From Bacillota bacterium (GTDB lineage Bacteria; Bacillota; Limnochordia; Darwinibacteriales; Darwinibacteriaceae): a stretch of 34,099 bases of DNA. The stretch covers positions 1 through 34,099 of the forward strand of contig DUQE01000008.1 of the NCBI GenBank assembly GCA_012837925.1, read 5' to 3'. Numbering within the stretch: the stretch's first letter is position 1; every line of letters starts with the position of its first letter. Under the pieces are notes generated by a model. The model had not been told where the DNA came from, searched no databases, and was given only the letters and a program-made list of their open reading frames with translations. Below are positions 1-34,099 of the stretch, piece by piece. The position numbers and the translations under genes are program-made.

Positions 1-1
1 C

Positions 2-160
2 GTGCAGGGAAACGAACTGATTACTTCCCTAAGCGATTTCTCTAAAGCAAGTATAATGCCCGTCTATACCAGCATCCTAACCCAAGCAGGTTTCGCAATC
101 GCCATCGCCGCCGTAGCCTTGTTGCTCAGAAAAGAACGCCGCATGTCGCAATTCGCTTAG
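2..160 (+). CDS. C-terminal end of a membrane protein (partial)
   Basis: An open frame enters from the left edge and stops at TAG 158-160. The 52 visible residues contain one hydrophobic segment (roughly residues 29-45 of the fragment, rich in Ala, Ile and Leu) followed by a positively charged tail containing RKERR, which fits a last transmembrane helix with a cytoplasmic C-terminus. The family cannot be named from this fragment; a transporter or permease is plausible. The gene is followed directly by a strong palindromic terminator shared with the convergent HD-domain gene. Confidence 0.6.
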   Translation: MQGNELITSLSDFSKASIMPVYTSILTQAGFAIAIAAVALLLRKERRMSQFA

Positions 161-162
161 TT

Positions 163-203
163 AAAAAGATGTTAACGGGGTCTGTCCCCGTTAACATCTT
201 TTT
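163..203. repeat. REP palindrome acting as bidirectional terminator (copy 1)
   Basis: This is a perfect 18-bp stem (163-180 with 186-203) around the loop TCTGT. The core is GGGG-TCTGT-CCCC flanked by GTTAAC, the same core found at other sites in this window. Here the outer stem continues into an A-run on the left and a T-run on the right, so it can terminate transcription from both convergent genes. Confidence 0.85.
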
Positions 204-233
204 TCCCCTAAGAACTTAATCTAAGAACTTGAT

Positions 234-878
234 CTAGAAGAACACGCTGGCTTCCAATTGTGCCTGTAACCTGTTGAAGAACTCGATCTGGAAAGCGATC
301 CTCTCTTTCCATAGCGTAGTTGCTGTCTCCGTTCCCATCTGCATGTCTATGTACTTGTTCAGGCGTTCTAAGACGTTTGTCACATATTCGACCTGCTCGT
401 CACAGGACAAGTCCGTAAAGGCTCTGTTCTTCAGAGTCTCGTGTATCCTGTATGCATCAAACCGATCAATGTTGTCACAATCACCTATGCTTAACGCTAA
501 AGGAGAACGCTCGCCGGGAAAGTCGGCCTCGTCATCAACGTGAATGGCTATCCCATAGCAAATCTCTTCGACCTTTTCCTGGCTCAAATCGAGTGTCTCC
601 AAGAAGGGTCTAGCCATCTTTGCAGCATTTCGCCCATGGTTGAGCCAGTCATCGTCCGACGTAAATGTGCCGACATAGCTTAGGTCGTGCAGGAGACAGC
701 CAATAACCAAGGCTTCTTCATCAAGACCCTCGCCCTTCGCAATCTGCCTGCCGATATTCGCCACACGCATCGTGTGCTCGAGACGGTATTTCTTATCGGC
801 TGGATTCTTGGACATGTACTCGCTTTGGTCAAACTGCTGCCTCAGAAAATCCACCGTTCGGCTAATGTTTTGTGCCAT
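234..878 (-). CDS. HD-domain phosphohydrolase family protein
   Basis: The 214-residue protein carries an HD metal-dependent phosphohydrolase signature: His35 in RLEHTMRVA, the His64-Asp65 pair in CLLHDLSYVG, and further candidate ligands His81, His113 and Asp133/Asp135. HD proteins hydrolyse phosphoester bonds in nucleotides or second messengers; the substrate here cannot be read from the sequence. The protein is soluble, with no signal peptide or membrane segment. The ATG at 878 has a good ribosome binding site (GGAGGA about 8 bases upstream). The gene is monocistronic, converging on the partial membrane-protein gene. The C-terminal 60 residues look helical and have no domain I recognise. 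Confidence 0.8.
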   Translation of the reverse strand: MAQNISRTVDFLRQQFDQSEYMSKNPADKKYRLEHTMRVANIGRQIAKGEGLDEEALVIGCLLHDLSYVGTFTSDDDWLNHGRNAAKMARPFLETLDLSQEKVEEICYGIAIHVDDEADFPGERSPLALSIGDCDNIDRFDAYRIHETLKNRAFTDLSCDEQVEYVTNVLERLNKYIDMQMGTETATTLWKERIAFQIEFFNRLQAQLEASVFF

Positions 879-969
879 TCCATCGCTCCTCCTTGTAGTT
901 AGCTAGGCTCTCGTGAGCAAGTATTCGCCAAAACGCCAACTAACCCTGCCTCTCCGGCATTTGTTGCGC

Positions 970-1002
970 ATTTGTTAACGGGGTCTGTCCCCGTTAACAA
1001 AT
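970..1002. repeat. REP palindrome (copy 2)
   Basis: This is a perfect inverted repeat with 14-bp arms (970-983 and 989-1002) around the loop TCTGT, core GGGG-TCTGT-CCCC with GTTAAC flanks. It sits between the HD-gene promoter region and the terminator of the nqr operon. It has no T-run, so it is less likely to be a terminator than copy 1. Confidence 0.85.
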
Positions 1003-1025
1003 AGCCCCATTAGCACTGTAAGCAC

Positions 1026-1062
1026 AAAAAAGAGCTTTCATGGACCAGATCCACGAAAGCTC
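1026..1062 (-). terminator. Terminator of the nqr operon
   Basis: Read on the minus strand, a 12-bp stem (1051-1062 with 1032-1043, one G-U pair) with a 7-base loop is followed by a run of six T. It lies about 70 bases after the stop codon of the ferritin-like gene, so it probably ends the seven-gene transcript. Confidence 0.85.
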
Positions 1063-1063
1063 C

Positions 1064-1108
1064 TTCACCTGACTCACCTGATTCACCTGATTCACCTGAT
1101 TCACCTGA
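1064..1108. repeat. Tandem 9-bp repeat, five copies
   Basis: Five head-to-tail copies of TTCACCTGA (the second begins with C) lie between the stop codon of the ferritin-like gene and the operon terminator. On the minus strand each unit contains AGGTGA, which resembles a ribosome binding site. A simple slipped-strand repeat in a 3' UTR is the plain explanation. Confidence 0.8.
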
Positions 1109-1131
1109 TTAACCCAATTCATCAACAAGGC

Positions 1132-1596
1132 CTACAGGTAAGGGTAGTACTCCTCTGGGCGCTGGAGAAACTCGAGAACCCTCCATAAAACCGCCCGATG
1201 CCCTTCCTCCTCGCGTTCCAGCGTCAGGAACACTTCTCGTTCGCGTTCAGACGTCGCCTCACGAGCCAGCTCGCCGTACAAATCGATGGACTTTTCCTCA
1301 AACTCCACGGCCTGCTGGTAGATGGTGATATAACTCGGGCGTTTCTCCTGCGGAATCTTCTCCTTTGATGATGAATCGATAAAGAGAAGAGGAGCTCGAT
1401 CAGACATCTGGCTTCCTTCATAGTCGTACAACCCAGAGTCTTTCATCTGTTTGAGCAACTCGTAATGCTTTTCCTCATCCGCGGCCAGTCCTTCGAAAAT
1501 CTCGCGAAACCCCGAATCTTCCATCAGGCTTGCCTGTTTGAGATAGAACTCCTTACCCTGCACTTCAATTTGCATCGCATATTCTAAGGGATGCAT
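1132..1596 (-). CDS. Ferritin-like / rubrerythrin-type di-iron protein
   Basis: The 154-residue helical protein has the paired metal-ligand pattern of the ferritin-like fold: Glu11 in IEVQGKEFY, an ExxH at Glu41-His44 (DEEKH), glutamates around residues 98-101 (VEFEEKS), and a second ExxH at Glu130-His133 (EEEGH). Such proteins bind two irons and act in peroxide reduction or iron handling. There is no C-terminal rubredoxin domain, so it is a short rubrerythrin-like form. The ATG has GAGGTG 5 bases upstream. It is the last gene of the nqr operon, 14 bases after the 152-residue unknown gene, which suggests a redox link to the pump (inference). Confidence 0.8.
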   Translation of the reverse strand: MHPLEYAMQIEVQGKEFYLKQASLMEDSGFREIFEGLAADEEKHYELLKQMKDSGLYDYEGSQMSDRAPLLFIDSSSKEKIPQEKRPSYITIYQQAVEFEEKSIDLYGELAREATSEREREVFLTLEREEEGHRAVLWRVLEFLQRPEEYYPYL

Positions 1597-1610
1597 GTGA
1601 TCACCTCACT

Positions 1611-2069
1611 TTAGACTTTGATCTCTAGTACTTCAGCGTATTTTGCGGGATCAACCCGGAAGGGGGCCCCGTGACCTTCATAAAACCCATGCTCGGCGAT
1701 GAGATGAATGTTCAAATCAGACCACGTTACCGTTTCGCCGGTCTCCGTATTGGTCACCTGCGTGATCGACTTGGACGCTTGGACATTGTCTGCAAAGGGA
1801 CAGAGGATACCTCCCTTGTGCTCTTCACGCTCAACCCTGAACTTGCCGTCAACGAATACGGGTCCGGGATGTTCCGTAGCTTGGTCTGTAAAATAGCGCA
1901 TCCGCTCAGCAATATTGTGATGGGTCAGGCCAAGCGGCTCGAGCAAGAGCTGGTCCTGATGGATAATATCAGCGAGAGTGCGCGTATCTGTCCCCAGAAA
2001 CTGATGCCCAGCTAATGCTCCCGAACGCATATTGTCCTCGATACGCTTCAAATCTGGCCCTTGTTTCAC
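1611..2069 (-). CDS. Conserved-looking protein of unknown function in the nqr operon
   Basis: The 152-residue soluble protein has no signal peptide, membrane segment or motif that I recognise. It has one cysteine (in GILCPFAD), several histidines (THHN, HLIAEHGFYEGHG) and a predicted mix of helix and strand. The GTG start is preceded by GGAGG at 8 bases. It begins 12 bases after nqrF and ends 14 bases before the ferritin-like gene, so it is almost certainly co-transcribed with both. A role linked to the redox pump or the di-iron protein is inferred from context only. Confidence 0.7.
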   Translation of the reverse strand: MKQGPDLKRIEDNMRSGALAGHQFLGTDTRTLADIIHQDQLLLEPLGLTHHNIAERMRYFTDQATEHPGPVFVDGKFRVEREEHKGGILCPFADNVQASKSITQVTNTETGETVTWSDLNIHLIAEHGFYEGHGAPFRVDPAKYAEVLEIKV

Positions 2070-2081
2070 TTCTCATCCCTC

Positions 2082-3179
2082 CTAAAACTCATCAAAGAAA
2101 ATGGCGTCTCTACCAAAACCAATCTTGGTTAACACCTGCACACATGCATTGATCATACCCGGACTGCCGCACAAGTACGCTTGCCTGTTCACAGCATCTG
2201 GCACATGACGGGCAACAACGTCCGTAATCAGCCCTTCTTCCCCATCCCACTCATCTTCAGGAGTAGCTCCCGACAGGGCGGGTATGTATTGGAAGTTCTC
2301 GTATCTCTTCTCCAAATCCCGGAAGAAGTCAACATAATAGAGATCCCGTTTACGCACGGCCCCAAAGAAGAACTTCATTTTCTTATCGAGGTTCTTCTCC
2401 AGAATATCTAAGACCAGCGAGCGTATCGGTGCTAGCCCTGATCCGCCGGCAATAAAGATCAGCTCATCTCCGCCTTCATGCAGGTAGAACTGGCCAAATG
2501 GTCCGGCAAAGGTAATCTCGTCGCCTTCCTTGAGGTGTTGATGAAGGAACGTGGTGCAAATACCGCCAGGCACAAGACGAATAATCAACTCAATGTGGTT
2601 TCGATCAGACGGGACTGAAGATATGGAATAAGCCCGGCTTACCGATTCCTTCACCTTGTCATAGGGTTTGCTGTCAACTTGCACGTACTGCCCCGCCTTG
2701 AAATCAATAGTCTGAGGCTCAAGGAGTTCAAAACGGAACTGCTTGATATCATGGGTAAGCGGCTTAATCTCCGAAACTCTGGTGCGGTACTGCTTGATGT
2801 TGAAGAGTTCCTCGGGAATCCTGATCTTCAGATCGTGCTTGACTTTCACCTGGCAAGACAGACGAACACCAGCTTCCCTCTCCTCTTCTGATATATACGG
2901 CTCTTCCGTGGGAAGCACAGGCCCGGCACTTTCCACCAGCGTGACTTTGCATAGACCACAAGTCGCCTTCCCTCCACAGGCCGACGGAATAAAGACTTTC
3001 TGGCTGGCCAAACTCGAAAGTAGACTTGAACCGCCATTCACCTGCAGACTGCGGGCGCCATCATTGATGTCGATCGTACAGATACCGTAATTATTGAGTC
3101 TATTGTCCGCCAAGACAACGATAGCTGCGAGGATCGTGGCCAAGACAGACAGACTTAGCACGGTAAACAAAACGGTCAT
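2082..3179 (-). CDS. nqrF: Na+-NQR subunit F: NADH-oxidising 2Fe-2S flavoprotein
   Basis: This 365-residue protein matches NqrF in domain order: one N-terminal membrane helix (residues 4-24), a 2Fe-2S ferredoxin domain with Cys68, Cys74, Cys77 and Cys109 (C-x5-C-x2-C-x31-C), an FAD-binding domain with RAYSISS (182-188), and a NADH-binding domain with GGSGLAP (245-251), ending in FFDEF. NqrF takes electrons from NADH into the membrane complex. It is about 40 residues shorter than the Vibrio protein, mainly between the ferredoxin and FAD motifs. I prefer the ATG at 3179 over the GTG three codons upstream because GGAG then lies 8 bases away. A separate nqrF rather than rnfB/rnfC marks the complex as NQR type. 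Confidence 0.92.
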   Translation of the reverse strand: MTVLFTVLSLSVLATILAAIVVLADNRLNNYGICTIDINDGARSLQVNGGSSLLSSLASQKVFIPSACGGKATCGLCKVTLVESAGPVLPTEEPYISEEEREAGVRLSCQVKVKHDLKIRIPEELFNIKQYRTRVSEIKPLTHDIKQFRFELLEPQTIDFKAGQYVQVDSKPYDKVKESVSRAYSISSVPSDRNHIELIIRLVPGGICTTFLHQHLKEGDEITFAGPFGQFYLHEGGDELIFIAGGSGLAPIRSLVLDILEKNLDKKMKFFFGAVRKRDLYYVDFFRDLEKRYENFQYIPALSGATPEDEWDGEEGLITDVVARHVPDAVNRQAYLCGSPGMINACVQVLTKIGFGRDAIFFDEF

Positions 3180-3228
3180 AGACCTCACTCCATTCTAATC
3201 AGCTAGGTGCAACTGCGCCTGCAAGACG

Positions 3229-3828
3229 CTACATCACCACGAATATTCCCGAAAAGCCCACAAACGCCAGAGCCATGATTCCCGTGATGATGAACGTAAT
3301 GGCCGGTCCTTCTAGTCCACGAGGCAACTGATTGCCCGCCATCTTTTCGCGTATTGCAGCCAAAGCAGCGATGGCCAGCCACCACCCCAGACCACTTCCA
3401 AAGCCAAAAAGCAGAGTTTGCACGAACCCATAGCTGCGAATGACCATGAACAGGCTGATACCCAAGATGGCACAGTTTACAGTAATGAGGGGCAGGAAGA
3501 TACCCAACTTCATGTGTAAATCCGACAAGTAACGATCCATCACCATCTCGATAATCTGCACAGTGGCAGCGATGACGATGATGAAAATCAGATAGCGCAA
3601 ATAGTCTAATCCCAGAGGAATCATGACATAGTGGTAGATGAGCCAGTTAATGACTGTGGTAAACACCATCACTAGCGCAACAGCTTTACCCAGACCCGAT
3701 GCAGTCTTGTACTCCGAGGAGACGGAGATAAACGAGCACATTCCCAGAAAGTTTGACAACACCATGTTGCTGGAAAAAATCGAAGCTAGGAAAATCACGA
3801 CGGGACTTATGGCTGGTGCACTACCCAT
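3229..3828 (-). CDS. nqrE: Na+-NQR subunit E, membrane protein
   Basis: The 199-residue protein has six hydrophobic segments and closely resembles NqrE: FLGMCSF near the N-terminus and IFLPLITVNCAILG mid-protein. These are the two cysteine positions that, with NqrD, hold the intramembrane iron-sulfur centre in NQR. The C-terminal FGSGLGWWLAIAALAAIREKM is also typical. The ATG at 3828 is chosen because GGAGG lies 8 bases upstream; the open frame extends 12 codons further without a better site. It overlaps the end of nqrD by 8 bases, indicating translational coupling. Confidence 0.92.
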   Translation of the reverse strand: MGSAPAISPVVIFLASIFSSNMVLSNFLGMCSFISVSSEYKTASGLGKAVALVMVFTTVINWLIYHYVMIPLGLDYLRYLIFIIVIAATVQIIEMVMDRYLSDLHMKLGIFLPLITVNCAILGISLFMVIRSYGFVQTLLFGFGSGLGWWLAIAALAAIREKMAGNQLPRGLEGPAITFIITGIMALAFVGFSGIFVVM

Positions 3829-4447
3829 TCTTACCACCTCCAACAGCTTGTTTACGAGTAGCAATGTTGTTCACGATCCAAATCATGACACCCACCAGGA
3901 AGAACGCTGCCGGGGGCATCACCATAATTGTCCAGGTTTCGAGTTCGAGGAAGTTGACGTTGTACCCTAGAATAGTTCCAAAGCCCATCAGCTCCCTGAC
4001 GAAAGCGATGATTACTAACACGATTGTATAACCGAGCCCGGCGAAAACGCCATCAAAGAACGACTCTACAGGCGGATTCATCTGGGCAAAGGCTTCGGCT
4101 CTTCCCATGATGATACAGTTGGTAATAATCAAGCCAACATAGGGACCGAGTGCTCGACTGATGTCTGGCATGGTAGCCTTGAGAATGACATCAAAGAGAA
4201 TGACCCACGTGGCAATGATCAGTGTTTGCACAATCATTCGAACCCTATGGGGAATGAATTCTCTCAGTAAAGAGATCGTAAAACTGGAAAGCGCTACAGA
4301 GAATATCAAACCCGCCCCCATGACGAGAGAGTTCGACACCAAGTTGGTGACGGCCAAGAGGGAACAAATTCCCAAAATCTGGCGTAAGACTTGGTTTTCA
4401 TGCCACACATTACGTACGAGAAGTGTCTTAATCGCACCCTTCTTCAT
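3821..4447 (-). CDS. nqrD: Na+-NQR subunit D, membrane protein
   Basis: The 208-residue, six-helix membrane protein carries the NqrD hallmarks LGICSLLAVT and VGLIITNCIIMGRAEAFA. The stretch around VRMIVQTLIIA and VILKATMPDIS matches NqrD better than the related RnfE. The cysteines in LGICS and ITNC sit where the NqrD ligands of the NqrD/NqrE iron-sulfur cluster are expected. The start overlaps the nqrC stop by 4 bases. Confidence 0.92.
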   Translation of the reverse strand: MKKGAIKTLLVRNVWHENQVLRQILGICSLLAVTNLVSNSLVMGAGLIFSVALSSFTISLLREFIPHRVRMIVQTLIIATWVILFDVILKATMPDISRALGPYVGLIITNCIIMGRAEAFAQMNPPVESFFDGVFAGLGYTIVLVIIAFVRELMGFGTILGYNVNFLELETWTIMVMPPAAFFLVGVMIWIVNNIATRKQAVGGGKNG

Positions 4448-5025
4448 CGCGCCAGCACCTCCTCATAGGTCATCAGCTCAGCAATTGTCTGGTTCAAGAT
4501 GTTCAGCACCGCATTCGAGCTGCTCGTCGCACCGGTGATGGCGTCAACTCCACTGCCATACACAATTTCCTCTCCTGGTACGATGGGCACGTTTTGGAAC
4601 TGCTCCTTGAACCACGCTTCTCCGATACGTCCGCCTAGACCAGGAGTCTCGTTTTGCTCGACAAACTCTAATCCAAGCAAACGATCAAAATCAGCTGACA
4701 CTCCAATATAGCCCCGAATTGTACCCCACAGCCCTTGACCTTTGAGAGGCCAGGCATAGCCGTCTGGATTGCCATCAACGCCATGCACTGCGTAGGCGTT
4801 TTGAGCGCCAACTGTAACAGGCACAACATGTTCCTCAAAAGCTTGGATGAGATCCGATTCAGGAACAATACCCAGGACTTTAAGAATGGCTGCTTGTTCT
4901 ACACGTGCTTCGTTTTCTTGAATGGCCGGTAGGAAGTACGCTTGCGTTACAGCAAGCACGGTGCCAAAGACAGCCGTCAAGACAAATGTAAAGACTATCG
5001 TGTAGATATAACTATCCCTGTTCAT
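4444..5025 (-). CDS. nqrC: Na+-NQR subunit C, covalent FMN carrier
   Basis: The 193-residue protein has an N-terminal membrane helix (residues 8-30) and an extracytoplasmic FMN-binding domain. The flavin-attachment motif is D161-A-I-T-G-A-T167, where Thr167 would carry FMN through a phosphodiester bond. The phrases KGQGLWGTIRGYIGV and NETPGLGGRI are typical of NqrC/RnfG. It is shorter than the Vibrio NqrC (about 257 residues). The ATG at 5025 has GGAGG 7 bases upstream and overlaps the nqrB stop by 14 bases. Confidence 0.9.
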   Translation of the reverse strand: MNRDSYIYTIVFTFVLTAVFGTVLAVTQAYFLPAIQENEARVEQAAILKVLGIVPESDLIQAFEEHVVPVTVGAQNAYAVHGVDGNPDGYAWPLKGQGLWGTIRGYIGVSADFDRLLGLEFVEQNETPGLGGRIGEAWFKEQFQNVPIVPGEEIVYGSGVDAITGATSSSNAVLNILNQTIAELMTYEEVLAR

Positions 5026-5962
5026 GGGCCATCCTCCTTCGCGCAGCAAACTCTTTGACCTGCATCTCAATCAGGGGACCAAAGGTGTTCCCTAAGAGCA
5101 CTGCAAACATCGCTCCCTCACGGAAATTGGAAAAGCTGCGAATTGTTAACGCCAAAAGTCCAATCAAGGCCCCAAAGAAGATCTGGGCTGTCTTGTCTCT
5201 TGGTGCGGTAATCGGGTCGGTAGCCATAAACACAATCGCAAACAAAAATCCGCCAGTAAATAGGGCCACAAGCGGATTAACGGCGGTGGCACCAATGGTA
5301 TACAAGATGGTGCTCAAACCTAAGAAGGCCACGGTTCCAGAGAGCATAATCCGCAGCGAAGCTGTCTTTGTGTAGACGAGGTAAATCGCGGCCAACAGAA
5401 TCAATAGCGAGCTTATCTCTCCACTAGACCCCGCAATCTGCCCCAGGAAGAGGCGGGTTATGTCTACCCCTTTTTGGACAAGAGGAGTGGCAGCCGAAAT
5501 GGCATCGACACCTGTTGTGTAACGTACGAAACCTCCAGGAAATCCCGCGAACGGGGTAGCCCAGCTCACTGTCATCGAGCTTGGGAAAGAGATAAACACG
5601 AAGCACCGTCCAACAAGGGCTGGATTAAAGATGTTCTTTCCGAAACCACCAAAGACTCCTTTCCCAAAGAACACGCCGAAGGCGATGCCCACAGCCGCAA
5701 CCCAAAGAGGAACGGTCGAGGGTAGAACAAGGGTAAACAGCACGCACGATACGAAAATAGCTTCGGGAATCTTGAAGCCGGTACCACCCTTCATGAACCG
5801 CAGAATCCAGAACTCAGTCAACACACCTGTCGCTGTCACGACAGCTAGAACAACCAAGACACGTAAGCCAAATGAGTACACGGCAAACAGTAGGATAGGT
5901 AATAGGCTAATCAGCACTCGTCGCATGATCGCTTGTTTCGAAAACAATGCTCCCAGTTGCAT
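5012..5962 (-). CDS. nqrB: Na+-NQR subunit B, membrane FMN subunit
   Basis: The 316-residue multi-helix membrane protein belongs to the NqrB/RnfD family. FGKNIFNPALVGR (107-119) and VFMATDPITAPRD are signature stretches. The covalent FMN motif is D153-A-I-S-A-A-T159, one residue off the usual S-G-A-T, with Thr159 as likely attachment site. Its length is closer to RnfD than to Vibrio NqrB (about 410), lacking much of the N-terminal extension. A strong ribosome binding site (GGAGGAGG) precedes the ATG. It is the first gene of the operon: no nqrA lies upstream, only a non-coding leader and then the separately terminated csp gene. Confidence 0.88.
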   Translation of the reverse strand: MQLGALFSKQAIMRRVLISLLPILLFAVYSFGLRVLVVLAVVTATGVLTEFWILRFMKGGTGFKIPEAIFVSCVLFTLVLPSTVPLWVAAVGIAFGVFFGKGVFGGFGKNIFNPALVGRCFVFISFPSSMTVSWATPFAGFPGGFVRYTTGVDAISAATPLVQKGVDITRLFLGQIAGSSGEISSLLILLAAIYLVYTKTASLRIMLSGTVAFLGLSTILYTIGATAVNPLVALFTGGFLFAIVFMATDPITAPRDKTAQIFFGALIGLLALTIRSFSNFREGAMFAVLLGNTFGPLIEMQVKEFAARRRMAHEQG

Positions 5963-6140
5963 ACATCCTCCTCCTTGAACACTCGATGAATTCTCATGTA
6001 AAGTGTATCTTCAACGCCACACAAGTAGAACCCGGAACCCGACTTAACACCTCCAAACGCCGTTGTTCTCTAACGTACCGTTTCATGACTAGTGGAATTC
6101 GACGTAATGGTAAGAAATCCTTTGTTTTCCAATAACAAAT

Positions 6141-6156
6141 TTGCGACTTTTCGCAA
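6141..6156. promoter_or_regulatory. Short perfect inverted repeat upstream of the nqr operon
   Basis: TTGCGA-CTTT-TCGCAA is a perfect 6-4-6 inverted repeat 179 bases upstream of the nqrB start. It could be an operator or a small RNA hairpin. I could not fix a promoter in the 5963-6190 leader with confidence, so the role is open. Confidence 0.35.
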
Positions 6157-6207
6157 TATCGACGACACTTGAGAACGTATTCACCAACTCTGTTAAGAGG
6201 ATCTTAA

Positions 6208-6251
6208 GGGGGTCTGTCCCCGTTAACAAATGTTACCGGGGACAGACCCCC
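6208..6251. repeat. Head-to-head REP pair (BIME-like, copy 3)
   Basis: Two REP units face each other: 6208-6228 and 6231-6251, 21 bp each with one mismatch (GTTACC instead of GTTAAC in the right arm), separated by two bases. Each arm contains the GGGG-TCTGT-CCCC core or its complement. The pair lies in the gap between the nqr leader and the csp terminator. Confidence 0.85.
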
Positions 6252-6272
6252 TCCCCCCAAGATCAACACAAC

Positions 6273-6304
6273 AAAAAAGGCACCTCCATCACAGGAGATG
6301 CCTT
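6273..6304 (-). terminator. Terminator of the cold-shock gene
   Basis: On the minus strand an 11-bp stem (6294-6304 with 6277-6287, one G-U pair) with loop TGTGAT is followed by a T-run. It begins 15 bases after the csp stop codon. Confidence 0.85.
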
Positions 6305-6319
6305 ACTTGGTTTACTCGA

Positions 6320-6517
6320 TTAGATACGAACTACGTTTGCTGCTTGGGGTCCGCGGTCGCCTTGGGTAATGTCAAATTCTACTTCTTGACCTTCATCCAA
6401 CGACTTGAAACCGTCACCTTGAATTGCTGAGAAGTGTACGAATACGTCGTCACCATTCTCACGCTCGATGAAACCGAAACCCTTTTCATTGTTAAACCAT
6501 TTGACTCTTCCAACCAT
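6320..6517 (-). CDS. cspA: Cold-shock protein (CspA/CspB family)
   Basis: The 65-residue single cold-shock domain has both RNA-binding motifs: RNP1 KGFGFI (residues 12-17) and RNP2 VFVHF (25-29), preceded by GRVKWFN. It binds single-stranded RNA and melts structures at low temperature. Length and sequence are standard for the family. It has its own promoter, a roughly 90-base structured 5' UTR and its own terminator, so it is a monocistronic unit. It is divergent from a DEAD-box RNA helicase, a common functional partner in cold adaptation. Confidence 0.96.
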
Positions 6518-6520
6518 AGT

Positions 6521-6589
6521 ATTTATGGCCTCCCTTAAATCATAATCACAGATGTCACAAACAACTCATTTCCTCTTAAGGCCATAAAT
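6521..6589 (-). promoter_or_regulatory. 5' UTR stem-loop overlapping the csp ribosome binding site
   Basis: In the csp leader, ATTTATGGCC (minus strand, 6589-6580) pairs perfectly with GGCCATAAAT (6530-6521), and four more base pairs (TTAA with TTAA) follow across a 4-base bulge. The ribosome binding site GGGAGG lies in that bulge and the adjoining stem, only 10 bases from the ATG. The fold would restrict ribosome access and respond to temperature or to Csp binding. The pairing is visible in the sequence; the regulatory role is inference. Confidence 0.6.
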
Positions 6590-6615
6590 AGTTCGTTCTC
6601 TCATATGTCAGATGT

Positions 6616-6644
6616 ATTGTATCAGACCTGGAGAATAAAAGCAA
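6616..6644 (-). promoter_or_regulatory. Promoter of the csp gene
   Basis: Minus-strand -35 TTGCTT (6644-6639) and -10 TACAAT (6621-6616) are separated by exactly 17 bases, predicting a start near 6609 and a 5' UTR of about 90 bases. Confidence 0.75.
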
Positions 6645-6861
6645 TCTTTTTATTTTTTAATTGTTCGGTCTCTCGCAAACCTCCATCGTCCCCACGGTTC
6701 CGTCCTTTTCCATTTTTTTGATCAATTCGTCCCCTCTAGCATATACCCTACCAGAAATGTGTGGTATGATGTTCCAGGTGATGTTCCTCGCGTTTTTGTG
6801 CTGGAAGGGTTCATCACTCTTTCTATTTTGGGCATAATTATCAAGAGAAGAGGAATTACCT

Positions 6862-8253
6862 ATGTCTACATTTGAACAATTAGGACTCAGTCCAGAAACG
6901 TTACGAGCCGTAAATGGGCTTGGTTTCGAAGAGCCGACTCCTATTCAGGAAAAAGCCATCCCCCTAGCTCTGTCTGGTCGCGATGTCATTGGTCAGGCCC
7001 CGACAGGAACCGGAAAGACTGCTGCCTTTGGATTGCCAATGATTGAAACGATCGCTGTGGATAGCGAGCACATCCAGGGGCTTGTTGTGGTTCCCACCCG
7101 CGAATTGGCCATCCAAGTCGCCGAGGAGTTGAACAAGATCGGCGAATTCAAGAGGATTCTGGCCTTACCCATTTACGGTGGACAGGACATGACGCGCCAG
7201 ATCAAGCTACTTAAGAAACATCCGCAAATCGTGGTCGGTACCCCGGGACGATTGATGGATCATATGCGGCGCCGTACAATACGTCTGCAAAACATCTCCA
7301 TTGTGGTTCTGGATGAAGCGGACGAAATGCTCAACATGGGATTTGTCGATGACATCAAGTTCATCTTGGGGGATATCCCCGAGGATCGGCAAACCCTGCT
7401 TTTCTCTGCCTCAATTACAAAGGCGGTTGAGAACATATCGCAGCTTTTCATGCGCGAACCGGCCTTGATTAAAGCCACTCCAAGAAACATCACGGTTCCC
7501 AGTACAGAACAGCACTACATTGAAGTTCCAGAGCGAAAGAAGTTTGATGTGCTCTGTAATCTCCTGGATCTCCATGCGCCGGAGGCGGCCATTGTCTTTG
7601 GACGGACAAAAAAACGAGTCGACGAGCTGAACCAAGCCTTAGCCCGTAGGGGATATTCCGCAGGGGCCATTCATGGGGATCTGAGTCAAAGCCAACGCAA
7701 TGCCGTCATGACACAGTTTCGGGGAGGAACTATCGACATTTTGGTGGCAACGGACGTGGCCGCTAGGGGTCTTGATATCGAAGGGGTGACGCATGTCTAC
7801 AACTTTGATATTCCCCAGGACCCAGAGAGCTACATCCATCGCATTGGGCGCACAGGACGCGCAGGACGCAAAGGAGCCGCTTTCACATTCATAACCCATC
7901 GTGAGCTTGACCACCTGCGCATTATCGAGCGTTTGACGCAGCGGACAATCATACGCCATCCCATTCCAACGCTCACCGACGCACTAGCCGGACAGCAGCA
8001 AGTCACGATAGAACGTATACTCAAAACTGCAGAAGAGCCTGTCCTGTCGGCCTACAAGAGTATGGCAGAAAATCTGCTTGAACACCATGACTCTGTTACA
8101 CTTCTGGCGGCTGCTCTGAAACTTCTCACCAAAGAACCCAATACCGAACCGGTGCAGCTCACCGAGGATACGCCACCCGCTCCGCGGCCGAAAAAGACCC
8201 GCCAACCTGCGCCTAGGCGTCGTCAACATCGCCCACGGAAGCCCAAGAGGTAA
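6862..8253 (+). CDS. DEAD-box ATP-dependent RNA helicase
   Basis: The 463-residue protein has all main helicase motifs: the Q motif at GFEEPTPIQ (21-29), Walker A APTGTGKT (46-53), DEAD at 151-154, and motif [12 protein letters not shown] in the second RecA domain. Motif III reads SAS (182-184) where SAT is usual. The C-terminal tail is Pro-, Arg- and Lys-rich (about the last 30 residues), a typical RNA-binding extension as in CshA/DeaD-type enzymes. It unwinds RNA duplexes in ribosome assembly or mRNA decay. The leader (about 6740-6861) lies divergent to the csp promoter, suggesting shared cold regulation (inference). The ATG has a GAAGAGGAA purine run upstream. Confidence 0.95.
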
Positions 8254-8262
8254 CGCGAGTTG

Positions 8263-8312
8263 TTAAGGGGGCCAGACCCCCTTAAGATTCTCTTAAGATC
8301 TCCTTAACAAAC
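8263..8312. repeat. Variant REP element with CCAGA loop (copy 4)
   Basis: TTAAGGGGG-CCAGA-CCCCCTTAA forms a perfect 9-bp stem (8263-8271 with 8277-8285). After 16 bases comes CCTTAACAA (8302-8310), the complement of the TTGTTAAGG that leads into the stem, giving a second, wider pairing option. The same composite design, with the same 16-base gap, recurs at 17331-17385. It starts 10 bases after the helicase stop codon. Confidence 0.75.
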
Positions 8313-8320
8313 CCTAGGTA

Positions 8321-8349
8321 TTGACACCGTTTTCCAGTGTCAATATAAT
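8321..8349 (+). promoter_or_regulatory. Consensus promoter with internal inverted repeat
   Basis: TTGACA (8321-8326), a 17-base spacer and TATAAT (8344-8349) match the housekeeping-sigma consensus at every position. TTGACAC and GTGTCAA (8321-8327 and 8337-8343) form a 7-9-7 inverted repeat that fills the -35 and spacer, the shape of a repressor operator. Transcription should start near 8356. Confidence 0.85.
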
Positions 8350-8355
8350 ACAAGT

Positions 8356-8556
8356 GAATATGGAAACGAAAGGAGCCTCGACCCTTGAACATTTTCTAAT
8401 CTGTAATCCACGAGACTTTTCCAGAATCAGAAGCAGAAGCTGCAGAAACACAAGCGGCTCTTTTGTCGTGAGTCTCAAGATTTTTCAACAGATTAGGTAG
8501 TGAGTACAAGGGCAGGTTTTGAGCATGACATAGGGGGGATCCCTTATGTTGTTTTG
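8356..8556 (+). ncRNA. Structured non-coding RNA or mRNA leader, possibly 6S-like
   Basis: No long reading frame follows the strong promoter, but the transcript folds into a rod. CCCTTG (about 8382-8387) pairs with CAAGGG, then across an internal loop CTAATCTGT pairs perfectly with ACAGATTAG. GAGACT then pairs with AGTCTC, with a small apical hairpin (AGCTGC with GCGGCT). The rod with internal loops and a length of about 170-200 bases recalls 6S RNA, which mimics an open promoter, but I see no decisive 6S sequence signature. Alternatively it is the leader of the DUF1062 gene, ended by the two terminators that follow. Confidence 0.5.
8528..8556 (+). terminator. First terminator after the non-coding RNA
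   Basis: A 9-bp stem (8528-8536 with 8541-8549, one G-U pair) with loop GGAT is followed by TGTTTTG. The T-run is short, so termination may be partial. Confidence 0.6.
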
Positions 8557-8568
8557 CGTAGCAATCAT

Positions 8569-8614
8569 GGCCACAGAAAGGTACTCTTACCTATCTGTGG
8601 TCTTTTCTATTTTA
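8569..8614 (+). terminator. Second, strong terminator before the DUF1062 gene
   Basis: A 15-bp stem (8569-8583 with 8588-8602; one mismatch and one G-U pair) with loop CTCT is followed by TTTTCTATTTT. It would stop most transcripts from the strong upstream promoter before the DUF1062 gene unless it is regulated. Confidence 0.85.
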
Positions 8615-8636
8615 CTTACGAATCGGAGGCTATTGT

Positions 8637-8759
8637 ATGAGAAGAGTAACCATGATGTACAGTCCCCCATTTTTCAACTTCCTTTTTGCGCAGATAAAAA
8701 GGAAGGAATGTTTATATGGAACAACTGCAGTGGGAGGTGCGCTACCTCGAACCTCCTAA
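8637..8759 (+). CDS. Possible 40-residue leader peptide
   Basis: A short frame starts at ATG 8637 with GGAGG exactly 7 bases upstream (8625-8629) and ends at TAA 8757-8759, overlapping the first 15 codons of the DUF1062 gene in another frame. It begins MRRVTMMYSPPFF and has no known motif. Its ribosomes would pass through the hairpin that covers the DUF1062 ribosome binding site, which suggests translational coupling. The strong initiation site is the only evidence that it is expressed. Confidence 0.35.
   Translation: MRRVTMMYSPPFFNFLFAQIKRKECLYGTTAVGGALPRTS
8678..8707 (+). promoter_or_regulatory. Hairpin sequestering the DUF1062 ribosome binding site
   Basis: CTTCCTTTTT (8678-8687) and AAAAAGGAAG (8696-8705) form a perfect 10-bp stem with an 8-base loop. 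The right arm contains GGAAGGA (8701-8707), the ribosome binding site 8 bases before the ATG at 8716. Folding would block translation of DUF1062. Confidence 0.6.
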
Positions 8760-9273
8760 AATCTTACGGCACTGCAAGAAGTGCGGCAAGAAGACCGAAT
8801 ACGCATCTTCAGGCCTATTTCGAGTAAACGCTCAGCAAAAGTCACTGGACATCTGGCTGATTTACCGATGCACAACATGCAAGTCAACATGGAATCTAAC
8901 GATCTACTCTCGCATCAACCCCAAAAGCATCGAAAGCAGGCTGCTAGACAAATTTTTGGCCAACGACAGTGAACTGGCCACGGAGTATGCCATGAATAGT
9001 GACTTGTTAAAAAGAAATGGGGCTGAGCCCCAGGTGTCTCCCTACCAAATCGTAGGTGATGACCTCGATCTGACGAAAAATGCTGAACTAAAGATAGTCT
9101 GTGAACATCCATCGAGCCTAACAGTGGAGAAAATTCTCCGGGAAAAGCTGCTCCTTACAAGAAGAGAACTTGAAAGCAGAGTTTCCAGCGGCACGATCCG
9201 CCTTGCCGATGGCGGAAACATCCGTAGGGCAAAGCTAAAACAGGAAGTAACCGTACTGTTAGGCACAGGTTAG
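8716..9273 (+). CDS. DUF1062 family zinc-ribbon protein
   Basis: The 185-residue protein matches my memory of the DUF1062 family: an N-terminal zinc ribbon with Cys20-x2-Cys23 and Cys52-x2-Cys55, the phrase FRVNAQQKSLDIWLIYRC between them, and STWNLTI after. The C-terminal half ends in a basic region (RRAKLKQEV) that could contact nucleic acid. The biochemical role of the family is not known to me. It is preceded by an unusually elaborate leader: a consensus promoter, structured RNA, two terminators, a short ORF and a hairpin over the ribosome binding site. It is followed by a REP pair. Confidence 0.8.
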   Translation: MEQLQWEVRYLEPPKILRHCKKCGKKTEYASSGLFRVNAQQKSLDIWLIYRCTTCKSTWNLTIYSRINPKSIESRLLDKFLANDSELATEYAMNSDLLKRNGAEPQVSPYQIVGDDLDLTKNAELKIVCEHPSSLTVEKILREKLLLTRRELESRVSSGTIRLADGGNIRRAKLKQEVTVLLGTG

Positions 9274-9280
9274 CAAAACC

Positions 9281-9330
9281 TTAAGGGGGTCTGTCCCCGT
9301 TAACGATTGTTAACGGGGACAGACCCCCTT
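9281..9330. repeat. Perfect head-to-head REP pair (BIME-like, copy 5)
   Basis: Two 22-bp arms (9283-9304 and 9309-9330) are perfect inverted copies separated by GATT. Each arm is one REP unit: AAGGGGG, loop TCTGT, CCCC and GTTAAC. It lies 8 bases after the DUF1062 stop and may also serve as transcript end. Confidence 0.9.
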
Positions 9331-9450
9331 TACATTCCCCTTCATCAAGCGATTTTTTTGCACCAGACCGGCAGGTAAAAAAAAGAAACCCAAGAATATT
9401 GTTAGAATCTGGAAGACCTAAATTGACAGCCCCTGGGAGGTCCTAGCGTA

Positions 9451-12400
9451 ATGAGAAACAAAGTCCTGGTGTTGAATGCATTGGTTTTGTTGGTTGCGTG
9501 CATCCTATCTCTTGGCTTGGCGCAGGCCTATGACGAATTCTACGGCGAGCCCTACGTTAATCCCTTGGGAAACATGGATGCCTATGACAGCATCGACTAT
9601 CTTGACATTTCCGATCAGTATGACCCATGGTTCGTGGAGTATTACATCTCCGACGAAGACAACCAGACTCTCGAGCTATGGGGTAACGTCTGGATTTTGA
9701 CCGTTCCCTACAACACTCTAGACGATTTGCACGACTACCTCCAAAATCTTGACAGCAACATCCTCTTCCACACAGAAGAAAGACTCATCGCCAAGGTAGA
9801 AGGACCCGGAGAAGTCTGGTGGGTCCACGGGGAATATTGGGGTGACGATTGGTATGATCTCACGCTCGTGCAGGAGAGAAGACCCCTTACCAGAGGCGAT
9901 GAACTCCCGCTCCCCCTCATCAGCCCCTTAGGCGATCCCGCTGAATATTCGTGGTTTGACTATATGCCCAGTGATCGGATTGAAATCGGCTACTTCACCG
10001 CCGAGGGAGAAGCCACTTCCTATTACGGATGGGGCGATACGTGGCGTATGACCATTGAGCCCGATGATTCCTCCGTAGCCATGGACAACCTGGCCCAGTA
10101 CATTCGCGAGCTTGGAGGCGAGGTCAAAGAGCTTTCCTCCTTCATGTTAACGGGCACTGTACTCGATGAAGACAGCTACATGTGGAGTGCCTTCGCCCAA
10201 ATTGAAGAAGATGGAACCTGTTTCCTCACTGTCACCAGGGAGCGCTGGCTCGTTCCGGGACACACCTGGGAGATTCGCCCCGATGAACATGGAGATGTTC
10301 TGGGCTTTGGTTTTTCCTCCGACGGAGAGTTCTTCCACAGCCTAATCGTTGAACTTGAACAAGGCGAAGTAGGGCTTTTCGAAGACATGGTGACAACCAT
10401 GGGAGAGTATCACCGCTCTTGGAGCGAATGGCGGAAGCTGGAGTTCATCAAGACGCCACTTCACATCATTGATCACTTCCCCCAAGAGGCAGGAAAACTA
10501 ACCTGGGTGTTTGACTGGAGCCAGGACCCTAGACCAGAAAAGATTTCCGTTTCCATCGCTAAGAGCGTCCCCCTTCCCAAGGTCACTCTAGGCCGTGAAT
10601 TAGGGATCCTCAAGATAACTGGCGCCAGCATGGGCGAAGTATCCGTGGAAAGCACCTGGAATGTAGGCATAGCCCATCCCGATTTTCAGTATGCGGTTGG
10701 TGACATCAACTCCGATGGAGACCACGTCTTTTACCTTCCTTCTGGCTACTGGAACTTCACGCAGCACGAGGTCGGCTTTGCCCCCATTAAGGGCAACATG
10801 ATCCCAGTCAACGCTGGGCAGATCACGGTCTACTCCGTTCCGAGTATGACCCAAGCCGTATTTGAGGAAATCACCGACAGTTCCGAGATGGGAGAAACCC
10901 TCAATCTAACGAGCGCCACAGTGGGCGGCACGCAAGGCGTAATCGAATTTGCCTTGATAGGGGAAGAAACCAAAAGCCTCGTACCCACGGTAAGTAATGC
11001 CCAGATCACAGAAGGTGGCCTACCTGGTCAAGTCCTGGCCATCGAACCCATTGCCACTCCCCCTTCCATTGTCCTGTTATTAGACTCCTCTGGTTCGATG
11101 CGATCCCAAATGGAGCAAACCATTGTCGCCGCCAAGAGGTTCGTGAACGAGCTGAGCGACGATACATTCATACGCGTCATTGACTTTTCCACCAAGCCCG
11201 AGGTTCTGCCTGGTACAACGAAGCAGGAAGTTCTCGCCAGCCTTGACCAGGTACGCGCCAGTGGTGCAACTGCTCTCTACGACTCTGTACTAGCGGGTCT
11301 GGAACTGCTACAGGAGAAAACCAGGCCGGTTCTCGTCGTGTTCACAGACGGAGTCGATGCAAACTATGACGACACGGGCCCTGGAAGTGTAGCGACTCTT
11401 CCAGAAGTAACGAAGGCGATTGCCGCTAGCGGCGTTCCCCTCTATACCATCGGCTTTGGTTCCGGTCACGATGCGACCGCACTTAAGCAAATGGCCACAA
11501 CTTCAGGGGGCCGTTACTACGCTGCCACCGACCAAAACGCCCTAGAAAAGGTGTTCACAGCTATCAATGATACGCTCAGCAACACCTACCGCTTAGTCTA
11601 CCAACGTCCAACCGAACCAAGCATCTCCAATGTACCGGTCGTATCAATTATGGTTGATACCAGCGGTTCCATGGACGAAAGCCCCGAAGAAGAGGGCTGC
11701 GGCTACCGCATGCAAAAGGTGAAAAATGTATTGCACGAATTCGTTCTCGGGTTACCCGAAAACACTCTGCTTCAAGTGCAAGACTTTAGTTGGGGGACCA
11801 TCATCCAGCAAAGCATGACTATGGATAAGGCTGCTGCTCTGTACGCCATCGGTGCCTTTGAGGCAGCCGGAGCCACGGATACCCTTGGTTCCGTCGAGGT
11901 ATCCTACCAAACCCTGAGTCGTACCCCATCACAGAACAAGGTCTTGATCTACATCACCGACATAGCCATCGCCACGGATGATTCCCGCCTCAACTGGCTG
12001 TTTGAGCTGATTGCCAAATCCGACATCAAACCCGTCTGGATTGGGATCGGGATGGAAGACGATGAGGCGATCTTTGCAGACATCGCCAAAAAGTCCAACG
12101 GAAGACATCTTGTCACCGAAGACCCCAACGATCTAGCCACCTTGTTTGAACAAGTTCTTGCGGAAATTAAGGTGGAAGCCGAGACGAGCTCCTACGTTAC
12201 ACTGCAGCTGTCGATCAAAGAAATGCTAGCGGAAGAAGCACCAAGGACCCATTTTGGTTCCATGAACATGGAGAAAACAAAGCTGGCACAAAGCGACGAT
12301 GTCATAGGGCCCGAAGTTGCCTCTTATTATGCCGCGGGAACAGCAGCCACCGCTGAGGAGTTGCGCCTCTACGGCCTCGAAGGTGAGGCGTTGCACGGGC

Positions 12401-15400
12401 AATCCCTACAGACTCGGTTTGTTTCCCTGGACGCTTCTGCATCAAATACTGCGTTGAGCATGAAAGTCACTGGAGCGACCATAGCCAATTATCTGCAAGG
12501 CTTGAGGGCCCCCAACGGAGCACACTATGTCACCATCGATCTGGAACTGGAGAACATTCTCGAAGCGCAGGAAGTCATCGTGGATACTTCGGGAAACAGC
12601 CATCCAGCTAATTGGATGTCCACCGCGGGAAGTTCCGGTAGAACGGAGTACATGATACCCCAGTACCTGATACCTTCCCTAGCCTCCCACCTTTATGTGG
12701 GTTGGAACAACAGTAGTATGTTCCCTGTCTCTGAAGTCAGCTGGCTGGACCCCGAGGGCCTTCTGGTTCCTGGAGACATGAGTCTAACCGTCCATCCTGG
12801 CGAGCCCATGAAGGGAAGATTGTCCTTTATCGTCACCGACGAGTCTATGACACAGCTCTCACTGCACTTCTTTGATACAGCCTACGGACACTTTAACCTC
12901 GATCTCGTAGGTACTAGCGAGTTCCCGCAACTGGAGCTGACGGGATATCCAGAAGCGGAACCAGCGAAGCTTTCCGACGTGTTCCAACTGAAGATCGTTG
13001 GTGTTGAAGATCGCACGGAGATTGGAAGCAGTGAGGCTAAAGAAGGAAGTGTTTTCCGAGTTGTGGACCTTGAGCTCACGTCCAAGGTGCAGGCTCTGCT
13101 TGATATTGATCCGACCGAAGTCTTTTGGCTGACTCTGTGGACGGATCAAGGGGCGTTCTTCGTTCCCCTGCATGAGCTTACAGCACTCGTTCCCCTAGGA
13201 TTCAGTGAGGGACGTATGGTGGCCCCTGGATCCTATAATCGGGTGCGCTTTGTCTATGAGATACCCGAGGCCCTGGTCCAGCACCGCAGCGAACTCTATG
13301 TGGACCTGCGGGACGATGACGTGATCATTCCCCTCAATGAGGAACCACCGCTAACCACGAGTCTTGAAGGAGACTATGTGGAAGCGGAAGGAGTCAAGCT
13401 CTATATCAACCAGGTGGCTTGGATGGATGGTCCGAACTCGACGTACGACCATCTGGTGGTGGCCGACATCACGTTCGTTGATGAACCGGATGACGTTGGA
13501 ACGAGCATGGACGATGTTCTCACGCTTGTGCGGGACGATTACTCCGGTTCCCGTTCAGAGTTTGACATGAAGAAACTCGTTACCCAAAGTGGATTAGGAG
13601 ACTTTTCCGAGAGCGGCGAAGTGTATTACGAACTGCTTCCCAGCGCGGAGACGGATAAACTGCTTCTAGGCCTTAGCGAAGCGGTGGTTAAGGATGGAAC
13701 ATCGAGACGTGCGCTGGTAGTGTTTGAGATTCCAAAGGATGGCCTCGACCACGGATGGACACTCCAATCTGGTATCTTCCCTGATTTACAGGTGGAACTG
13801 TCTGATGCCTTTTACACCGATCCAGACCTGCTGATGGCTAAAACCGAGTACGTACTTTCAAGTGATGAAGCATTCGAGGAGGAACTCAGTGGGGCGATTG
13901 CCGCTGCCATACGGCGTTATGAAGCTCTGCAGGCTGCACAAGGCAGCGTCAAGGGGAAAGACCGCGTGGATCTGTCGGGAACCGATGATGCGCAAAGGAC
14001 CATCACTCCTCCTCTGGCATCCGCCCCAGGACTCGTGAAGCTTGAAGCGCTGAACTCCCCAGATAAGCTTTGGGCGCTACTCCAAGAGGTCCGTTGGCTT
14101 CCTGGTGATGAGGGGCCTTGGCAACCGATATACGCTCCCGAGGCGGTCCTGACACAAATGTGGGGTACTCCGGCGGATCTGGCCTGCCTAGCTGAAAGTG
14201 TGCTGGAACGTCTTGGCTATAGTCCCGAACGGGCTGTAGTTGAGGTGACCGCAAATGGGCAGGAGTTGCTGCTTCCTGAAGGTCCAGCTCTAGAGATGTT
14301 ACCAGCTGTGAAGTATGAGGAAAATGGACAGGTGCAGCTCGTGGTTCTGCCCTTTGCCAAAGATGTTGCTGAGCTAGAAGACTATGTCTCCATTCCCATC
14401 CGACGGATCTCCATCAGCGAAGAGCTCAAGCAGGCGAGGGTGCAGGTGCATCTCAATGTGGTGGCGAAAGGGGCAGGGTTCGGTGGGCAGTTCGCAGATT
14501 TCGCCTCTGTCCTGTCGGGAGAGGAAGCCGAGGAAGTAGCGGAGCCCCTGACGGTGCTGAGCACAACCCTCTCCTGGGCTGATCTCAGTCTTGACCCCAT
14601 TGACGTCGTTTATGTCTCAGCAGGCTACAATATGGGCGAACTCTTCACTGCGATCATGGAGACTCCCACAGGAAGAGTTGTTGGTCATGAAACAGTGGAT
14701 ACCGGTGAATACGAGATCAAGGGAGCCACAATTGAAGTTGTGATAGACGACGAGGTCTATGTGCACGAGTTTATCCTGCAGAAGGACCAAAGAATTGATC
14801 AGGTAGCACACACGGTGGCGATCAATGCCCCGGATCTTCCTCCTGAATCGGCGGAAGCATTGCAGGCCATGGCTGACACATTGCATGGCAGCACCGATAA
14901 TCCAGACTCGTTGTCTGTCTTGCAGTGGTATACAAGGAGCATTATAAACCAGTTCATAGCCGCCCAAACAGAAAATGAGACGGACTTGGCGGAACAGATG
15001 GATTTAGTTGTGGGACGGACCACCATCCCTCGCATTATCGCTGTGACAGTGAAGAGGAGTCCCAAAGGCGATGGATTGCACACAAGTATTGACTTGGTCA
15101 ATGCCAGCAATCAAGTACATGGAGGCGATCCGGAACTCCAAAATTCCTTCTATATCGCATCTGGAATCATGGCTTCGACCCTGGAATCACAGGTTTTAGG
15201 CCAAGGAACGGGAGTGTTTGAACTCTGGTCACAATTGCCCGAAGACGCAGGGATGCTGTGGATCAACGAGGAAACACTCGATGACGCTTTAGAGATACTG
15301 GAAGAGGCTGGTTTTGACGAAGCGGTTCGCAGGCGAATCGGAAACAGAGAGAGAATCAGAGATAAGGTATTGATGATGCCCCTCGAGCGGGTTATGCTTG

Positions 15401-15831
15401 ATGGAGTACCAAGAACAGCCTGGCTGGAAATCGACGAGGAGACGTTCTTCACCATCGGGGTCCTTGATACCGGAGAACACGGTGCCATGATTGAAAAGGC
15501 CATCATGGAGCTCTATAAATCGTTGGGCAAATACAGTGTGGGAGCTCTAGTCGGTGTTGAAAGCATGCTATGGGGTGTTTCAAGCTATGCCCTGGTCTAC
15601 GATGAATACGAAGACGTCCTCAATGCTGCAGCGGCGCAATCCTACGCACTGGCTGAACAAATCAAGAAGGGTCTGGAACTCCATGCCAAGCTAAGCCCAG
15701 ACTACTTTAAGAGTCTCACCCCACAAGCCATGGCCAAAGGCAAACTGAAGAAGCTATTCCTGCCCGACATCTCCTTTACCAGCGGAATGGCCGCAGGCAT
15801 CGAATACTATCTCCACGTCGCCCGCCAATAG
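9451..15831 (+). CDS. Giant secreted protein with two VWA domains
   Basis: The 2126-residue protein starts with a Sec signal peptide (residues 1-26, ending AQA). Residues about 48-376 hold three related units of about 100 residues, each ending in a similar strand such as LTLVQERRPL or LTVTRERWL. Two tandem von Willebrand A domains follow: about 539-715, with MIDAS DSSGS at 545, SGAT and FTDG; and about 730-910, with DTSGS at 736, AGAT and TDI. Both metal sites look complete, so metal-dependent protein binding at the cell surface or periplasm is likely. The C-terminal 1200 residues are mostly beta-rich, with a segment near 1572-1590 resembling a transglutaminase core without its cysteine. I see no LPXTG, SLH or terminal anchor. 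GGGAGG precedes the ATG. Confidence 0.85.
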   Translation: MRNKVLVLNALVLLVACILSLGLAQAYDEFYGEPYVNPLGNMDAYDSIDYLDISDQYDPWFVEYYISDEDNQTLELWGNVWILTVPYNTLDDLHDYLQNLDSNILFHTEERLIAKVEGPGEVWWVHGEYWGDDWYDLTLVQERRPLTRGDELPLPLISPLGDPAEYSWFDYMPSDRIEIGYFTAEGEATSYYGWGDTWRMTIEPDDSSVAMDNLAQYIRELGGEVKELSSFMLTGTVLDEDSYMWSAFAQIEEDGTCFLTVTRERWLVPGHTWEIRPDEHGDVLGFGFSSDGEFFHSLIVELEQGEVGLFEDMVTTMGEYHRSWSEWRKLEFIKTPLHIIDHFPQEAGKLTWVFDWSQDPRPEKISVSIAKSVPLPKVTLGRELGILKITGASMGEVSVESTWNVGIAHPDFQYAVGDINSDGDHVFYLPSGYWNFTQHEVGFAPIKGNMIPVNAGQITVYSVPSMTQAVFEEITDSSEMGETLNLTSATVGGTQGVIEFALIGEETKSLVPTVSNAQITEGGLPGQVLAIEPIATPPSIVLLLDSSGSMRSQMEQTIVAAKRFVNELSDDTFIRVIDFSTKPEVLPGTTKQEVLASLDQVRASGATALYDSVLAGLELLQEKTRPVLVVFTDGVDANYDDTGPGSVATLPEVTKAIAASGVPLYTIGFGSGHDATALKQMATTSGGRYYAATDQNALEKVFTAINDTLSNTYRLVYQRPTEPSISNVPVVSIMVDTSGSMDESPEEEGCGYRMQKVKNVLHEFVLGLPENTLLQVQDFSWGTIIQQSMTMDKAAALYAIGAFEAAGATDTLGSVEVSYQTLSRTPSQNKVLIYITDIAIATDDSRLNWLFELIAKSDIKPVWIGIGMEDDEAIFADIAKKSNGRHLVTEDPNDLATLFEQVLAEIKVEAETSSYVTLQLSIKEMLAEEAPRTHFGSMNMEKTKLAQSDDVIGPEVASYYAAGTAATAEELRLYGLEGEALHGQSLQTRFVSLDASASNTALSMKVTGATIANYLQGLRAPNGAHYVTIDLELENILEAQEVIVDTSGNSHPANWMSTAGSSGRTEYMIPQYLIPSLASHLYVGWNNSSMFPVSEVSWLDPEGLLVPGDMSLTVHPGEPMKGRLSFIVTDESMTQLSLHFFDTAYGHFNLDLVGTSEFPQLELTGYPEAEPAKLSDVFQLKIVGVEDRTEIGSSEAKEGSVFRVVDLELTSKVQALLDIDPTEVFWLTLWTDQGAFFVPLHELTALVPLGFSEGRMVAPGSYNRVRFVYEIPEALVQHRSELYVDLRDDDVIIPLNEEPPLTTSLEGDYVEAEGVKLYINQVAWMDGPNSTYDHLVVADITFVDEPDDVGTSMDDVLTLVRDDYSGSRSEFDMKKLVTQSGLGDFSESGEVYYELLPSAETDKLLLGLSEAVVKDGTSRRALVVFEIPKDGLDHGWTLQSGIFPDLQVELSDAFYTDPDLLMAKTEYVLSSDEAFEEELSGAIAAAIRRYEALQAAQGSVKGKDRVDLSGTDDAQRTITPPLASAPGLVKLEALNSPDKLWALLQEVRWLPGDEGPWQPIYAPEAVLTQMWGTPADLACLAESVLERLGYSPERAVVEVTANGQELLLPEGPALEMLPAVKYEENGQVQLVVLPFAKDVAELEDYVSIPIRRISISEELKQARVQVHLNVVAKGAGFGGQFADFASVLSGEEAEEVAEPLTVLSTTLSWADLSLDPIDVVYVSAGYNMGELFTAIMETPTGRVVGHETVDTGEYEIKGATIEVVIDDEVYVHEFILQKDQRIDQVAHTVAINAPDLPPESAEALQAMADTLHGSTDNPDSLSVLQWYTRSIINQFIAAQTENETDLAEQMDLVVGRTTIPRIIAVTVKRSPKGDGLHTSIDLVNASNQVHGGDPELQNSFYIASGIMASTLESQVLGQGTGVFELWSQLPEDAGMLWINEETLDDALEILEEAGFDEAVRRRIGNRERIRDKVLMMPLERVMLDGVPRTAWLEIDEETFFTIGVLDTGEHGAMIEKAIMELYKSLGKYSVGALVGVESMLWGVSSYALVYDEYEDVLNAAAAQSYALAEQIKKGLELHAKLSPDYFKSLTPQAMAKGKLKKLFLPDISFTSGMAAGIEYYLHVARQ

Positions 15832-15846
15832 TCTTGTTAAAATTAC

Positions 15847-15871
15847 GTTAAGGGGGTCTGTCCCCGTTAAC
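15847..15871. repeat. Single REP palindrome (copy 6)
   Basis: One REP unit with the TCTGT loop, GTTAAGGGGG on the left and CCCCGTTAAC on the right, lies between the giant VWA gene and the nitroreductase, ending 11 bases before the latter's ribosome binding site. A second GTTAAC follows at once, perhaps the remnant of a paired copy. Confidence 0.8.
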
Positions 15872-15895
15872 AGTTAACATTAGGAGGAGTACAGA

Positions 15896-16468
15896 ATGGA
15901 CACGGCTCAAGCCATAGCAGACAGACGAAGTATTAGACGATTCAAGAACGACCCAGTGAAACGGGACGTGATCGAACAGCTCTTGGAGCTAACGATTCAA
16001 GCCCCTAGTGCGAAAAATGATCAGCCCTGGAAGTTTGTCGTCACAACGCATGAAGCAAAAACGAGACTGGTCAAGACGCTACAGGCGGCCCTGGAAGAAG
16101 CCGACGCGCAGGGACAATCGACAGGTAGCTTGCGCAGCAGCATTCGAGCCATGGACGAAGCACCTGTGATCATCTTGGTGTTCAACCGGATTCGCCGCGA
16201 CGACTTCCCTGAACCTCACAATTACGCCAAGCTCTTAGTGGATACGCAATCGATTGGAGCGGCGATTCAGACGTTCTTGCTGGCGGCACACGACATGGGC
16301 TTGGGAACGCTTTGGATCTGTGATGTACTCTATGCTACGGATCGTATCCAGGAGTTTGCCTCGTGCAGCGACGAACTGGTGGCAGCCATTGCCCTTGGTG
16401 TCCCGGCTGAGTCGCCCCAGAAGAGGCCGCGACAGGAATGGCAAAGCCTTACCACCTGGATGGATTAG
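15896..16468 (+). CDS. Nitroreductase family FMN enzyme
   Basis: The 190-residue protein has the nitroreductase fold signature: IADRRSIRRFKNDPV at the N-terminus (FMN phosphate binding), APSAKNDQPWKFVV at residues 36-49, and AAIQTFLLAAHDMGLGTLWI in the middle (helix and FMN contacts). These enzymes are usually dimers that use FMN and NAD(P)H to reduce nitro compounds, quinones or other acceptors; the natural substrate cannot be assigned. The ATG has TAGGAGGA 7 bases upstream. It ends with its own terminator. Confidence 0.9.
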   Translation: MDTAQAIADRRSIRRFKNDPVKRDVIEQLLELTIQAPSAKNDQPWKFVVTTHEAKTRLVKTLQAALEEADAQGQSTGSLRSSIRAMDEAPVIILVFNRIRRDDFPEPHNYAKLLVDTQSIGAAIQTFLLAAHDMGLGTLWICDVLYATDRIQEFASCSDELVAAIALGVPAESPQKRPRQEWQSLTTWMD

Positions 16469-16496
16469 GCGACGAATGATACAGTGATTTGGGAAT

Positions 16497-16543
16497 GCAA
16501 AACACCGGAGGCACTTCACATACGGCTTCCGGTGTTGCTTTTT
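16497..16543 (+). terminator. Terminator of the nitroreductase gene
   Basis: AACACCGGA (16501-16509) pairs with TCCGGTGTT (16528-16536), and GC plus a run of five T follow. It lies about 30 bases after the stop codon. Confidence 0.85.
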
Positions 16544-16595
16544 GATCGTCTCGATTTTGGAAATACACACGGCTCGCTCACAGGCCACTCCTAAG

Positions 16596-17147
16596 TCACT
16601 TGTGGACTTCATATGGATCGCCTTCCACGTAGCTTCGATAGTCCTCACTACTTAGGTCTGGGAAAAGTCCCAAAATCCGCTCGGGCGCAACGGAAGGATC
16701 GAACCGTTCCCCCATATACTCTCGATAACTACTCCATGGATACTCCAAAGGGGTCTTTACGAGTCCCGCTACGACAGGGTTCAAATGAATGTATCTGCTG
16801 GTCTTGACATTGTATGCCAGACTGTCAATCAACTCGGCCTTATATCTACCTTGAAAGAGATGTCCCACGACATCGTACTTAGCATTGAAATAAATCACGT
16901 ATCGCATGTTCAACTGCTTCATCATTCTCCACAGCTCTACATCCGCTGTCTCCACCTGGAGGTGCACGTGGTTAGTCATCAAACAATAGGAAAGAACCGT
17001 GCATCTGTGCTCCTTTGTGGCCTGGCGCAGATGCTTCATATAAATCAGACGATCCTGGTCGTCGAGGAAGATGTCGCGACGGTGGTTTCCCCTGCAGGTT
17101 ATGTGATAGATTGCTCCCGGAAACCATCGCCGTGGTTTGCGTGCCAT
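16596..17147 (-). CDS. REP-associated tyrosine transposase (RAYT, Y1_Tnp family)
   Basis: The 183-residue single-domain HUH enzyme contains H60-V-H62 in LMTNHVHLQVE (metal-binding HUH motif), HLFQGRYKAELI (96-107) and SRYIHLNPVVAGLV, where Tyr119 is the likely nucleophile. This arrangement, starting with the ARKPRRWFPGAIYHITCRGN-type N-terminus, is typical of RAYTs. These are domesticated IS200/IS605-like enzymes that cut REP palindromes as single strands. The ATG at 17147 is preferred because a GAGGGGGA run precedes it; the open frame runs 16 codons further. REP palindromes occur at nine places in the window, the nearest 187 bases upstream, so this gene is their probable mobiliser (inference). 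Confidence 0.88.
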   Translation of the reverse strand: MARKPRRWFPGAIYHITCRGNHRRDIFLDDQDRLIYMKHLRQATKEHRCTVLSYCLMTNHVHLQVETADVELWRMMKQLNMRYVIYFNAKYDVVGHLFQGRYKAELIDSLAYNVKTSRYIHLNPVVAGLVKTPLEYPWSSYREYMGERFDPSVAPERILGLFPDLSSEDYRSYVEGDPYEVHK

Positions 17148-17269
17148 AGCATTCCCCCTCTTTAGCAAACGTAGATTTAGACAGTTCGACAGCACTCCCG
17201 TCTTTCCTCTATTAATTCCGACTTTTCTGATTTTTTATCAGCCATTGCCTCGCCGAATCCCGCACGATC

Positions 17270-17305
17270 AAATAAAACCCCCGCTACACAACTTGCAGCG
17301 AGGGT
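17270..17305 (-). terminator. Terminator of the alpha-galactoside operon
   Basis: On the minus strand, ACCCTCGCT (17305-17297) pairs with AGCGGGGGT (17285-17277), with one internal mismatch, and TTTTATT follows. It lies about 80 bases after the GH4 stop, beyond a REP element, and separates the operon from the RAYT gene. Confidence 0.65.
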
Positions 17306-17328
17306 CCGTTGTTGCTATTGATTATGAG

Positions 17329-17385
17329 GATTTGTTAAGGGGGCCAGACCCCCTTAACCTTGACCTAACGACACCTTAACAAATC
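17329..17385. repeat. Variant REP element with CCAGA loop (copy 7)
   Basis: GTTAAGGGGG-CCAGA-CCCCCTTAAC forms a perfect 10-bp stem (17334-17343 with 17349-17358). After the TTAA, a 16-base gap leads to CCTTAACAAATC (17374-17385), the complement of GATTTGTTAAGG at 17329-17340. The design and gap match the copy at 8263-8312. Its outer end touches the GH4 stop codon. Confidence 0.8.
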
Positions 17386-18680
17386 TACCGATACTTGGGT
17401 AGCCAGTCGCCATGTGCTTCGATGAGGTCGTCGCACAAAGCGATGATCTCGTCAATGGAAAGTTCCGATGAGGTATGCGGATCTAAAAGGGCCGCATGGT
17501 AGATGTGTTCTTTCTTGAGTGTCACAGCTGCTTCGATGGTAAGCAGCTGAACATTGATTTGGGTCATGTTCAAACCCGCCAGTTGCGGTGGTAGCGCCCC
17601 CACATACGTCGGACTCACGCCCTGGCTATCCACCAGACATGGTACTTCCACAACCGCTTCCCGAGGCAAGTTTGTAATCGAACCATGATTAAGCACATTC
17701 CCGCCGATCTTGTAAGGCACATTCGTTTCCATCGCTTCCATAATATAAGCACCATACTCCTGAGTACGCTCATGCGTCAGATCGGGATTCTTCACCAGCT
17801 TATCACGCCACAAATTCCATTGCTCGATCTGCCATTCACAACGTCGAATATATTCATCCAGAGGAATGTTGAACCGTTCGATCAGCTCCGGATACTTACT
17901 CTTGATGAAGTAAGGAAGATACTCGGACAGATGCTCACTAGATTCCGTCACATAATAGCCAAACTGTTTCATCAGTTCATAGCGAACCATGTCATCGTGA
18001 GGCGCAGGACGCTTCGCTGCCCTCTCTTTAATCTCCGGATAAAGGTCAACGCCATTGCGGGTAATCTCCAAGAGCCATGCCATGTGGTTGATCCCAGCAA
18101 TATGGTAGCGCACATTATCCCGAGGCATATCCAAATCTCGCAACAGATGGTCAGCACAAATTTGCACACTGTGACACAAACCCACCGTCTTGATTCCGGT
18201 ATAGCGCAGCATAGCCCCAGTCAAGATGGGCATAGGGTTGGCGTAATTCAAGAACCAAGTATCGGGGCAAACCTCTTCCATATCCTTGGCAAAATCAAAC
18301 ATCACCGGTATCGTCCGCAGGGCTCGGAATATTCCACCGATTCCTAGAGTATCTGCAATCGTCTGCCTCAGCCCATACTTCTTTGGAACCTCAAAATCAA
18401 TGACAGTGGCAGGCTTATAGCCCCCAACCTGAACCGCGTTAATCACATAGTCCGCGCCGGCCAGAGCCTTCTTGCGATCCGTGTAGGCCACAATCTTCCC
18501 ATGATCTCCATACTTCTTGTTCAAAATGTTCAGCATCGCCTCGGATTCACGCAAGCGCCCCTCATCAATGTCAAAAAGAGCGAACTCCGAATCACGCAAA
18601 GCAGGACTTAATATGCTGTCGCCCAACACGTTTTTTGCAAAAACGGTGCTTCCGGCACCTAAAAATGTAATTTTTGCCAT
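17385..18680 (-). CDS. melA: GH4 family alpha-galactosidase (NAD+/metal dependent)
   Basis: The 431-residue cytoplasmic enzyme has the GH4 features: an NAD-binding glycine motif GAGST (8-12), NYANPM (145-150), the metal ligands Cys169 in GLCHSV and His199 in GINHMAW, and KYGLRQTIADTLGIGGIFRALRT (about 101-123), which is typical of MelA-like alpha-galactosidases. GH4 enzymes cleave glycosides by an NAD+ and divalent-metal redox mechanism. Alpha-glucosidase or alpha-galacturonidase activity is possible within this family, but the context and motifs favour alpha-galactosidase. It follows the permease genes by 15 bases and ends the operon, so it probably hydrolyses the imported sugar. Confidence 0.85.
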   Translation of the reverse strand: MAKITFLGAGSTVFAKNVLGDSILSPALRDSEFALFDIDEGRLRESEAMLNILNKKYGDHGKIVAYTDRKKALAGADYVINAVQVGGYKPATVIDFEVPKKYGLRQTIADTLGIGGIFRALRTIPVMFDFAKDMEEVCPDTWFLNYANPMPILTGAMLRYTGIKTVGLCHSVQICADHLLRDLDMPRDNVRYHIAGINHMAWLLEITRNGVDLYPEIKERAAKRPAPHDDMVRYELMKQFGYYVTESSEHLSEYLPYFIKSKYPELIERFNIPLDEYIRRCEWQIEQWNLWRDKLVKNPDLTHERTQEYGAYIMEAMETNVPYKIGGNVLNHGSITNLPREAVVEVPCLVDSQGVSPTYVGALPPQLAGLNMTQINVQLLTIEAAVTLKKEHIYHAALLDPHTSSELSIDEIIALCDDLIEAHGDWLPKYR

Positions 18681-18695
18681 CTCTGTCCCTCCATA

Positions 18696-19526
18696 TTATC
18701 GATTCAGACCTGAAAACTGAATCCCCTGAATAAAGAAACGCTGAGCCAGGAAAAGAATGATGATCATAGGTAACGTAGCCATCACGACAGCGGCCATCAT
18801 CGTGTTCCATTGAATCGTTCTAAACAAACGGAATGCGGCCAAGCCAACACTCAAGACCTTCCATTTATCCGCCTGGGTCACAATCAAAGGCCATACCAGA
18901 CTGTTCCACTGCGAAACCAGCGTCATCACGGCCAGCGTTGCCAGGGCTGGTTTGGCCATGGGAATCATAATCCGAGACCAAATCACAAAATACCCTGCCC
19001 CATCAATTTCTGCAGCTTCCTCCAAATCCCTTGGAACACCCTGCAAAAACTGGCGAATCAGGAAGGTACCGAAGGCGTTGCCAAAGACAAAGGGCACAAT
19101 CAAACCCTGCAAAGAATCAATCCATCCCAGCTCCAGGATAATAACATAGCTGGGAATCAAGGTCACCGTCGCCGGAATCATCATGGTTCCTAAATAAAGG
19201 AAGAAGATGAAATCACGTCCCGGAAATCTCAACTTGGCAAAAGCGTAACCCGCCATGGAACAAGAGATCACTTGGCCCAGAGTGATTAAACCCGCCACAA
19301 GGATCGTGTTCAACAGGAAACGGCCCACATTAAAGTCCCTCAAAGCAGTCGTGTAGTTTTCCCACAATGGAGTCTTGGGAATCAGAGAGAAGCCTCGAAA
19401 CACTTCGTCCATCGTCTTCAGGGAAGTAGACAGCTGCCAGAGCAACGGGAAGAGATACACAAAGAGAATCGCAAAAATGACCAGGTAAAAGCAAATTTCA
19501 CCTACCAAGCGCAGTGGCTTTTTCAC
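18696..19526 (-). CDS. Sugar ABC transporter permease, MalG type
   Basis: The 276-residue membrane protein has six hydrophobic segments and the inner-membrane permease EAA loop (EEAAEIDGAGYFVIWSRI then PMAKPA), which docks the ATPase. The C-terminus QGIQFSGLNR is typical of CUT1 MalG-type permeases. It pairs with the MalF-type permease encoded 15 bases upstream to form the channel. The GTG start has GGAGGG upstream. Confidence 0.93.
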   Translation of the reverse strand: MKKPLRLVGEICFYLVIFAILFVYLFPLLWQLSTSLKTMDEVFRGFSLIPKTPLWENYTTALRDFNVGRFLLNTILVAGLITLGQVISCSMAGYAFAKLRFPGRDFIFFLYLGTMMIPATVTLIPSYVIILELGWIDSLQGLIVPFVFGNAFGTFLIRQFLQGVPRDLEEAAEIDGAGYFVIWSRIMIPMAKPALATLAVMTLVSQWNSLVWPLIVTQADKWKVLSVGLAAFRLFRTIQWNTMMAAVVMATLPMIIILFLAQRFFIQGIQFSGLNR

Positions 19527-19541
19527 AGTATCATCTCCCTC

Positions 19542-20438
19542 CTAGGTAAGGTCATAATTGACACGGCGCCCCACAACCCGGAAGAAAAAGGCCGTGGTGA
19601 TCCCGATGATGATGAACAGCATAACCGCCATAGCACTTGCCTCACCCATACGCAAGAATTGAAAACCCTTCTGATAGAGGTAGAGATTATAGACTCTGGT
19701 GGCGCTTCCAGGTCCACCGCCTGTCATCGCGTAGGGCAAATCAAACGCCTGGAAGGTTCCGATGACATTCACAATCAGGTCGTAAAACAGCACCGGACTA
19801 ATGAGCGGTAATGTGACCTTGAAAAACCTCGTGAGGGGAGTTGCACCATCGACAATGGCGGCCTCTTCCACTTCTCGGGGAATCATCTGCAAACCAGCCA
19901 AGAAGACGATGATGTGGAAGCCAAGGAACTGCCAAATATTAACGACGATCACCGAAATCAATGCCCAGTCAGGATGGGCCAACCAGGGGATCTTATCAAG
20001 TCCTACCCTTGTGAGGATTTCATTCAAGAGGCCAAACTGCGAGTTATAAATCCAGGTCCAGGTTAAGCCCACAGCCACCGCCATGGACACCCAGGGAACA
20101 ATAAACAACGTTCGAATCAGGTTTTGAAAGCGGATGGAACGGTTCAGGAGGATGGCAATAAGTAGGGCCAACATGGACTGAACCGGTACATTGATCACCA
20201 CAAAGTACAAGGTCTTCTTCACCGAAAGGTGAAATACAGGCTCCTTAAGTAGGTTTCGGTAATTGGCGAAACCAACCCAAATGGGATCATTGATCAGGTC
20301 CCACTCGGTAAAGGCCAGAAGGATGGCCACCACAATGGGAACGAGCTGGAAGATTAAAAATCCCAGGAGATTCGGTGTTATAAAAAGATAGCCAGCCACC
20401 GCCTCACGTTTTCGTTTGGGACTCATTTTACGCGCCAC
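19542..20438 (-). CDS. Sugar ABC transporter permease, MalF type
   Basis: The 298-residue CUT1 permease has a hydrophobic N-terminal segment after a basic leader (KRKREA), six membrane segments and the EAA loop REVEEAAIVDGATPLTRF followed by TLPLISP. The GTG at 20438 is chosen because a GGGGGTG run sits about 5 bases upstream; an ATG lies four codons downstream and the frame is open further upstream. A strong stem-loop separates it from the binding-protein gene, which probably lowers its expression relative to that gene. Confidence 0.9.
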   Translation of the reverse strand: MARKMSPKRKREAVAGYLFITPNLLGFLIFQLVPIVVAILLAFTEWDLINDPIWVGFANYRNLLKEPVFHLSVKKTLYFVVINVPVQSMLALLIAILLNRSIRFQNLIRTLFIVPWVSMAVAVGLTWTWIYNSQFGLLNEILTRVGLDKIPWLAHPDWALISVIVVNIWQFLGFHIIVFLAGLQMIPREVEEAAIVDGATPLTRFFKVTLPLISPVLFYDLIVNVIGTFQAFDLPYAMTGGGPGSATRVYNLYLYQKGFQFLRMGEASAMAVMLFIIIGITTAFFFRVVGRRVNYDLT

Positions 20439-20453
20439 GATAACACCCCCTAG

Positions 20454-20486
20454 AATTACTGGGGGCACCTAGGTGCCCCCGTAATT
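20454..20486 (-). promoter_or_regulatory. Intercistronic stem-loop between binding protein and permease
   Basis: GGGGGCACC (20461-20469) and GGTGCCCCC (20472-20480) form a perfect GC-rich stem, extended by AATTAC and GTAATT with one bulged base. There is no T-run. It lies just after the binding-protein stop (20495), a usual place for a 3'-protecting or partially attenuating hairpin that raises binding-protein levels over permease levels. Confidence 0.75.
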
Positions 20487-20494
20487 GTCCTATC

Positions 20495-21805
20495 TTACTG
20501 CAGCAAGTGGGACACTTGCATTTCAATGTTGGCGACAGCCGTCTGGGCATCCACGAAGCCCTGCAACATCATATCCAGTTCACGTTGGATGATGTCAAAG
20601 ATCTCGTTCCAGTTTACGTGCATGGGCCAAATACCCGTGTTTTCTGCCATTTCGGTGTAGACTGCAACGTTCTCGGGGTCGCGGCCAGCATAGGCATCCA
20701 AGAAGACATCGACGAGACTCTCTATGGCTGGGAATACGCAGCCATATTGGGCAACAATCTTCTGCGACTCATAGCCTTCGAGCCACTTCAAGAGGCGCCA
20801 AGCTTCTTCTTTATGTGGAGTGTGGGCATAGATATTGTGGGCTAGACCGTTAAAGGCGCTGTAGCGTCCCTTGGGTCCCCAGGGCATTCCCACTACGTCC
20901 CAGGAGAAGCCTTCGATAGAGCGACCAGCCGTAAGCATCCAGGAACCTTGGGGAACCACAGCAAACTTTTCAGCCGTGAAGAGATCCCAGGGGCTTCCAC
21001 CGGCTACTGTAGCTTCTGGAGGTGGAGCAACATGGTATTTGTTCACAAGGTCAGACCAGAACTGCAGTACTTCGATGCACTCAGGTTCATTCATGACCAG
21101 CTTCGATCCATATGGTTTATCCAATACACCAGTTCCGCCGTTCATCCAAACGAAGTTGAGCCATCCAGCCTGCATGTTCGATCCGGCTAGATCGCCCAAA
21201 CCGTACTGAACAATTCGCTTCTCATCAAAGTCGGGGTGCAAAGCGTTGCGACCTTGATCGTCAAAGGTGAGTTGCTGTAAAATGCGCACAAACTCCCCAC
21301 CGTCCTGTGGGTTCCAGCTCCAGTCATCGGTTGGATAAGGAACGCCGGCTTCATCGAAGAGGTCCTTGTTATAGAAGAAGGCAATCGTATCCCAGTCTTT
21401 GGCTAGACCGTACTGGGCACCTTCGTAGCTCCAAAAATCAAGCAGACTTTGATAGTAGATGGATGTGTCAATATTGTCACGTTCAATGAGCGGTTTCAGA
21501 TCCAGCAGAGCACCACGAGCTACAAAGGCCGAGAAATACGCTGCGTGACCCCAAAAGACATCAGGCAGGTTACGCGCAGCCATTCCTGTGGTCAACTTCG
21601 TCCAATAGTCTCCCCACTCAGCCAGTTCCATGACAACTTCGATGTCTGGATTTTGCTTCATAAACTCATCAATGGAAGCTGCATAGGCCTCTTGTTGATT
21701 CTGATCCCAGAACATGTAACGGAGTGTTACTTTTTCTGCTCCGGCCGTGCCACTTACGAAAACCAACGCCAACAGAACAAATAAGACGACACTTTTCTTA
21801 CTCAC
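20495..21805 (-). CDS. Sugar ABC transporter substrate-binding protein
   Basis: The 436-residue extracytoplasmic protein of the CUT1 binding-protein family has a signal peptide (MSKKSVVLFVLLALVFVSG, cleavage after TAGA) and no lipobox cysteine. Typical features are LRYMFWDQNQQEAYAASIDEF (about 27-47), NPDIEVV, YGLAKDWDTIAFFYNKDLFDEAGV and PQGSWML. It probably captures an alpha-galactoside, judged from the GH4 gene in the operon. The GTG at 21805 has GGAGG 7 bases upstream; the frame is open 11 codons further but without a site. Confidence 0.9.
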   Translation of the reverse strand: MSKKSVVLFVLLALVFVSGTAGAEKVTLRYMFWDQNQQEAYAASIDEFMKQNPDIEVVMELAEWGDYWTKLTTGMAARNLPDVFWGHAAYFSAFVARGALLDLKPLIERDNIDTSIYYQSLLDFWSYEGAQYGLAKDWDTIAFFYNKDLFDEAGVPYPTDDWSWNPQDGGEFVRILQQLTFDDQGRNALHPDFDEKRIVQYGLGDLAGSNMQAGWLNFVWMNGGTGVLDKPYGSKLVMNEPECIEVLQFWSDLVNKYHVAPPPEATVAGGSPWDLFTAEKFAVVPQGSWMLTAGRSIEGFSWDVVGMPWGPKGRYSAFNGLAHNIYAHTPHKEEAWRLLKWLEGYESQKIVAQYGCVFPAIESLVDVFLDAYAGRDPENVAVYTEMAENTGIWPMHVNWNEIFDIIQRELDMMLQGFVDAQTAVANIEMQVSHLLQ

Positions 21806-21848
21806 TTGTCTTCCTCCTCTACTATTATTAGCTGACAAACGAACACGT

Positions 21849-21883
21849 TCTCACGATCTCACGGTCGAAAAGTCTCACGATCT
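21849..21883. repeat. Direct repeats upstream of the binding-protein gene
   Basis: TCTCACGATCT occurs at 21849-21859 and 21873-21883, a 24-base period, with a partial copy CTCACGGTC between. They lie in the 110-base gap between the LacI stop and the binding-protein start, where an internal promoter or operator could be. Confidence 0.45.
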
Positions 21884-21915
21884 GAAAGCTAGTTCCACGT
21901 CACCCCTCTCCTTCG

Positions 21916-22938
21916 TTACTTTGCTAGACCAAGAGTTTTTGGTCTACCCGTGGTACCTCGGACACTTAACACTACATCCATTACGACTTTAGCTACCTCA
22001 CTCGATCCGGATTCCAGCATACCGATGAGCATTTCGCAGGCATTAACCCCAACCATAAAGGGGTTTGTCTGAACAGTAGTCAAGGGTACGTGGCTAACCT
22101 GACCGAGATTATGGCCGTCAAATCCAATAACCGACAAGTCACCCGGCACGCTGAGTCCTAGTTCCGAGATGGTTTTCAGTGCGCCCATGGCCATTTCATC
22201 GGATGCCGCGAAAATGGCCGTCATGTCGGGATTACGATCGAGTAGAATTTCTGCTCCCAGAAGTCCTCCAAAGTGGGTGAACGACGCGTTGTACTCGAGT
22301 TTGGGATCGCACGCGATACCATGTTTCTCTAATGCTGCCCTATAGCCGCGTTCCCGGTAAACGGCTGAACTCCAAGGATGCTCGCCACCTAAGAAACCGA
22401 TCCTCCGGTGACCGAGCTGAATCAGATAATCCACCGCCGCAAAGGCTCCCTGGAAGTTGTCAAGATGCACCGTATTGTACTTGCTTTCATCGTCGTAGCT
22501 ATCAATCATTACATAGGGAATGCGGAAGGTCCTTAGAAGGTCTGTGACGGGATGGTTCATCGTAGTAATTAACAGGGCTCCACAGAAATCCAGGTTGGAA
22601 AAGACAAAGCGGAAGTAGTCCGGGTCCCAGACGGGAAAAAGCACTTGCGATAAGATGTAGTTGCGCTTCCTACAGGTCTCCGCAATGCCATTCAGATTGC
22701 CCAGGAACCATTCGTTGGAATGCTCGGACATGACGATAAAGGCAATGTTTCGTCTTTCCAGAGCCCTCCTGCGATCACGGTTCTCGATGTGACGGATGCC
22801 ATGCTCTTCCACCGCATCCCACACGCGCTTTTTCGTGGCTTCACTTACCCTGTCGTACCGACCATTGAGCACATTCGAAATGGTTGACGGTGATAGATTC
22901 AGCAGCTCAGCAAGTTGCTTTCCGGTTAGTCTTTTCAT
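21916..22938 (-). CDS. LacI family transcriptional regulator of the alpha-galactoside operon
   Basis: The 340-residue regulator has an N-terminal helix-turn-helix (LTGKQLAELLNLSPSTISNVLNG form, residues 4-26) followed by VSEATKKRVWDAVEEHG, and a periplasmic-binding-protein-like effector domain (HLDNFQGAFAAVDYLIQLGHRRIGFLGG, FAASDEMAMGALKTI, DLSVIGFDGH). The usual hinge-helix sequence (Y-x-P-N-x-x-A-x-x-L) is missing and replaced by a charged stretch (IRHIENRDRRRALERR), so it may read DNA differently from standard LacI members. It is first in the operon with the transporter and GH4 genes. Its ribosome binding site is weak. Confidence 0.9.
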   Translation of the reverse strand: MKRLTGKQLAELLNLSPSTISNVLNGRYDRVSEATKKRVWDAVEEHGIRHIENRDRRRALERRNIAFIVMSEHSNEWFLGNLNGIAETCRKRNYILSQVLFPVWDPDYFRFVFSNLDFCGALLITTMNHPVTDLLRTFRIPYVMIDSYDDESKYNTVHLDNFQGAFAAVDYLIQLGHRRIGFLGGEHPWSSAVYRERGYRAALEKHGIACDPKLEYNASFTHFGGLLGAEILLDRNPDMTAIFAASDEMAMGALKTISELGLSVPGDLSVIGFDGHNLGQVSHVPLTTVQTNPFMVGVNACEMLIGMLESGSSEVAKVVMDVVLSVRGTTGRPKTLGLAK

Positions 22939-22956
22939 ATTGAGCTCGACCCCATT

Positions 22957-22991
22957 TTATGTTATTGAAGTTGTCTAATTGTAAACTTCAA
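22957..22991 (-). promoter_or_regulatory. Promoter and operator candidate of the first lacI gene
   Basis: On the minus strand, -35 TTTACA (22985-22980) and -10 ACATAA (22962-22957) are 17 bases apart. A perfect inverted repeat TTGAAGTT / AACTTCAA (22965-22972 and 22984-22991, 11 bases apart) covers the -35 box and spacer. This is a candidate autoregulatory operator. Confidence 0.5.
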
Positions 22992-23088
22992 AGGCGTTAG
23001 GTAAATATCCTGCACTAAAAATGGTAAATTTACTAAATAACCACCGATTTCTGACAAAATAAGGCAAAACCGGAGAATGTTAAGGATG

Positions 23089-23135
23089 TTAAGGGGGTCT
23101 GTCCCCGTTAACAAACGTTAACGGGGACAGACCCC
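23089..23135. repeat. Head-to-head REP pair (BIME-like, copy 8)
   Basis: Two perfect 19-bp inverted arms (23094-23112 and 23117-23135) are separated by AAAC. The left unit extends outward to GTTAAGGGGG. It lies between the two divergent lacI genes and can insulate their transcription. Confidence 0.9.
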
Positions 23136-23191
23136 TCATCGACCCTTCTTCTCCTCCCACCTTCCACCAATCAAAGACGAAATCGAACATC

Positions 23192-23220
23192 TTGTTAAGG
23201 GGGACTGGCCCCCTTAACAA
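23192..23220. repeat. Variant REP palindrome (copy 9)
   Basis: TTGTTAAGGGGG (23192-23203) and CCCCCTTAACAA (23209-23220) are perfect complements around ACTGG. Read on the minus strand the loop is CCAGT, one base from the CCAGA loop of copies 4 and 7, so this is the same variant in the opposite orientation. Confidence 0.8.
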
Positions 23221-23241
23221 CCTCCACAAACCCCCTTTTCC

Positions 23242-23256
23242 GCAATCGTTACCAGA
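23242..23256. promoter_or_regulatory. Upstream LacI-type operator candidate
   Basis: GCAATCGTTACCAGA differs by one base from the copy at 23369-23383, 127 bases downstream. Both are centred on CG as LacI-family operators are, so they could be an upstream and a downstream operator for the beta-galactoside regulator. Confidence 0.45.
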
Positions 23257-23313
23257 TCACTCCTGGGGAATCCCTACCCCAATCCACCCCTTTATGCCAA
23301 ATAAATTGTTAAA

Positions 23314-23343
23314 TTGACCCTTCTTTTGAAGGAATTGTTATAT
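23314..23343 (+). promoter_or_regulatory. Promoter candidate of the second lacI gene and operon
   Basis: TTGACC (23314-23319) and TTATAT (23338-23343) are 18 bases apart. A small inverted repeat CCTTC/GAAGG (23319-23332) lies in the spacer. The predicted start is near 23350, just upstream of the operator at 23368. Confidence 0.5.
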
Positions 23344-23367
23344 TAACGCTGAATAATTTATTGGCAT

Positions 23368-23383
23368 TGCAAACGTTACCAGA
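23368..23383. promoter_or_regulatory. CG-centred LacI/cre-type operator
   Basis: TGCAAACGTTACCA has the CG centre and partial symmetry of LacI-family operators and matches the CcpA cre consensus at 12 of 14 positions. It lies between the promoter and the start codon of the second lacI gene, where binding would block transcription. Confidence 0.5.
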
Positions 23384-23410
23384 AAATCCGTTGCCAGAGA
23401 AGGTGAACTG

Positions 23411-24481
23411 ATGAGCACGCTCAAGGACGTAGCTGAGCACGCAGGAGTGTCAATATCAACAGCCTCACGGGTCATTAACGGCAAGGAATATGTCTCGGAA
23501 GAGACTCGCCAAAAAGTGGCCCAAGCCATTCGCGAACTCGATTATCAACCGAATCTGATTGCCCAAAGCCTCGTCAAAGGACGCGAAACCAGGCAGCTTG
23601 GGCTTTTGGTGTACGACATTTCCAACTCCTACTTTGCCGAAATCACCATGGCCTTCGAAGCCATAGCCTACCAACATGATTACACGGTAATCTTATGCAA
23701 CACAGCGGAAGGCACCAGAACATTAAAATATCTGGACATGTTTATCCAGAGGCAAATTGATGGTGTAGCCCTCATTGGCTCACCCTTGGGTCAAGAAGAG
23801 ATCCGTCGCCTGCAGATACTGCTCCAGCGCGGCGTTCCCGTTGTGATGGCCAGAGAAAAGGGATGGTTTGCCAACCCCTTAGCCGACATTCTCGGCAATC
23901 AGTCAGGAATTGTGGAGTTCGACACTGTGGAAGGGTGTCGCATGGCCATCGACTACCTCGTCTCTCGTGGCCACAGACGCATTGGTGGGCTATTCACTGT
24001 AGAACGAAATTGCCTCTGGGATGACCCGAGAGCCCGGGGATTCCGACAGGCCCTCGAAGACAACGGCATCGAAATCGATGACAATCTCATTATCTCCGAC
24101 TTGAAGACAAGCCAAGCAGGAGGATTCTTGGGAATGGGCCAGCTTTTGCAGCAAAGCAGGGACTGCACAGCCGTCTTTGCTTACAACGACGTGATCGCCA
24201 TCGGTGCTTTAGCTCAATGCCGAGAACAGGGCATTCGCGTACCCGACGATCTTTCCATTGTGAGCATGGACGATACCGAAGACAGCCTATACACGAACCC
24301 TCCCCTCACCTCGGTCAGGATTCCCAGGCGAGAACAGGGCGAGTTCATGGCTGAATACTTGCTGGCAAGAATTCGAGGGAAAACTCCCCCATCATGCTAC
24401 TCACTTCCGGTATATCTAGCCTTACGCCAGAGTGTCGGGAACGTTCCCAGCAAAAACGTTCTAACCAAAAACGTTCCATAA
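23411..24481 (+). CDS. LacI family transcriptional regulator of the beta-galactoside operon
   Basis: The 356-residue regulator has a canonical LacI DNA-binding domain: TLKDVAEHAGVSISTASRVI (3-22), then the hinge LDYQPNLIAQSL with the Pro-Asn and Ala-Leu residues that insert into the minor groove. The sugar-binding core follows (VEGCRMAIDYLVSRGHRRIGG, FAYNDVIAIGALAQC, DLSIVSMDD). The C-terminus ends in an odd five-residue repeat (NVPSK, NVLTK, NVP) encoded by a 15-bp DNA repeat carrying operator-like palindromes. GAAGGTGA precedes the ATG. It is first of five genes with the GH2 enzyme and transporter. Confidence 0.93.
   Translation: MSTLKDVAEHAGVSISTASRVINGKEYVSEETRQKVAQAIRELDYQPNLIAQSLVKGRETRQLGLLVYDISNSYFAEITMAFEAIAYQHDYTVILCNTAEGTRTLKYLDMFIQRQIDGVALIGSPLGQEEIRRLQILLQRGVPVVMAREKGWFANPLADILGNQSGIVEFDTVEGCRMAIDYLVSRGHRRIGGLFTVERNCLWDDPRARGFRQALEDNGIEIDDNLIISDLKTSQAGGFLGMGQLLQQSRDCTAVFAYNDVIAIGALAQCREQGIRVPDDLSIVSMDDTEDSLYTNPPLTSVRIPRREQGEFMAEYLLARIRGKTPPSCYSLPVYLALRQSVGNVPSKNVLTKNVP
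24437..24480. promoter_or_regulatory. Three operator-like palindromes in a 15-bp tandem repeat
   Basis: AACGTT cores at 24440-24445, 24455-24460 and 24470-24475 are spaced exactly 15 bases apart. The first is part of a perfect 12-bp palindrome, GGGAACGTTCCC. They lie inside the last codons of the lacI gene, immediately upstream of the GH2 ribosome binding site. CG-centred palindromes are the usual LacI-family targets, so these are candidate operators for the GH2 gene. Confidence 0.5.
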
Positions 24482-24510
24482 CCATAACCACAATCAAAGG
24501 AGGGTTTACA

Positions 24511-26769
24511 TTGCGCCAAGTCACGAAACTAAGTCATGGGTGGTTGTTCAAGGAAGACTTCTCCGACAAGTACCTAACCATGCGGAAAAGTGAAGACTTC
24601 CGAGGGGATTCCTTCAAAGAAGTCAGTCTCCCCCACATGACCCGGGAGATCCCCTACAACTACTTTGACGAAAAAATGTACCAATTTATCTCCACCTACG
24701 CGCATCAACTCGACATTACCGAACACCATCGTGGAAAGAGAGTGTTTGTAGACTTCGAAGGTGTCATGGGCTACGCCGAAGTTTTCCTCAATGGCGAACT
24801 GCTCCATACACACAAGGGTGGCTACACTCCCTTTGCCGTTGAACTAACCACCTACCTCAACTTCGCAGGAGAAAATCTCCTCGTCGTCAAGGCCGATTCC
24901 ACAGAGCGAGACGACATACCGCCCTTTGGCAATGTCATCGACTATCTCTGTTATGGGGGAATCTACCGTGACGTCCACCTGCGCGTTGTAGAACCTACCT
25001 ACATCGACAATCTCTTCGCGCGGCCAAAGGTCAACCTCAATGGTCCCTCAAGCCTTGAGACCACGGTTTTTGTGAATAACGCAGCGCCTCAAAGCGTGAA
25101 TGCACAGGTCAAACTGAAGCTGTCCTACCAGGGTGAAACCGTTGCTACCAAAGAAACCACCGCGACCATCGACGCGGCCCAAGAAACCAAGGTGGAAGTC
25201 GCCATCCATGAACTCAAGAACATCAAACTCTGGGATATCGATGTTCCTAACCTCTATCAACTCGAAGCTACCCTGAAGATCAACGGCGAAGTACAAGACA
25301 TCTACCACACCAGGATCGGCTTTCGAGAAGCCATTTTCAAGCCCGAAGGTTTCTTCCTCAATGGACGGAAACTGCACATCCGTGGCTTAAACCGACATCA
25401 ATCCTATCCCTACGTGGGTTATGCCATGCCAGAGCGGGTACAAAAACGAGATGCCGACATCTTGAAATATGAGCTGCGCCTCAACCTCGTCCGCACCTCA
25501 CACTACCCGCAGTCGATTCACTTTTTGGATCGCTGCGACGAAATCGGCCTTTTAGTCTTTGAAGAGATTCCCGGATGGCAGCACATTGGAGGTGCTGAGT
25601 GGAAAGAAGTCTCCTACAACGATGTAAGGGCCATGATTACACGCGACTGGAACCACCCCTCCATCATCCTTTGGGGTGTGCGCATCAACGAATCGCCCGA
25701 CGATCATGATTTCTTCCTAGAGACAAATCGGATTGCCAGGGAACTCGACCCAACAAGACAGACCGGAGGCGTGCGCTGCCACAGACTCAGTGAGTTCTTA
25801 GAAGACGTCTTCACCGTCAACGACTTTAGCCATAGTGGCGGCGAGATCATCTTAGATACCCAAAAGAGCTGGACTGGACTTGATCATCAAGTGCCATACA
25901 TGGTAACCGAATTCAACGGCCACATGTTCCCCACCAAGCGTTTTGATCAGGAAGAGCGCCTCATGGAACATGCTCTCCGTCATGTAAGAGTGCAGGACAA
26001 AGCAGCCAAGACCGATGAAATCCACGGTTCTATTGGCTGGTGCGCCTTCGACTACAACACGCACTTCGAGTTTGGAGCCGGCGATCGCATCTGCTACCAC
26101 GGAGTCATGGACATGTTCAGGATTCCCAAATTTGCCGCCTATGTGTATAGCAGTCAGGTCAGTCCTAAAGAAGACCCCGTCCTCGAACCAGTCACCTTGT
26201 GGGCTCGAGGAGAGCGCAGTATTGGCGGTGTCTTGCCACTTGTGATCCTCACCAACTGTGACCATGTTGATATTCGCCTCGCAGGACAGGACTTCGGTCG
26301 TTTCTACCCTGCCCGCGAGAAATTCCCCGGGCTGGAGTATCCCCCGATTGTCATCGATCACATTCCCGAGACGGGCGAATGGGGTTCCACCTGGTTTGAC
26401 GGCGAATTCATTGGTTACCACGAGGGGAAAGAAGTTGTCCGCAAACGCTTCATCAAGAACCCCGTCGCTGCAGAGCTCACGATCAAAGCGGATGACACCC
26501 AGATCTACGCCGATGGTCAAGATGCCACCCGAGTCGTCTTTCAAGCGGTGGATCAGGTGGGAAATCCCCTGCCGTACCTGGCCGACTTCATTAAGATTGA
26601 GCTCACGGGTCCAGGCGAAATCATCGGACCAAGCGAGGTTGCCCTCATCGGTGGCTGCGTAGCGACTTGGGTCAAGTCCACAAGAGAGCCCGGAACAATT
26701 ACAATACGTGCCAACTCAACCAGACTGACCAGCGAAACCATCCGGATTGAGTCAACAAGGCATGTCTAA
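24511..26769 (+). CDS. GH2 family beta-galactosidase
   Basis: The 752-residue enzyme has the GH2 order: a sugar-binding jelly-roll domain (about 10-180, with FEGVMGYAEVFLNGELLHTH), an immunoglobulin-like domain (about 185-290), the catalytic TIM barrel (about 290-590) and a C-terminal Ig-like part. The acid/base is Glu394 in WGVRINES and the nucleophile Glu467 in MVTEFNG; KLHIRGLNRHQSYP and LNLVRTSHYP are classic GH2 phrases. No signal peptide, so it is cytoplasmic and acts on imported sugar. The start is a TTG at 24511 with AAAGGAGG 7 bases upstream; the frame is open back into lacI but without another good site. Other GH2 activities, such as beta-glucuronidase, are less likely. Confidence 0.88.
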   Translation: MRQVTKLSHGWLFKEDFSDKYLTMRKSEDFRGDSFKEVSLPHMTREIPYNYFDEKMYQFISTYAHQLDITEHHRGKRVFVDFEGVMGYAEVFLNGELLHTHKGGYTPFAVELTTYLNFAGENLLVVKADSTERDDIPPFGNVIDYLCYGGIYRDVHLRVVEPTYIDNLFARPKVNLNGPSSLETTVFVNNAAPQSVNAQVKLKLSYQGETVATKETTATIDAAQETKVEVAIHELKNIKLWDIDVPNLYQLEATLKINGEVQDIYHTRIGFREAIFKPEGFFLNGRKLHIRGLNRHQSYPYVGYAMPERVQKRDADILKYELRLNLVRTSHYPQSIHFLDRCDEIGLLVFEEIPGWQHIGGAEWKEVSYNDVRAMITRDWNHPSIILWGVRINESPDDHDFFLETNRIARELDPTRQTGGVRCHRLSEFLEDVFTVNDFSHSGGEIILDTQKSWTGLDHQVPYMVTEFNGHMFPTKRFDQEERLMEHALRHVRVQDKAAKTDEIHGSIGWCAFDYNTHFEFGAGDRICYHGVMDMFRIPKFAAYVYSSQVSPKEDPVLEPVTLWARGERSIGGVLPLVILTNCDHVDIRLAGQDFGRFYPAREKFPGLEYPPIVIDHIPETGEWGSTWFDGEFIGYHEGKEVVRKRFIKNPVAAELTIKADDTQIYADGQDATRVVFQAVDQVGNPLPYLADFIKIELTGPGEIIGPSEVALIGGCVATWVKSTREPGTITIRANSTRLTSETIRIESTRHV

Positions 26770-26872
26770 TTGTGCAAAACGATACGATTTAGGAGGGGGG
26801 TATCCCTACAAGGAACGTCGGAAGAACGCAAGATAGGCTTGTCAACATTATGAAAGAGGAGGATTTTGTACG

Positions 26873-28144
26873 ATGAGAAAGAGACTGTCACTTTTGCTTG
26901 TGTGTGTTCTTGCTTTTGGTTTACTAGGTAGCAGTGTAGCTCTGGCCAACAAGACGGTCACCGTTTGGGCCTGGGATCCTGCATTCAACCTGTACGCTAT
27001 GGAAGAAGCAGCAAAGATCTACAACAGAACTGCCCCAGACGTCACAATCGAGATCATTGAGACCCCCTGGGATGACATCCAAACAAGGTTGACCACCGCC
27101 GTGATGGCCGGTCAGACCAATTCGCTTCCTGACATCATGCTCATCCAGGACAACGCTCTCATGAAGAACGTTATTGACTTTCCTGGAACCTTCGCCGATC
27201 TCACCAACAGTGGCATTGATTTCAATCTCTTTGCCGACTTTAAGGTGGGCCTAACCTCGGTTGACGGAAAGAACTACGCTGTTCCATTTGACAACGGTGC
27301 TGCCATTTCCGCACTGCGCGTCGACGTTCTCGAACAGGCCGGCTTCACCCTGGCCGACTTCACCGACATTACCTGGTCTGATTTCATTGCCAAAGGTAAA
27401 GTCGTCCTCGAGAAGACCGGTAAACCCTTGCTCTCCATCGTTGCAGAGAGTCCTGACCTTGTGATGATGTGCCTGCAAAGTGCCGGAACCTGGCTATTTG
27501 ACGAAGACGGAGAGGTCTTCCTAGCCAACAACGAAGCACTCAAAGAAGTCATCCGCATCTATGTAGAACTCGCCAAGAGTGGCGTCATGGTACAAGTTAA
27601 CGATTGGGAACAGTATATTAGTTCCTTTACCCGTGGTACAGTTGCCGGAACCATGAATGGTTGCTGGATTATTGGTTCCATCGTACAGCCTGAGGACCAA
27701 AAGGGCCTCTGGGGTGTCACGAACATTCCTCGTCTAGAAACCGTTCCTAACGCAACAAACTACAGTAACCAAGGTGGTTCGAGCTGGGTTGTGCGGGCTG
27801 ACTCCCCCAACCGTGACCTCGCCATCGATTTCTTGGCCAAGACATTTGCCGGTAGCGTTGAGTTGTATGAGACCATTCTACCGAGCTCCGGTGCTCTAGC
27901 CACGTACCTGCCAGCCGGTGACAGCCAGGCCTATGGTGTTCCCCACGAATACTTCGGCGGCCAGGCTATCTACGCTGACATTACCCAATATGCAGCGCTG
28001 GTTCCTCAGGTAAAATACGGAGTATACAACTATGAAGCAAGAGACGCTGTTGGTGTCGCCATTGCTAAGGTCTTAGCCGGTCTTGACATCGACTCCGCCC
28101 TGCGTGAAGCAGAAGAAACAGTGAAGTTCCTCATGGACTTCTAG
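26873..28144 (+). CDS. Sugar ABC transporter substrate-binding protein
   Basis: The 423-residue CUT1-type binding protein has a Sec signal peptide (MRKRLSLLLVCVLAFGLLG, cleavage after ALA) with no lipobox cysteine at the cleavage site. Hallmarks include VTVWAWDPAFNLYAMEEAAKI, DVTIEIIETPWDDIQTRLTTA, LPDIMLIQDN and the C-terminal IAKVLAGLDIDSALREAEE. It probably binds a beta-galactoside or related oligosaccharide that is passed to the GH2 enzyme. GAGGAGG lies 10 bases before the ATG. The 103-base gap after the GH2 gene is long enough for an extra promoter, but none is convincing. Confidence 0.92.
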   Translation: MRKRLSLLLVCVLAFGLLGSSVALANKTVTVWAWDPAFNLYAMEEAAKIYNRTAPDVTIEIIETPWDDIQTRLTTAVMAGQTNSLPDIMLIQDNALMKNVIDFPGTFADLTNSGIDFNLFADFKVGLTSVDGKNYAVPFDNGAAISALRVDVLEQAGFTLADFTDITWSDFIAKGKVVLEKTGKPLLSIVAESPDLVMMCLQSAGTWLFDEDGEVFLANNEALKEVIRIYVELAKSGVMVQVNDWEQYISSFTRGTVAGTMNGCWIIGSIVQPEDQKGLWGVTNIPRLETVPNATNYSNQGGSSWVVRADSPNRDLAIDFLAKTFAGSVELYETILPSSGALATYLPAGDSQAYGVPHEYFGGQAIYADITQYAALVPQVKYGVYNYEARDAVGVAIAKVLAGLDIDSALREAEETVKFLMDF

Positions 28145-28157
28145 GTGAAAGACAAGG

Positions 28158-28188
28158 TGCTGTGGAATGGGCCTTCCGTTCCACAGCA
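28158..28188 (+). promoter_or_regulatory. Intercistronic stem-loop between binding protein and permease
   Basis: TGCTGTGGAA (28158-28167) and TTCCACAGCA (28179-28188) form a perfect 10-bp stem with no T-run. It sits just after the binding-protein stop, the same position as the hairpin at 20454-20486 in the other sugar operon. Transcript protection or partial attenuation is the likely role. Confidence 0.75.
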
Positions 28189-28234
28189 TCTCTCAAATCA
28201 AGTATTCTACTGAGCCTAAGAAGGAGGGGCTGTC

Positions 28235-29122
28235 GTGGCCAAACCCACATCTCTTAAGCTTCACACAAAGCAGAACATTGTAGGCTGGGCCTTTGTCATT
28301 CCTGCATCAATTTTGATCTTTACCTTTTTCTTTTATCCCATTGGCAAGGCATTTCTTCTGTCGTTTCAAACCGGATTTGGGGCGAATGCGCAGTATGCTG
28401 GTTTGGTCAATTACAAACGACTCTTGTCGGATAATACCTTCAAGACTTCGTTGGTCAATGTCCTCACCTTTTTAGTACTGCAAGTACCGGTGATGTTGCT
28501 TCTGGCCTTGGCACTCGCCTATACGCTCAATGATCACAAATTGAAGTTTCGGGCACTGTTTCGCACAGCCCTCTTCTTACCCTGTGCGACCTCTCTTGTG
28601 TCCTATTCCATTGTCTTTCGGTCGCTTTTTGCCCTTGACGGTTTCATGAATGCCCTGTTACTCAATTTGAACGTAATCCAAAGCCCCATCAACTGGTTAG
28701 CCAATCCTTGGACGGCCAAGCTCGTGATCATGTTGGCCCTGACCTGGCGCTGGACCGGGTATAATATGATCTTCTTCCTCTCTGCTTTGCAGAACATCGA
28801 CCGTTCCATTTTCGAAGCAGCCATCATTGACGGAGCCAATGGTTTCAACCGTTTCTTCAAGATCACAATTCCCATGCTCAAACCCATCATCTTGCTCACA
28901 GCGATTATGTCGACGAACGGAACACTCCAGCTCTTTGACGAGACGGTGAATATCACCAATGGTGGACCAACCAATGCAACGCTGTCGATTTCCCAGTACA
29001 TTTACCGCCTATCGTTCCAATACTCGCCCCGCTTCCCCTATGCGGCGGCCATGTCCTTTGTGGTGTTTGTCCTGGTTGGCATCTTATCGGCGATGCAAAT
29101 GAGGGTAGGTGACAAGCGATGA
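28235..29122 (+). CDS. Sugar ABC transporter permease, MalF type
   Basis: The 295-residue CUT1 permease has six membrane segments and the ATPase-docking EAA loop RSIFEAAIIDGANGFNRFFK then TIPMLKP. The GTG start has AAGGAGG 8 bases upstream. Its TGA stop overlaps the next gene start by 4 bases (ATGA), showing coupled translation of the two permeases. Confidence 0.93.
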   Translation: MAKPTSLKLHTKQNIVGWAFVIPASILIFTFFFYPIGKAFLLSFQTGFGANAQYAGLVNYKRLLSDNTFKTSLVNVLTFLVLQVPVMLLLALALAYTLNDHKLKFRALFRTALFLPCATSLVSYSIVFRSLFALDGFMNALLLNLNVIQSPINWLANPWTAKLVIMLALTWRWTGYNMIFFLSALQNIDRSIFEAAIIDGANGFNRFFKITIPMLKPIILLTAIMSTNGTLQLFDETVNITNGGPTNATLSISQYIYRLSFQYSPRFPYAAAMSFVVFVLVGILSAMQMRVGDKR

Positions 29123-29931
29123 CCAGATACAAGATCGGTACGTTCCTAAAGTACCTCTTCCTGACCATAGCGGCTTTTGTTTCGGTGTTTCCACTGCTCT
29201 GGATGTTTATCTCCGCGACAAACTCCAGTATCGATGTGTTAGGCGGCCGGCTACTTCCCGGATCGCATTTGGTAACCAACTTTCAAAACCTCACAGCGCG
29301 GGCCAATATCCCCCAAGCGATGTGGAACTCCTTCCGCAATGCCGCAGTATCGACAATTGCGAGCTTGATTGTCTGTTCGGTTGCTGGCTACGGTTTTGAG
29401 ATCTACCACGATCGAGGGAAGGATCTACTGATGCGGATTCTACTCTTGTCGATGATGATTCCCTTCGCGGCGATCATGATTCCATTGTTCATGATGGTGG
29501 GGAACTTCAATCTGCTCAGCACTACGACGGCCTTTGTCCTTCCTTCTGTGGCCACGGGATTCTTGATTTTCCTGTTTAGGCAGAGTGCCCGTTACTTCCC
29601 CTATGAGCTGATTGAGGCCTCACGCCTGGATGGTCTCAGTGAGCTGGGCATCTTTATCCGGATGTATGTACCGGTTATGCGCTCGACCTATGCCACGGCA
29701 GCCATTATCACCTTTATGGCGGGCTGGAACAGTTACCTCTGGCCTTTGATCATCATGCAGAATGCGGACAGCCGCACGATGCCCCTGGTACTCTCTAACC
29801 TGATCGCTGGCTACGTCACAGATTACGGTCTCTTGATGCTGGCTGTTTCCATCAGTGTTCTGCCCACGATCGCGATCTTTCTCCTGCTCCAAAAGAGCTT
29901 TGCGGAAGGTATTATCGCTTCGGCACGCTAA
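29119..29931 (+). CDS. Sugar ABC transporter permease, MalG type
   Basis: The 270-residue CUT1 permease has six membrane segments and an EAA-type loop YELIEASRLDGLSELGIF then VPVMRS. The C-terminus (LQKSFAEGIIASA) is typical for this subunit. It is the last gene of the operon. No ATP-binding subunit is encoded here or in the other sugar operon, as is common for CUT1 systems that share one MsmK/UgpC-type ATPase. Confidence 0.92.
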   Translation: MTRYKIGTFLKYLFLTIAAFVSVFPLLWMFISATNSSIDVLGGRLLPGSHLVTNFQNLTARANIPQAMWNSFRNAAVSTIASLIVCSVAGYGFEIYHDRGKDLLMRILLLSMMIPFAAIMIPLFMMVGNFNLLSTTTAFVLPSVATGFLIFLFRQSARYFPYELIEASRLDGLSELGIFIRMYVPVMRSTYATAAIITFMAGWNSYLWPLIIMQNADSRTMPLVLSNLIAGYVTDYGLLMLAVSISVLPTIAIFLLLQKSFAEGIIASAR

Positions 29932-29967
29932 GGAAACAAGAATCACGAATAGAGGCTTGAAAACACG

Positions 29968-30013
29968 AACACACCTTCTTTGGTCCTTTGGGATCGAAAA
30001 AGGTGTGTTTTGC
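29968..30013 (+). terminator. Terminator of the beta-galactoside operon
   Basis: AACACACCTT (29968-29977) pairs with AAGGTGTGTT (30000-30009), and a TT-rich end follows. The loop is 22 bases and may fold further. It lies about 37 bases after the last permease stop. Confidence 0.75.
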
Positions 30014-30129
30014 CACGTTAAGCTTGTTGTTCCAGTTGTATTATCTTCTTTTTTAGGTTGGTACCGCGGAGTGGGTTGTGTACCGTAAGATACTTTAGAC
30101 TCTCGGTAACGTTCTTCCGCATCATGCTT

Positions 30130-30543
30130 CTAGCGCGTCTGCCGATCCTGTATGCTGGGCTCCTTGCCGGCTGACTGTTCATAACGCCCAGCATTAAAGC
30201 TTAGAAGTGAAACCATATACTGGTTGAGACTTACCCCTTCGAGCTCTGCTTGTTCTGAAAGGATGCGATGGAGGTGTTTGGGCATACGGATTACCGTCCT
30301 GCCACTATACTGTGTCTCTTGGTACATGGCTGGTTCCGGGATGGCCTTCCCCTCTTCCCTAGCTACCTGCAACCAAAATTCTAGCACTTCTTTAAGCTCC
30401 GCATAGGCTTCATCGGGTGTTTTTCCATCGGCCAAGCAGCCCCGCAACTCAGGAACACTAGCTAGCCAACCGCCTCCGTCTTCTTCCGACAATTGACGTA
30501 ACTGTACCGAGTAGCCAAAGAACTGGTCTTTATCAAAAGTCAC
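30130..30543 (-). CDS. HicB-like antitoxin-type protein with ribbon-helix-helix domain
   Basis: The 137-residue protein has an N-terminal HicB fold (residues about 10-65: YSVQLRQLSEEDGGGWLASV, PELRGCLADGKTPDEAYAEL, then a helix) and a C-terminal ribbon-helix-helix (about 81-118: GRTVIRMPKHLHRILSEQA, SLNQYMVSLL). HicB proteins bind and neutralise HicA RNases and repress their own operon. No HicA frame lies beside it, so it is an orphan. The GTG at 30543 is favoured because GGAGG lies 7 bases upstream; the in-frame ATG at 30549 would sit too close to that site. Confidence 0.82.
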   Translation of the reverse strand: MTFDKDQFFGYSVQLRQLSEEDGGGWLASVPELRGCLADGKTPDEAYAELKEVLEFWLQVAREEGKAIPEPAMYQETQYSGRTVIRMPKHLHRILSEQAELEGVSLNQYMVSLLSFNAGRYEQSAGKEPSIQDRQTR

Positions 30544-30549
30544 GTTCAT

Positions 30550-30867
30550 TCCTCCGTTTCTCGAAGAGGTCATGCTGGCGTGTACTTCACCATCAACCGC
30601 CTGACCTGTCGCCACATAGAATCCTGATCCGGGGCCAAGCACCCAAAAGCGCCTCTTCCCGAGGATTCGCTCGGACAAGACGCCACAAGTGGCAATGATC
30701 AGCAGGTTCACCGAAAGATGTACCAGAGTAGGCAACCCTGTTGGAAACGGATGACCATGCTCAAGATTATGTGTAAACAGTTGCCACAGGTATGTGTAGT
30801 CTTTTGTTCCACCAAAGATCGTGTACCATAAAGATGGCGGAAAGAATCGGAAAACTCCGCCTCTCAC
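30550..30867 (-). pseudogene. Rhomboid-like membrane protein fragment fused in frame to the HicB gene
   Basis: The open frame continues about 106 codons upstream of HicB. It contains LWQLFTHNLEHG, then LVHLSVNLLIIA and SERILGKRRFWVLG. This order (W-x-x-FTH, HL-x-x-N, E-x-x-LG-x-x-RF) recalls the first helices of rhomboid intramembrane proteases. The catalytic GxSG and the later helices are absent, so this is probably a decayed remnant that happens to be in frame with HicB. The alternative, a real membrane-HicB fusion, is less likely because the HicB start has its own ribosome binding site. Confidence 0.4.
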
Positions 30868-30900
30868 GGTAATAGACGGCAGAAATCACTTGGCTCTCCC

Positions 30901-31368
30901 CTAAAATCTCGATTTTTCATAGGTAAATGGAATGCTCGTGCCGGCCACCACATCCTCAATCTTTTCGATGATCAGCCAGTCATCCATGTTTCCCTGGCGT
31001 TCAAAGGATAGCGCCGGCTCAACTCTTTCCACATCTCCAAACTCCACCAAACACAGGCATTTCTTCTGCCATCGTTTCCTTTGCTTGTCCGTCAGGTTCA
31101 ACTTGTCCTGATTTTCGTTGAGAATCCTGTTTATTTCGTCGCCTGTGAGTTTGACATAATTTTGGACAGCTCGTACCGTTGCTCGTGCCGATATTTGGGC
31201 TGTCCCCTTTTCCATAAAATACAGTGTTTCCCCTTCGAAGACCCTGCTATGCGGTATTTTTCGTCCGGAAGCGCCTCGCACCACCATCGTTTTGCTTCCA
31301 TTTAGGATTTTGTCCAAAACCCGTTCGCCGCTTTTTTCAGCGTTGTCACAATAAACCACATGTACCAT
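30901..31368 (-). CDS. ASCH/PUA-like domain protein, function unknown
   Basis: The 155-residue soluble protein has an N-terminal beta-rich domain (about 1-75; SGERVLDKILNGSKTMVVRG, HSRVFEGETLYFMEKG, ISARATVRAVQNY). Its layout resembles ASCH/PUA-like RNA-binding folds, although no diagnostic motif is exact. A helical stretch follows (LTDKQRKRWQKK), then CLCLVEFGDVERVEP. The ATG at 31368 is chosen because GGGAGG lies 7 bases upstream; another ATG overlaps that site. It is 20 bases after the subtilase-like gene, so the two are probably co-transcribed. Confidence 0.6.
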   Translation of the reverse strand: MVHVVYCDNAEKSGERVLDKILNGSKTMVVRGASGRKIPHSRVFEGETLYFMEKGTAQISARATVRAVQNYVKLTGDEINRILNENQDKLNLTDKQRKRWQKKCLCLVEFGDVERVEPALSFERQGNMDDWLIIEKIEDVVAGTSIPFTYEKSRF

Positions 31369-31388
31369 CTTAATGCCTCCCATTCTGG

Positions 31389-32384
31389 TTAGTTTGTATT
31401 ATCACCCAGGGCCTTCGCTATCGCCTGTTGCGGCGAAATCATCGCTAAACCTCCCCTGTTGTATATGGTACTGTCTGCAATAATCTCCACAACTTGTTTG
31501 TTTGAAAGCGCAGGGTTGACTTGGAGAATAAGAGCTGCTACACCAGCCACATACGGTGTAGCCCAACTGTCGCCCCCCGTGGAAAACCTCTCGTACTTCT
31601 TGGGTCCTTGTGGTGACGCTAAGAGACGTGGTTCAATGGGTACCCACACAGGCTTATAGATCATTTGGCCCGTTCCTAGCTCGTGCCTAAGGCGGACAAT
31701 TTCCTCCGCTGGTTGCCCTCTGTGCAAGACAACATCCGGCGGCACGATATAGTCGTCGACTTTATCCCGAGCACCCCCTCTTTTGAGGGCAGCTCCAAAC
31801 ACGGCAATGACCGGGTCGGTAAAGTAGGGGAACGAGGAAGTGAAAACGGCTATCCCAGAATCCCAGGCTTCTCTGATAGCAGCTTCAAACTCATCCGCTC
31901 CTTCTTCCTTTGAAAAGCCGGTTGATATGGAAAGAACCCGGATTCGCCTTTCTTCAGGAAGGGATTCATTGAGCTCGATGACTTCTCGTATGGCCTGGCT
32001 ATAGAGTACCCCGCTCGGTCTGTCTCCGCGAACGGGAACGGCCCAGTAGTACAAATCCGCACCGGGGGCTACACCGCAGCTTTTTCCCACAAGGATACTT
32101 GAAACCGCAGGACCGTGCATAGAAAAGGGCTCGGTATCCAACCCTTGAAGTTCCTTATAGTAAACAAGGTTAGCAGCATATTCCTTGTGGTTGATCAGGA
32201 GTTTCTGATCAATAATGGCAACACTAATCCATCGGCCATCGATGTTGGAAGCATGTAGGCTGTCGATTCCAAGACCAGGATATTTGTCGTCCTCACCTTT
32301 GTAGAGCAACCAGGTAAGTCCAAGGAGAAGGGTTAAAACGATAACAACAGCCAAGACCAAGTACTTGCTCACGTGTTTTTTCAT
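31389..32384 (-). CDS. Membrane-anchored subtilisin-like serine protease (S8 family, divergent)
   Basis: The 331-residue protein has one N-terminal membrane helix (about 8-27) and an S8-like domain outside the membrane. The catalytic triad is visible as Asp59 (SVAIIDQ), His90 (SMHGPAVSSIL) and Ser273 (GGDSWATPYVAGVAALIL). At the place where subtilases carry the oxyanion-hole asparagine (AAGN-type motif) it reads FTSSFPY, so that residue is missing and activity is uncertain. There is no propeptide of usual size. The ATG at 32384 is chosen for its GAGGTG at 9 bases. It lies 20 bases after the CPBP gene, in the same orientation. Confidence 0.8.
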   Translation of the reverse strand: MKKHVSKYLVLAVVIVLTLLLGLTWLLYKGEDDKYPGLGIDSLHASNIDGRWISVAIIDQKLLINHKEYAANLVYYKELQGLDTEPFSMHGPAVSSILVGKSCGVAPGADLYYWAVPVRGDRPSGVLYSQAIREVIELNESLPEERRIRVLSISTGFSKEEGADEFEAAIREAWDSGIAVFTSSFPYFTDPVIAVFGAALKRGGARDKVDDYIVPPDVVLHRGQPAEEIVRLRHELGTGQMIYKPVWVPIEPRLLASPQGPKKYERFSTGGDSWATPYVAGVAALILQVNPALSNKQVVEIIADSTIYNRGGLAMISPQQAIAKALGDNTN

Positions 32385-32404
32385 AGTAAACATCACCTCG
32401 CATC

Positions 32405-33307
32405 CTACCATCCTAATACATTACTCAAGGCGTGTATGATCATCCAAGGCCAAACCAGGCCGGTTCGGTGTACTCCATAGCCCATAAGGATTCCAAACAA
32501 CGCCACGCTTGCCACACTGCTCAAGGCCAATGGAACTGAGGGATAGACTCGGAATACAAAATCAGGAATGTGTAAAAGTGCGAAGATTAGTGCACTGATG
32601 ATGATGCCCCAAATGGAGTTCCTAAAGCGGGCTATAAGAAGCGGCTGCATAACCCCTCGAAAGAAGAACTCTTCCTGAACACCCGCGTAAAGAAAGGCGT
32701 ACACCAAGAACCATAAACGCTCCAGGTTAAGCCCTGTTGCCACAAATGCAGTTGCATAAAGTAGCAGGAAGGGTATGGCCGGTCGGATGTTTTTGCTGCT
32801 CCGAAGAAGGCTGTCACGTTGTATCCCCAAAGCGTGGAGCAACACCCAGGGGAGGATGATATACAAGGGTAAACCCCAAAGAATGTTGGAGACTCGATAA
32901 CCACCGGGTACTGTCGTTAAGAATGTGTACAGCTTCGCATATCCAGGCACTATGTTGAGTAGAGGAGTGCCTAAGAGATAGGAACCACGTTGAAGATTAT
33001 CAATGATTCGAAGTAGGGTTAATACGTAACAGGCCCCTACGGAGATAAGAGCCCCACGCAGCTTGGCTGGTTCAATCTTGGCAACTTCCGCCTCCCCACT
33101 GGGTTTAGAGAGGATCGTTATCACGCCGAGGGCAAAGACATACATGATGAGCCCCATCACTCCCGAACGTAAACCGGTGACAAACGAACCGCCGTAGGAG
33201 ACGTTACCCCAGACTTTGGCACCCATAAACAAGAGTGCAATCAGTAAGGGTGCAGGATGAAACAGTCTTTCCCGATAAAACTCTTTGAGGTTTGCTGTAA
33301 TGCTCAC
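32405..33307 (-). CDS. CPBP family intramembrane metalloprotease
   Basis: The 300-residue multi-helix membrane protein has the CPBP (Abi/CAAX protease) motifs in the C-terminal half: Glu212-Glu213 with Arg217 (EEFFFRG), FALLHIPD with His246, and a final HALSN. Members act in prenyl-protein processing, bacteriocin immunity or peptide maturation. The GTG at 33307 is preferred because GAAGG lies 6 bases upstream; an ATG at 33334 lacks a site. It heads a cluster with the subtilase-like and ASCH-like genes. Confidence 0.85.
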   Translation of the reverse strand: MSITANLKEFYRERLFHPAPLLIALLFMGAKVWGNVSYGGSFVTGLRSGVMGLIMYVFALGVITILSKPSGEAEVAKIEPAKLRGALISVGACYVLTLLRIIDNLQRGSYLLGTPLLNIVPGYAKLYTFLTTVPGGYRVSNILWGLPLYIILPWVLLHALGIQRDSLLRSSKNIRPAIPFLLLYATAFVATGLNLERLWFLVYAFLYAGVQEEFFFRGVMQPLLIARFRNSIWGIIISALIFALLHIPDFVFRVYPSVPLALSSVASVALFGILMGYGVHRTGLVWPWMIIHALSNVLGW

Positions 33308-33443
33308 AAAAATCCTTCTTTCCCGTGATTTCATTGGACTCTAACGAGTAGTCAGGAAACCAAATTGAGTACTACTTTATTTCTCCGCGAGCTTTTTGTT
33401 TCCTTTTAATGGAATAGTATCTTTTGGTAAACTTGTCGCGCAT

Positions 33444-33491
33444 GAGCTGGGGTTTGTCCTGCTCTTTGGCAGGGAAATTGTTCCCCAGCTC
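33444..33491. repeat. Nested hairpin just upstream of the ahpC promoter
   Basis: GAGCTGGGG (33444-33452) and CCCCAGCTC (33483-33491) form a perfect outer stem enclosing a second stem CCTGC/GCAGG (33458-33462 and 33469-33473). It ends at the base before the -35 box. There is no T-run, so it is not a standard terminator; it could be a regulatory or insulating structure. Confidence 0.6.
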
Positions 33492-33520
33492 TTGACATGT
33501 ACCGCATTCTGACCTATACT
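33492..33520 (+). promoter_or_regulatory. Promoter of ahpC
   Basis: TTGACA (33492-33497), exactly 17 bases, and TATACT (33515-33520) give a near-consensus housekeeping promoter. Transcription should start within the adjoining operator, near 33527. Confidence 0.85.
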
Positions 33521-33539
33521 AATGATAACCACTATCATT
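33521..33539. promoter_or_regulatory. Fur/PerR-like operator overlapping the ahpC start site
   Basis: AATGATA-ACCAC-TATCATT is a perfect 7-5-7 inverted repeat that begins at the base after the -10 box. AT-rich repeats of the ATGATA/TATCAT kind are the targets of Fur-family regulators, and ahpC is a classic PerR target, so peroxide-responsive repression is likely (inference). Confidence 0.7.
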
Positions 33540-33557
33540 TAAGGAGTTGGTACTTAG

Positions 33558-34099
33558 GTGCTTATCGGTAAAGAAGTAATGGACTTCACAGTGGATGCAT
33601 TTGTTGATGGAGAGTTTAAGAAGGTCAGCAAAGCGGACTTACTGGGAAAATGGTCGGTCTTTGTGTTCTACCCTGCTGACTTTACCTTTGTATGTCCCAC
33701 AGAACTCGAGGACCTAGCCGATCTCTACGATACGTTTAAGAGTAACGGTGTAGAAGTTTACTCGGTATCAACAGATACACACTTTACACATAAGGCTTGG
33801 CATGATTCATCGGATACCATCAAGAAGATTAAGTATCCCATGCTCGCCGACCCAACGGGACGACTTTGCAGAGACTTTCAGGTGTACATAGAAGACGAGG
33901 GTCTGGCCCTCAGGGGAAGCTTCGTTGTAAACCCCGCAGGTAAGATCGTATCGTATGAGGTGAACGAAAACAGCATTGGTCGAGACGCTTCGGAGCTTCT
34001 GCGTAAAGTGCAGGCAGCCCAGTTTGTGGCCAAGCATGGTGACCAGGTTTGCCCCGCTAAGTGGCGTCCAGGTGCCAACACCCTAAAGCCTGGTATTGA
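33558..34099 (+). CDS. ahpC: Alkyl hydroperoxide reductase AhpC (2-Cys peroxiredoxin), 3' end cut
   Basis: The frame runs off the right edge after 180 codons; AhpC is usually 187 residues, so only a few are missing. The peroxidatic Cys46 is in FVCPTEL and the resolving Cys165 in VCPAKW. DPTGRLCRDF and SIGRDASELLRK are typical AhpC phrases, matching the E. coli protein closely along its length. The enzyme reduces hydrogen peroxide and organic peroxides in the cytoplasm, usually with AhpF or thioredoxin-type reductants; the partner is not in the window. The GTG start aligns with the E. coli N-terminus; AAGGAG lies 11 bases upstream, slightly far. Confidence 0.95.
   Translation, partial: MLIGKEVMDFTVDAFVDGEFKKVSKADLLGKWSVFVFYPADFTFVCPTELEDLADLYDTFKSNGVEVYSVSTDTHFTHKAWHDSSDTIKKIKYPMLADPTGRLCRDFQVYIEDEGLALRGSFVVNPAGKIVSYEVNENSIGRDASELLRKVQAAQFVAKHGDQVCPAKWRPGANTLKPGI

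Follow-up and report, generated by a model that had tools for sequence, protein, structure and literature searches.

A putative attenuator with two ribosome-sensing layers in the DUF1062 leader of a Bacillota bacterium

The window analyzed here is a stretch of 34,099 nucleotides from a Bacillota bacterium of the family Darwinibacteriaceae (GCA_012837925.1, contig DUQE01000008.1). At positions 8311–8614, the original prediction had placed a strong promoter followed by a structured, non-coding transcript with two consecutive terminators, and it had offered three identities for this RNA: a 6S-type RNA, a new small RNA, or an attenuating leader of the DUF1062 gene. Which of these is encoded here, and to what signal would it respond? 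Our data suggest that the RNA is probably an attenuator with two layers, both of which sense ribosomes, and that stalled translation induces DUF1062 through it. The promoter region and the regulated gene are located as follows:

8321–8349, forward strand: sigma-70 promoter TTGACA-17-TATAAT, matching the consensus at 12/12 positions
8321–8343, forward strand: inverted repeat TTGACAC-N9-GTGTCAA, exact, overlapping the -35 box
8716–9273, forward strand: DUF1062 gene (PF06353), the regulated gene (Pfam E 2.6e-39, 135.5 bits at a cut-off of 23)

Both the perfect promoter and the inverted repeat named in the original prediction were found as described. Perfect promoters with spacers of 16–18 bases occur 21 times in the 2.24 Mb draft genome, compared to 1 occurrence of a reversed-pattern control; hence the promoter is credible, but not unique. 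Transcription is predicted to start near 8356. The exact inverted repeat is present as a single copy in the genome, and no conserved counterpart was seen in the leader of locus L067 (see below). It represents a possible candidate operator, which, if bound by a repressor, would provide a third level of control for the DUF1062 unit. Long G/C-rich palindromes, TTAAGGGGGCCAGACCCCCTTAA (8263–8285) and GGGGGTCTGTCCCCGTTAACGATTGTTAACGGGGACAGACCCCC (9285–9328), bracket the unit of leader and DUF1062 gene; these might represent terminators, or else a repeated element.

Following the promoter, the first layer of the putative attenuator is composed of these predicted elements:

8368–8375, forward strand: Shine-Dalgarno site GAAAGGAG of uORF1, read from the sequence
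8385–8399, forward strand: uORF1, TTG AAC ATT TTC TAA (M-N-I-F-stop), four codons located within the 5′ arm of the rod
8372–8520, forward strand: rod-like anti-antiterminator (SL-1 equivalent), from the pair list of the minimum-energy fold
8488–8507, forward strand: antiterminator strand ACAGAUUAGGUAGUGAGUAC in the 3′ arm of the rod, able to pair with 8582–8601
8525–8552, forward strand: hairpin 1, which folds and sits at the apex of the antiterminator
8569–8612, forward strand: terminator hairpin with U tail (SL-3 equivalent), consisting of hairpin 8569–8602 followed by TTTTCTATTTT

The rod-like fold, already noticed in the original prediction, is supported by z-scores of -4.2 for 8356–8555 and -5.7 for 8356–8620, with none of 200 dinucleotide shuffles folding as well. 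In the modelled free RNA, the rod at 8372–8520 has a pairing probability of about 1.0. Of the two terminators that had been proposed, the second stands: hairpin 8569–8602 is a good intrinsic terminator. The first does not, because hairpin 1 (8525–8552) has a weak U tail, with a short U run after the full stem; it is probably a pause or apical hairpin and a poor terminator. It is followed by the sequence TTGTTT at 8549–8554 (TTATTT in L067), and both versions fit the NusG pause motif TTNTTT, which is short and U-rich and thus constitutes weak evidence for pausing. Long reading frames are absent, as had been stated; the description as non-coding does not hold, however, given two short open reading frames with Shine-Dalgarno sites. 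Similarly, the element is present at 8311–8614 but does not end there, and continues to the DUF1062 start at 8716.

The start codon of uORF1 lies nine bases past its Shine-Dalgarno site. It is UUG (GUG in L067) instead of AUG, and the frame is so short that a chance origin is possible. The duplex of the antiterminator strand with the terminator (8488–8507 with 8582–8601) has a predicted energy of -26.0 kcal/mol. This value was reached in 0/1000 shuffles of the arm and 2/1000 shuffles of the terminator, and it was equalled by 20 of 8472 background 32-mer windows, which makes the duplex unusual, not unique. In the modelled free RNA the terminator forms with a mean probability of 0.98. Masking the footprint of a ribosome on uORF1, which was modelled crudely as a block of unpaired bases, lowers this value to 0.016–0.04, while the antiterminator increases from 0 to 17–18 pairs and hairpin 1 is retained at its apex. 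The switch between the two folds falls between mask 3′ edges at 8396 and 8402, corresponding to a ribosome position on uORF1. Constrained folding and duplex controls thus describe, in the window, a terminator and an antiterminator that are mutually exclusive, and an anti-antiterminator that contains uORF1.

Comparison with another lineage provides additional data on this arrangement. The closest relative of the DUF1062 protein in our genome collection is encoded in Anaerosphaera multitolerans (L067; 48% identical), where the sequence preceding the gene is laid out like the leader in the window. Alignments were performed segment by segment against dinucleotide shuffles. The stretch from the first Shine-Dalgarno site to the terminator aligns with z 6.9 (0/1000 shuffles), and the stretch of a second leader open reading frame with z 6.6 (0/1000). 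Among the individual elements, the terminator reaches z 5.9 (0/1000), the uORF1 region z 3.5 (3/1000) and hairpin 1 z 2.9; the rod is the weakest part (z 2.2), its body differing in both length and sequence. In L067, GAAAGGGG is aligned to the Shine-Dalgarno site of uORF1, and GTG GTA ACT TTA TAA (2682–2696) to uORF1 itself, with start and stop in aligned positions. By inspection, the antiterminator core displays two compensatory changes (GAGUAC/GUACUC in the window, AAGCAC/GUGCUU in L067). The L067 duplex is weaker (-15.2 kcal/mol; 64–87 of 1000 shuffles do as well, as do 1378 of 10105 background windows), and in the model its antiterminator wins only before the 3′ arm of the terminator is complete. 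A single-sequence covariance model of the window leader identified no further leaders of this type among 39 loci, and it missed L067 as well; the first layer is known from two genomes, those of the window and L067. Taken together, it is well supported in the window and moderately supported by the comparison with L067.

A second layer is located between the terminator and the regulated gene:

8625–8629, forward strand: Shine-Dalgarno site GGAGG of leader ORF 2, aligned in L067
8637–8759, forward strand: leader ORF 2, MRRVTMMYSPPFFNFLF..., start ATG 8637; 40 codons, overlapping the start of DUF1062 in the +1 frame
8678–8705, forward strand: predicted hairpin with an 11-pair stem, sequestering the DUF1062 Shine-Dalgarno site (8700–8707)

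Leader ORF 2 is clearly conserved at the sequence level. When 3532 possible starts in the window were compared to the leader peptide of L117, the start at 8637 and its in-frame inner starts scored best (50), and the next unrelated start scored 29. Compared to L067, L098, L111, L113 and L117, the peptide of leader ORF 2 attains a score reached by 0/5000 shuffles; its similarity to a class of peptides containing CDNPP is not significant. Related leader peptides precede DUF1062 in divergent Clostridia (MRRVTMMYSPPFFNFLF in the window, and MRKIIIDYVPPVITFLF, MKKMLDYIPPFHDFLF and MRKMLDYIPPFHNFLF). Short open reading frames preceded by a Shine-Dalgarno site upstream of other DUF1062 loci encode MKKMLDYIPPFHDFLF, MRKMLDYIPPFHNFLF, MKKILDYIPPFHNFLLV, MKRICDNPPY and MKKVCDNPPVIFPIN, each followed by a stop codon, and a second class of leader peptides before DUF1062 reads M.TP..FA-stop or M...IFNA-stop. 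By a raw, uncontrolled hand count, such short leader frames are found in about 25 of 36 DUF1062 loci. Searches of the leader peptides against plasmids and phages gave no match.

The 5′ arm of the hairpin that would hide the DUF1062 Shine-Dalgarno site coincides with the end of the conserved coding part of the leader peptide (..YxPPFxxFLF). Over 13 loci, this helix has 92.5% of its cells paired and three pairs changed on both sides, while slid versions reach at most 72%; the hairpin register in the window is four bases off the alignment consensus, so the covariation count derives mainly from the other loci. In translation attenuators of the erm type, the coding sequence of a leader peptide overlaps the hairpin hiding the Shine-Dalgarno site of the regulated gene. 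The second layer has the same arrangement, in that a conserved leader peptide overlaps the hairpin hiding the site of the next gene. This layer is far more widespread and better conserved than the first one.

Leader peptides of the second class, with 8 residues and ending in Ala-stop (mostly GCA TAG; one ends in Val), are found before DUF1062 in L096, L097, L099, L100, L112, L122–L124, L126–L129 and L134, and they are accompanied by competing hairpins of the type GCATAGCAAAGGCTATTGC ... AATAGCCTTTGC. A leader peptide MLNPIV[MF]VA-stop, followed by a stem, precedes a gene of the CD3324 family (Mor-like, NCBIfam NF040785) in L091 (about 834–863) and L092 (about 1017–1046). Genes of this family are often located immediately upstream of DUF1062, and the similar peptide MLNPIVMIA stands directly before DUF1062 in L130. 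The CD3324-family gene and DUF1062 may share a translation-stress regulon.

Four computed results, namely the leader homology, the conserved leader peptide, the hairpin at the Shine-Dalgarno site and, for the window, folds that exclude each other, form the basis of the following model, for which we infer that uORF1 is translated and that ribosomes can stall on it. In unstressed cells, ribosomes would clear the four codons of uORF1, the rod would form, and the terminator at 8569–8602 would fold, so that the transcript would stop at about 250 nt. If a translation inhibitor, or some other arrest of early elongation, were to hold a ribosome on uORF1, the footprint of this ribosome would keep the 5′ arm from pairing within the rod. 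Its partner, the 3′ arm (8488–8507), would be released and could then pair with the terminator at 8582–8601, resulting in read-through by RNA polymerase. In the extended mRNA, the Shine-Dalgarno site of DUF1062 would be buried in its hairpin, and a ribosome slowed within the Pro-Pro leader peptide would open this hairpin, such that DUF1062 would be translated. The model suggests that stress on protein synthesis triggers the production of DUF1062. Leader-peptide attenuators are typical of genes answering ribosome-targeting drugs, and the inducing signal is, by analogy, most likely a ribosome-targeting antibiotic.

The class of mechanism is already known. The vmlR leader of Bacillus subtilis combines ribosome-mediated attenuation of transcription and translation; drug-stalled ribosomes on an uORF of 3 codons cause read-through, and a NusG pause motif TTNTTT follows the apical hairpin SL-2 (PMC9226507). 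The leader in the window shares with it the tiny uORF (3 codons in vmlR, 4 in the window) inside an anti-antiterminator, the hairpin at the antiterminator apex followed by TTNTTT, the intrinsic terminator, and the hairpin sequestering a Shine-Dalgarno site; this likeness is one of architecture only, as taken from PMC9226507. On the other hand, vmlR encodes an ABC-F protein whereas the gene regulated in the window is DUF1062, and the window has a second, conserved leader peptide in the sequestering part. The rli80 attenuator of hflXr in Listeria monocytogenes acts on the same principle as that of vmlR (PMC6310831, which also mentions ermC). It likewise places a short ORF, an anti-antiterminator, an antiterminator and a terminator before a resistance gene acting on the ribosome (PMC6310831); its ORF, however, has 14 codons with an RLR motif that is absent from the window, and it precedes a different gene. 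With respect to erm-type attenuators, the YxPPFxxFLF and M.TP..FA-stop peptides are unlike the macrolide (RLR) peptides, and the window and L067 stack the second layer on a transcription attenuator. Compared with the papers searched, what appears to be new is the family under control, the conservation of Pro-Pro leader peptides and the two stacked leader ORFs. The known repertoire is extended by leader-peptide classes with a conserved Pro-Pro motif, as well as by a predicted leader with two separate leader ORFs, in which a switch of transcription is stacked on one of translation.

Several other explanations have to be weighed against this model. The rod could sense a metabolite, an ion, a protein or uncharged tRNA, so that the leader would be a DUF1062 attenuator in which uORF1 is a chance reading frame. 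The length of the rod would suffice for an aptamer, uORF1 has four codons and no AUG, and the first layer comes from two genomes, all of which would be compatible with such a sensor. We nevertheless consider it unlikely: the riboswitch and T-box families of Rfam gave no match for 8250–8750 at E 10; the body of the rod is the least conserved part of the leader, whereas conservation is expected to be highest in the core of an aptamer; uORF1 aligns with L067 at both its start and its stop; and with the second leader peptide, ribosome sensing becomes the common theme of both layers. More generally, a covariance scan with Rfam 15 found no match in the window at the gathering threshold and none for 8250–8750 even at E 10.

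A stand-alone small regulatory RNA, expressed from its own strong promoter and insulated from DUF1062 by two terminators, would be in line with the perfect promoter, the strong fold and the real terminator. There is also a precedent, since the Listeria attenuator rli80 had been described as a small RNA by the time its role at hflXr was recognized (PMC6310831). The terminated leader would still show up as a distinct species of about 250 nt. This reading appears quite improbable, because the region stays with DUF1062 in a different lineage, with homology up to the start codon, and because it harbors mutually exclusive folds. In addition, searches at the DNA level detected no second copy in the genome itself and at most short chance matches in 60 related genomes; phages gave no match to the DNA of the region either, and a phage origin is rejected. 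From the alignment with the L067 leader it follows that the element is a conserved DUF1062 leader and not an independent RNA gene. Together with the attenuator anatomy, this supports the third identity that had been offered originally and makes a new small RNA less likely.

Alternatively, the second layer alone might regulate DUF1062, with the rod and the terminator upstream merely lowering or insulating expression in a constitutive manner. The wider distribution and better conservation of the second layer would fit such a scenario. There is little probability in it, though, in view of the antiterminator complementarity in the window (0–2/1000 shuffles) and the homology of the entire first layer with L067. 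Finally, a 6S-type RNA binding RNA polymerase, which the rod shape, the length and the strong promoter had brought to mind, can practically be dismissed: 8250–8750 does not match RF00013 at E up to 10, the minimum-energy rod has small internal loops alone and lacks the large central bubble, a 6S RNA of this genome is encoded on a different contig (G000:C115, 82.3 bits), and 60 of 61 genomes searched carry one 6S match each.

Returning to the ribosome-sensing attenuator, the function of its target gene is of particular concern, as the papers searched contained nothing on DUF1062 function or on control by its leaders. DUF1062 was found in none of the other searched genomes of the same family, which suggests gain of the gene by transfer; for the same reason, close relatives provide no leader for comparison. 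Leader peptides before most of the DUF1062 genes examined offer a first concrete clue to the function of this uncharacterized family. The protein model is confident (pLDDT 92.6). Its N-terminal zinc ribbon was compared to eL42/L44e and retrieved many L44e chains, but Z is only 3.2–4.2 over 53–59 residues and thus weak; Foldseek gave probabilities of 0.80–0.91 with E above 0.2 for two L44e chains. Two divergent DUF1062 relatives in the same order (L034 and L035) have a clear S4 domain (PF01479; E 3.6e-11 and 5.1e-9) at the corresponding place in the C-terminus. The C-terminus of the window protein alone gave no S4 match by sequence, and the fold search listed no S4 protein. The window protein is composed of a zinc ribbon and, as inferred via these relatives, probably an S4-like C-terminal domain. 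A possible ribosome- or RNA-binding role would fit its regulation. Searches of defence libraries gave no match.

Based on this dataset, we put forward a broader and rather speculative hypothesis, which we hold to be less probable than not. DUF1062 proteins may be ribosome-binding factors (eL42-like zinc ribbon plus S4) induced by translation stress, perhaps serving resistance or rescue. Throughout the Clostridia, new classes of stalling leader peptides specific to the family (YxPPFxxFLF, CDNPPVIFP, M.TP..FA) would control them, and the version found in the window would be a compound one that acts on both transcription and translation.

In L034 (1489–2103) and L035 (1180–1698, reverse strand), the DUF1062-like zinc ribbon is fused to S4 and adjoins a methyltransferase-like gene; these fusions may help to link DUF1062 to a function. 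Directly 3′ of the DUF1062 gene in the window, an open reading frame of 2126 residues with two von Willebrand A domains extends from 9451 to 15831.
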